Of a stretch of DNA of 43,461 nt, positions 1 to 43,461 are shown piece by piece; position 1 is the stretch's first letter, and every line of letters begins with the position of its first letter. The translations under genes and the position numbers were made by a program. Below the pieces are notes generated by a model that worked only from the letters and a program-made list of their open reading frames with translations, did no database searches and was not told the origin of the DNA. The DNA is from Methanobacteriales archaeon HGW-Methanobacteriales-1. Its GTDB lineage: Archaea; Methanobacteriota; Methanobacteria; Methanobacteriales; Methanobacteriaceae. The stretch is taken from assembly GCA_002839705.1 (NCBI GenBank), contig PGYO01000014.1, positions 1-43,461 on the forward strand, written 5' to 3'.

Positions 1-2
1 CT

Positions 3-233
3 AATGCTGGAGGAGTTACAACCAGTGTACTAGAAATGGCACAAAGAAGCTCAAATATGCACTGGTCATTTGATGAGGTTGATTCCCGATTAAAAAGAAC
101 CATGGTTGACATATATAGAAATATTGATCAAATGGCTAAAGAATATGGATTTGAAGGCAACTATGTAGTTGGAGCTAATATTACGGGATTTATTAAAGTT
201 GCAAAGGCAATGCTAGCTCAGGGAATTGTCTAA
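3..233 (+). CDS. gdhA: Glutamate dehydrogenase, C-terminal fragment (gene runs in from the left)
   Basis: Only the last 76 codons are in the window, read in frame from base 3. The segment starts N-A-G-G-V-T-T-S and ends with the helix around V-G-A-N-I-T-G-F-I-K-V-A-K-A-M, both typical of the C-terminal nucleotide-binding domain of hexameric NADP-type Glu/Leu/Phe/Val dehydrogenases. The enzyme interconverts 2-oxoglutarate plus ammonia and glutamate in the cytoplasm and serves nitrogen assimilation. The catalytic lysine and substrate-binding half lie outside the window, so cofactor choice cannot be judged. It is convergent with the methyltransferase at 365-1141. Confidence 0.88.
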   Translation, partial: NAGGVTTSVLEMAQRSSNMHWSFDEVDSRLKRTMVDIYRNIDQMAKEYGFEGNYVVGANITGFIKVAKAMLAQGIV

Positions 234-339
234 TAACTATATACGTATAGCCAATTATGAGTAAGATACTTAAAAATTCATATAATTTATTAGGTTGCAG
301 AAGCTTTTCCAATAAAAAGGATTGAAACTTTATTCAAAA

Positions 340-373
340 TCACCGTGCTCATGCGAGTGACTTTTTAAAAAGT
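340..373. terminator. Bidirectional terminator between convergent genes
   Basis: A short inverted repeat (TCAC at 340-343, GTGA at 357-360) is followed by the perfect 14-bp palindrome ACTTTTTAAAAAGT at 360-373, which gives a T run on both strands. It lies between the end of glutamate dehydrogenase and the stop codon of the minus-strand methyltransferase and would stop transcription from either side. The call rests on position and T runs only. Confidence 0.45.
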
Positions 374-1141
374 TCCATATACCTTCTTACCACCTATTAA
401 ACACCATAAGAAATGCTTGGAAAATACATCTGTTTCGATGAAACCTATTTCTTTTAACCAATCTAATTGTGCTAAAAATGATTCATGGATATCGTCCCCT
501 TCCTTTTTAGGTTTATCAATACCATCAACATTTCTCTTTTTCCAATTGTTGAATTGATCCATCCATTTAAGATAAGCATCCATATCATCATCCGAAAGCT
601 GTTTTTTTTGTTTATTGGCGTGATATACCCAGTAATAAAGGTTTTTTATGTAGGCGTCTTCATTAACAGTTTTCATTTCATCGATATTGAAAAACCAACC
701 TTCTTCTTTTAATGTATCATAACATTTTTTATAAAGCTTCTTTTTATTCTCGCTGGATAGATGATGAATTGCCGATGAAGAAGTAATTACCGTGGGGGCT
801 TCACTAATTTTTGATTCCCAATTTCCTGAAAAATCAGACTTTATAAAAGTCACTCTGTCATCATATTTTCGTAATCTTTCTTTTGCAACCTGCATGAAAT
901 CATCAGAGTAGTCTAAATAATAGCATTTTGAATCAGGAAATTCTTTTAATACTTTTTCCAGGAAGATACCGCTTCCGGCCCCTAAATCTAAAAGAACTAT
1001 TTCTTTAATATCTTCAAATTTTAAAATGTTTATTAAAGTATCCTGTAGAAAATTATATCCTGGAACTAGCATCTGGCACATATGGTTGTAGGCATCTGCC
1101 ATTTTCAATGAATGAAAACGGTCTTTATCTCTCTGTTTCAT
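365..1141 (-). CDS. Class I SAM-dependent methyltransferase
   Basis: A 258-residue soluble protein with a Rossmann-type methyltransferase fold: motif I is L-L-D-L-G-A-G-S-G-I-F-L, followed by the acidic Y-Y-L-D-Y-S loop, and motif IV sits near S-S-S-A-I-H-H-L, as in UbiE/Methyltransf_25 small-molecule enzymes. Substrate unknown. The frame is open up to an ATG at 1222, but the ATG at 1141 has GGAGG exactly seven bases upstream and is the better start. The gene lies downstream of, and co-directional with, a MarR regulator; a palindrome at 1235-1252 that resembles one in front of the regulator suggests joint control. A role in modifying or detoxifying a small aromatic or drug-like compound is inference. 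Confidence 0.8.
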   Translation of the reverse strand: MKQRDKDRFHSLKMADAYNHMCQMLVPGYNFLQDTLINILKFEDIKEIVLLDLGAGSGIFLEKVLKEFPDSKCYYLDYSDDFMQVAKERLRKYDDRVTFIKSDFSGNWESKISEAPTVITSSSAIHHLSSENKKKLYKKCYDTLKEEGWFFNIDEMKTVNEDAYIKNLYYWVYHANKQKKQLSDDDMDAYLKWMDQFNNWKKRNVDGIDKPKKEGDDIHESFLAQLDWLKEIGFIETDVFSKHFLWCLIGGKKVYGTF

Positions 1142-1234
1142 AATTTTACCTCCTTTTAAAATATGGGATCTTGAAATATCGCTAAATTCATTCTCTTCTT
1201 TAAAATGTTTTCTGTATCGCATTCATTAATTCAA

Positions 1235-1252
1235 TTAGTTTTATAAAACTAA
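1235..1252. promoter_or_regulatory. Putative MarR operator in front of the methyltransferase gene
   Basis: Perfect 18-bp palindrome TTAGTTTTATAAAACTAA. On the minus strand a TATA-like element (TTTATATG, about 1255-1262) lies just upstream, so the palindrome would cover the region between TATA box and transcription start. The element at 1706-1723 matches it at 15 of 18 positions and sits in the same place relative to the MarR gene. Size and symmetry fit a MarR dimer; binding is inferred. Confidence 0.6.
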
Positions 1253-1270
1253 CCATATAAATAAAAAAAA

Positions 1271-1690
1271 TTACATGTTTGTAATTTTATCTACAATTTT
1301 AATGAATTCCTCAGCTTCTTCTGGATTCAAAATCTCTAAAATCTGTTTAATCATATTTTTATGGACTTGCATATGTAGGTCCATTATACCTTCGCCTTTC
1401 AATGTGAGCTGGAGAAAATACTGGCGTTTATCGGCACTTGACTGGACTTTGATTACAATGTCTTGATCGATAAGCTGATTAACAGCTATAGAAACTGTGG
1501 ATTTTTTGACTTCAAGCATTTTCGCTATTTCTGAAACGCTAATATCGTCGTTTTTATGGATTAATTCGATATAATATAGTTGCCTCAAAGTAAAATTCTT
1601 TAAATCCCCGCTTAGAATCTTCTTATGGAATTTTTCCATAAATATGCTTAATTTATCCATAGATTCTACCAGTTCAAGTTCATGATTCAT
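1271..1690 (-). CDS. MarR family transcriptional regulator
   Basis: A 139-residue winged-helix protein. The helix-turn-helix is around residues 50-80 (I-S-V-S-E-I-A-K-M-L-E-V-K-K-S-T-V-S), followed by the wing with the D-K-R conserved in MarR proteins, and helices at both ends form the dimer interface. The frame opens earlier with a TTG, but the ATG at 1690 has a GAGGTG ribosome site directly upstream and is preferred. It is probably a phenolic- or drug-responsive repressor of itself and of the downstream methyltransferase, since near-identical palindromes stand before both genes. The ligand cannot be predicted. Confidence 0.87.
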   Translation of the reverse strand: MNHELELVESMDKLSIFMEKFHKKILSGDLKNFTLRQLYYIELIHKNDDISVSEIAKMLEVKKSTVSIAVNQLIDQDIVIKVQSSADKRQYFLQLTLKGEGIMDLHMQVHKNMIKQILEILNPEEAEEFIKIVDKITNM

Positions 1691-1705
1691 ACTCCACCTC
1701 AATAT

Positions 1706-1735
1706 GTAGTTTTATCTAACTAACTATTAATAAAT
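1706..1735 (-). promoter_or_regulatory. Promoter and putative autoregulatory operator of the MarR gene
   Basis: On the minus strand a TATA-like TTTATTAATA lies at about 1725-1735 and the imperfect palindrome at 1706-1723 (plus strand GTAGTTTTATCTAACTAA) immediately follows, 15-30 bases before the start codon. It matches the perfect palindrome at 1235-1252 at 15 of 18 bases. A repressor bound here would block initiation-complex formation. Confidence 0.5.
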
Positions 1736-2271
1736 GTTTCCATTTTCATAGGCTTCTTATGATGCTGCTTTTTTATGATAAAAATTATAAAATATATTTT
1801 CACCTGTTTAAAATGATTGGTGACAAAGCATACAAGAAATAACGCAGTGAAAAAATCACAAATCGTGAAAAATCAGTTTATACACCTATTTCCGATATCA
1901 AAAACATATTCCTCACATACAAGCCAAAATTGGTAATCAAAGATTAAAAAGGTTATTAAATGATTTAGATAAAATACCACATGTTTTACAGGATTCATTA
2001 AACAAAAAATCTTACCGATTATAAAAGACTCACCAGCTTCATGGAAAACACTAAAATAACACGAACAAATAGTCAAATAAATTCTAAATTATTTCTATTA
2101 TAATAATTAATTTTTAAAAGAATTTCATTTCTACTTAAAAAAGTTTCTATATGATTTTAATATAAATACATAATAAATATAGAAACAATGTAACTATAAT
2201 AATGTAATTTTTTGTTTTAAGCAAAAATACAATTAATAATATTTAATATAAAAATAGAAGGGGGAAACGAA
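1736..2271. other. Intergenic region, no supported gene
   Basis: About 530 bases of AT-rich sequence between the divergent MarR gene and the surface-protein gene. A 67-codon minus-strand open frame (1873-2076) has no ribosome site and no recognisable product. The right end carries the surface-protein promoter (TATA-like TTTAATATAAA near 2241-2251). Confidence 0.4.
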
Positions 2272-4710
2272 TTGATAAAGAAATTAACTATACTTATGCT
2301 GCTTATTTTTACAATAGCCATATTGAGTGGAACAGTTAGCGCAACAAATGCATACAATACTACTTTAGTATCCAATAGCACTAGTTCGAGTGGAGGAAAT
2401 CATGAAAGTACAGTTCCCAGCACAAGTGCTGATGGGAATTTAATTGTCTATTCATCAACATCCACCAATCTAATACCAAATAAGACCACCAATTACAACG
2501 AAAACATATTCCTGTATAATAAAAGCTCAGGGAAAACCAGTTTAATTAGTAAAGGCCTAAGTGGAAACGGAGGAAACTGGGATAGTTACAGCCCTACCAT
2601 AAGTGGCGATGGAACTATTGTGGCCTTTGCTTCCTGTGCAAGTGATTTACTGCCCGGTCGAGTAATAAATAATACTGTTAACATCTATACTTACAATATA
2701 ACTTCAGGAATAACTGAATTAGTTACAGAAGGGCCTGGTGGGGCCGGTGTAAATGGTGATTGTGGGCATCCATCTATAAATTATGATGGAACAGTTATAG
2801 CCTACGAATCACAGGCCACAAACATTGATACAAACAAAAAATCTAAGGACTATGACGTTTTTGTTTATTATAGTATATCTGGCGAAAATAAATTAATAAG
2901 CATTAAAGATTCAGGTATGGGATCAAATGATTGTACAAGTCCAAGTATAAGCTTCAATGGTAATTTAATAACTTATTTCGTTAGTTATGGTAAAATTGGA
3001 GAAAATCTTACAACTTACGGCAATATTGCACTATATAATAACAAAAATAACAAAACATATCTAGTAAGCTATGGAGCAATGCAAAACGGAGGAAATAATC
3101 CCAGTGATTATCCAAGTATCAGTGCCTATGGAAATGTTATTGTTTTTGCTTCATTTGCCACAGACATGATATATGGAACTTTAACCAATACTAATGAAAA
3201 TATTTTTATATACGACCTCTATGCTGATAGCTTCACTTTAATAACCAAAGGAGCCACTGGAAATGGAGGAAATGGCTATAGTTCACGTCCTAGCATTAAT
3301 GCAGATGGGAGCATAATAACCTTCTACTCCACGGCCACTGATCTAATACCCGGCCTAACCACCAATGGAAAAGAAAATATATTTGTTTACGATGTAATTT
3401 CTGGAAAAATGGGCCTCATGAGCCCTGGAAGTGGAGGTAAAGGTGGAAATTCTGGAAGTTTCAATCCAGTTATTAGCTATGATGGAACAACCATAGTTTA
3501 TCAATCCAGTGCCAGCGATCTTATTAAAGGAAAGAATATCATTGGAGAACAAATATACTTCACTAATGTAAATAACGAGCCTATTGCAATTAATGATACT
3601 GTAACTCTGGCAGAAGATACCAATGTTACCATTCCAGTATTAAACAATGATACTGATCAAAATGGAGATAATTTAACCATTTATAGTATTATTCGACCAT
3701 TACATGGAACCGTGACAGTGAATCCAGATAAAACCATATTATACAAACCATATTCCAATTACAATGGATTAGATAGTTTTTCATACACCATTACCGATGG
3801 AAAAAATGGTTTCAGCACAGCAGTGGTTAATATAACCATTACTCCAGTAAATGATGCACCAAAGGCTGTAAATGATGCAAAAATGACTCCTGGAAACACT
3901 TCCGTTGTCATTCCAGTTCTATTAAATGATAGCGATGTAGATAATGATAATTTATCCATAAATAGTACCAGCAGCCCATCACATGGAACAATAACTGTAA
4001 ATCCAGACAATACCATAACTTATACTCCAAATACTGGATTTATAGGTACTGATAGTTTCACTTATACCATAAATGATGGACATGGGGAAAGCAGCACGGC
4101 CACAGTAACTATAACTGTTAATAACCCACCCATTGCAGTAAATGATGTATTTAATACTCGAAACACTGTTTCCACTGCAATAAATGTCACTAAAAATGAT
4201 ATGGATCCTGATGGTGATAATTTAACTGTTTCCATTTTCAGCAAACCCCTACATGGAAAAGTAGTAGTGAATGGAAAGATTATTACTTACACCGCAAATG
4301 CAGGATATTTCGGTTCAGATAGCTTCAAATACACTATAAATGATGGCCACGGAGGAATCAGCACTGCCACAGTTTCAGGAACTGTGATTGATGTTGCACC
4401 ACCAGTAGTAGTTTCAACTTATCCTAAAAATACTGCTAAAGGTGTTTCTAGAACCAGTACCATCTACATCAAATTCAGTGAAAACATTAAGTCCAGTATT
4501 AACTGGTCAAAAGTTGTAGTAAAAAACAGCCGTGGACAAAAGGTATCCCTTAAAAAATGGATTTCAGGAAATACATTGTACCTAAAACAAACCTACAAAA
4601 GAACCAAATACAGCTATTACACCGTGTACATCCCATCATCTGCAATTAAAGACTATGCCGGACACAGATTAGCTGCAAAATACACATTTAAATTCAAAAC
4701 AGGGGCATAA
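2272..4710 (+). CDS. Secreted surface protein: seven-bladed PD40 propeller, three Big_9 and one Big_5 domain
   Basis: 812 residues. The start is TTG at 2272, seven bases after a GGGGG ribosome site. A signal peptide (about residues 1-25, cleavage after V-S-A) is followed by seven copies of a roughly 57-residue repeat with the pattern P-S-I-S-x-D-G-x-x-I-x-F-x-S-x-A-T-D-L-I-P-G (about 40-430). These are PD40/TolB-like blades, and seven is the number needed to close a beta-propeller. Then come three cadherin-like Big_9 (tandem-95) domains at about 436-525, 528-615 and 618-706, each with the V-x-x-N-D and H-G-x-x-T-V-N motifs, and a C-terminal Big_5 Ig-like domain (710-812). There is no C-terminal membrane anchor or sortase-type signal, so it may be released or bound to pseudomurein through its repeats. 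Probably an adhesin-like cell-surface protein; the ligand is unknown. Confidence 0.85.
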   Translation: MIKKLTILMLLIFTIAILSGTVSATNAYNTTLVSNSTSSSGGNHESTVPSTSADGNLIVYSSTSTNLIPNKTTNYNENIFLYNKSSGKTSLISKGLSGNGGNWDSYSPTISGDGTIVAFASCASDLLPGRVINNTVNIYTYNITSGITELVTEGPGGAGVNGDCGHPSINYDGTVIAYESQATNIDTNKKSKDYDVFVYYSISGENKLISIKDSGMGSNDCTSPSISFNGNLITYFVSYGKIGENLTTYGNIALYNNKNNKTYLVSYGAMQNGGNNPSDYPSISAYGNVIVFASFATDMIYGTLTNTNENIFIYDLYADSFTLITKGATGNGGNGYSSRPSINADGSIITFYSTATDLIPGLTTNGKENIFVYDVISGKMGLMSPGSGGKGGNSGSFNPVISYDGTTIVYQSSASDLIKGKNIIGEQIYFTNVNNEPIAINDTVTLAEDTNVTIPVLNNDTDQNGDNLTIYSIIRPLHGTVTVNPDKTILYKPYSNYNGLDSFSYTITDGKNGFSTAVVNITITPVNDAPKAVNDAKMTPGNTSVVIPVLLNDSDVDNDNLSINSTSSPSHGTITVNPDNTITYTPNTGFIGTDSFTYTINDGHGESSTATVTITVNNPPIAVNDVFNTRNTVSTAINVTKNDMDPDGDNLTVSIFSKPLHGKVVVNGKIITYTANAGYFGSDSFKYTINDGHGGISTATVSGTVIDVAPPVVVSTYPKNTAKGVSRTSTIYIKFSENIKSSINWSKVVVKNSRGQKVSLKKWISGNTLYLKQTYKRTKYSYYTVYIPSSAIKDYAGHRLAAKYTFKFKTGA

Positions 4711-4742
4711 TCCCCTTATTTTGTTTATTTTTATGAAGACTA

Positions 4743-4760
4743 GTTTTTTAATTTTTTTTA
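4743..4760 (+). terminator. Poly-T terminator
   Basis: Two T runs (six and nine T) follow the stop of the surface-protein gene by about 35 bases, the normal form of an archaeal intrinsic terminator. Confidence 0.5.
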
Positions 4761-4796
4761 ATTATTTTGGCCAGAATTTTCTAATAGAGGAGACTT

Positions 4797-5405
4797 ATGA
4801 ACAATCTAAAAGAAAATAAAAAGTACGAAAATCAGGCCCAGCTAATTTCAGACTTTAGTAATGCTCCTATTTTGGCCTTTATTGTTTTTTCAATTATAAA
4901 TTTTTACTACTTAAATTTCAACGATTTTATTAAAATAGACATCATAAGTATTTTTTTTGCCAGCATACTGCCCACCGCAGTAATAATAGTTTTTTTTAAG
5001 AAAAAGAATATTCATCGTGACCTTTTGAAAAAGGAAGATAGGAAAATACCATTAATAATTGCCATTATTTCCTATTTTTTAGGGACTATCGCTCTTTTCA
5101 TAATGGAAGCACCAACCATTAGTACTGCACTAATGTTCTGCTATTTTTCCAATACCATAATAGTAATGGGCATAACCCGATACTGGAAGATAAGCATACA
5201 TTTGATGGGAATTTCAGGCCCTGCAACAGGTTTAATTTTTGCATTTGGCTTGACTGGTGCCATATTTGGATTATTAGGGCCTTTGGTAATGTGGAGTCGA
5301 GTATATTTAAATCGACACACTATTTCTCAAGTTTTGGCCGGGTTTTTGTTCGGTTTTATACTTACTGCTGCCCAAATGATCCTATTCTTAAATTTAATTA
5401 TTTAA
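4797..5405 (+). CDS. Divergent PAP2-superfamily membrane protein
   Basis: 202 residues with about five to six membrane helices. The three phosphatase signatures of PAP2 enzymes can be traced: K-x-x-D-R-K-I-P (about residue 80), the region I-H-L-M-G-I-S-G-P replacing P-S-G-H, and S-R-V-Y-L-N-R-H-T-I-S-Q near 170, which matches S-R-x5-H-x3-D except that the last Asp is Gln. The catalytic-site His in motif 3 is kept, so activity is possible but not certain; the natural substrate class would be a lipid or isoprenoid pyrophosphate at the membrane. The start has GAGGAG four bases upstream. Confidence 0.65.
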   Translation: MNNLKENKKYENQAQLISDFSNAPILAFIVFSIINFYYLNFNDFIKIDIISIFFASILPTAVIIVFFKKKNIHRDLLKKEDRKIPLIIAIISYFLGTIALFIMEAPTISTALMFCYFSNTIIVMGITRYWKISIHLMGISGPATGLIFAFGLTGAIFGLLGPLVMWSRVYLNRHTISQVLAGFLFGFILTAAQMILFLNLII

Positions 5406-5641
5406 TTTTTTTGTTTAGCTTAATTGAATTTCTTAAAGAAATTTAATATATTAAAGAATTAAATATATCATAAGATTATATAAATATTCAAATTTTTTTG
5501 AAATTATGAAATGAACAGTATAATAAATAAATATTTATTGATTAATATAATGAATAACATAATCTGAAATATGTGAACATTAATAAGGATAAAATATAAT
5601 ATAATCACAAGTTTTTTAATATAGTTTAATGGTGAAAAATA

Positions 5642-6163
5642 ATGGTTTTAAGTAGTGCAATGGGTAGTTTACTAAATGGTAAAGACGCATTAATCCTGTT
5701 TTTCGGGATTTATTTAATGATTGTAATGAATTTAATACGTAAATACAGAACATTCGATGTTCAGCTATTTTTTTCAAGTAATGAAAAACGAAGGAATAGA
5801 TTTATCCGTAGATTCATCGTAGGATTCTTTTTAATAGATATTTTTCCCGTGGTATGGCTTTTAATACTTTATGCGTTCATAATTACACCATACCGTGGAC
5901 CATTCCCCATTATGGCCGCAGCATTCGCAGCTTTATCAGTTCTGGGTTTTGTAAAAATATTACATTCAATTATAGCCACCGAAAATCACCTAAAGTTCTA
6001 TTCATCAGACGAATTTCAATATGTGGTTTCCAACTGGGGCCGGGACGATGATGACGACAACACCTTCAAAAGCCATTTTATATCCGGTATTGCTTATCTG
6101 ATATTTTTCGCGTTATTAGCCTATTTAGTAGGTAATATTCCACTTTTAATAGGGGCAGTGTAA
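5642..6163 (+). CDS. Four-helix membrane protein of unknown function
   Basis: 173 residues. Hydrophobic segments lie at about 15-32, 58-82, 88-110 and 145-170. A basic stretch (N-E-K-R-R-N-R-F-I-R-R-F) precedes the second helix and an acidic run (D-D-D-D-D-N) precedes the last one. I do not recognise a family. The start ATG has GGTGA upstream. It stands alone between AT-rich spacers; no partner gene is evident. Confidence 0.7.
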   Translation: MVLSSAMGSLLNGKDALILFFGIYLMIVMNLIRKYRTFDVQLFFSSNEKRRNRFIRRFIVGFFLIDIFPVVWLLILYAFIITPYRGPFPIMAAAFAALSVLGFVKILHSIIATENHLKFYSSDEFQYVVSNWGRDDDDDNTFKSHFISGIAYLIFFALLAYLVGNIPLLIGAV

Positions 6164-6839
6164 ATTTTAAGAAATATAAATTAATTATTACTCCTGAATT
6201 TAATTAACATAATTACGAATCATGAAAAATCAGGATTGTAAATCAATACACTGATATAGAATCTTTCCAAAAATTAGTAACTTAAAATTCAAAAATTAAT
6301 TACCCTTTCCAGCGGAATTGATTTACAGAAAAATATTACAACAAATAAGAAAAAATTCATTTAAATATCATATTAAATTAGATACTGCTAAAATTCTGAG
6401 TAGTAGGGTAAATATGATTAGTATTGATGGTAATAAGTGATTTTTTTAAAGGTTCTATCAATAATTTTTAAACTACCTTAAAAATTAAATTTTTTAAAGT
6501 AAATGATATATAGGTGCTGGTAAAAATATAGGGGTTTTGAAGATTTTCTTTTTTTAAATAATTATTAGATTATTTTGAGAATTTTATAATCTTTATTTTT
6601 TTAGTTTTTTAAAATTTAAAAAAATTGTTGAATGAAGATAAATTAATGAAAAAATTCTAAAAATAATAATTGAAATAAACTTAGAGATTTATCTCTCCAA
6701 AATTTTGAGCAGGAGTACAAAAATTTTCCAGCCATTTTCCAAATTATCCGTTACTAAATGGAGATCCATCAAAATAGCAGTATCCCACTAAATAATCCCT
6801 TGCATTTTAACGAAATATTTTTTTAAATCATGTGATTAG
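6164..6839. other. Long AT-rich intergenic region with one distant inverted repeat
   Basis: About 675 bases without a convincing gene, between convergent genes. The 11-mer TGTAAATCAAT (6237-6247) recurs as its reverse complement at 6317-6327, with 69 bases between. AGAGATTTATCTCT near 6683 forms a small palindrome. Slightly less AT-rich sequence at 6700-6800 might be a gene remnant but encodes nothing recognisable. Confidence 0.35.
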
Positions 6840-7061
6840 TTACTTAGGATAAACCAGACTCTGTGATAGGGGTAAAATAATCACTGCAATCACTATGGCT
6901 CCTAAAAATGTCCATATTGATGATGAGATATGTAACAAATACAAAATGTAGAAATAAGCTGTTAAAGCAATTATAGTTACTCCATAGGCAATAATTTGGT
7001 GTTTTAAAGTTACTTTGCTTCTTTTTTTAAGATTTTTAGTTTCCTGAGCTTTTTTCATCAT
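6840..7061 (-). CDS. Small two-helix membrane protein
   Basis: 73 residues: a basic N-terminus (residues 1-22, rich in Lys) followed by two membrane helices (about 24-45 and 48-66). The ribosome site AGGAG lies six bases before the ATG. No family recognised. It sits 100 bases downstream of the ABC exporter permease on the same strand and could be an accessory of that transporter, though the spacing allows separate transcription. Confidence 0.6.
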   Translation of the reverse strand: MMKKAQETKNLKKRSKVTLKHQIIAYGVTIIALTAYFYILYLLHISSSIWTFLGAIVIAVIILPLSQSLVYPK

Positions 7062-7161
7062 ATAATTCTCCTAAAATGAATCTTAAATAAAATATAGTTT
7101 ATGCCTATTTAAATCATTATTTATTATAATTGATTATTAAAAACAAAAAATAGAACAAAAC

Positions 7162-7929
7162 TCACATTAAGCTTTGTTCTTTCTTGCTAAATATTAATGC
7201 AGATATTAAAATCATTAACACGGCAAAAAAGGCTATTACAATAATGCTTATTTCTAAAGGAAGTGCTGATTCGCCTAAAGTAGCTGCCCTAAGTGCATCC
7301 ACACCATAAGTCAAGGGATTTATATAAACTGCTGTCTGGAGCCATGTTGGCAATCCAGTAATGGGAAACAATGCTCCACTTAAAAGGAACATTGGTAGTA
7401 CAATGAAACTCATTATAAGGTTAAATCCTTCCATACTATCTGTAAAAGCAGCAATAACCAGACCCATGCCCCCAAGTCCCACTGACATGATCAACGCTAT
7501 TATAATACACAGAATGAATGTCAAAGGATTCATAGAGACCCCTACTATGAAAGAAAGAATCAATAAAATAGAAGCTTGAATTACTGATGCTGTACTTATT
7601 CCCAATGCTTTTCCCAGTACAATAGAAGGTCTTGAAATAGGGGCAACCAGTATCTCCTTTAAAAATCCATATTGGCGATCCATAATAACCGAAAGGCCGG
7701 AAAAGATAGATGTAAAAAGAATAGTCTGACCAATTATTCCCGGATAAATAAAGGCCTGATATCCACCAGGTATGTTCCCACCAAATCTTACTGCTGATCC
7801 CAAACCAGTCCCAAATATTATTAGCCATAAAAGTGGAGTTACCACCGAAGTCACAATTCGGGAGCGGTATCTGAAAAATCTCTTGGTTTCTCTTAGCCAG
7901 ATAGTATATATTCCTTCAATTTCTGCCAT
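7162..7929 (-). CDS. ABC-2 type exporter permease, DrrB-like
   Basis: 255 residues with six predicted membrane helices. The N-terminus has the usual amphipathic elbow (W-L-R-E-T-K-R-F-F-R-Y-R-S-R) and the ABC-2 signature region with F-L-S-G-A-L-F-P-I-T-G-L-P lies near 185-197. It forms the membrane channel of the exporter whose ATPase is encoded 76 bases upstream, and would pump a hydrophobic compound such as a drug or lipid. A GGGGGTC ribosome site precedes the ATG. Confidence 0.88.
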   Translation of the reverse strand: MAEIEGIYTIWLRETKRFFRYRSRIVTSVVTPLLWLIIFGTGLGSAVRFGGNIPGGYQAFIYPGIIGQTILFTSIFSGLSVIMDRQYGFLKEILVAPISRPSIVLGKALGISTASVIQASILLILSFIVGVSMNPLTFILCIIIALIMSVGLGGMGLVIAAFTDSMEGFNLIMSFIVLPMFLLSGALFPITGLPTWLQTAVYINPLTYGVDALRAATLGESALPLEISIIVIAFFAVLMILISALIFSKKEQSLM

Positions 7930-8005
7930 TACTAGACCCCCGAATATATTTGAGAATCTACAAACATCAAATTAGAGTTATAAAATTTAAAATAAACCAA
8001 TAGCA

Positions 8006-8950
8006 TTATTTCCCCTCACTAGTAATCTTAGAACCTGTAAATTTGATAAAAACATCTTCTAAATTGGGATGTTCCAGTTCAATAGACCGAATAGGGAATC
8101 CTTGTTCGCTGGCAAACCCAACAACTGCAGGAATTAGATTTTCTCCCATTTCAACCATTAATTTAACCTCACCATCCACTAAAAATGCCTCTTTTATGAA
8201 TTCAAGGGTTTTAACTTTTTCTACAAACTCCTCCGGAGAATCTACATTAATTGTAAGTGTATCTGCTTTTAGATCCCTTTTTAGATTTTTTGGAGATTCA
8301 GAAGTGATTATATGGCCCTGATTAATAATAGCTACCTCATCACAGAGTTTATCTGCCTCCTCCATGTAGTGAGTGGTTAAGAGTACTGTAATGTCATGAT
8401 TCTGGTTCAAATCATAGATATAATCCCAAATACTTTCCCTGGTTTGGGGATCAAGCCCCAAAGTCGGTTCATCTAAAAAAAGAACTTTAGGGTGATGAAT
8501 TAATCCCCTTCCAATTTCAAGCCGTCTTTTCATCCCCCCAGAATATGTTTTAACATATTCATCTGCTTTTTTCCCCAGTGCTATTAAATCCAGCACTTCA
8601 TCCAGCCTTTCCTGTCGAATGTCTTTAGGAACCCCATATAATGCAGCATGCATTTCCAGATGTTCCCTACCAGTTAAAATATCATCCAGTGCCCTTGATT
8701 GAAATACAATTCCAATGGATGCTCTAACTTGCTTGGCCTGTTTTACAATATCATAACCATTTACTTTTGCTGAACCACTTGTAGGACGCAGTATAGTGCA
8801 AAGCATAGAAATTAAAGTAGTTTTTCCAGCCCCATTAGGTCCTAAAACACCATATATGCTATTTCTAGGCACTTTAAGATCAATAGAATCTACAGCTGTG
8901 AAACTATCATATTTTTTACTGATTTTATTAGTTTCAATTGCATAGCCCAT
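8006..8950 (-). CDS. ABC transporter ATP-binding protein, DrrA-like
   Basis: 314 residues. Walker A is G-P-N-G-A-G-K-T at residues 37-44, the signature is Y-S-G-G-M-K-R-R-L-E-I-G, Walker B is V-L-F-L-D-E-P, and the H-loop is T-T-H-Y-M-E-E-A. The C-terminal extension after about residue 230 matches the DrrA/daunorubicin-resistance type, which regulates the pump and ends near F-I-K-F-T-G. It powers the permease at 7162-7929. The ribosome site GGGGT precedes the ATG. Confidence 0.92.
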   Translation of the reverse strand: MGYAIETNKISKKYDSFTAVDSIDLKVPRNSIYGVLGPNGAGKTTLISMLCTILRPTSGSAKVNGYDIVKQAKQVRASIGIVFQSRALDDILTGREHLEMHAALYGVPKDIRQERLDEVLDLIALGKKADEYVKTYSGGMKRRLEIGRGLIHHPKVLFLDEPTLGLDPQTRESIWDYIYDLNQNHDITVLLTTHYMEEADKLCDEVAIINQGHIITSESPKNLKRDLKADTLTINVDSPEEFVEKVKTLEFIKEAFLVDGEVKLMVEMGENLIPAVVGFASEQGFPIRSIELEHPNLEDVFIKFTGSKITSEGK

Positions 8951-9253
8951 TTTATTACCCCGATTTATATTAAAATGATATCAATCAATATTAGATTATT
9001 TAATGGATTTAAAAACATTATTTAAAGGTAAAACTCAATTTAAACCCATAGATAATGATTAATCTATTCAATTAATTAGCTTCTAAATTAAATATTGTAT
9101 AAAGTAATTAATAAAATATTTGAAATGAATATTTTCAATAATTTCATTATATATAATTTAAATTCAAAAGAATTTAAAAAAAAATATATTACTTTTTAAC
9201 TCTATAATATAATAAATGATAATCGATTAAATAATAATCCGGTGGTGGGGTAA
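8951..9253. other. Divergent promoter region
   Basis: About 300 bases of very AT-rich sequence separate the ABC exporter genes from the beta-lactamase/rhodanese gene. TATA-like stretches occur on both strands, but I see no clear operator palindrome and no small gene. Confidence 0.35.
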
Positions 9254-10621
9254 ATGATATTTGAAATGATTAAATCTGCAGGCATTGCCCATAATTCTTA
9301 TTTTTTAGGTGCCCAGGGAAAAGCCAGCATAATAGATCCTCGAAGAGATGTAGATATTTATATTGATATGGCAGAGGCCAATAATTTCAAAATAGAACAC
9401 ATTTTTGAAACACACCGTAATGAAGATTATATAATTGGTTCTTTGGAACTGGCAGAACTTACTGGGGCCAAAATACTTCATGGTTCACAAGTGAATTTTG
9501 GTTATGGAAACCCCGTATTCGATAAAGACACATTTAGCTTAGGTTCTCTGGAACTAGAAGTTTTAGAAACACCAGGACATACTAACGAAAGTATATCACT
9601 TGTAATTAAAGATAAAAGTGTTTCTGATGATGCACAGATGGTTTTTGTAGGAGATGCACTTTTTGCCGGTGAAGTGGGTCGAGTTGATTTTTTTGGAAAG
9701 TCAGAAACGCCCCATATGGCTCGCTTATTGTACAATAGTATATATCAAAAAATATTGCCCCTAGGAGATCATACTATAATCTGCCCATCCCATGGAGCAG
9801 GTTCAGTTTGTGGAGCAGATATTCGAGAACAGGATATGACCACCATAGGTTATGAAAAAAAGACAAATCCATTACTACAGCTAAGTGAAGAAGATTTTAT
9901 TCAAACAAAAGTGGAAGAAAAACTTTATACTCCACCTTACTTTAGGCAAATGGAAATTAACAATCAGAATGGGCCCAAAATACTGGGGAGTATCCCCTAT
10001 ATAACCCCATTGAATGCACACGAAGTTAAATCTAAGGCATTTAAAGGTGCTCAAATAGTTGATGTTAGAAAGCCAACCAGCTTTGGTGGAGGTCACATCC
10101 CAGGCAGTATTAATATTTGGAGAGAAGGTCTGGGAGCTTATGCAGGGTGGTTCTTGAATTATGAAGATCCTATAATTATCGTTGATGATAATGAAAAACA
10201 ATTAGATGAAATAAAACGATACCTCATAAGATTAGGTTATGATAATATCTATGGTCATTTATCAGATGGTTTTCCATCATGGTATATGGCTGCTATGAAA
10301 GTTGAAAACCTAGATATGTGGTCCGTTCAACAGTTAAAAGAAGCTCAAGATAATGGGCAAGATATATTTTTACTGGATGTGAGAAAATTAAATGATCGTA
10401 AAAAGAAATATATTGAAAATTCCCACCACATATGGGTAGGAGAAGTGCCTTTAAAACTAAATGAAATTCCAAAAGACCAGGCAGTTATAATATACTGTGA
10501 TTCTGGTTATAAGTCAACTATTGCTGCTAGCATATTACAAAAAAATGGATATAAATCCGTTAAAAGTGTTTTAGGTAGTATGGGAGCCTGGTTAAAGGCC
10601 GAATATTCCGTGGTTAAATAA
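9254..10621 (+). CDS. Metallo-beta-lactamase-fold protein with two rhodanese domains
   Basis: 455 residues: beta-lactamase-fold domain (about 1-225), rhodanese domain 1 (255-355) and rhodanese domain 2 (360-455), the architecture of CstB-like persulfide-handling proteins. The canonical H-x-H-x-D-H metal motif is replaced by H-R-N-E-D-Y (from His54), while G-D-A-L-F and C-P-S-H-G are kept, so the iron site of a persulfide dioxygenase is incomplete. Rhodanese 1 lacks the active Cys (V-D-D-N in its place); rhodanese 2 keeps it (Y-C-D-S-G-Y-K-S, Cys415). It may handle sulfane sulfur without being a dioxygenase, plausible in a strict anaerobe. GGTGGGG precedes the ATG. The next gene, a flavin-binding protein, lies 81 bases downstream. 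Confidence 0.85.
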   Translation: MIFEMIKSAGIAHNSYFLGAQGKASIIDPRRDVDIYIDMAEANNFKIEHIFETHRNEDYIIGSLELAELTGAKILHGSQVNFGYGNPVFDKDTFSLGSLELEVLETPGHTNESISLVIKDKSVSDDAQMVFVGDALFAGEVGRVDFFGKSETPHMARLLYNSIYQKILPLGDHTIICPSHGAGSVCGADIREQDMTTIGYEKKTNPLLQLSEEDFIQTKVEEKLYTPPYFRQMEINNQNGPKILGSIPYITPLNAHEVKSKAFKGAQIVDVRKPTSFGGGHIPGSINIWREGLGAYAGWFLNYEDPIIIVDDNEKQLDEIKRYLIRLGYDNIYGHLSDGFPSWYMAAMKVENLDMWSVQQLKEAQDNGQDIFLLDVRKLNDRKKKYIENSHHIWVGEVPLKLNEIPKDQAVIIYCDSGYKSTIAASILQKNGYKSVKSVLGSMGAWLKAEYSVVK

Positions 10622-10702
10622 AATAATCATAAAACCATATGAATTATTGAATTATGTGAATAATATTAAATTTCATTTTAAAAAAAATTAAAAGGTGATG
10701 TT

Positions 10703-11179
10703 TTGAGTTTATACAAAGTGCCCCTAATAAAAAAAAATGAGTACGATTTTATTATCAAAAATAATTTCATTAGTAGAATTGCCTTCACTGGAGAATATCC
10801 ATATATCGCCCCATTTCTATATGTTTTTCAAGATAATCATCTTTATTTCTTATCTACAAAATATGGGAAAAAAATCAAGAGATTGGAGAAAAATCCCCGG
10901 GTAGCTGTGGAAATAGAAGAATATAATAAGGACTTATCCGATTACCAGTTTGTAACCTTGCAAGGCCAGATTATAGAAGAAGAATCACCCGAAAAACGAA
11001 AGGAAGTAAGACAGCTTTTTGCCAATCTTATCAAATCAAAGGGTTTATCTAGAAATATTTTAGCTGCTTTAGGCCATTCTCCTGAGGATCCATTAGATTG
11101 TCTCGTTCAAAAAGAGTGTTCTTATGTGTGGAAATTAGTTAATGTTAAATCAATTATTGGTATAAAAAAAGCAGAATAA
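10703..11179 (+). CDS. Pyridoxamine 5'-phosphate oxidase-like flavin-binding protein
   Basis: 158 residues with the split-barrel fold of the PNPOx-like family: I-S-R-I-A-F near residue 25, P-Y-I-A-P-F-L-Y-V, then L-Y-F-L-S-T-K-Y-G-K-K-I-K-R-L and N-P-R-V-A-V-E-I-E. Such proteins bind FMN, F420 or haem; this one resembles the NimA/general-stress type more than true PdxH. The start is TTG with AAGGTG upstream. Location just after the rhodanese protein suggests a shared redox or sulfur-stress role, which is inference. Confidence 0.82.
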   Translation: MSLYKVPLIKKNEYDFIIKNNFISRIAFTGEYPYIAPFLYVFQDNHLYFLSTKYGKKIKRLEKNPRVAVEIEEYNKDLSDYQFVTLQGQIIEEESPEKRKEVRQLFANLIKSKGLSRNILAALGHSPEDPLDCLVQKECSYVWKLVNVKSIIGIKKAE

Positions 11180-11256
11180 TGAATTCAGGATTAAAAAACA
11201 ACAAAAATTTAATATTTCAAATTTTTTTAGAGTATTAAATAAATTTAGATTTAAAA

Positions 11257-11508
11257 TCAAATAGAAATAAAGTTGGGTTCGCTTGAAGGAGGCTGTTCAC
11301 CAAACATTGCCAAAAATTGGGGGGATATGGTTAATTTGGATTCCAAAATCCTCCAACAAAGCTCATGGTACCCTAATTCATCTCTTATCATCACAAAGGT
11401 ATAACTTCTTTGTAAGGTTAATGTGATTATTTTCACCAAAAGTTCAAGACATACATTTCCAGTGAAAAAATAAATTTCCAAATTGTGGATAAACCCAATA
11501 TTATTCAT
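11257..11508 (-). CDS. Possible small gene or gene remnant
   Basis: 83 codons with ordinary codon use for this genome and a locally higher GC content than the flanking spacer. There is no ribosome site, but a TATA-like TTTTAAATA lies about 22 bases before the ATG, compatible with a leaderless message. The product has a hydrophobic centre and no recognised domain. It may be spurious or the end of a decayed gene. Confidence 0.35.
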   Translation of the reverse strand: MNNIGFIHNLEIYFFTGNVCLELLVKIITLTLQRSYTFVMIRDELGYHELCWRILESKLTISPQFLAMFGEQPPSSEPNFISI

Positions 11509-11658
11509 TTAAAATGAAATATTGGTTTATTTAAAACCCAATAATAATCTAAAGTCTATAAATAAGATTATTAATAATATTTAAAGCATATTAGATTTTA
11601 ATTCTTTAATTAAACTAATTAAATGAATTTATAATATTTTTAAAGAATTATTAATTGA

Positions 11659-11796
11659 CTAATTATCTAAAAATTTAGTATAATCCCACATTAATTTAAA
11701 TTCCAATATATATGCTAGTTTTAATTCATTTAAATTATCGATGTCTCCATGAAAAGCATATAACCACCATTGATATCCCACATTTAATGTGAGCAT
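11659..11796 (-). CDS. Possible 45-residue small protein
   Basis: Short minus-strand frame beginning M-L-T-L-N-V-G-Y-Q-W-W-L-Y and ending in L-D-N. Three Trp codons in 45 make a chance frame in AT-rich DNA less likely than usual. An AGGA lies upstream with long spacing; a GTG two codons earlier is an alternative start. The hairpin-forming CACATTTAATGTG lies inside its first codons. No family recognised, and the rest of the 11.5-11.95 kb spacer is featureless. Confidence 0.3.
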   Translation of the reverse strand: MLTLNVGYQWWLYAFHGDIDNLNELKLAYILEFKLMWDYTKFLDN

Positions 11797-11950
11797 ATTC
11801 ACTAAAATCCTATTCGTATTAATTAGTTAGAATTATTAAATAAATCTTATACATTCCAAAGTTCAAATATTAGAATAATTATTAGTTCTATTTGATGTGA
11901 TAGTAAAAACTATTTTTACGTCTCATAAATTTCCGGTTGATGGTGGTAAA

Positions 11951-13348
11951 ATGGAAAATAAACTTCGTAAAGAAGCTGATAGTTTAGGAGAAGTTCAGGT
12001 TCCGAAAAATAAGCTGTGGGGTGCTCAAACCCAGCGTTCTTTAAAATATTTCAACATAGGAGAAGAACTAATTCCTCGTGAAATGATAGAATCCTATGGA
12101 ATTTTGAAAAAAGCGGCAGCAATTGTAAATTACAATGAAAAAAAACTTAATAAAGAGCAAAAAGATTTAATAGTTCAAGTCTGTGATGAAATATTAAATG
12201 GAGAGCATCAAAATCAGTTTCCACTCCATGTATGGATGACTGGAAGTGGAACTCATTTCAATATGAATATTAATGAAGTTATCTCTAATCGATGCTCTCA
12301 ACTAGCTGGAAAACCTTTAGGAAGCAAAATACCCGTACATCCCAATGACCACATAAATATGTCGCAATCATCAAATGATACATTTCCTACAGCCATGAAC
12401 ATATCAACTGCTAAGGGCATAACAGGGAGACTTATTCCTTCAATAACTCAATTAAGAGATGCTTTAGGTAAAAAATCAGATGAATGGAAAGATATTATTA
12501 AGGTAGGTCGGACCCATATGCAGGATGCTACCCCCATAACATTAGGCCAGGAATTTTCAGGCTATGTGGGCATGTTAGATGACAACCTAGAACGTTTAAA
12601 TGATTCTTTAAAGGGCGTTTATAAAATAGCCCTGGGTGGAACTGCTGTGGGAACTGGAATTAATTCATCTCCAGAATTTGGAGAAAAAACAGCTGAAGAA
12701 ATTGCAAAATTAACCAAAATGCCTTTTATAACTGCAAACAACAAATTTGCAGTTCAAGGATCACATGATGACTTAGTAATGGTTAGTGGAGCCTTGAAAA
12801 CGTTAGCCACATCACTTTTTAAAATTTCTAATGATATTCGTCTATTGAGTTGTGGACCTCGCTGCGGTTTTAATGAGATTAATATTCCATCCAATGAGCC
12901 AGGATCATCAATAATGCCTGGAAAAATTAATCCAACACAGTGCGAGGCCTTGGCCATGATTTCAGTTCAAGTGATGGCCAATGATATGGCAGTGACTCTG
13001 GGTGGGGCCGGAGGGTATCTGGAAATGAACGTTTACAAGCCACTCATGATCCACAATATAATGCAATCTATTAGAATAATGGTGGATGGATGCCATAATT
13101 TCACTAAATTTTTGGTAGAAGGCATGACCGTAAATGAAGAACAAATTAATTATTTTCTGGAAAGGTCTTTAATGGTAGTAACTGCCTTAAGTCCAGTAAT
13201 TGGATACGACAAAGCATCAAATGTTGCCCACTATGCTTTAGAAAATGATTTAACTATTAAAGAAGCCGCTTTAAAACTAAATTACATTTCAAAAGAAGAA
13301 TTTGAAAGAGTAGTGGATCCCTTGAAAATGACCCATCCTAATAAATAA
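11951..13348 (+). CDS. fumC: Class II fumarate hydratase
   Basis: 465 residues, the usual FumC length (E. coli FumC 467). Signatures present are [29 protein letters not shown] and the family loop [13 protein letters not shown], which carries the catalytic Ser. R-C-G-F-N-E and the C-terminal I-G-Y-D-K-A fit fumarase better than aspartase. The enzyme interconverts malate and fumarate in the incomplete reductive TCA pathway, which in this window also has pycB for oxaloacetate. An upstream GTG at 11897 extends the frame, but the ATG at 11951 with GGTGG before it is the likely start. Methanogens more often use a two-subunit class I iron-sulfur fumarase. Confidence 0.9.
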
Positions 13349-13479
13349 GCCAGATAAGTTAAAAATAAAATTAATTATAAAAGTGGATATTTTGTTAATA
13401 AATACTTAGTTAAAATATCTATAAGACAGATCATAGACTTTTAATTATATATTGATTATTAAAATCTATTCAAATAATT

Positions 13480-14163
13480 CTATTTCAAATTATTTAGTCT
13501 ATTTTGAACTTTTTCACTTTCTAGTTCTCTTAAAGCATTAGAGGATATCCACTTTGCACTTTTAAAATCCAATTTTTTTATTTCCATTGCAGTTTCAATG
13601 GCCATCTTATTTAAGACCATATTTCTTTTTCCTATTCCCCTTAAAGCCCAGTTAACTGCTTTTTTAACGAAATTTCGGTTATCATCAGATTCTCTAATAA
13701 TAACCGGGAAAAATTGCTCAAATTTATCATTTGTGGTTTTTTTATCATGCACTGCTAGAACAGCCATCATGGTAAAAGCTGCTCTTTTTACAAATTCTTC
13801 TTCCCTCTTACTCCATTCAAAAACTTTTTTATAAGCAAAGGGTGTTTTATCAAATAGATTCATACAGCACTGGTCACAGATGTCCCAAGTATCAAAATCC
13901 ACTACCCAGTTTTCCATTTGCTCCTCAGTAACTTCTACCGGGTCTTCAATCATAGTGGCCAATATTCTAGTCTCATGATAAGCAAAACTCCATAGCTCTT
14001 TTGCAAGAACATGATCTTTACCTGCTTTTTTTGCAATGCGCCTTAGCTCGGGTATTCGTACCCCATATACTTTTTCAGGATTTATACCAAAACGGGCCAT
14101 GCCTTCTACATCTTCTGGATTGGAAAGAGATTCTAATTCTTTTATTATTTCTTCAAATATCAT
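13480..14163 (-). CDS. AlkD-like DNA alkylation repair protein
   Basis: 227 residues of helical HEAT-like repeats. The N-terminal segment ending in Y-G-V-R-I-P-E-L-R-R-I-A-K is typical of AlkC/AlkD proteins, followed by V-V-D-F-D-T-W-D-I-C-D and W-A-L-R-G-I-G-K-R-N, which carry the aromatic and acidic residues used to hold alkylated DNA. AlkD enzymes excise positively charged N3- and N7-alkyl bases. It is the last gene of the PadR-led operon (61-base gap), which ties DNA repair to whatever that regulator senses. Confidence 0.87.
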   Translation of the reverse strand: MIFEEIIKELESLSNPEDVEGMARFGINPEKVYGVRIPELRRIAKKAGKDHVLAKELWSFAYHETRILATMIEDPVEVTEEQMENWVVDFDTWDICDQCCMNLFDKTPFAYKKVFEWSKREEEFVKRAAFTMMAVLAVHDKKTTNDKFEQFFPVIIRESDDNRNFVKKAVNWALRGIGKRNMVLNKMAIETAMEIKKLDFKSAKWISSNALRELESEKVQNRLNNLK

Positions 14164-14223
14164 GATAACCCATCTTTAATAATTAAAACTATAATAAACC
14201 ATAAATAATCATATTAAATGTAT

Positions 14224-15228
14224 TTAACCATAATATCCTTTTAAAACTCGCAATGCATTTAAAGTAATCCATTTACTGGGTTTTCCCTTTCTTTCAATTC
14301 CCACTTGAACACGCCCATTAAACGTATTTTCCAATAACCATTTACCATCATCATTCTGTTTGGATACCATAATATCAAAGGCATCCCTCATTCTTTCATC
14401 TTTATAACCCAGTTTAGTAAGTAGGCCCAAAACTTCCAGAGCATCTATGTTCCACATCAATGGAAAACCAAATTCTAGCCATTTAAAACTACCTAAAGTC
14501 GGAGGTTGGCTTCTTTTATAGATATGATGATTAAGCATATGTTCCGCCCCTTTATCAATATAATCCTCCATTTCGGGTGTTCTTTCATTTTTAGGTATTT
14601 CAGCAAAGACTTTAAGGGATTTTACAATGATGCTGTGACATGTGCGTTCACCATAACACCTTTTCCATCTTTTATATGGCCATTCATTTGGTGCTTTACC
14701 TGGTTCGTCATCAAATCTCTGGTATTTTATTAACCATTCTATTGCTTTTTGAATTCGTTCATCTTCTAAATACCCAAATTTAATAAGAGACCATACCATA
14801 TTTGCGGTAAGACATGGTAGAACTCGTTCATAGTCACCTTCTCCGTTTTTATTACTTATATACGAAAATGCACCACTAATTGGATCCTGAGCAGTTTTAA
14901 ATATGAATTCACAGGTTTTTCTTATTCTTTCATCTTTTCCATTAGCTCCCAGCTCGGCAAGTGTTATTAACTGCCATGAAGTCCCCTTATATTTTGCTCG
15001 ACTATAAAAATTCTCAGGAATCCCCCAATATCCTCCAATTTCTTGTTTAGCCAATATTTTAGGAACTACTCCAATTTCCATGATTTTTTCTTGGGCATTT
15101 TTTACTTCCAAATCATTTTTGGGCCTATCAAGAATATCCCTCAAAGTGAAGTATCTAACTGAAGGATTATTTTCTTCAAGGAGCCATCCTGTAGGATCTG
15201 CATTTAAATGAGATTTCCAGCCAGCCAT
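14224..15228 (-). CDS. Alpha/alpha-toroid (prenyltransferase/squalene-cyclase-like) repeat protein
   Basis: 334 residues, soluble, mostly helical, with repeats of the pattern ...W-L-I-K-Y-Q-R-F-D-x-E and ...Q-N-D-D-G-K-W typical of the QW-like repeats of terpenoid cyclase/prenyltransferase toroids. The D-x-D-D cyclase motif is not visible, so a squalene-cyclase reaction is unlikely; a binding or uncharacterised enzymatic role is more plausible. Such proteins are sometimes labelled as nitrogen-fixation proteins, which nothing here supports. The start has AGGTG five bases upstream, 9 bases after the amidohydrolase gene. Confidence 0.68.
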   Translation of the reverse strand: MAGWKSHLNADPTGWLLEENNPSVRYFTLRDILDRPKNDLEVKNAQEKIMEIGVVPKILAKQEIGGYWGIPENFYSRAKYKGTSWQLITLAELGANGKDERIRKTCEFIFKTAQDPISGAFSYISNKNGEGDYERVLPCLTANMVWSLIKFGYLEDERIQKAIEWLIKYQRFDDEPGKAPNEWPYKRWKRCYGERTCHSIIVKSLKVFAEIPKNERTPEMEDYIDKGAEHMLNHHIYKRSQPPTLGSFKWLEFGFPLMWNIDALEVLGLLTKLGYKDERMRDAFDIMVSKQNDDGKWLLENTFNGRVQVGIERKGKPSKWITLNALRVLKGYYG

Positions 15229-15237
15229 ATTAACACC

Positions 15238-16077
15238 TTACTTTAAATCAAAAAGACGGGCTGCGTTTTCCCCTAAAATTTTCTTTATATCGTCTATACT
15301 AATTTCAAGGCTTTTTATTTTCATTATATCTTTTCCAGGATTTACCCAAGGATAATCTGAACCAAACAATATCCTATGGGAACCAATAGTCTTTATAAGG
15401 TCAATTGATTCTTCATCATCCAATGTAGTGGGACTATCAATATGAGAAATAGCAATTGCTGTATCAAACATTACATTAGGATATTTATCTGCTATTTCTA
15501 CTGTTTGATCCCAAAAACCATTACCTAAATGTGCTAAAATGAGTTTTAAATCAGGAAAACTTTCTAAAACTTTAATCCATCTATTTGGTTCACCAAGATC
15601 AGATTTATTATCAATATTCATTCCGGAATGGGCCGTAATAGGCAAATCATGTTTAACCATCCAGTCATAAATCGGCCACATTCGTTCATCATCTGGAGAA
15701 AAATTTTGAGCTATGGGATGAATCTTTAGGCCTTTCATTCCCCAATTATACTTGTGTTCAAGCTCTTCCACCGGAGTTCTGCCATTCATAGTGGGACTTA
15801 CTGATATAAACGGAATGAACATAGGATATTTAGCAGGTTTGTTTTTTCCAGATCGCGTTATGGCTACCGTCCAAAAATTATTGTTTTTAAGCTGGTTATC
15901 AGGTGCAAAGCTGACCATTACTGCCTTATCAATACCTGCATTTTTCATATCATTTAAATAATCATCAGGCGTACCATAGCTGTAATAATCTACCCCATGT
16001 TCTTCTTTAATCATTTCCACAACCATTTGTCCAACTTCTTCAGTGGGATGGAGGTGTACATGAGCATCTATAATCAT
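15238..16077 (-). CDS. Amidohydrolase family metal-dependent hydrolase
   Basis: 279 residues with the TIM-barrel amidohydrolase_2 pattern: D-A-H-V-H at the N-terminus (metal ligands His6 and His8), G-L-K-I-H-P at strand 4, T-A-H-S-G, L-A-H-L-G and the final L-F-G-S-D-Y-P-W carrying the catalytic Asp. The relatives are ACMSD-like decarboxylases and lactone hydrolases; the substrate cannot be named. Its ATG overlaps the stop of the preceding gene by one base (TAATG), so translation is probably coupled. Confidence 0.83.
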   Translation of the reverse strand: MIIDAHVHLHPTEEVGQMVVEMIKEEHGVDYYSYGTPDDYLNDMKNAGIDKAVMVSFAPDNQLKNNNFWTVAITRSGKNKPAKYPMFIPFISVSPTMNGRTPVEELEHKYNWGMKGLKIHPIAQNFSPDDERMWPIYDWMVKHDLPITAHSGMNIDNKSDLGEPNRWIKVLESFPDLKLILAHLGNGFWDQTVEIADKYPNVMFDTAIAISHIDSPTTLDDEESIDLIKTIGSHRILFGSDYPWVNPGKDIMKIKSLEISIDDIKKILGENAARLFDLK

Positions 16078-16475
16078 TATTTAACCTCAACTACTTTATC
16101 AGATTTATTGTAGGCCATAAATCCCATTCCCAAAGTTATAACTGGAATCATTACATAAGTAAGGCCAATATCCATCATATAATTCAAAAAACTCATTTGC
16201 ATAGGGCTGGCCGGCATGAACATGAAAAGATCTATAGTGATATTGATAATATACCACAAAATGCCCATCAAAAAACCTTCTTTTACATAATCAGATTCTA
16301 AATTCTTTAAATAATAATATGCAAGAGTTATCACCACCATAGAAAGAACTAAAGGCATTATAGATTCAAAAAGAGGCCTCATTGAAGTTTTTAGGGGAAA
16401 AACAACAAAAGAAATCGCAAAAGGGATCAGCCAGACCAAAACCCCATATATTATTATTTTCAAATTTTTGTTCAT
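16077..16475 (-). CDS. Four-helix membrane protein in the PadR operon
   Basis: 132 residues with four membrane helices (about 6-26, 36-54, 66-86, 98-120) and a short charged C-terminus. No family recognised. It starts 4 bases after the GyrI-like gene, with AGGTA before the ATG, and its stop overlaps the amidohydrolase start. As a small membrane protein in a regulator-led operon it could act in export or sensing; this is inference from context. Confidence 0.7.
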   Translation of the reverse strand: MNKNLKIIIYGVLVWLIPFAISFVVFPLKTSMRPLFESIMPLVLSMVVITLAYYYLKNLESDYVKEGFLMGILWYIINITIDLFMFMPASPMQMSFLNYMMDIGLTYVMIPVITLGMGFMAYNKSDKVVEVK

Positions 16476-16479
16476 TTTT

Positions 16480-17112
16480 TTACCTATTTTTCTTTAAGGG
16501 TTGTCTTATAATCGTTCTAAGTCTTTCTGGTTTTGTACGCCGCATATCACTTAAATAGATCTCATGATGTCGTTGACCATGGATGTTGCCATCAAATGCA
16601 TATCCTTCTTTCTCAATAAATTCATGCAATGCTGCAACTGTGGGGCCTTCTTCAGAGTAGGGGCCAATATGCATAATTTGGGCCGATGGTCCTTCTTCCA
16701 AACTTTCAAACCTCATCTTAGAAAGTGCTGCCGGATTTTTCTTTTCCTCAACATCTTCCATGGCTTGTTCAATCATGGATTTAGTAATAAAATCAGGTTG
16801 CAGAATCATGGCTGTCCATTTCCAGCCTGATTTATCTTCCACATTGAAATCTTCCATATTATTCACCCACCACAGGCCTTCTAAGGGCATTACCACATAA
16901 TCCTGGGATTTTTCTTTTTTAGAAATAAATTTTACTTTGAAAGAAACTGGAAAAAGAGCCTCCATCGCTTGTTGATATTCAATGGAAGTATTAGGATCTC
17001 CTTCCCCATCAATCATGAGATAGTTTAATTTAGGAACTTTTACAATTGCAGCTTTACTTTTAGAAGCTGAATAAATATCTTTTAATTCTTTTTTAAGGTC
17101 TATTTTAGGCAT
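16480..17112 (-). CDS. GyrI-like effector-binding domain protein
   Basis: 210 residues. The family features are P-K-L-N-Y-L-M-I-D-G-E-G-D-P near the start, the hydrophobic W-W-V-N-N centre and A-Q-I-M-H-I-G-P-Y-S-E-E-G-P-T in the second half, then H-E-I-Y-L-S-D-x-R-R at the end. GyrI-like/SOUL-type domains bind hydrophobic drugs and in some cases hydrolyse or sequester them. The ATG at 17112 has TGGAG upstream and starts one base after the PadR stop; the frame is open further upstream but those codons overlap padR. Likely a drug-binding partner of the PadR regulator. Confidence 0.82.
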   Translation of the reverse strand: MPKIDLKKELKDIYSASKSKAAIVKVPKLNYLMIDGEGDPNTSIEYQQAMEALFPVSFKVKFISKKEKSQDYVVMPLEGLWWVNNMEDFNVEDKSGWKWTAMILQPDFITKSMIEQAMEDVEEKKNPAALSKMRFESLEEGPSAQIMHIGPYSEEGPTVAALHEFIEKEGYAFDGNIHGQRHHEIYLSDMRRTKPERLRTIIRQPLKKNR

Positions 17113-17113
17113 T

Positions 17114-17677
17114 TTATGACTCCATTTTATTAATCCCATCACTCTCTTTAATTTTTTGAATGAAATTTTCTACCCATGATTTTTCTGCTTTTAAAAGGGC
17201 CAGAGGGCGGGTAAAAAGAGCAATTACATTGTAAGGAGAATTTATACTTTTATGCATCGCTATTGATTCTTCCAAAAATTCAATGCGTTCTTCTGTTGAT
17301 TTCAAATAATCATTTAGACAAGTTATAGCTTTTTCTGATCCTAAAATCTCAATATTAGCCATTCCCAAATCAAAGGAGTATATTTGTTTTTTATTTTCAG
17401 ATAAAATTTCCTGAACTTTTTCCTGCATGGCCTGCTGTCCTTCTTCGGTTATAGTATATACCTTTCTTGATGGTTTGCCTTCAGTAGTTCTCATTTTACT
17501 TTCGACAAATTTCTTTTCTTCCAGCCGTTTAAGAACATAATAAATGGATGAAAATCCTATATCTGCCCAATTACGCATTCCTCTCTTTTTTATAATCTGT
17601 TCAAGACGGTACGCATAGTGATGATGTTCATAAAGTAGTCCCAATATGGCGGCTTCAATATCCGATATTCTAGACAT
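17114..17677 (-). CDS. PadR family transcriptional regulator
   Basis: 187 residues. The winged helix (1-90) has I-L-G-L-L-Y-E-H-H-H-Y-A-Y-R-L near residue 11, G-F-S-S-I-Y-Y-V-L-K-R-L-E-E-K-K-F-V-E and G-K-P-S-R-K-V-Y-T-I-T-E-E-G, all classical for PadR. The longer helical C-terminus (90-187) matches the PadR/Vir_act_alpha_C class. It heads an operon of six genes with gaps of 1, 4, -1, 9 and 60 bases. A perfect palindrome lies five bases before its ATG, and the message is probably leaderless. It most likely represses the operon until a lipophilic or stress signal is bound. Confidence 0.9.
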   Translation of the reverse strand: MSRISDIEAAILGLLYEHHHYAYRLEQIIKKRGMRNWADIGFSSIYYVLKRLEEKKFVESKMRTTEGKPSRKVYTITEEGQQAMQEKVQEILSENKKQIYSFDLGMANIEILGSEKAITCLNDYLKSTEERIEFLEESIAMHKSINSPYNVIALFTRPLALLKAEKSWVENFIQKIKESDGINKMES

Positions 17678-17681
17678 ATTA

Positions 17682-17711
17682 TATTCTATATATAGAATAA
17701 TATAAAAAAGT
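17682..17711 (-). promoter_or_regulatory. Promoter and 18-bp palindromic operator of the PadR operon
   Basis: Perfect palindrome TATTCTATATATAGAATA at 17682-17699, four bases from the start codon. On the minus strand a TATA-like TTTATATTA (about 17699-17708) precedes it, so the palindrome covers the TATA-to-start interval. Position and symmetry fit an autorepressor dimer site. Confidence 0.6.
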
Positions 17712-17898
17712 TTCTAATTACTTAATCTTTGAAATTCAAAAAATATATTCCAAAAAAAAATGTTAAATTGTAAAATCGGCTGTTTAAAATAGTAATTACT
17801 AAAAAATAGCTTAAATAATAAATTCCATCCAATATCTTTCAATGAATTAATGTTTTCAATTTAAAAAAAAGAAAAAGTAATGAGTTTGTTGATTTCAT

Positions 17899-18381
17899 TT
17901 ATTCTTTCATCACAAGCATCATTATTCCAGTGATTAATAGCCATAGGCCAATTAAAACACCTAAAAGGGCGGGGTTATCTTTGAAAAGATTTCCTACAAT
18001 GACGTATATGATACCTATGATTATGGCAACGACACCGTTCCATCTGCTTCCACCGGCTTTTGAAATTACACCCATAATACCGGCAATAATCAGGAACAAT
18101 CCCACAATCCACACAATGAAACCAGCTAACCATCCGAATAGTCCCGGATTAAATATGAAACCAATACCCAAAACCAGGGCAATTATTCCCAAAATAATTT
18201 GAAGAATTCCCAAACCTGCACTTTCACCCATTTCCATTATTCCACTAAGTAGTAAACCAATACCCAATATCAAGACTATAAATCCAGTAATTAAAGCATA
18301 AGGAATCAGTCCTAATAATGGAAAGGCCAATACAATAAGACCTAAAATGATCAAAACCAACGCATTTCCTGTTTTTTCCAT
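17899..18381 (-). CDS. DUF308 (HdeD-like) membrane protein
   Basis: 160 residues forming six short membrane helices in three repeated pairs with many Gly and Ile, such as I-I-L-G-I-I-A-L-V-L-G-I-G and I-V-G-L-F-L-I-I-A-G-I-M-G. This is the DUF308/HdeD pattern associated in bacteria with acid or envelope stress. A GGAGTG ribosome site precedes the ATG. A paralogue lies at 20173-20673 with a channel gene between, so the group may be a small membrane-stress cluster. Confidence 0.8.
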   Translation of the reverse strand: MEKTGNALVLIILGLIVLAFPLLGLIPYALITGFIVLILGIGLLLSGIMEMGESAGLGILQIILGIIALVLGIGFIFNPGLFGWLAGFIVWIVGLFLIIAGIMGVISKAGGSRWNGVVAIIIGIIYVIVGNLFKDNPALLGVLIGLWLLITGIMMLVMKE

Positions 18382-18479
18382 TTTTTCACTCCATTTAGTT
18401 ATTTAACAAACTCAATATTGAAAACTCAATATATTAATATTATAATACTTTAATTAATAATTTTTGTGATTTGATTTTG

Positions 18480-18511
18480 AAACACAGTTAAAAGTGATAG
18501 AAACTGTGTTT
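18480..18511. repeat. Inverted repeat (10-bp stem)
   Basis: AAACACAGTT at 18480-18489 and its exact complement AACTGTGTTT at 18502-18511, separated by 12 bases. It lies downstream of the membrane-protein gene at 18584-19024 and upstream of the DUF308 gene. The T run after the hairpin is short, so terminator and operator roles are both possible. Confidence 0.5.
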
Positions 18512-18538
18512 TAGTCATTCTAAAATGAAAATTAAATA

Positions 18539-18573
<35 letters not shown>

Positions 18574-18583
18574 TGTCTAATTT

Positions 18584-19024
18584 CTAAATTTCCAAAACTT
18601 TTAAAACTCTTTTTATGCCTCTTTCTGTACTCAAAACCCGCCCCAACATGGTACCGGCAGTAATACTCAGAACCAAAGCAAATAATGAATTTCCATGGGC
18701 CCAATATCCCAACAACTGTGTTTTAGTGAATATAAAAATCAAATAACACACTAAAATTACTGCACCAATCCAATCAATCTTCCCAATGACATTGTTAGTT
18801 TCTTCATCCCAGCTAAGGTTATAGACGCGGCTTACAATGATCCCGATTAGAAGGCCCATAAATATTCCACTAATTGAAAATAAGATGCTAAATCTACCAT
18901 TTAATACTTCAAATACTATCACGACTAACAGAATAAACATCACAAGTAAGTAGATTCTCAGTCGCTTTATAATACGACTATCAATATTTTGAGCTTTTGA
19001 ATAAGATTCTTTTCTTTTTTTCAT
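18584..19024 (-). CDS. Four-helix membrane protein of unknown function
   Basis: 146 residues: a basic N-terminus (M-K-K-R-K-E-S-Y-S-K), four membrane helices (about 24-44, 48-66, 85-102 and 112-130) and a basic C-terminal tail ending K-R-V-L-K-V-L-E-I. No family recognised. AGGGAT precedes the ATG. It lies among DUF308 and K+ channel genes on the same strand. Confidence 0.65.
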   Translation of the reverse strand: MKKRKESYSKAQNIDSRIIKRLRIYLLVMFILLVVIVFEVLNGRFSILFSISGIFMGLLIGIIVSRVYNLSWDEETNNVIGKIDWIGAVILVCYLIFIFTKTQLLGYWAHGNSLFALVLSITAGTMLGRVLSTERGIKRVLKVLEI

Positions 19025-19191
19025 TTTTTTTATCCCTAGGCATTGAAAGTAAATAGGGTAAAATTTCTACGGAAAGAATAAGTTAATGGTTAATATAAGA
19101 TGAATTATTGTCGAGAAGCCATTTTTAAGATTAGAAATCATTATAAATGTCATAGCACCCAATTTCATTCTATTTAGCTCAAAATTATTAT

Positions 19192-20019
19192 TTATTTATT
19201 ATTTGATTTTTCCAGTTCATCTATTTTTTTCTCTAATTGTTCCATTTTTTTGAGTACTTCATCTATTTTTTTATCATGACTATCCAAATTGCTCTCCAGC
19301 CTTTCTGCAGTTTTTCCAAGTTTATTAGATGCTTTATTGCTCGCTTTTCGGAATATTTCAATGAAAGAAAAAGCTAAAGTAGCTGTTACTAAACTTACAT
19401 AGCCCATACCCGAAAATATCATTATTACACCTATAATTTGGCCAATAAGTGTAATTGGAACTATATCCCCATATCCAGTAGTGGTCATAGAAACCAAGGA
19501 ATACCAGATAGCAGACTCATAGCTAGTAACTTCCGGATTAACTCCTCTTTCTACTAAGAAAAATAGCAAAGAACCTATTATGAGGACTAATAATAGTACA
19601 AAAGTCGCATAATCTAATTTAGTTTTTTGGGGATATTTTCGGACATTTTGTGTAGTAATTTTCAAAACTTTCAAAAGAGCATAAAGTCTTAGTATTCCAA
19701 TTAATCCAATAATTATTTTATAATCCAGTAAATGGAAAATATTGAAGCTTATGAAGAACAATGGAATAGAAGCAATAATATATACCCAGTTTTCACGGAT
19801 AAATTCACTTTTATTCACCGTATTTCCTATAATTCTGAAAAAGACAAAATCAAACAAAATAATAATGCATATAATCAAATCCCATATACCAAAAGAATAT
19901 ATTGAATCAGGTTTTATTCCTACCGCGAATCCTATAGACAGCAAAACCAGGAACATTATTTCAATTATTATCAAAAAGGACAATAATGCTTCAAAAATTA
20001 CTTTATAGTGTCGATCCAT
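19192..20019 (-). CDS. Voltage-gated-type potassium channel with C-terminal coiled coil
   Basis: 275 residues. Six membrane segments are visible: four form a voltage-sensor-like unit, with a modest arginine/lysine segment around L-R-L-Y-A-L-L-K-V-L-K, followed by the pore. The selectivity filter is S-M-T-T-T-G-Y-G-D between helices 5 and 6. The C-terminus (about 232-275) is a charged heptad-like coiled coil (K-K-I-D-E-V-L-K-K-M-E-Q-L-E-K-K) that probably aids tetramer assembly. No RCK or cyclic-nucleotide domain is present. Confidence 0.88.
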   Translation of the reverse strand: MDRHYKVIFEALLSFLIIIEIMFLVLLSIGFAVGIKPDSIYSFGIWDLIICIIILFDFVFFRIIGNTVNKSEFIRENWVYIIASIPLFFISFNIFHLLDYKIIIGLIGILRLYALLKVLKITTQNVRKYPQKTKLDYATFVLLLVLIIGSLLFFLVERGVNPEVTSYESAIWYSLVSMTTTGYGDIVPITLIGQIIGVIMIFSGMGYVSLVTATLAFSFIEIFRKASNKASNKLGKTAERLESNLDSHDKKIDEVLKKMEQLEKKIDELEKSNNK

Positions 20020-20172
20020 TTTTCACACATCACTAAAAGGTAGTGAGATACCAGATAAATTTGATTCATATGATTAAGTTAAATTTTTTAATTAACCCGA
20101 ATTCACAATTAATGTCCTCAAATCAATTGAAAAAAAATAGGGCTTGTAAATATTTATTTTTATTATTTATTT

Positions 20173-20673
20173 TTATTCTAGTTCTGCTTCTGGCATTAAA
20201 ATTTGGAATATTCCATTGATTATTAAGAAAATTCCAATTAAAAATGCTAGATATAATGGATTCAAAGCATACATACCAATTATCAAGTATAGAATACCAA
20301 GAATAATACCTGAAAGACCACCCCATCTACCGGCAGGGCCTTGACCAGATATAAGTGCAATTATACCTGCGATTATTAAGAAAAATCCACCGATGTAAAT
20401 TACCATTCCGACCAATACACTAAATGCGAGTATTTTTCCAAATAGTCCTATTCCTACGATTAGGCCAATAATTCCAAGTAATAATGAAGCTATACTAATT
20501 CCTTTATTGGTACTCCATGCTCCCATACCCATAAAAATTAACCATATTCCAATAAATATAATTCCAAATCCAGTTAGGACACTAAGTGTAAATACACTGA
20601 ACATGGGAAATGCCATGACTAATAAACCTAAAATAATTGCTAAAATTCCAGACAATACATTTTTTTCAGCCAT
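20173..20673 (-). CDS. DUF308 (HdeD-like) membrane protein
   Basis: 166 residues, a paralogue of the protein at 17899-18381 with the same three pairs of Gly-rich helices and a C-terminal I-G-I-F-L-I-I-N-G-I-F-Q. The ribosome site is GGAGG exactly seven bases before the ATG, a useful reference for the AUA-start genes of this window, which have the same spacing. Confidence 0.8.
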   Translation of the reverse strand: MAEKNVLSGILAIILGLLVMAFPMFSVFTLSVLTGFGIIFIGIWLIFMGMGAWSTNKGISIASLLLGIIGLIVGIGLFGKILAFSVLVGMVIYIGGFFLIIAGIIALISGQGPAGRWGGLSGIILGILYLIIGMYALNPLYLAFLIGIFLIINGIFQILMPEAELE

Positions 20674-21057
20674 AAAATCGCCTCCCTAATTTTATCAAAC
20701 AAGCCCTAATTTTATATTAAATTATATTATTCAAGGTAATATTAATAATTGTCTATTTAAGCTTTGAAAATGTGTTGCATTATCTCAAGCCAGTTCTATA
20801 ATAGATAATTAACTAATTAATCAATATATTTCTTTCAAAGAGTCTTAATTTCATTATTTGAGAGTTAAAAATCATTAATATCTATTTTGTCCCTAATTTC
20901 ATTTATTGATGTTTAATCAAATTTAATTTTAAATTATTGTTTTTAATTCATTAGGAAATATTATTTTAAAATATGTAAAAAATAATCCACATTTTGAATA
21001 ATTATTTTAACCATTTTAGACCAATTATTTATAAGAATTAATTAAAGAGGGTCTTAA
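20674..21057. other. Divergent intergenic region
   Basis: About 380 bases of AT-rich sequence between the divergent DUF308 and hydrolase genes. TATA-like stretches are present on both sides. No small gene or clear palindrome was seen. Confidence 0.35.
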
Positions 21058-21801
21058 ATGAAGTATTTTAATTCAAAAAAGAAGTTTATCTTAATATGTT
21101 TTTTAGCTTTGATTTTAATAGCCGTCGCAGGATTTACATTTTATGTTTCTGACTATTATCCTGCAGATAATACTGCCATTAATTCACTTCAATCCACCAC
21201 AGCATACTATGTAAATAATACCGCAGATTCCATTACATTTACTCCCACCGGAAACAAAAGCACCACAGGGATAATATTTTATCCCGGAGGTAAAGTTCAA
21301 GCCGAAGCTTATGCAACTTTAGCTTCTAAACTAGCTGAAAATAATTATACCACAATTATTGTAAAAATGCCATTTAATTTAGCAGTTTTTGGAGCAAATA
21401 AAGCAGATTCAGTAATAGCAGACCATCCAAAAATAAAAAAATGGGTCATTGGAGGCCATTCCCTAGGAGGTGTTTTTGCATCAGATTATGCTGTGAATAA
21501 TCAGGATAAAATCCGTGGGGTGATATATTTAGCTGCATATCCATCAACAAATGCATCAAATGCCACTTTTAAAGCATTATCTATAAGAGGTTCCCTAGAT
21601 GGACTAAGCAAAGAGCAAGATATTTCGGATAATAAAAATAAATTTCCAGCCAATACTACTTTCATTACCATAAATGGGGGTAATCACTTTAATTTTGGTA
21701 ATTATGGAATCCAAGCTGGAGATAATAACAGTACCATCACCCGGGAAGAGCAGCAGAATCAAACCGTGAACTATATAATTGAATTTATTAATGGCCTTTA
21801 A
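21058..21801 (+). CDS. Membrane-anchored or exported alpha/beta hydrolase
   Basis: 247 residues. An N-terminal hydrophobic segment (about 9-30) acts as signal peptide or anchor, so the enzyme works outside the membrane. The nucleophile elbow is G-G-H-S-L-G-G (Ser near residue 139), the oxyanion region is F-Y-P-G-G-K-V and the catalytic His is in N-G-G-N-H-F-N-F. This fits the Abhydrolase_5 family of esterases and lipases. GAGGGT precedes the ATG. Substrate unknown. Confidence 0.82.
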   Translation: MKYFNSKKKFILICFLALILIAVAGFTFYVSDYYPADNTAINSLQSTTAYYVNNTADSITFTPTGNKSTTGIIFYPGGKVQAEAYATLASKLAENNYTTIIVKMPFNLAVFGANKADSVIADHPKIKKWVIGGHSLGGVFASDYAVNNQDKIRGVIYLAAYPSTNASNATFKALSIRGSLDGLSKEQDISDNKNKFPANTTFITINGGNHFNFGNYGIQAGDNNSTITREEQQNQTVNYIIEFINGL

Positions 21802-21806
21802 ATTAA

Positions 21807-21814
21807 TTTTTTTT
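21807..21814 (+). terminator. Poly-T terminator
   Basis: T8 run five bases after the hydrolase stop codon, in the position expected for an archaeal terminator. Confidence 0.45.
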
Positions 21815-22002
21815 CTATAAATTTTTCGGCACATCTTAAATCATTTATATCCAGAAATATGTTCTTTTTGTAAGGAATTAATGTGAAACCTTGTAGAGAT
21901 TTGGGTGAAATAATAATAAATTTGGGAAAAACTATTTTTAAGTAATATTTTAAAGATTAGAATGCGAATAAGTAAATTAAATTTCGCAGTCTTATTAGTC
22001 AA

Positions 22003-22057
22003 GAGGGTACTTAAAATGTACCGCCTCCCATGGTACCCCCTTGCTGATAAACCTTGA
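22003..22057 (+). other. GC-richer island with a 13-codon micro-ORF and hairpin potential
   Basis: Between convergent genes (spacer 21802-22130) a short segment stands out from the AT-rich background. GAGGG (22003-22007) is followed eight bases later by ATG (22016) and a 13-codon frame M-Y-R-L-P-W-Y-P-L-A-D-K-P ending in TGA at 22057. The same stretch contains three GGTAC/GTACC elements (GGGTAC at 22005-22010, GTACC at 22018-22022, GGTACC at 22032-22037) that can pair in alternative hairpins. It may be a micropeptide gene, a structured RNA or a gene remnant. Confidence 0.3.
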
Positions 22058-22130
22058 AGGTAAAATAAGTCAATTAATAATCATCCAATTAAAAGAAGTT
22101 TAAAATGAATGAAAATTATTTAATTCTAGT

Positions 22131-22958
22131 CTAAAAAAAGATGGGAGAACCTATCAAAAAGGCCAAGAAAACTATGGCCATTCCTATTTTAATCTGTTTA
22201 GAAATCTTTTTAGTAGTTTGGGTGGATTGATCCTTTAAAATCAGAACAGAACCTCTTAAAAATATCACAATACCCACTGCTAGAACTATAAGATATAAAA
22301 TACTGAATATTCCCAAAAAATAGAGTACTGGGCTGGCCAAGCTAGCTAATATCATGAAAAATGAAGCTATTATTGAAGAAACTTTTTTTCCATAAACTAT
22401 AGGCAAAGTAGAGGCCCCTTCCATTTTATCTCCTTCCATATCTTCCATGTCCTTAACTATTTCCCGGGCCATGGTCATTAAAAAGGCAAAAAATCCAAGA
22501 TAAATTGAAATTAGAAGCTCATTAACCACTACTCCACCCAGTACAAAGCTCATACCTGTTAAAAATGAAATACTTATATTTCCAATTAAACACTTTGTTT
22601 TAAGGCTGTAAGCATAATAAACCATTAATAAAGAGCTGAAAAATACAATTATTCCTGGAAGAAGACCGATTATAAATCCAATTATTATGGCCACTACAAA
22701 AAGCAAAAGCGAATAAATTCCCGCAGTTTTTAGACTTATTCTGCCAGAAGGTATGGGGCGCTCAGGCCGGTTTATGGCATCTATTTTATGATCAAAATAG
22801 TCATTAATTGCATTTCCCGCACCAGTAGATATAAAAACTACAATTCCTGCTAAGAATACATTAAAAGTAAACTGTCCACTGATTACTGCCATTAAAACTA
22901 TGGTAATTACCGCCATCATGGCATTGAAGGGCCTTAATATTTCTAAATACGCATTCAT
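22131..22958 (-). CDS. Digeranylgeranylglyceryl phosphate synthase (UbiA family)
   Basis: 275 residues with eight to nine membrane helices. The first Asp-rich motif is N-D-Y-F-D-H-K-I-D followed by A-I-N-R-P-E-R-P-I-P-S-G-R; the second is K-D-M-E-D-M-E-G-D. Both bind prenyl diphosphate and magnesium. It attaches the second geranylgeranyl chain to geranylgeranylglyceryl phosphate in archaeal ether-lipid synthesis. Other UbiA substrates such as a quinone precursor are less likely in a methanogen. GGTG precedes the ATG. The divergent neighbour is a polyprenol-kinase-like protein. Confidence 0.87.
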   Translation of the reverse strand: MNAYLEILRPFNAMMAVITIVLMAVISGQFTFNVFLAGIVVFISTGAGNAINDYFDHKIDAINRPERPIPSGRISLKTAGIYSLLLFVVAIIIGFIIGLLPGIIVFFSSLLMVYYAYSLKTKCLIGNISISFLTGMSFVLGGVVVNELLISIYLGFFAFLMTMAREIVKDMEDMEGDKMEGASTLPIVYGKKVSSIIASFFMILASLASPVLYFLGIFSILYLIVLAVGIVIFLRGSVLILKDQSTQTTKKISKQIKIGMAIVFLAFLIGSPIFF

Positions 22959-23223
22959 TAAAACACCATTAAATTAAAAATAATTTAGAGAAAGATAATA
23001 TGATTTTAGTCAATAATATTCTATTCACAACTTTATTCATATAGTCTATTTAATATCAAATTTAATCTAGAATTTTCACAATTTCTAAGTTCTAGTTCAT
23101 CATGGAACTTCAATAATTTCTCAATTAATTTCTTAATCATTATCAATTAACTTTTAAATATTGTGATATTTATATGAAAATCAAATCCAAATTCACTTAT
23201 ATATTGAACGACTTTATAAATTC

Positions 23224-23877
23224 ATGGTACAAAGTGATTTATTAGGATTGATATTTGTTTATGGTTATGTAGCTATTTTACTTTTAGTATCAGAAAAATT
23301 ATTAAGTAAATATCCTACCTTCAGCCGAAAGTTTGTGCATATTATGGTAGGGAATGTTTTATTTATTTTACCAATTTTTGCCACCATGGAAGCTATGGCT
23401 TTCCTGGCGGCAGCACCATTTGTAGTTTTAACATTTTTAATGAGCCCAAATTCACCTATTAAACTGAATCATAAAGTATCCAGTTCAGGACATGGATTAG
23501 GTCTGGTTTATTATGCCATTGCATGGACAATTCTGGCATTATTCTTCTTTGACCAGCCATGGATCATTGCCGTGGGTATTGCTGCCATGTCCTATGGGGA
23601 CGGTTTAGCATCATTGATTGGAGTTAGATTTGGTAAACATAAATACAACCTTCTAGGAGACACCAAAAGTATGGAAGGATCTCTGGCCATGTTCCTTGTC
23701 TTAATTTTTGCCCTGTTAGGAGTTTTAATTTATTATGGACGGCCTATTAATGGCTTGACAATTTTTATGGTTTCTTTAGTGGCTACTATACTGGAAGGAA
23801 TTACCCCAAAAGGTTTGGACAATTTAACTGCGTGTTTTGGGGCTGTGGCAACATTTATACTAATGGGAATGCTATAA
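23224..23877 (+). CDS. Diacylglycerol/polyprenol kinase-like membrane protein (Dgk1/Sec59/VTE5 family)
   Basis: 217 residues with about six to seven membrane helices. It opens with F-S-R-K-F-V-H-I-M-V-G-N, the R-K-x-x-H motif of CTP-dependent polyprenol kinases, and has M-S-Y-G-D-G-L-A-S-L-I-G-x-x-F-G-K-H and G-D-T-K-S-M-E-G-S further on. Family members phosphorylate dolichol, phytol or diacylglycerol; here an isoprenoid alcohol would fit the lipid context. There is no clear ribosome site, while a TATA-like stretch a few bases before the ATG suggests a short or missing leader. Confidence 0.82.
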   Translation: MVQSDLLGLIFVYGYVAILLLVSEKLLSKYPTFSRKFVHIMVGNVLFILPIFATMEAMAFLAAAPFVVLTFLMSPNSPIKLNHKVSSSGHGLGLVYYAIAWTILALFFFDQPWIIAVGIAAMSYGDGLASLIGVRFGKHKYNLLGDTKSMEGSLAMFLVLIFALLGVLIYYGRPINGLTIFMVSLVATILEGITPKGLDNLTACFGAVATFILMGML

Positions 23878-23964
23878 AATTTTATAATAACCATGTGAAA
23901 AGCGATTTAACGAATAATGAATAAATAATGCAGATATTTATTAATAGAACATATAGGTGTATAA

Positions 23965-24537
23965 ATGCGGTTCATAGTCATAGATGGTTTAGATGGTGCT
24001 GGAAAAGATACCCACTCTCGCCTAATTGTTGAAAAATATGTTTCTAAAGGTGAGAATGTAGTTTTCCGTTCCCATCCAGAAAGTGACAATAAGTACGGCC
24101 TTAAAGCTAAAAAAGCGCTTTTAGGTCAGGGTAAAAAGAATAAAATCAAAGCTGCATTTTATTATGCGGCAGATGTTATTAGATCACTTAGATTATACTA
24201 TGGAAAATCTGACACGCTAATATTCTCAAGGTACTTAATGGGAGTCACTTATTTACCATTAAACGTGGCCAAAATATTTTATTTTGTCTTAGAAGCTATA
24301 CTACCAACATCTCGTTACATGTTTTTCCTAGATGTAACCCCTGAAGAGTCCCTGAGACGCATTTCTACCCGTAAAGAAACAGAAATGTTTGAAAACCTTG
24401 AAGATCTTAAAAAAGTGCGTTTTAAGGCCCTTAAATTTACTAAAGGGTGGTATGTAGTCAATAGTTGTGGAACTATTGAAAATGTTCAAAAACAAATAGA
24501 TATCATACTGGACGATCTGGACCAAATTAATAAGTAA
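23965..24537 (+). CDS. Thymidylate kinase-like P-loop kinase
   Basis: 190 residues. The P-loop is D-G-L-D-G-A-G-K-D-T (residues 6-15), as in thymidylate kinases; the S-R-Y-L-M-G segment stands where the D-R-Y motif usually is, and F-F-L-D-V-T-P-E-E-S-L-R-R-I is the late motif. The Asp-to-Ser change in D-R-Y and the neighbourhood of isoprenoid-lipid genes leave open another nucleotide or alcohol substrate. AGGTG precedes the ATG by five bases; the gene follows the polyprenol-kinase-like gene by 87 bases. Confidence 0.77.
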   Translation: MRFIVIDGLDGAGKDTHSRLIVEKYVSKGENVVFRSHPESDNKYGLKAKKALLGQGKKNKIKAAFYYAADVIRSLRLYYGKSDTLIFSRYLMGVTYLPLNVAKIFYFVLEAILPTSRYMFFLDVTPEESLRRISTRKETEMFENLEDLKKVRFKALKFTKGWYVVNSCGTIENVQKQIDIILDDLDQINK

Positions 24538-24647
24538 GTAAATAATATCCTAATTGCTATTTAAGTTGATATAGCACACTATTATTTTATAAATTAATAA
24601 TAATCAAAACAAAATTTTATTGCTAATTAAAATCAAAATAAATAAAC

Positions 24648-25595
24648 ATGACATTTCCAAAACGTTCTAAATTGGGAATAATGGGAATTTTAATTATAGT
24701 TCTTTTTTTGTCGATTTCAATGGCCTTTGCTCACCAGCCCCGTCTGGACAGTGCTAACAGCACCATTTCCAATCCAATTGTGGTTAAAAATCCCGAAATA
24801 TCGCAGGCTTTTTATGGACAATTAAATGGAAATCCAGTTTATTATAAAATCCAGAGCAATAAACAATTCCAATTGTATACCAATATCCTGGTTCCAGATA
24901 TTCCGGGAGCAAGTAGCCAGTTAATGTCAGTGCAAATAACTGATTCTTCTGGTAAAACCCTAGGTCTGCTTGATGCTAAAAATAGTACTTGGACTCCATA
25001 TTTTGAAGAATTTGGGGGAGATTATTATCTTAAAGGCCCTGAATTCAACCAGACCGTGCCAGCAGGAACCTATTTTATTAAAGTTTTTAATGGCAATAAC
25101 CAGGGAAGATATTCACTGGCCATAGGAGATATAGAGTCTTTTCCACCAGCTGAAACCCTGGGAACTCTCTTTGTATTACCCCTAATTAAAGCAGATATAT
25201 TCAAAGTGCCAGTGGCTGAGTTATTCCTACAATTTTTAGGGTTAATTCTGGCCATGGGAACATTTATAGTACTTTATGTTCTGCTAATAAAATCTAGAAA
25301 ATCAATTGCCACCTTAGAAGTATCAAAAACTGTTTACAGTGCAATAAATCCCTTGATGTTAATTGGGGTAGCTATTACAGCAGTTATGTGGATTCTAACA
25401 TACTCTAAAAACACGTTTAATATATTAGGAATAATCGAGACAATTATTTTGATATTAATACTTTTAATGCACTTTAATCTAAATTCTAAACTAAAAAAAT
25501 TGTCTTCAGAAAAAATACCAAGCAAATTGAGCACTTTACTCTTAGTATTCTGGATTGTGTTTTTATTTTTGAGAATAGTCCTAATTCAAAGTTAA
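24648..25595 (+). CDS. Membrane protein with exported beta-rich domain
   Basis: 315 residues: signal peptide or anchor (about 9-28), an external beta-sandwich-like domain (30-165) with several N-x-S/T sites and Q-T-V-P-A-G-T-Y-F-I-K-V-F-N-G, then four membrane helices (190-215, 233-250, 258-278, 290-310). No family recognised. No ribosome site is visible before the ATG and an in-frame stop lies two codons upstream, so the start is fixed and the message may be leaderless. Confidence 0.7.
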   Translation: MTFPKRSKLGIMGILIIVLFLSISMAFAHQPRLDSANSTISNPIVVKNPEISQAFYGQLNGNPVYYKIQSNKQFQLYTNILVPDIPGASSQLMSVQITDSSGKTLGLLDAKNSTWTPYFEEFGGDYYLKGPEFNQTVPAGTYFIKVFNGNNQGRYSLAIGDIESFPPAETLGTLFVLPLIKADIFKVPVAELFLQFLGLILAMGTFIVLYVLLIKSRKSIATLEVSKTVYSAINPLMLIGVAITAVMWILTYSKNTFNILGIIETIILILILLMHFNLNSKLKKLSSEKIPSKLSTLLLVFWIVFLFLRIVLIQS

Positions 25596-25624
25596 TCCCG
25601 TGCTTAAAATAGATATAAAATTAA

Positions 25625-25642
25625 ATTTTTTTTATTTTTTTT
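25625..25642 (+). terminator. Poly-T terminator
   Basis: Two runs of eight T separated by one A, 30 bases after the preceding stop codon. Confidence 0.5.
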
Positions 25643-25743
25643 ATCAGTAATAAACTATTTATATAAATTATTTCAATTAATATTAATTCTGTAAATAGCT
25701 AGTCTATTATAATTATCATTGATTAAATTTAAATATAATCTGT

Positions 25744-25758
25744 GGAGGGAGCAATATA
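25744..25758 (+). promoter_or_regulatory. Strong ribosome-binding site in front of an AUA start
   Basis: GGAGG at 25744-25748, seven bases, then ATA at 25756-25758 in frame with the exporter-like protein. There is no ATG, GTG or TTG in frame between the preceding stop (25720) and 25807. The spacing equals that of the GGAGG-N7-ATG genes starting at 1141 and 20673. Confidence 0.65.
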
Positions 25759-26199
25759 AGTCCTATAGAATATTTTTTATCCATATTAGGGGTTTTTTTA
25801 TTAGGAATGGTTGAACTATGGGCCGCAGTTCCTGCAGGCTTTGTTTTAAGTCTTAATCCAATTATAATCGGTGTGGCCAGTTCATTAGGGGCCATTTTGG
25901 CTGCATTCATAGTCATTGTGCTTGGAGAAAATATTAGAAACCGGATTTTAAAAAGTGTGGATAAACCAGAAAGTAGTAGGGGAAGATTATTAAGAAAAAT
26001 ATGGAATAAATACGGCATAATAGGCTTGGGCCTGCTTTCACCATTATTATTTGGGGCTCCCCTTGGTGCGGCCATTGGAGTTGCTTTGGGAGCACCCCGA
26101 AAGCGTCTTCTTTTGTGGATGAGTGTGGGAATAATAATGTGGACAATTATCCTTGTAATTTTAGTTTTACAGGGAATTAATATAGCTTCAACATTTTAA
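25756..26199 (+). CDS. Small membrane protein resembling COG2426 small multidrug exporters; probable AUA start
   Basis: 147 residues if read from ATA at 25756, 130 from the first ATG (25807). It has four to five membrane helices and the pattern M-V-E-L-W-A-A-V-P-A-G-F, then N-K-Y-G-I-I-G-L-G-L-L-S-P and G-A-P-L-G-A-A-I-G-V-A-L-G-A, as in Sm_multidrug_ex (COG2426) proteins. The ATG at 25807 falls inside the first helix and has no spaced ribosome site; the ATA gives a complete helix and has GGAGG seven bases upstream. Transport substrate unknown. Confidence 0.72.
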   Translation: MSPIEYFLSILGVFLLGMVELWAAVPAGFVLSLNPIIIGVASSLGAILAAFIVIVLGENIRNRILKSVDKPESSRGRLLRKIWNKYGIIGLGLLSPLLFGAPLGAAIGVALGAPRKRLLLWMSVGIIMWTIILVILVLQGINIASTF

Positions 26200-26505
26200 T
26201 AATCAAATAATACTGTAAAAATAAAATTAATCTTCATTTATATTTTATTTATTATTTTATTGATTTTTATGGTCAATATTATTCAGATAATAAAGATAGA
26301 ATAATAAAAGTTAAAATTTAACCTAAAAAAATATTTCAGACAATATTTTTAAGGATATTAGTTTAAGCAAAAGATTTAATAGTAAAATGGCTAAATTAAA
26401 AAGAAACTGTATGTAAAAAGTTATAAGGAATATTAAAAGAAGTCTAATAAAATTATTTATAAAAAATAATTAATGGTCATTTAATAAATTTCATATAAAT
26501 TTTAA

Positions 26506-26569
26506 AAGATTATATATTCCCTAAAACTAAATAAGAACAGATTTATTATATATCAAGATTATATATTCC
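26506..26569 (+). promoter_or_regulatory. Repeated TATA-containing element upstream of ino1
   Basis: The 15-mer AAGATTATATATTCC occurs at 26506-26520 and again at 26555-26569, 49 bases apart. Similar but less exact flanks (CTAAAACTAAATA against TAAACTCAATATA) follow each. Each copy contains a TATA-like core, so the spacer may hold two promoters or a repeated regulator site. The rest of the 26200-26665 spacer is AT-rich without visible genes. Confidence 0.45.
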
Positions 26570-26665
26570 TAAACTCAATATAGTATATTGATTAAGATGA
26601 CCAGAAGAATATTATTTTGTGCTTACTAATCACATTTTTTTAAATTAGTTTAAAAGGTGTTACAA

Positions 26666-27760
26666 TTGGATAAAATAAAAATAGCGATAATCGGTGTGGG
26701 TAATTGTGCAAGTTCCCTCATCCAAGGGATACATTATTACAAGGACAAAAAGAGCGAGGACGCCATAGGACTCATGCACTGGGAAATAGGTGGCTACCAA
26801 CCAAAAGACATAGAAGTAGTAGCAGCTTTTGATGTTGACAAGCGAAAAGTTGGAAAAGACGTTAGCAAGGCCATATTTGCTAAACCCAACTGTACAAAAG
26901 TATTCTGTGATAAAATACCAGACAGTGGAGTTAAAGTATCCATGGGCCATGCCCTGGATGGTGTTGCTGCCCACATGAAAGACTACGAAGATAATTACAC
27001 ATTTATAAAAGCTGATGCAGATCCAGCTGATGTGGTTAAAGTCTTAAAAGAAAGTGGGGCTGAAATACTCTTGAATTATCTGCCAGTAGGTTCTGAAGAA
27101 GCCACCCAATTTTATGCACAGTGTGCATTAGATGCTGGTGTGGCCTTCATCAACAATATGCCAGTTTTCATTGCCAGTAACCCAGAATGGGCTGCTAAAT
27201 TTGAGGAAAAAGGAATACCAATTGTTGGTGACGATATTAAAGCCCAAATAGGAGCTACAATAACTCACAGAACCTTGGCCAATTTATTTAAAGATAGAGG
27301 AGTCAAATTAGACCGTACTTATCAAATTAACACTGGCGGGAACACTGATTTTCTTAATATGCTCAACAGGGATCGTTTAGATTCTAAAAAGGAATCAAAA
27401 ACTGAAGCTGTACAATCTGTTTTAAGTGAAAGAATGGATCCCCACAACATACACATTGGGCCCAGTGATTATGTGCCATGGCAAGAAGACAATAAAATTT
27501 GTTTTTTAAGAATGGAAGGTAAGACCTTTGGAGACATCCCCATGAATATTGAACTACGTCTAAGTGTAGAAGATTCGCCTAACTCTGCAGGATGTGTAAT
27601 TGATGCTATCCGATGCTGTAAACTAGGATTAGAGCGTGGAATTGGTGGGCCTCTGATTTCCATATCATCATATACCATGAAGCATCCTCCAGAACAGTTT
27701 ACTGATGATAAAGCTGCAGAAATGGTGGATGAATTTATTGAAGGAAAATTAGAAAGGTAA
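26666..27760 (+). CDS. ino1: Myo-inositol-1-phosphate synthase
   Basis: 364 residues. The N-terminal NAD-binding loop is I-A-I-I-G-V-G-N-C-A-S-S-L-I-Q-G (6-21), and the catalytic domain contains N-Y-L-P-V-G-S-E-E, D-D-I-K-A-Q-I-G-A-T and N-T-G-G-N-T-D-F-L-N, the signatures of archaeal and actinobacterial Ino1. It converts glucose 6-phosphate to inositol phosphate for archaetidylinositol lipids, in keeping with the DGGGP synthase nearby. TTG at 26666 with AAAAGGTG before it is the preferred start; GTG at 26657 lacks a ribosome site. Confidence 0.92.
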   Translation: MDKIKIAIIGVGNCASSLIQGIHYYKDKKSEDAIGLMHWEIGGYQPKDIEVVAAFDVDKRKVGKDVSKAIFAKPNCTKVFCDKIPDSGVKVSMGHALDGVAAHMKDYEDNYTFIKADADPADVVKVLKESGAEILLNYLPVGSEEATQFYAQCALDAGVAFINNMPVFIASNPEWAAKFEEKGIPIVGDDIKAQIGATITHRTLANLFKDRGVKLDRTYQINTGGNTDFLNMLNRDRLDSKKESKTEAVQSVLSERMDPHNIHIGPSDYVPWQEDNKICFLRMEGKTFGDIPMNIELRLSVEDSPNSAGCVIDAIRCCKLGLERGIGGPLISISSYTMKHPPEQFTDDKAAEMVDEFIEGKLER

Positions 27761-27807
27761 TTAATAATTTAATTTCTAATTTCTATTTAAATTGAAATCA
27801 ATTAGTT

Positions 27808-27839
27808 CTATTTTATTTTTTTATTTTATTTCTATTTTT
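27808..27839 (+). terminator. T-rich terminator after ino1
   Basis: Successive T runs of four to seven bases, 47 bases after the ino1 stop. The remaining spacer up to 28059 is AT-rich with no gene seen. Confidence 0.45.
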
Positions 27840-28059
27840 GAATTATTGAATAATTTATTTAAATAAGTTTTTTATATTTAAATACATTAAAAAGTGTGAT
27901 TACTGTTTAATATTTATTTAAATATTATTTAAACACTTTTTAAAATTAGATTTTGAAAATTAGATTGAAAATAGCTTTAATTTAATTAAAAAGAGTTAAA
28001 TCTTATTTAATATTAAAATAAAAAAATGAAAAATAAATTAAATAGTAAAAAATTAAAAA

Positions 28060-28251
28060 TTAGTCTTCTTTTACTTCGATACATGCATTAGGACAAACAT
28101 CGACGCAGACTTCGCATTCATTGCATTCTTCCACGTTTTGGATCTTTATTTTCTCCCCATCAATGACCAGGATTTCCATAGGGCAAACATCGACGCATTC
28201 TCCACACTCTGCTCCATCGCAGTTTCCATCATCTATAATTATTTTTGGCAT
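28060..28251 (-). CDS. 2[4Fe-4S] ferredoxin
   Basis: 63 residues. Two clusters are specified by C-x4-C-x2-C-x3-C-P (C-D-G-A-E-C-G-E-C) and C-x2-C-x2-C-x3-C-P (C-N-E-C-E-V-C), a standard pair although the first spacing is longer than in clostridial ferredoxins. It is a soluble low-potential electron carrier for a methanogen oxidoreductase. The start at 28251 (M-P-K-I-I-I-D) has AAGGT upstream and is preferred to the longer frame reaching 28329. Confidence 0.9.
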   Translation of the reverse strand: MPKIIIDDGNCDGAECGECVDVCPMEILVIDGEKIKIQNVEECNECEVCVDVCPNACIEVKED

Positions 28252-28437
28252 AATATCTACCTTGTTGGTTTTAGTTATTTTTGTAAATTTTTTTGTTAAT
28301 GACAATAAAAATTCATTGACTATTGTCATGATTTATAACAATAAGAGTAATTGGAATTTTAAGCATATAACTATATTCCTTAAAATCATATTTATGAAAA
28401 ATTTTAATACTAATTATTGAATTGGTAATAAAAAAAT

Positions 28438-28528
28438 GGATAATTTGGGGGAGGGATGCCAGTGCATCTATGAGCAACGAAGGTCCATATAAATTAGGGT
28501 GATTTTTTTAGCAGGTCCCAAATTATCC
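28438..28528. ncRNA. Candidate structured RNA, strand uncertain
   Basis: A perfect 12-bp outer stem (GGATAATTTGGG at 28438-28449, CCCAAATTATCC at 28517-28528) encloses a 5-bp hairpin (GATGC at 28455-28459, GCATC at 28464-28468) in an otherwise AT-rich spacer. Read on the minus strand, the outer stem is followed at once by a T7 run (28437 downward) and leads toward the ferredoxin gene 190 bases on, as in an attenuator or a small terminated RNA. On the plus strand a micro-ORF of ten codons (28470-28502) is included. No known RNA family recognised. Confidence 0.4.
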
Positions 28529-28701
28529 GGAATGTGAATTGTTTGAAATAATCCAATAATGAATATATGTTCGATATAGATATCCAAATATAGCTAATTT
28601 AATGCTATTAAACCTGATTAAAGATCAAATAAATTAAAATGATCACAATTTAAGCCCAAATTCATGTGTGAATGAACTCCCATTTAAGATTAAATGAAAT
28701 T

Positions 28702-28760
28702 AATGATTCATGGTTTAAACCGCCTCCAATAATATTATTGAATAAAAACCATGATTCATT
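28702..28760. repeat. Long imperfect inverted repeat with internal palindrome
   Basis: AATGATTCATGGTTT (28702-28716) pairs with AAACCATGATTCATT (28746-28760) at 14 of 15 positions. The loop holds the perfect palindrome CAATAATATTATTG (28727-28740) and a CCTCC string. Each arm contains ATGATTCAT, so the element is also two copies of a 9-base half-symmetric site. It lies between the ferredoxin and pycB genes; the surrounding spacer 28252-29052 shows no gene. Confidence 0.5.
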
Positions 28761-29052
28761 TTTCATTAATAATATTAAATAACCATATATCCCTCAAAGA
28801 AGGATAAATGGTAGTTTATCTATTTTAAATGATATATTGGACTTAAATTTTGTTATAGGTTTATTCGGAAGAAGGAAGCATATTTCCTTTCCACATATAT
28901 GCATAGTAAAATAATATATATAAACATTTCGGTAGTTATTCTAAAAAAATAAGAGTAATTAGGAATAAAAGAATACTAATTGAGAAGTATATATGCTAGT
29001 TTTGACTATTAAATATAGATAATCTAAAATTTTACATATTATAATTTAATGT

Positions 29053-29067
29053 TTGTGAGGGTCACAA
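29053..29067 (+). promoter_or_regulatory. 15-bp palindrome over the pycB ribosome-binding site
   Basis: TTGTGAGGGTCACAA: six-base perfect arms around GGG, ending on the A of the pycB start codon. The GAGG ribosome site lies in the centre, so either an operator protein or a small RNA hairpin here could control pycB translation or transcription. Confidence 0.4.
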
Positions 29068-30788
29068 TGAAAGGAATAAAAATTATAGAGACTGCATTCC
29101 GAGATGCACATCAGTCTCTCCTGGCAACCCGGATGAGAACCGAAGATATGCTACCTATTGCTGAAGAAATGGATAAAATTGGGTACTTCTCATTGGAAGC
29201 CTGGGGTGGTGCAACATTCGATACTTGCATTAGATATTTAAATGAAGATCCCTGGGAAAGGCTAAGGAGCCTAAAAGAGCACGTAACGAAGACTCCTCTG
29301 CAGATGCTCCTTAGAGGGCAAAATTTAGTGGGATACAAGCATTATCCCGATGATATTGTTAAAAAATTCGTGGAAAAATCTTATGAAAATGGAATAGATG
29401 TTTTCCGGATTTTTGATGCATTAAATGATGTTCGAAACATGGAATATGCCATGAAAGTAGCCAAAGATCAGGGTGCTCATGTTCAGGGAGTAATAAGTTA
29501 CACTACCAGCCCCTACCACACCATGGAAAAATATGTGGAGTTTGCCAAAGAATTAGAAGCACTGGAATGTGATTCTGTTGCAATAAAAGATATGGCTGGA
29601 TTAATTTCACCACATGACACTTATGAACTGGTTAAAACATTAAAAGAAGAAACCGATTTAAAAGTAAATCTTCACTGCCATTGTACCAGTGGTATGACTC
29701 CTATGAGTTATTATGCTGCCTGTCAGGCAGGAGTTGATATTTTAGACACCGCAATTTCTCCACTTGCATGGGGAACATCACAACCACCAACTGAAAGTAT
29801 GGTAGCGGCCCTTAAAGACACGCCTTATGATACAGGCCTCGATTTAAAAGCATTGAACCACATTAAAAAATACTTTGAAGGAATTAGGAAAAAATATAGT
29901 AGTATTTTGGATCCTATTGCTGAACAAATTGATACAGATGTTTTAATCTATCAAATACCAGGAGGAATGCTTTCTAACCTGGTTTCACAACTTAAAGCCC
30001 AGGATTCTCTGGACCGGTACGAGGATGTATTAAAAGAAATGCCTAAAGTAAGAAAAGACATGGGATATCCCCCATTAGTTACTCCTACCAGCCAAATTGT
30101 AGGTATTCAGGCCGTGATGAATGTTTTAGGTGACGAAAGATACAAAATGATTTCTAACGAAGTTAAAGATTACTTTAAAGGGTACTATGGAAGGCCGCCG
30201 GCACCAGTTGATCCTGAAATTGCCAAAAAAATTATTGGTGATGAAGAACCTATTGACAGCAGGCCAGCAGACATTTTAAAGCCCCAATACGCCAGGTATG
30301 AGAAAGAAGGAAAAGAAATGGGAATTATTCACAAAGAAGAAGACATTTTGACTTTCGCTCTTTACCCCGCAGTGGCCCCTAAATTCTTAAAAGGAGAAGC
30401 TGAAGCCGAAACTTTACTACCTCCTTCAGAAAGTAGTGGTTCTTGTGATATCTCAGCCATCCCTACAGAATACAATGTGGAAGTTGATGGCGACTATTTC
30501 GAGGTAAAGGTTGTTCCTACCGGATATATAAGCATCGAAGAATCAGGAAGCAGTAGCACACCATCAGGCCCGGTAGAAGGAGGAGTAAGCTCCACCATGC
30601 AGGGAATGGTTCTTAAATTAAAAGTTGCCCCTGGTGACAAGGTCAAAGAAGGAGATGTTGTAGCCGTTGTTGAAGCCATGAAAATGGAGAATGATATCCA
30701 GGCCGCCCATTCAGGAACCGTTGAGGAAATATTCACTGCCGAAGGGGAAACCGTGAATACTGGCGATACGTTGATGGTTATTAAGTAA
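29067..30788 (+). CDS. pycB: Pyruvate carboxylase subunit B (carboxyltransferase plus biotinyl domain)
   Basis: 573 residues. The N-terminal TIM-barrel carboxyltransferase has E-T-A-F-R-D-A-H-Q-S-L-L-A-T-R-M and the metal region with D-M-A-G-L and L-H-C-H-C-T-S-G-M; the C-terminal biotinyl domain has V-E-A-M-K-M-E-N-D with the biotin-accepting Lys at about 539, 34 residues from the end. With a separate ATP-using PycA it makes oxaloacetate from pyruvate; oxaloacetate decarboxylase alpha has the same layout, but methanogens use this form for anaplerosis. The start at 29067 follows GAGG; an upstream ATG at 29049 is less likely. No pycA is adjacent. Confidence 0.9.
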   Translation: MKGIKIIETAFRDAHQSLLATRMRTEDMLPIAEEMDKIGYFSLEAWGGATFDTCIRYLNEDPWERLRSLKEHVTKTPLQMLLRGQNLVGYKHYPDDIVKKFVEKSYENGIDVFRIFDALNDVRNMEYAMKVAKDQGAHVQGVISYTTSPYHTMEKYVEFAKELEALECDSVAIKDMAGLISPHDTYELVKTLKEETDLKVNLHCHCTSGMTPMSYYAACQAGVDILDTAISPLAWGTSQPPTESMVAALKDTPYDTGLDLKALNHIKKYFEGIRKKYSSILDPIAEQIDTDVLIYQIPGGMLSNLVSQLKAQDSLDRYEDVLKEMPKVRKDMGYPPLVTPTSQIVGIQAVMNVLGDERYKMISNEVKDYFKGYYGRPPAPVDPEIAKKIIGDEEPIDSRPADILKPQYARYEKEGKEMGIIHKEEDILTFALYPAVAPKFLKGEAEAETLLPPSESSGSCDISAIPTEYNVEVDGDYFEVKVVPTGYISIEESGSSSTPSGPVEGGVSSTMQGMVLKLKVAPGDKVKEGDVVAVVEAMKMENDIQAAHSGTVEEIFTAEGETVNTGDTLMVIK

Positions 30789-30830
30789 AATAATCATTTT
30801 ATTTCCTTTTTTGCAATAAATAATCTTAAG

Positions 30831-30858
30831 GTTTTTTTATTTTTTTATTTTTAGTTTT
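30831..30858 (+). terminator. Poly-T terminator after pycB
   Basis: Runs of seven, seven and five T within 28 bases, starting 43 bases after the pycB stop. Confidence 0.55.
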
Positions 30859-31017
30859 TGAATAAACTTTTCAATTAATAGTCTGATCAGAATAATTTTA
30901 AAATCTAAATATTTTCCATTTATTAACTAAGAGTCAGATAGTTAATTAATCACTAATAATGGTTCAGTAATGAACTGGTTAAAAAGGAATAATTGATAGG
31001 AATTAAAGGTAATTACC

Positions 31018-31620
31018 ATGATCGAATACGAAGGAATACTAATTTACACCATCCCTGAGGTTTATGAACCTGCAGAAGACACCTATTTACTAGCAAAAAA
31101 CTTAGATATTCAAAGAAAAGACGAAGTGCTGGAAATAGGGACTGGAACTGGATTAATAGCAGTTTACACAGCCCAAAGGACAAAAAACGTGGTGGCCACT
31201 GATATAAATGAGCACGCCATTAAATGCGCCTTGAAAAATACCATTTCTAACAAGACTTTCAATTTAGAGCTCAGACAGGGTGATCTTTTTGAACCAGTGC
31301 AAGGTGAAAAATTCAACCTTATTTTATTCAACACCCCTTACTTGCCTACTTCTGAAGATGAAAAATTGGATGACGAATTAAATGCTGCTTTTGATGGTGG
31401 AGAAGATGGGAGAGAAACCATTGACAAATTCATTGATGAAGTTACAGATTACCTCAAAGAAAGTGGCCGGGTGCAGCTGGTACAGTCATCACTCTCAGAT
31501 AATGAAAAAACCTTGCAAAGATTAGAAGCACAGGGGTTTGAAGCGGAAATCACGGCTCGTGAAAAGTGTTTCTTTGAAGAGATCGTGGTTATAACTGGAA
31601 AATTAAATAAATCAGATTAA
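31018..31620 (+). CDS. HemK2/Mtq2-type class I methyltransferase
   Basis: 200 residues. The N-terminus V-Y-E-P-A-E-D-T-Y-L-L is diagnostic of the archaeal/eukaryotic HemK2 group, followed by motif I L-E-I-G-T-G-T-G-L-I and the catalytic N-T-P-Y-L-P (a variant of N-P-P-Y). These enzymes methylate the glutamine of the GGQ motif in the class I release factor. AAGGTA precedes the ATG. It is separated from pycB by a terminator and has its own promoter region. Confidence 0.85.
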   Translation: MIEYEGILIYTIPEVYEPAEDTYLLAKNLDIQRKDEVLEIGTGTGLIAVYTAQRTKNVVATDINEHAIKCALKNTISNKTFNLELRQGDLFEPVQGEKFNLILFNTPYLPTSEDEKLDDELNAAFDGGEDGRETIDKFIDEVTDYLKESGRVQLVQSSLSDNEKTLQRLEAQGFEAEITAREKCFFEEIVVITGKLNKSD

Positions 31621-31768
31621 AACGTTTAACCATTTGAATAACTCTAGATTTACTTCATTTAAAATAAAAAAAATTAAGCAAAAATTAGTTTTAGTATTCA
31701 AGATTAAGTAATAAAATTTAAATAATAAAATAACACTTTATTATTAAAGATTTAAAAATCAATAATAA

Positions 31769-31783
31769 GGAGGCGATACAATA
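31769..31783 (+). promoter_or_regulatory. Strong ribosome-binding site in front of an AUA start
   Basis: AAGGAGG with GGAGG at 31769-31773, seven bases, then ATA at 31781-31783. The codons that follow encode I-K-K-G-T-I-I-A-L-L, a normal signal-peptide start, and no ATG, GTG or TTG is in frame until GTG at 31814 inside the hydrophobic core. Confidence 0.7.
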
Positions 31784-32194
31784 ATCAAAAAAGGAACTAT
31801 CATTGCACTATTAGTGCTCTCACTTTTCGTATGTGGCCTGCAAATGGCCAATCCAGTAGCCGCAGCAAAAGTAATAGATCATGGAAGCTCTAGCTACTAT
31901 GATAATACCACCCATAAAACCTATAAAACAACATGGAAAACTTACCAATACAGTAAAAATTATATTGTGGTCAAATATAAGAACTATGCAAACAAAAAAC
32001 TGCAAGGTAACACAAAAATGATCATTACTAAAGTAAGTAAGAAAAAAATAAAGCTTACAATGATAACAAAAGGTAGTTACAAAAACGAAGATAATTTAAA
32101 TAGCTATTACTATGCGGAATCTATAGATTACTTAAAATACTCTTCAACCGCACGAAACTTCTACTTTAATTCATTAGATAAGCCATATAGCTAG
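31781..32194 (+). CDS. Small secreted protein; probable AUA start
   Basis: 137 residues from ATA at 31781. A signal peptide with two Lys, a hydrophobic core A-L-L-V-L-S-L-F-V-C-G-L and an A-A-A cleavage region near residue 29 is followed by a Tyr/Lys/Thr-rich mature part, typical of small exported methanobacterial proteins without known function. Starting at GTG 31814 would delete the Lys-rich end and half of the core. It stands alone between hemK2-like and queC genes. Confidence 0.7.
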   Translation: MIKKGTIIALLVLSLFVCGLQMANPVAAAKVIDHGSSSYYDNTTHKTYKTTWKTYQYSKNYIVVKYKNYANKKLQGNTKMIITKVSKKKIKLTMITKGSYKNEDNLNSYYYAESIDYLKYSSTARNFYFNSLDKPYS

Positions 32195-32316
32195 TATGAA
32201 ACCTTACTAACTATATTTACTATTTTAAGCTATTTGATTTAATCAAATTTTATATAAATTTTATTTTGTTTTTAGAAATTATTATATTGAAAAATCATTT
32301 TAGAGACTTATTTAAT

Positions 32317-33027
32317 CTAGCTTAAAATTTTATTTTTAAATTTATAATTAGTTTTATCCACCACACCTGCCATTTCAAAGGCCCTTTTACGTCTCATACA
32401 AGATTCACAAAGTCCGCAGTGTTGTTCTTCACCCATATAACAAGAATAACTCATTTCCATAGGCGCATCTACAGTTTCACCCATTTCAACAATCTCATTC
32501 TTATTCAAATCAATAACTGGAGCCTCAATTTGTACTCCTTCTAAGGTCCCAATTTCAAGAGTCTTATTAAAGGCCTCTAAAAATTCTCGAGAGTTGTCTG
32601 GAAAAGTAACTGCTTCTTCCAAATCCCAGCCCACAATAATTATTTCTGCATCCTCGGCCTCGGCAAAAGCGGTGGCGATGGCCGTGAATACCACATTTCT
32701 ACCAGGAACCCATACTTTACGGGCAGTTTCATCGCAGATTTCTTTATCATCCAGTTTATCACTTTCTAATTGAGGAACTTCATTTTCATGGTCTGTAAGG
32801 GCAGATTTTCCCAATTTACCCAACCAGGACAAATCCATTACTGTGTGTTTAATTCCCAATTTTTGACAAATTTGTTTAGATGATTCAATTTCCCTATTGG
32901 CACTGCGTTGGCCATAATCAAAAGTTAAAGCATGAATTTCATATTCTTCTTTTAAAGCAGAAGTGGCTACAGTAGAATCCAATCCTCCAGAAAGGACTGA
33001 AATTGCTTTTTTCTGTTTCTGTGGCAT
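32317..33027 (-). CDS. queC: 7-cyano-7-deazaguanine synthase
   Basis: 236 residues. The ATP-pyrophosphatase loop is S-G-G-L-D-S-T at 13-19, W-V-P-G-R-N lies in the middle, and the zinc site is formed by the four Cys of S-C-Y-M-G-E-E-Q-H-C-G-L-C-E-S-C. It makes preQ0 from 7-carboxy-7-deazaguanine; in archaea this feeds archaeosine in tRNA. GAGGAA precedes the ATG. The other pathway genes are not in the window. Confidence 0.93.
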   Translation of the reverse strand: MPQKQKKAISVLSGGLDSTVATSALKEEYEIHALTFDYGQRSANREIESSKQICQKLGIKHTVMDLSWLGKLGKSALTDHENEVPQLESDKLDDKEICDETARKVWVPGRNVVFTAIATAFAEAEDAEIIIVGWDLEEAVTFPDNSREFLEAFNKTLEIGTLEGVQIEAPVIDLNKNEIVEMGETVDAPMEMSYSCYMGEEQHCGLCESCMRRKRAFEMAGVVDKTNYKFKNKILS

Positions 33028-33163
33028 TATTATTCCTCATATATAAAATTTTAATTAAAATTAATTTAAGCCTATTTAAATTGACTATTAAATTTATTGA
33101 CTATTAAAAATTAGTTAAAATAAATTATTAGTAATTAGTTACTAATAACCATATTAAACTCTT

Positions 33164-34372
33164 TTATTCATCAGGACTATTTAAATATTCTTTAAAAGCT
33201 TTATTTGCCTTTTCCATTACATCTTTAAGTGGGATTCCAGTTTCTTCCGAAACCCTGCGAGCATCCTCATATTCAACTCGTGAATTTATTATTTGAGATC
33301 CCATCATCCCTAATTTAAATCTTATTTTTCTTTTTCCGTTAATATCTACTTCTAAAGGAACTATCTTTCTATCAAGAATACTTCTATGAACCTGTGGAAA
33401 AGTTCTAACACCCAAAGTACCCGTTTCCCTAAATATAGCCCCCAAAACGTTTTCAGAATCTTTTGATTTGCATATAACTCTCAAAAGCTGGCCCGGCCTA
33501 TTTTTCTTCATGATTATTGGTATCAAAACTACATCCAAGGCACCATCTTTCATTAAGCGCTTAAAAATGTGACCCATGACTTCCCCACTGAGATGATCAA
33601 TATTTGTCTCTAGCAAAACTATTTTATCTTGTTTAACTGGACTTAATCCTCGGCTAATCCTAAGAACATTTGGAAAATCAAGATCCATGCCTCCTGCACC
33701 ATATCCTGTACTCTGATGCATGAATGGAGGATAAAATTCCTGGAAGTCTTGAACCATGGTCATTAAAAGAGCAGCCCCCGTAGGTGTGGTTAGTTCCTTG
33801 TTCACCGGCCCTCCAAAACTGGCAGCTCCTCTTAAAATATCTAATGCCGAAGGAGATGGTATAGGAATCCTTCCATGGGCTGTTTCCTTAGCTCCCCCAC
33901 CAAGAGCAGTGGGAAGACCATAAATAACTTCCTTATCAAAATTCAAATCAAAATAAGCGAATGCAGAACCAATTACATCTGCAACCGCATCAGCAGCACC
34001 CACTTCATGAAAATGTATTTTAGATAAGGGTAATCCATGTATTTGAGATTCAGATTCAGCAATTCTTTGGAAAACAGCTCGAGAAAAGGCCATCATTCTC
34101 TCATCAAGGAATTCATGATTTATTTCTTCCAATTTTTCTAAAAAATCCATGTATTTAATAGAATGAGTTTCCTCACATTTCACATTCACGTAAGTGGCCT
34201 TAATACCAGATTTATCTACCGATGAAAAATTGACGTCCGCGCCTCCAAAAAAAGACGCTGAATATTCCATGACCTCTTTTACTTTTTCTTGGTGGGCCCC
34301 TAAATCAATTAAAGCCCCTACCACCATATTTCCTGAAATTCCTGCCGTTTGAGGATCAATTATAACTACCAT
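33164..34372 (-). CDS. larC: LarC-type nickel insertion protein for the nickel-pincer cofactor
   Basis: 402 residues, full length in a single frame. The start M-V-V-I-I-D-P-Q-T-A-G-I-S-G-N-M corresponds to the LarC N-terminus (usually G-I-S-G-D-M), H-F-H-E-V-G-A-x-D-A is the conserved His-rich centre and L-L-E-T-N-I-D-H-L-S-G-E marks the C-terminal half. In Lactobacillus LarC is made by a programmed frameshift; here the two halves are fused without one. It loads nickel into the pyridinium thiocarboxylate cofactor of LarA-like racemases, but larA, larB and larE are not in the window. GGTGG precedes the ATG. Confidence 0.88.
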   Translation of the reverse strand: MVVIIDPQTAGISGNMVVGALIDLGAHQEKVKEVMEYSASFFGGADVNFSSVDKSGIKATYVNVKCEETHSIKYMDFLEKLEEINHEFLDERMMAFSRAVFQRIAESESQIHGLPLSKIHFHEVGAADAVADVIGSAFAYFDLNFDKEVIYGLPTALGGGAKETAHGRIPIPSPSALDILRGAASFGGPVNKELTTPTGAALLMTMVQDFQEFYPPFMHQSTGYGAGGMDLDFPNVLRISRGLSPVKQDKIVLLETNIDHLSGEVMGHIFKRLMKDGALDVVLIPIIMKKNRPGQLLRVICKSKDSENVLGAIFRETGTLGVRTFPQVHRSILDRKIVPLEVDINGKRKIRFKLGMMGSQIINSRVEYEDARRVSEETGIPLKDVMEKANKAFKEYLNSPDE

Positions 34373-34580
34373 GGTTTTCCACCAGTTTAAATGAATATAA
34401 TAAATAAAATCTAATTGAATATCTATATTAAGAATTTAATAAATCATTGGTAAAATTTTAATAAAAATTGCTGAATATCTAAAAAATAAAACTAAAAATA
34501 CTCTAAGAATTGAAGACATTCTAGAAATTTAGAAAATATTTAGAAAAAATTAAATTTAAAAAATTAATAAAAACTATACT

Positions 34581-34913
34581 TCACTGTTTTGGAGAATTAA
34601 CAATTATTCTACGAATAGGAACTTCCACAATGGTGTATCTTTCGTTTTCCATGGTTTCAGCGATTTCTTCTATAATAGCATCCACTCGCTCCTCGTCTAA
34701 TACCGAACAAACTAAAATAGCATCTCTGGCCGAGTCCCTAATAACAGATATAGCTGATTTAGGATCTTCCTTAATAGCAAAGCCCTGCCATTCCTGAGGA
34801 GAAATCCCCTTATATTCCACAATATAAAAGCCCGTTACCCCTTTTTCTGATAATATATTCATTATCTTTCCCAGGTTCTCCACTTCTACAAAAACCCGAA
34901 GATGAACTTTCAT
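34581..34913 (-). CDS. PII-like small protein, MJ1244 family
   Basis: 110 residues with the beta-alpha-beta pattern of PII-like trimers ([14 protein letters not shown] ... [14 protein letters not shown] ... [10 protein letters not shown]). The T-loop region is around W-Q-G-F-A-I. Conserved in methanogens, function unknown. It is divergent from cbiS with 54 bases between them; AAGGTGG precedes the ATG. Confidence 0.67.
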
Positions 34914-34967
34914 TATACCACCTTTTTATTAAATATGTTGCCCACATTATATAATAATGGTGATTTA

Positions 34968-36095
34968 ATGGAAAAGGCCACTCAAATAAACATATCAGAT
35001 TCAAAAGTTCATCAAACTTCAGATTTTATTTTAATCAGCCGAAAAAAGGGTTTTGACAGTATTAGTCTATGTGATGTAGGTTCTGGATTCAAAAATGTAG
35101 AGAATATATTTTACACATCTCTTTTTACAGAAAATGGATGTAAAATAACTGATGATGAGATTTTAAATAAATCTAACAATTATACTCCACCCATGACATT
35201 TTCTGGGCCTTCTGCAGGAATAGTGAATAATACAACAAATCAAAATTTTTATATTAAAAATTCTAAAGATTTTACCACGATTATTGGCCTTGAGAAATTC
35301 CAAAAAGTGAAATTAAGTGATAATTTAGAAAAATTAGAAAATTATCCACAGCATATGCCCAATTTAGATATTATACTGATTATAGACCAACCATTATCCT
35401 CTGAAAATCTTTTATTATGCTTTAAAACTGCTTTGGAAGCAAAGAATTTTGTTTTGGAAAATTTAGGAATACCCTTGAATATAAGAAATAAGTTAAACGA
35501 TGATAGTTCAATTATAGTTGCTTGTACTGCCTTTTCAGATAATCCTGATACAAATACTGCTCAAAATGTTACGGCGAATATTAATGATAACATAAACGAG
35601 CTTTCAAATTCAATAAACTCCTTTGTAACTGAATCTTGCACCGAGGCCATTGATCAATCTGGATTTTCATTGGGAATTTTAGATTATATCTATGAACAGG
35701 GAATAAACATTGATAATATGGTAGAAGCTGGTATGGAACTTTGTGTAGGGGTAGAAGTGGATCAGGCATTAAAAGATAAATTAAAAAAACAGATATTAAA
35801 ATCTTTAGAGGATTTAAATGTAATTGCCCTTTTAATGGCCGCATTTCAAGTGGAAGAGACCTTTCAAAACCATCGTGTAAGTGAAGTTAATGTAGATGAT
35901 GATCCAGCTTATTTATACACCGATGAAGTTCTGGGAATAGCAATATCCAATCAAATAGCTGGAACCAAAGCCACATTTAATTTTAAGCGTTATGATGAGG
36001 AAAAACCAGGCATAATAAGCACATTAGGACCCATGGTAGATGACATAATTGCGGGTTTAATTGCCGGGTGTATGTCCAAGATATTTGAAGAATAA
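34968..36095 (+). CDS. cbiS: CbiS: adenosylcobinamide amidohydrolase (CbiZ) fused to alpha-ribazole phosphatase (CobZ)
   Basis: 375 residues. The N-terminal domain (about 1-215) is CbiZ-like; the C-terminal domain (216-375) is PgpA/CobZ-like, with [39 protein letters not shown] and [12 protein letters not shown]. The fusion salvages cobinamide and dephosphorylates alpha-ribazole phosphate at the end of corrinoid synthesis. ATG 34968 has GGTGA upstream; the open frame reaches 34902, but that would overlap the divergent gene. cobS follows after 124 bases. Confidence 0.83.
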
Positions 36096-36219
36096 TAGAT
36101 ACAAAAAATAAAATATAGAATTATTTAGTTAATTTATTAATTGATAATAAATTGTAATTTTTATTATCAATTTTAAAAAGATTTCAAATTGGGATGCAAG
36201 CTCGGGCCGGAGATTTCAG

Positions 36220-37038
36220 ATGTTACAGAGAAAAGAAAAACCACTTAGAAGCAGTAGTTATCATAAAAGTCTTAATCGGCAAGAAGAACATGCATGGTAT
36301 AGAGGAATACCTGGCCTTATATCCTTTTCAACCATACTACCCATTAATATTCACACAAGCATTGCGGAAATGGCAAGATATACTTGGATGTGGCCTTTAA
36401 TTGGAGGCTTTATTGGAGTATTAGTGGGGTCGGTAGGATTAATATTATCCAATGTCTTCATGTTTTCACCCATAGTTACAGCTGCTGTGGTCTACAGCTT
36501 TGCCATATGGTTCACCGGATTTCATCATTTAGATGGTTTAATGGATTTAGGCGATGCCCTAATGGCCCATGGCACTCCGGAACGTAAGATAGAAATTATG
36601 CGCGATTTAAGAATTGGAACGGGTGGTATTGCACTATTCTTTATAGTGGCTATTACCACCGTGGCCGCTATTGCATCTTTACCCACACTTAACATATTTT
36701 TAGTATTGTTTATATCAGAAATAGCCGCCAAAATGGGATTGGTAAGTTGTTGCCTTATATCCACACCTATTGGTAATGGAACTGGGCGTCATTTCATAGA
36801 AGCCATAAATTTACCATATTTTATTTTAATCACTTTAATCACATCCATTATTGGCCTTCTGGCCCTTAATTGGGTGGGCCTGATTGGTATTCTGGGAGGA
36901 ATCACCGGTGGGCTTATTACTGCATTATATGTAAAAATCAATATGAAATATGCTACTGGAGACGTTCTGGGAGCTTCCAATGAAGTGGCTCGAATGACAG
37001 CTATTTTAGCTATGATACTGGCTTTTATCTGGATTTAA
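36220..37038 (+). CDS. cobS: Adenosylcobinamide-GDP ribazoletransferase
   Basis: 272 residues with about six membrane helices. The signature H-H-L-D-G-L-M-D-L-G-D-A-L-M-A and the R-D-x-R-I-G-T-G-G segment identify CobS, which joins GDP-cobinamide and alpha-ribazole in the membrane. The first 28 residues (basic, no hydrophobic stretch) look longer than usual; GGAG seven bases before ATG 36220 supports this start. Cobalamin is needed here for methanogenic methyltransferases. Works with the adjacent cbiS product. Confidence 0.9.
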   Translation: MLQRKEKPLRSSSYHKSLNRQEEHAWYRGIPGLISFSTILPINIHTSIAEMARYTWMWPLIGGFIGVLVGSVGLILSNVFMFSPIVTAAVVYSFAIWFTGFHHLDGLMDLGDALMAHGTPERKIEIMRDLRIGTGGIALFFIVAITTVAAIASLPTLNIFLVLFISEIAAKMGLVSCCLISTPIGNGTGRHFIEAINLPYFILITLITSIIGLLALNWVGLIGILGGITGGLITALYVKINMKYATGDVLGASNEVARMTAILAMILAFIWI

Positions 37039-37200
37039 TTAAATTAGAATTATAAATTAGTTTTATCTATTTTGATAATAAGTTATTTTTATTAAAAATC
37101 ATATTAATGGAATAAATAGAAATATAATGAATTTAAATTAATAAAAGAGAATAAGTAAATAATTACTTTTAATTTTAATTATTATTTAAATTATTTATTA

Positions 37201-37764
37201 ATGGACTTGTTTAACATGAATATCAGTGTTTTAAGATTAGATCATCGCCGAAGAAGAGATGCTAGAATCACCACCCACGTTTGCCTTACGGCTCGGGCCT
37301 TTGGGGCTAGTGAAGTGATTTTAAGTGGAGAAAGAGATAAAAAACTCATGGAAAATGTGGAAGATGTTCGAGAAAGATGGGGTGGATCTTTTAAGGTCTC
37401 CTATCAAAAGAGCTGGGACAATTTAATTGAAGAATGGCAGAAAAATGGTGGAGAAGTTATACATCTCACCATGTACGGCACACCAGTCCAGGAAGCAGTT
37501 CCTGAGATTCAGGAAAGTGAAAAAGATAAACTTATAGTTGTTGGAGGGTCTAGAGTTCCGACTCCAGTTTATAAGGCCGCAGATTGGAATGTTTCAGTCA
37601 CCACTCAGCCCCATTCTGAAGTTTCATCCCTTGGAGTATTTATGCACATGTTAATGGATGGAAAGGAATTTGATTTGGACTTTGAAGGTGGTAAACTAGA
37701 AGTAGTCCCTTGTGCTGAAGGAAAACGAATTATAACTCATGAAGAATTTGATAAATTACCTTAA
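37201..37764 (+). CDS. trm56: tRNA (cytidine(56)-2'-O)-methyltransferase
   Basis: 187 residues in the archaea-specific Trm56 (SPOUT/DUF127) family: V-L-R-L-D-H-R-R-R-R-D-A-R-I-T-T-H-V near the start, V-I-H-L-T-M-Y-G-T-P, the SAM knot region I-V-V-G-G-S-R-V-P and Q-P-H-S-E-V-S-S-L later. It methylates the ribose of C56 in the T-loop of tRNAs. The start may be ATG 37201, leaderless after a TATA-like stretch, or ATG 37216; no ribosome site decides. Confidence 0.9.
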   Translation: MDLFNMNISVLRLDHRRRRDARITTHVCLTARAFGASEVILSGERDKKLMENVEDVRERWGGSFKVSYQKSWDNLIEEWQKNGGEVIHLTMYGTPVQEAVPEIQESEKDKLIVVGGSRVPTPVYKAADWNVSVTTQPHSEVSSLGVFMHMLMDGKEFDLDFEGGKLEVVPCAEGKRIITHEEFDKLP

Positions 37765-37802
37765 AAAATAATCCCAATGAGTTTTCAGCCGGAATTTTAA
37801 TT

Positions 37803-38012
37803 TTATTGCGTCAATTGTCTGCCAAAGGTGGTTAACTCAAAATCATCATATTCAACAAATCCTAAAGTTTTATAACAATCGATTAAAGGAAGTTTTCGTA
37901 AGCTATTGGGATTTACTCCTGTTTTTTGACCTAAACCAATTAAATAATATTTGAAGTCCAGGCCTAATTTTGTTTTTAACCTGCACCCTTTGAGAACTGG
38001 AACAATAGACAT
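37803..38012 (-). CDS. Short frame of unknown function at the edge of the TPR island
   Basis: 69 codons ending in E-L-T-T-F-G-R-Q-L-T-Q; the centre K-T-L-G-F-V-E-Y-D-D-F looks like a winged-helix or sensor fragment, but I do not recognise it. No ribosome site, and an in-frame stop three codons before the ATG. It may be the remaining 3' part of a larger gene cut by the rearrangements that built the adjacent island. Confidence 0.35.
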   Translation of the reverse strand: MSIVPVLKGCRLKTKLGLDFKYYLIGLGQKTGVNPNSLRKLPLIDCYKTLGFVEYDDFELTTFGRQLTQ

Positions 38013-38046
38013 ACAATATCATTGTTGTTGTGATAAAACACGCCAA

Positions 38047-38926
38047 TTATGGATTGATTTTAGATAAAATGTCTCTTCTAGCATTCACAGCAAGTTCGAA
38101 TCCAGGTTTCAATATTAAAGATTTATCATAGCACTTTAAAGCCTCATCAAATCTTTGAAGTTCAACTAATACCACGCCTTTTAAAAACCACGCATCTCCA
38201 TTCTCAGAATCAATATTCAATGATTTATCCAAACAATCTAATGCCTCAAAATTCTTATCCAATTGAGTAAAAGCTAAACCTTTATTAATATAAGCTGCCA
38301 TCATTAGGATCCAAAATCAATGCTTTATCAAAACAATTCAAAGCTTCATTAAAATTGCCCATTTTTCCCAAAATAGTGCATTTATTATTCCATCCGCCAA
38401 TATTATCTGGATCTAACCTTAAAAATTTATCATAATACTCTAAAGCTTCATCAAACATCTTTAATCTGTCAAAAATCAAAGCCTTAGCGTGTAAAACATT
38501 AGAATTTGAAGGATCAATTGTTAAAGCCTCATCAAACATTCCCAACTCCTTATAAGATAGGCCCTTGCTAAGCCAAGCATAATCACAGAAAGGGCTGATT
38601 TTCAAAGCTTTATCAAAACTCCTTAAAGCCTCATCAAATCTGCCTAGAAGATTAAGAGTATTACCTCTATTAAGCCAACCATCAGAATCTTTAGGCTTCA
38701 ATTCTAAAAATTTATCATAGCACTCTAAAGATTCGTTAAAACTACCTAGTTCACTCAAAAGCCATGCTTTATTGTATAAAGCCGTTGAATTTTCTGGAAT
38801 TAATTCCAAAATTTGATTATAACATCGCAATGCTTCCTTATAATCTCCATATTCCATAAACCTATCTGCTTGGTTAAAATATGATTTAATATTGTTTTTA
38901 TTTTTAAAATGGTTGAAAAGTCCCAT
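38047..38926 (-). pseudogene. Frameshifted TPR protein
   Basis: Read from ATG 38926 (M-G-L-F-N-H-F-K) the frame gives about six TPR units and hits a stop at 38285. The other frame starting near 38304 continues with two more TPR units and the shared end D-I-L-S-K-I-N-P. The full span is 880 bases, 3n+1, so a single extra base near 38298-38299 (GG in place of G) explains the break: removal would read D-P-N-D-A-A-Y-I-N-K. The fourth TPR also lacks about seven residues. The gene is a paralogue of 39153-40154. Confidence 0.8.
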
Positions 38927-38951
38927 GCTAACCACTTGTAGTGTTATTAGT

Positions 38952-39120
38952 TTAATTTCCTTTTTCTTTTTGTTGTAAAGTTTCGACGATTGATTCACCT
39001 AAAGCCCATAAACCTCCAACAACAATTATTGTTGAAGCTCTTATTATATCATTATTTGCCAAAGCAACCCCTAATGCCTGACCTAACAAAGCCGCTTGCA
39101 CCTTAAAATCATCAGGTTTC
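38952..39120 (-). pseudogene. Duplicated 3' fragment of the tip gene at 40156-41109
   Basis: The bases from 38912 to about 39119 match 40140-40347 at roughly 98% (four or five differences). The fragment carries the last 55 codons of that gene (from K-P-D-D-F-K-V-Q-A-A to Q-Q-K-E-K-G-N); a C-to-T change now makes an early stop at 38952-38954. It has no start or ribosome site of its own. The copied block includes the TPR start codon, as if TPR gene plus upstream junction were duplicated together. Confidence 0.85.
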
Positions 39121-39152
39121 TCAAGAAATTGTATTATTAATAAATGAGTTAA

Positions 39153-40154
39153 TTAATTTATTTTTGAAAGAAGTTCTTGCCTAACCATTTTAACCTTTTC
39201 ATTATCAGGGTCTAATTTCAAAGATTTATCAAAACACTTTAATGCATCATCATAACTTTTTAATTCAGATAAGGCTACACCCTTTAAAAAATAGGCATCT
39301 ACATTATCTGGATTAATATTCAATGATTTATCCAAACAATCTAATGCCTCAATGTTCATGTCAAGCTTAATAAAAGATAAACCTTTATTATAATAAGCAT
39401 CCTCATTATTAAAATCAAGTTTCAATACTTTATCAAAGCATTTAAAAGCATCTTCATGCATTCCCATCTTCCCTAAAGTAGCACCTTTATTATTCAATAC
39501 AATAGTATTACCTGAATCAAGTTTTAGAGTTTTATTAAAACACTCTAAAGCCTCATCAAACCTACCTAATTCCCTCAAATCAAAACCTTTATTCATCAAT
39601 CCCATAATATTTTCGGGCTTTAATTCCAAAAATCTATCATAACATTTTAAAGCCTCATCAAACCTACCCAACTCACTAAAAGCCAACCCCTTACTAAGCC
39701 AAACATTAGAATTATTCGGCTCAAACACTAAAGCCTCATCAAAACACACTAAAGCCTTATCAAACCTACCCAACTCACTAAAAGCCAACCCCTTACTAAG
39801 CCAAACATTAGAATTATTCGGCTCAAACACTAAAGCCTCATCAAAACACTTTAAAGCCTCATCAAACCTACCTAAAAGATTAAAGGTGTTTCCTTTACCA
39901 TACCAACCATCAACATCTTTAGGTTTTAATTCCAAAAACATATCATAATACTCTAAAGCCTCATCTAACCTGTTTAAATCGCTTAAAATCCATCCTTTAT
40001 TATATAGTGCCGCAGAATTTCCTGGATCTAAACTTAAAATATGATTATAGCATTTTAAAGCTTCATTATATTTTTTATCATCCATAAACTTGCTTGCACT
40101 ATTAAAATATGAATTAATTCTATTTTTATTTTTTAAACTGTTGAAAAGTCCCAT
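39153..40154 (-). CDS. TPR protein (nine TPR units)
   Basis: 333 residues from ATG 40154 (M-G-L-F-N-S-L-K). Nine 34-residue TPR units with the W/Y-x-x-K-G-x-x-L-x-x-L and A-L-x-x-Y/F-D-x-x-L-x-L-x-P pattern, then a capping helix ending L-L-S-K-I-N. The start lies one base after the stop of the tip gene (TAG-C-ATG), so the two are almost certainly co-translated. Two neighbouring units (bases 39660-39863) are nearly identical at DNA level, a recent internal expansion. The frame is open further upstream, but those codons are antiparallel to nothing conserved and overlap the tip gene. Confidence 0.85.
   Translation of the reverse strand: MGLFNSLKNKNRINSYFNSASKFMDDKKYNEALKCYNHILSLDPGNSAALYNKGWILSDLNRLDEALEYYDMFLELKPKDVDGWYGKGNTFNLLGRFDEALKCFDEALVFEPNNSNVWLSKGLAFSELGRFDKALVCFDEALVFEPNNSNVWLSKGLAFSELGRFDEALKCYDRFLELKPENIMGLMNKGFDLRELGRFDEALECFNKTLKLDSGNTIVLNNKGATLGKMGMHEDAFKCFDKVLKLDFNNEDAYYNKGLSFIKLDMNIEALDCLDKSLNINPDNVDAYFLKGVALSELKSYDDALKCFDKSLKLDPDNEKVKMVRQELLSKIN
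39660..39863 (-). repeat. Tandem 102-base duplication of one TPR unit
   Basis: Two successive 102-base units (39660-39761, 39762-39863); the first 88 bases are identical and the rest nearly so. They encode the repeat beginning S-N-V-W-L-S-K-G-L-A-F-S-E-L-G-R-F-D. Confidence 0.9.
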
Positions 40155-40155
40155 G

Positions 40156-41109
40156 CTAACCACTTGTAGTGTTATTAGTTTGATTTCCTTTTTCTTTTTG
40201 TTGTAAAGTTTCGACGATTGATTCACCTAAAGCCCATAAACCTCCAACAACAATTATTGTTGAAGCCCTTATTATATCATTATTTGCCAAAGCAACACCT
40301 AATGCCTGACCTAACAAAGCCGCTTGCACCTTAAAATCATCAGGCTTCTTCTTTGGAGAAGGACTATTTTGTATTTTTTCTAAATCTTTTAATCGGCCAG
40401 TATGATACTCAACTTCAATCTGTTTTTTAGTTTTTCCCATTAAGTAGTAACCTGCATCCCAGCATGCATTTCCAATTTCTGCGAGTTTTGGTGATTCTTT
40501 ATCGTATAAAAATTGATTTATCAAACCAAAACTTAGTGGAAATGCATTGCCCAGTATTTGCCTAGCTTGTTCTGGAGGTAACCATCCATATTTATCACAT
40601 AAATAATTACCCACCACAAAAGTAGATATACCTACCCCAATAAGTGCTGCAGTAAGTGGATTTCTAGCAAACCTTGTTAAACCAGCCAAAGCATCTGCAG
40701 CAGGTCCACTAACACCCACTGATGTAAAAAACGATGAAAGACTAGCAAGTCCCGGGAAACTAGCACCAGGAGCAAATACATTAAGGCCCATAGCCAACGA
40801 TGGAATAGAACCCATCCAAGGAATATTTAAAGGATTATTAAGCAAATCCTCAGCCAAATCAAAGGCCCATTCTGCTTGCTGGTCAGAATAACAATAACTA
40901 CCAGAAATAGTAGAATTCATAATCATGATATCTCTTAAAATACCAGTTTCAGGATCCAAAACCAAAAACAACGTATTATCACCCGATTTCATCACCAGAT
41001 AACCATCACTCATAAACATATCAGGCATTTGACCATTAAAAATCAGCTGACCCAAACCCATAACAATAGAAGTATTATTATCACCAGGGAATAATGATTC
41101 TCCAACCAT
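40156..41109 (-). CDS. Truncated membrane-tip protein with CD-x-x-GWLPPE motif (probable displaced cassette)
   Basis: 317 residues from the first ATG, but the reading frame is open and protein-like for 15 codons more (Y-A-C-S-A-A-I-N-P-L-E-H, 41110-41154) up to an in-frame stop, and no ribosome site is present. It looks like the 3' part of a longer gene. A hydrophobic segment (R-N-P-L-T-A-A-L-I-G-V-G-I-S-T-F-V-V) is followed by C-D-K-Y-G-W-L-P-P-E-Q-A-R-Q-I-L-G-N-A-F-P, then a variable end with another hydrophobic stretch. The partial gene at 42952 has the same motif and a different end. Its stop is one base from the next TPR start. Confidence 0.65.
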   Translation of the reverse strand: MVGESLFPGDNNTSIVMGLGQLIFNGQMPDMFMSDGYLVMKSGDNTLFLVLDPETGILRDIMIMNSTISGSYCYSDQQAEWAFDLAEDLLNNPLNIPWMGSIPSLAMGLNVFAPGASFPGLASLSSFFTSVGVSGPAADALAGLTRFARNPLTAALIGVGISTFVVGNYLCDKYGWLPPEQARQILGNAFPLSFGLINQFLYDKESPKLAEIGNACWDAGYYLMGKTKKQIEVEYHTGRLKDLEKIQNSPSPKKKPDDFKVQAALLGQALGVALANNDIIRASTIIVVGGLWALGESIVETLQQKEKGNQTNNTTSG

Positions 41110-41192
41110 ATGCTCAAGCGGATTAATCGCAGCCGAACAAGCATAACGGAACTCTTAACTACTGGTTGTGATAATTCTAAGTAGCACACCAA

Positions 41193-42842
41193 TTAATTTA
41201 TTTTAGATAAAATATCCGATTTAGCTTTTTTAGCAGGTTCAAAATCAGGTTTTAATTCTAAAGCTTTTTCATAGCAGACTAATGCCTCTTGAAAATTTCC
41301 AATTTTCTCCAAGCTGAAACCCTTTCCATACCATCCATCAACACAACTTGGATTTATTTCTATTGATTTTTCAAAAGACTCTAAAGCTTTTTGATGCATT
41401 TTAAGGTCGTTAAGTACATATCCCCGGTTATGCCATGCACCAGCATGATTTTTATCTTTTTCTAGAACATTTTCATAAGATTCTAAAGCTTCCTGATACT
41501 TACCCATATTGGCCAAAACATGCCCAATATTATACCAAGCTTCAGCAGAATTATTATTTATCTTTAAAACTTTTTTAAAACATTTTAAAGATTCTTCATA
41601 TCGTTTTAAACATGATAAAGCAAATCCTTTATAAAAGTAAGCTGCTTCATTCGTTGAATCTGATTGTAAAACTTTATCAAAACAAATTATGGCTTCTTGA
41701 TATTTGCCAATGATTCCAAGAGCATTTCCTTTATTTAACCAGATAGCGTCAATGTTAGGGTCAAGCTCTAAAGCTTTTTCATAACATTCTATCTCTTCAA
41801 TTGGCATTTCAAGAACTTTATAAACAATACTCTTTCCAAGCCATGCATCAAAATATTTTGGATCCAATTCCAAAGATTTTTCATAACATTTTAAAGCTTC
41901 TTGATGTTTTCCCAGCTTTGATAACATGTGACCCTTACTAAACCATGCTTTAAAATTTTTTGGATCTATCTCCAAAACTTCATTATAACAAGTTAATGCT
42001 TCCTGATTTTTACCAAGTTCTTCTAAAATTAAGCCCTTACGACATCGTGCCTTGATAGTCTGAGGATCTAATTCTAAAAGATTATTATAACAAGTTAATG
42101 CTTCCTGATACTTTCCCAATACGATTAATACATGAGCCTTGTTATATAATGTCTTCGTAGGTTTCATATCTATTTCCATATCTTTTGAAAATCTACGGTT
42201 TTTAACGCCCCTAAAATATATTTCAAGAACTTTATCATAAGATTCTAGCGCCTCTGGATGTCTTCCAAATTTTACAAGAAGATTTCCACGATTATTCCAT
42301 GCATCCATAATATTTCGATCTATTTTCAAAGCATTATCATAAGCTTCTAAAGCATCTTCATATTTACCAAGTTTGTTTAAAACTACTCCTTTACTAATCC
42401 AAGCACTAAATCTTTTTGGATCCATTTTTAGAACATCATCATAAACTTCTAACGCTTCTTTATACTTCTCAACTTTTATAAAAATATTCCCTTTATTATG
42501 CAATGGATTAACATATTTCGAATCCAACTCTAAAGCATTATCATAAGCTTCTAAAGCATCTTCATATTTACCCAGTTCTTCTAAAATCACGCCATTATTA
42601 TTCCAAGCATCAGTATTATTTGGATCCAATTTTAAAGACATTTCATTGGCTTGTAAAGCCCCATGATATTTTTTTAATTTTATTAAAACTTTCCCCTTCC
42701 CATACCATGCAATGCTATGCTTTGGATCTGTTTTTAAAACAGCATCATAAACTTCTAAGGATTCATAATACTTACCCTGCTTAAATAGCTTATTGGCCTT
42801 ACTAATAAGTGATTTTTTATTAGATTTGTTGAATATGCCTAT
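41193..42842 (-). CDS. TPR protein (fifteen TPR units); probable AUA start
   Basis: 549 residues from ATA at 42842. Fifteen TPR units of about 34 residues, with a 13-residue insert (F-R-G-V-K-N-R-R-F-S) after the sixth, and the same D-I-L-S-K-I-N end as its paralogues. The N-terminus read from ATA is (M)-G-I-F-N-K-S-N-K-K, matching the M-G-L-F-N of the other two TPR genes; GGAGG is seven bases upstream. The first ATG (42641) would lose two TPR units. It follows a tip gene by 109 bases. TPR solenoids bind partner proteins; a role as partner or immunity protein of the upstream tip is inferred from gene pairing. Confidence 0.85.
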   Translation of the reverse strand: MGIFNKSNKKSLISKANKLFKQGKYYESLEVYDAVLKTDPKHSIAWYGKGKVLIKLKKYHGALQANEMSLKLDPNNTDAWNNNGVILEELGKYEDALEAYDNALELDSKYVNPLHNKGNIFIKVEKYKEALEVYDDVLKMDPKRFSAWISKGVVLNKLGKYEDALEAYDNALKIDRNIMDAWNNRGNLLVKFGRHPEALESYDKVLEIYFRGVKNRRFSKDMEIDMKPTKTLYNKAHVLIVLGKYQEALTCYNNLLELDPQTIKARCRKGLILEELGKNQEALTCYNEVLEIDPKNFKAWFSKGHMLSKLGKHQEALKCYEKSLELDPKYFDAWLGKSIVYKVLEMPIEEIECYEKALELDPNIDAIWLNKGNALGIIGKYQEAIICFDKVLQSDSTNEAAYFYKGFALSCLKRYEESLKCFKKVLKINNNSAEAWYNIGHVLANMGKYQEALESYENVLEKDKNHAGAWHNRGYVLNDLKMHQKALESFEKSIEINPSCVDGWYGKGFSLEKIGNFQEALVCYEKALELKPDFEPAKKAKSDILSKIN

Positions 42843-42856
42843 TTTAGAACCTCCTT
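42840..42856 (-). promoter_or_regulatory. Strong ribosome-binding site in front of an AUA start
   Basis: On the minus strand AAGGAGG (42856-42850), seven bases TTCTAAA, then ATA (42842-42840), the first codon of the fifteen-TPR gene. Spacing is identical to the sites at 25744 and 31769. Confidence 0.75.
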
Positions 42857-42951
42857 AATCAAATAATTCATATAAATATATATAAAATTTGTTGATATTG
42901 ACCATATATCAATAAATAATACTTCTCTTCAGATAATGAATTATGAAATCC

Positions 42952-43461
42952 TCAGGGAAAAGCCATCTTAAGAAAACAAGCAACATAAATCTGTAAAATA
43001 GATATAGATAGATCTGCAGATGCACCTTCCCAATTTCCAGTTTTAAGCTTATCTGCTGCCCTAGCGAATCCTTCACCCGCTTTTCTTGAAAGAGTATTTA
43101 TGGCTATGCCTGCCTCATCATACTTATCATCACCTTCTTTGTCTCCGATATTCGCTACTAATGTTATCATTTCTTGTAGTTGTTCTGCATTTCGCATTGT
43201 TTGAATACTTCCACGTTTAAAGTGGTTCTGCAATTCATCCGCACTCTCTGGATTAATACCCTTTTCATTAAAATAACGTGGCCAATTTGAAGGATTATAA
43301 TTACTTAAATCAAATTTAAGTGATTGATCATCATAATAGATCATATTTATAATACTAAAAACTGGAAATGCATTTCCTAGTATTTCACGGCATCTTTCCG
43401 GAGGTAACCAACCCTGTTGATCACAATAATAAAATATCGCACACCCAGTAAATACACCCCC
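42952..43461 (-). CDS. Membrane-tip protein with CD-x-x-GWLPPE motif, N-terminus beyond the window
   Basis: The frame is open from the window edge; 169 codons are visible. It reads G-V-F-T-G-C-A-I-F-Y-Y-C-D-Q-Q-G-W-L-P-P-E, then I-L-G-N-A-F-P-V-F, matching the motif region of the protein at 40156-41109. After I-I-N-M-I-Y-Y-D-D the two diverge: this one has E-L-Q-N-H-F-K-R-G, G-E-G-F-A-R-A-A-D-K-L and a hydrophobic end Y-V-A-C-F-L-K-M-A-F-P. An internal ATG at 43344 is not the likely start because the conserved part lies upstream. The downstream TPR gene is probably its partner. Confidence 0.7.
   Translation of the reverse strand, partial: GGVFTGCAIFYYCDQQGWLPPERCREILGNAFPVFSIINMIYYDDQSLKFDLSNYNPSNWPRYFNEKGINPESADELQNHFKRGSIQTMRNAEQLQEMITLVANIGDKEGDDKYDEAGIAINTLSRKAGEGFARAADKLKTGNWEGASADLSISILQIYVACFLKMAFP

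Follow-up and report, generated by a model that had tools for sequence, protein, structure and literature searches.

What kind of locus is formed by the tip and TPR genes that lie side by side at the right end of the window (the whole 43,461 bp contig, C14, that was analysed), and do they lie together by chance or as parts of a toxin/immunity system? Three tip/TPR units (T1/TPR1, T2/TPR2 and T3/TPR3) are present, as the preliminary description had stated, and all of the genes and motifs in the window described below are on the minus strand. T1 (42952–43461), where the large gene for the main secreted protein ends, was identified from its open reading frame and from synteny with the sister genome nzgw21, and consists of a constant part ending in LGNAFP followed by a variable tip (~43369–42955). 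The switch from constant to variable sequence is marked by the boundary motif CDxxGWLPPE..ILGNAFP (43363–43432), located by a repeat match and by a jump in identity relative to nzgw21. The partner of T1, TPR1 (41193–42842), has 549 residues counted from an apparent start codon that is a conserved ATA rather than ATG, with GGAGGT at 42854–42849, and matches Pfam TPR_1 with an E-value of 7e-131.

The second tip, T2 (40156–41109; 317 aa; variable part ~40540–40159), is a displaced cassette and a 5′-truncated copy, because homology to the constant domain extends upstream to ~41157 across a stop codon. Its boundary motif (40537–40606) is 76% identical to that of T1 over 70 nt and the two tips diverge sharply beyond it, in accord with the common motif and subsequent divergence described earlier. 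TPR2 (39153–40154; 333 aa), the partner of T2, begins 1 nt past the T2 stop. Of T3 (~38952–39122) just 55 codons are left; they correspond to the end of a T2-like tip, match the final 64 residues of T2 at 97% identity, and are followed by TPR3 (~38047–38926), a partner remaining after loss of its tip. TPR3 is frameshifted here and is an intact 300-aa copy in nzgw21, from which it differs by two deletions, one of 21 bp near 38536 and a frameshifting one of 2 bp near 38287. At the junction 37992/37993 nzgw21 has 3.9 kbp of additional DNA containing a cassette T4, TPR4, TPR5 and the 5′ part of a gene for a 130-aa protein; this gene is intact in nzgw21 (L015 14853–15242), and a C-terminal remnant of its product (~37803–37985) lies within the reading frame at 37803–38012.

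The coordinates first given for T1 hold as the extent of its visible part, but position 43461 is the edge of the contig rather than the start of the gene, which is open there and continues in contig C17. The 5′ part of the main gene forms the end of C17 (L014 4787–8878; 1364 aa, likewise open) and the two parts are joined by synteny with nzgw21, where the whole locus is on a single contig. The large secreted N-terminus that the preliminary description proposed to look for to the left of 43461 was found on C17: from N- to C-terminus the main protein has a signal peptide, pseudomurein-binding repeats (PMBR), a beta-helix and an unnamed constant domain of ~240 residues, and the domains recognised are PMBR, CHB_HEX_C/Fn3-like and beta-helix. 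It therefore has the large exported N-terminal region with a stalk that is expected of a polymorphic toxin. The tip gene does not encode a housekeeping membrane protein lacking a variable C-terminus; it supplies the C-terminal end of a large surface protein that is secreted and has a variable tail in many relatives.

The constant domain is present in 101 of 152 Methanobacteriota genomes. Profile searches with it against Pfam, NCBIfam and PDB gave noise only (best PDB E-value 0.2), no processing activity was recognised in it, and an AlphaFold model of the domain with the T1 tip, built from five sequences, was uninformative (pLDDT 35). The boundary at LGNAFP across which tips are swapped is sharp. 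In nzgw21 a 624-bp stretch is common to the main gene and T2 and 99.0% identical between them; it stops abruptly at LGNAFP, beyond which identity falls to ~50%. Between the window and nzgw21 identity rises from about 63% to 98–100% at the T1 boundary motif. Because the 624-bp near-identity ends at the motif, and because other genera and families show tip and partner in the same order, the tip/TPR array is not a chance one.

Tip and TPR are exchanged as one unit by recombination. Synonymous divergence (dS) between the sister genomes is 0.015 for the variable part of T1, 0.029 for TPR1, 0.038 for the variable part of T2, 0.045 for TPR2 and 0.028 for TPR3; it is 0.13–0.34 for flanking genes and 0.20 for the constant part of T2. 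Cassettes have been gained or lost between the two genomes, the spare (displaced) tips have no signal peptide, and TPR3 has outlived its tip, being intact in nzgw21 beside a mere tip remnant. This modular exchange of tip plus partner supports the earlier reading of a toxin/immunity-type locus, in which toxicity and immunity themselves are presumed.

Across the phylum the tips that follow the constant domain are variable and hydrophobic, most bearing one to three hydrophobic stretches, and the C-termini are diverse among otherwise homologous proteins. The gene directly downstream of 69 tips encodes a TPR protein in 17 cases, a membrane protein in 51 and neither in one (L152, 49 aa). The association of tips with TPR genes is therefore not general: it holds for the TPR-class tips, which occur in other genera, among them a Methanothermobacter with a 316-aa tip and a 403-aa TPR protein (L102), whereas most tips have a small or polytopic membrane protein downstream, TPR being one partner type among others. 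The order of tip and partner itself recurs in other genera and families. Partner type tracks tip family with a purity of 0.984, and none of 2000 shuffles of the 69 tips reached as high a value; tips were clustered on their 120-aa tails, since whole-tip single linkage merged nearly all of them through a shared linker. The single mismatch within the TPR class is L135 (83 aa), which probably represents a TPR gene cut short. Divergence among TPR-class tips is matched by divergence among their TPR partners, and the correlation does not depend on the constant domain (partial Mantel 0.77; 0/2000). In the polytopic membrane class tips and partners co-diverge no more than the constant domain does (partial r 0.07), and the signal vanishes once the constant domain is controlled for.

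The locus has the architecture of polymorphic toxin/immunity loci. It resembles CDI/Rhs loci with orphan CT/immunity modules (Poole 2011, PMC3150448, in which CDI orphan modules are defined) in its large secreted stalk, the tip with a partner directly downstream, the motif that sharply separates constant from variable sequence (VENN in those loci, LGNAFP in this one), the displaced modules without start or export signals, the orphan partners and the exchange of modules between strains. It differs in lacking known delivery domains, CdiA/CdiB/Rhs included (CdiA/TpsA and RHS domains and the VENN motif are absent from the main protein), in being built on an archaeal pseudomurein-binding beta-helix protein with TPR-solenoid or membrane partners, and in that toxicity of the tips is presumed. 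VARTIG of the Thermococcales (PMC8416519) is likewise an archaeal hypervariable module with a large surface protein, a recombining C-terminus and downstream genes, some for subfamily-specific membrane proteins; its authors found no counterpart outside the Thermococcales. VARTIG carries Ig domains, whereas here the stalk is beta-helix/PMBR, the constant domain is different, partners include TPR proteins, and neither tips nor constant domain match its C-terminal hypervariable Ig domain (arCOG07710). The modular logic is also that of the polymorphic toxin catalogue of Zhang 2012 (PMC3482391), the available text of which describes precedents for a two-helix membrane toxin (pore-forming Tox-WTIP) and two-TM immunity (Imm17/Imm-CdiI) and regards such systems as generally absent from most archaea; in that text TPRs are fused to other immunity domains, and no immunity family consists of TPR proteins on their own. 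Papers citing Makarova 2019 (mBio 10.1128/mBio.00715-19) credit it with predicting polymorphic toxin systems in many archaea, with which the tip/TPR family may overlap. No tip or partner matched a toxin or immunity family in Pfam or NCBIfam, and Pfam and PADLOC returned only generic repeats for the partner TPRs and no known anti-phage defence system. Phage or plasmid cargo is ruled out, with no homologue in IMG/VR or in phage or plasmid collections.

We favour, with moderate confidence, a polymorphic-toxin-like system of the Methanobacteriota in which membrane-active tips are paired with TPR or TM immunity partners. The Sec-exported pseudomurein-binding stalk would display the constant domain of ~240 residues and, at the C-terminus, a variable and hydrophobic tip that probably acts on membranes. 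The next gene downstream would encode the cognate protecting protein: in one tip class a cytoplasmic TPR solenoid, in others a small or polytopic membrane protein. Downstream units without signal peptides would serve as a store of spare tips with their partners; recombination within the constant domain could reload the main gene from this store, and orphan immunity genes would be left behind. We infer that tips are toxic, act on membranes, reach neighbouring cells and are neutralised by their partners.

A less probable but serious alternative is that the main protein is a surface receptor or adhesin diversified by recombination for kin or partner recognition. The hydrophobic tip would then anchor it in the membrane of the cell that makes it, and the TPR or TM partner would be a dedicated cytoplasmic or membrane adaptor that signals or stabilises the anchor, with no toxin involved. 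The hydrophobic stretches of most tips could serve as C-terminal anchors, TPR proteins are common adaptors, and a recognition role was weighed by the VARTIG authors for their similar modular system (PMC8416519). Adhesin-like proteins of Methanobrevibacter and Methanosphaera (PMC11532034) have a signal peptide or membrane anchor, a beta-helix and Ig-like/PMBR stalks similar in kind to the stalk here, and other adhesin-like proteins of Methanobrevibacter are anchored in the membrane by their C-termini; they are described as adhesins, and the accessible part of that paper reports no logic of constant domain, variable tip and partner. Displaced cassettes without signal peptides, a partner kept after tip loss (TPR3) and unrelated partner types bound to tip families are not readily accounted for by a receptor or adhesin.

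It is improbable that the partner is instead a secretion chaperone or assembly factor keeping a hydrophobic C-terminus export-competent, with the tip serving as effector or anchor. Well-known chaperones of hydrophobic proteins contain TPRs, and the gene order, tight spacing and co-divergence would also be expected of chaperone–client pairs, but orphan partners without tips are retained and cassettes without signal peptides have no need of a chaperone. Neutral expansion, in which abundant TPR genes (44 TPR_12 stretches in the genome) come to adjoin decaying adhesin fragments such as T3/TPR3 by chance or repeat-driven duplication, is scarcely credible given the downstream-gene counts, the dependence of partner type on tip family, the recurrence of the pattern in several families of the phylum, and the contrary shuffle and partial Mantel results.

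For the broader form of the toxin/immunity reading the case is about evenly balanced: a phylum-wide contact-dependent antagonism among archaea with pseudomurein walls, extending from Methanothermobacter to gut Methanobrevibacter, that would use a delivery protein and a constant domain of its own. The tips would be membrane-active toxins of new families, and in one class cytoplasmic TPR solenoids, exchanged together with the tips, would confer immunity. Antagonism among archaea is scarcely documented. If this is correct, most sampled Methanobacteriota, among them methanogens of the rumen and the human gut and a Methanothermobacter, would carry a toxin/immunity arsenal concealed among surface proteins without a name and TPR proteins of generic type, which would account for the TPR gene clusters next to adhesin fragments in these genomes; TPR solenoids would be a new kind of immunity protein, and competition between methanogen strains would become accessible to direct experiment.

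A T1-type tip is also found in another genus (g9, G008), with a homologous TPR gene beside each copy. The tips are 77% identical, compared with 89% for a housekeeping control, and horizontal transfer from g9 is not claimed; what differs is the position of the tip, which ends the main gene here but belongs to a displaced cassette in G008.

The window, a complete 43461 bp contig (C14) of a Methanobacteriaceae genome, contains a minus-strand array in which variable tips alternate with TPR genes, and the units lie at the coordinates assigned in the preliminary description. The first in transcription order is tip T1 (42952–43461), which is open at the contig edge, followed by TPR1 (41193–42842), tip T2 (40156–41109), and TPR2 (39153–40154), which begins 1 nt past the T2 stop. 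A T3 remnant (38952–39122) is 97% identical to the T2 end, and the array finishes with TPR3 (~38047–38926), which is frameshifted, although the frame break may be a sequencing error. As had been proposed, a hydrophobic stretch and the motif GWLPPE..ILGNAFP are common to T1 and T2, whose sequences part ways immediately past the motif. TPR2 and TPR3 start with ATGGGACTTTTC (MGLFN), and TPR3 of the sister genome nzgw21 starts with GTG. In the segment 42854–42840 (minus strand) the apparent start of TPR1 is ATA (AUA), 6 nt past GGAGGT, and GGAGGTxCTAAAATAGGxATATT is kept in nzgw21 and in the genus-level relative G008; such conservation of a non-canonical start would, if real, be out of the ordinary.

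The large secreted N-terminus anticipated beyond position 43461 is present elsewhere in the genome. A genome search with T2 placed the N-terminal portion of this tip at one end of a second contig (C17), where a 1364-residue open frame (locus L014, 4787–8878) has a signal peptide, MVMFKRVLLLVFVFLSFFVFLGDVSA, and stalk domains comprising pseudomurein-binding repeats, CHB_HEX_C and a parallel beta-helix. In nzgw21, a Methanobacteriaceae MAG of the same genus, the entire locus (L015/L043) is on a single contig; genes 5′ of the C17 frame are 93–98% identical there and lead into the same secreted gene, followed by T1, TPR1, T2, TPR2, the T3 remnant and TPR3 as in the window. This shared order is the reason for treating C17 and C14 as opposite ends of a single gene, separated by an unassembled gap estimated at roughly 100 codons. 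The nzgw21 main gene is split (L043 9457–12186 and 12408–17414) by a frame break that may be a sequencing error.

The boundary between constant and variable parts is sharp. Within nzgw21, the 624 bp leading to LGNAFP are 99.0% identical between the main gene and T2, and identity falls to about 50% beyond; window T1 is ~63% identical to the nzgw21 main gene before LGNAFP and 98–100% after. Synonymous divergence between the window and nzgw21 is 0.015 for the T1 variable end, 0.029 for TPR1, 0.038 for the T2 variable end, 0.045 for TPR2 and 0.028 for the TPR3 start, versus 0.20 for the T2 constant part, 0.33 for the main-gene N-terminus, and 0.13 and 0.30 (one side) and 0.27 and 0.34 (other side) for flanking genes. 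The variable ends and their TPR genes therefore trace to an ancestor far younger than that of the sequence around them, the pattern that exchange as units would produce; the divergent flanks lie on the same contigs, which argues against contamination. Over 1360 residues the C17 frame has 67% identity to the counterpart in G008, which belongs to genus g9, but only 42% (residues 531–1362) to that of its own sister nzgw21, although its first 280 residues are 89% identical to nzgw21. The T1-type tip of the main gene in the window genome is in a displaced cassette in G008, with the homologous TPR gene following it.

At the far end of the array nzgw21 is longer by 3.9 kb. The extra sequence holds one further cassette, the 520-residue tip T4 accompanied by TPR4, as well as TPR5 and the 5′ portion of a gene coding for a 130-residue protein without a Pfam match. 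That protein is intact in nzgw21 (L015 14853–15242) and persists in the window as a C-terminal remnant (37803–37985, minus strand, in ORF 37803–38012), truncated at the very junction where T4 is absent.

The constant domain preceding the tips contains D, W, R, P, S and E residues that do not vary in an alignment of 22 sequences. It has no relative in Pfam or the PDB (best PDB E 0.2), searches outside Methanobacteriota having covered viral, phage, plasmid and PDB collections, and a structure model was uninformative. It is present in 101 of 152 Methanobacteriota genomes (e.g. G149, G021, G026 and G139), several of the genomes compared being draft assemblies, and where the tip is readable a co-directed partner gene comes next. 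Displaced cassettes lacking an export signal are present in the window, nzgw21, G008, G044, G031 and Methanothermobacter. The G008 tips contain masked stretches; its locus L057 (contig C7) is N-masked around 5507–5780 and 7340–7640, exactly where constant part and tip join in the main gene and in a displaced cassette, a pattern that repeats collapsed in assembly would give.

Partner type follows tip type. Among 69 tips of at least 150 residues with a downstream ORF, the partners are 17 TPR, 36 small TM and 15 polytopic TM (≥190 aa) proteins and one that is neither, TM numbers being simple hydropathy counts. With tips clustered on their last 120 residues and partners scored as TPR or not, purity within clusters is 0.984 and matched by 0/2000 shuffles, a figure that overstates independence since many tips are related (29 form one cluster). 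Even so, the tails of TPR-class tips fall into separate clusters for Methanothermobacter, for Methanobrevibacter-like genomes and for the genus of the window, each with TPR partners. Within this class (n = 14, near-duplicates removed) more similar tips have more similar partners (r 0.78; partial r 0.77 controlling for the constant domain, 0/2000). With the same control the signal is lost in the polytopic class (partial r 0.07) and weak in class C (0.31, 1/2000).

The locus is most likely a polymorphic-toxin-like system, by analogy with CDI orphan modules, whose tips have no start signals of their own; there, expression of an orphan immunity gene is described, and exchange occurs at a conserved motif (PMC3150448). 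An exported stalk tethered to pseudomurein would present the tip, the partner would protect the producer cell, and spare cassettes would supply new tips and leave behind partners without a tip, of which TPR3 would be one. Being hydrophobic and having mostly membrane-protein partners in the phylum, the tips probably act on membranes; pore formers with two helices and immunity proteins with two TM segments are precedents (PMC3482391). TPR-class partners lack a signal peptide and so should act on the cytoplasmic face. The main rival to a toxin-like role is a recombining receptor or adhesin with a dedicated adaptor. Archaea are described as lacking polymorphic toxins in general, a few cases aside, and the exceptions named there do not include this family (PMC3482391). 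The nearest described archaeal analogue is VARTIG of Thermococcales (PMC8416519). We place the locus within a known general kind and apart from CDI, Rhs and VARTIG, since the VARTIG domains differ and literature searches on polymorphic toxins in Methanobacteria, with Makarova et al. 2019 outside their coverage, returned nothing on the family.

Methanobrevibacter has a second class of 930–1060 residues at about one copy per genome (L098, L099, L113, L114 and L115), with class C tips (..AxYIS..ETYxYF..) and a TM partner of 63–124 residues; in several species it sits upstream of genes that, from their sequence, presumably encode NAD synthase and leucyl-tRNA synthetase. At L058 (G021, contig C1) the class B main gene survives as two separate frames of 247 and 208 residues, and its polytopic partner is largely retained.
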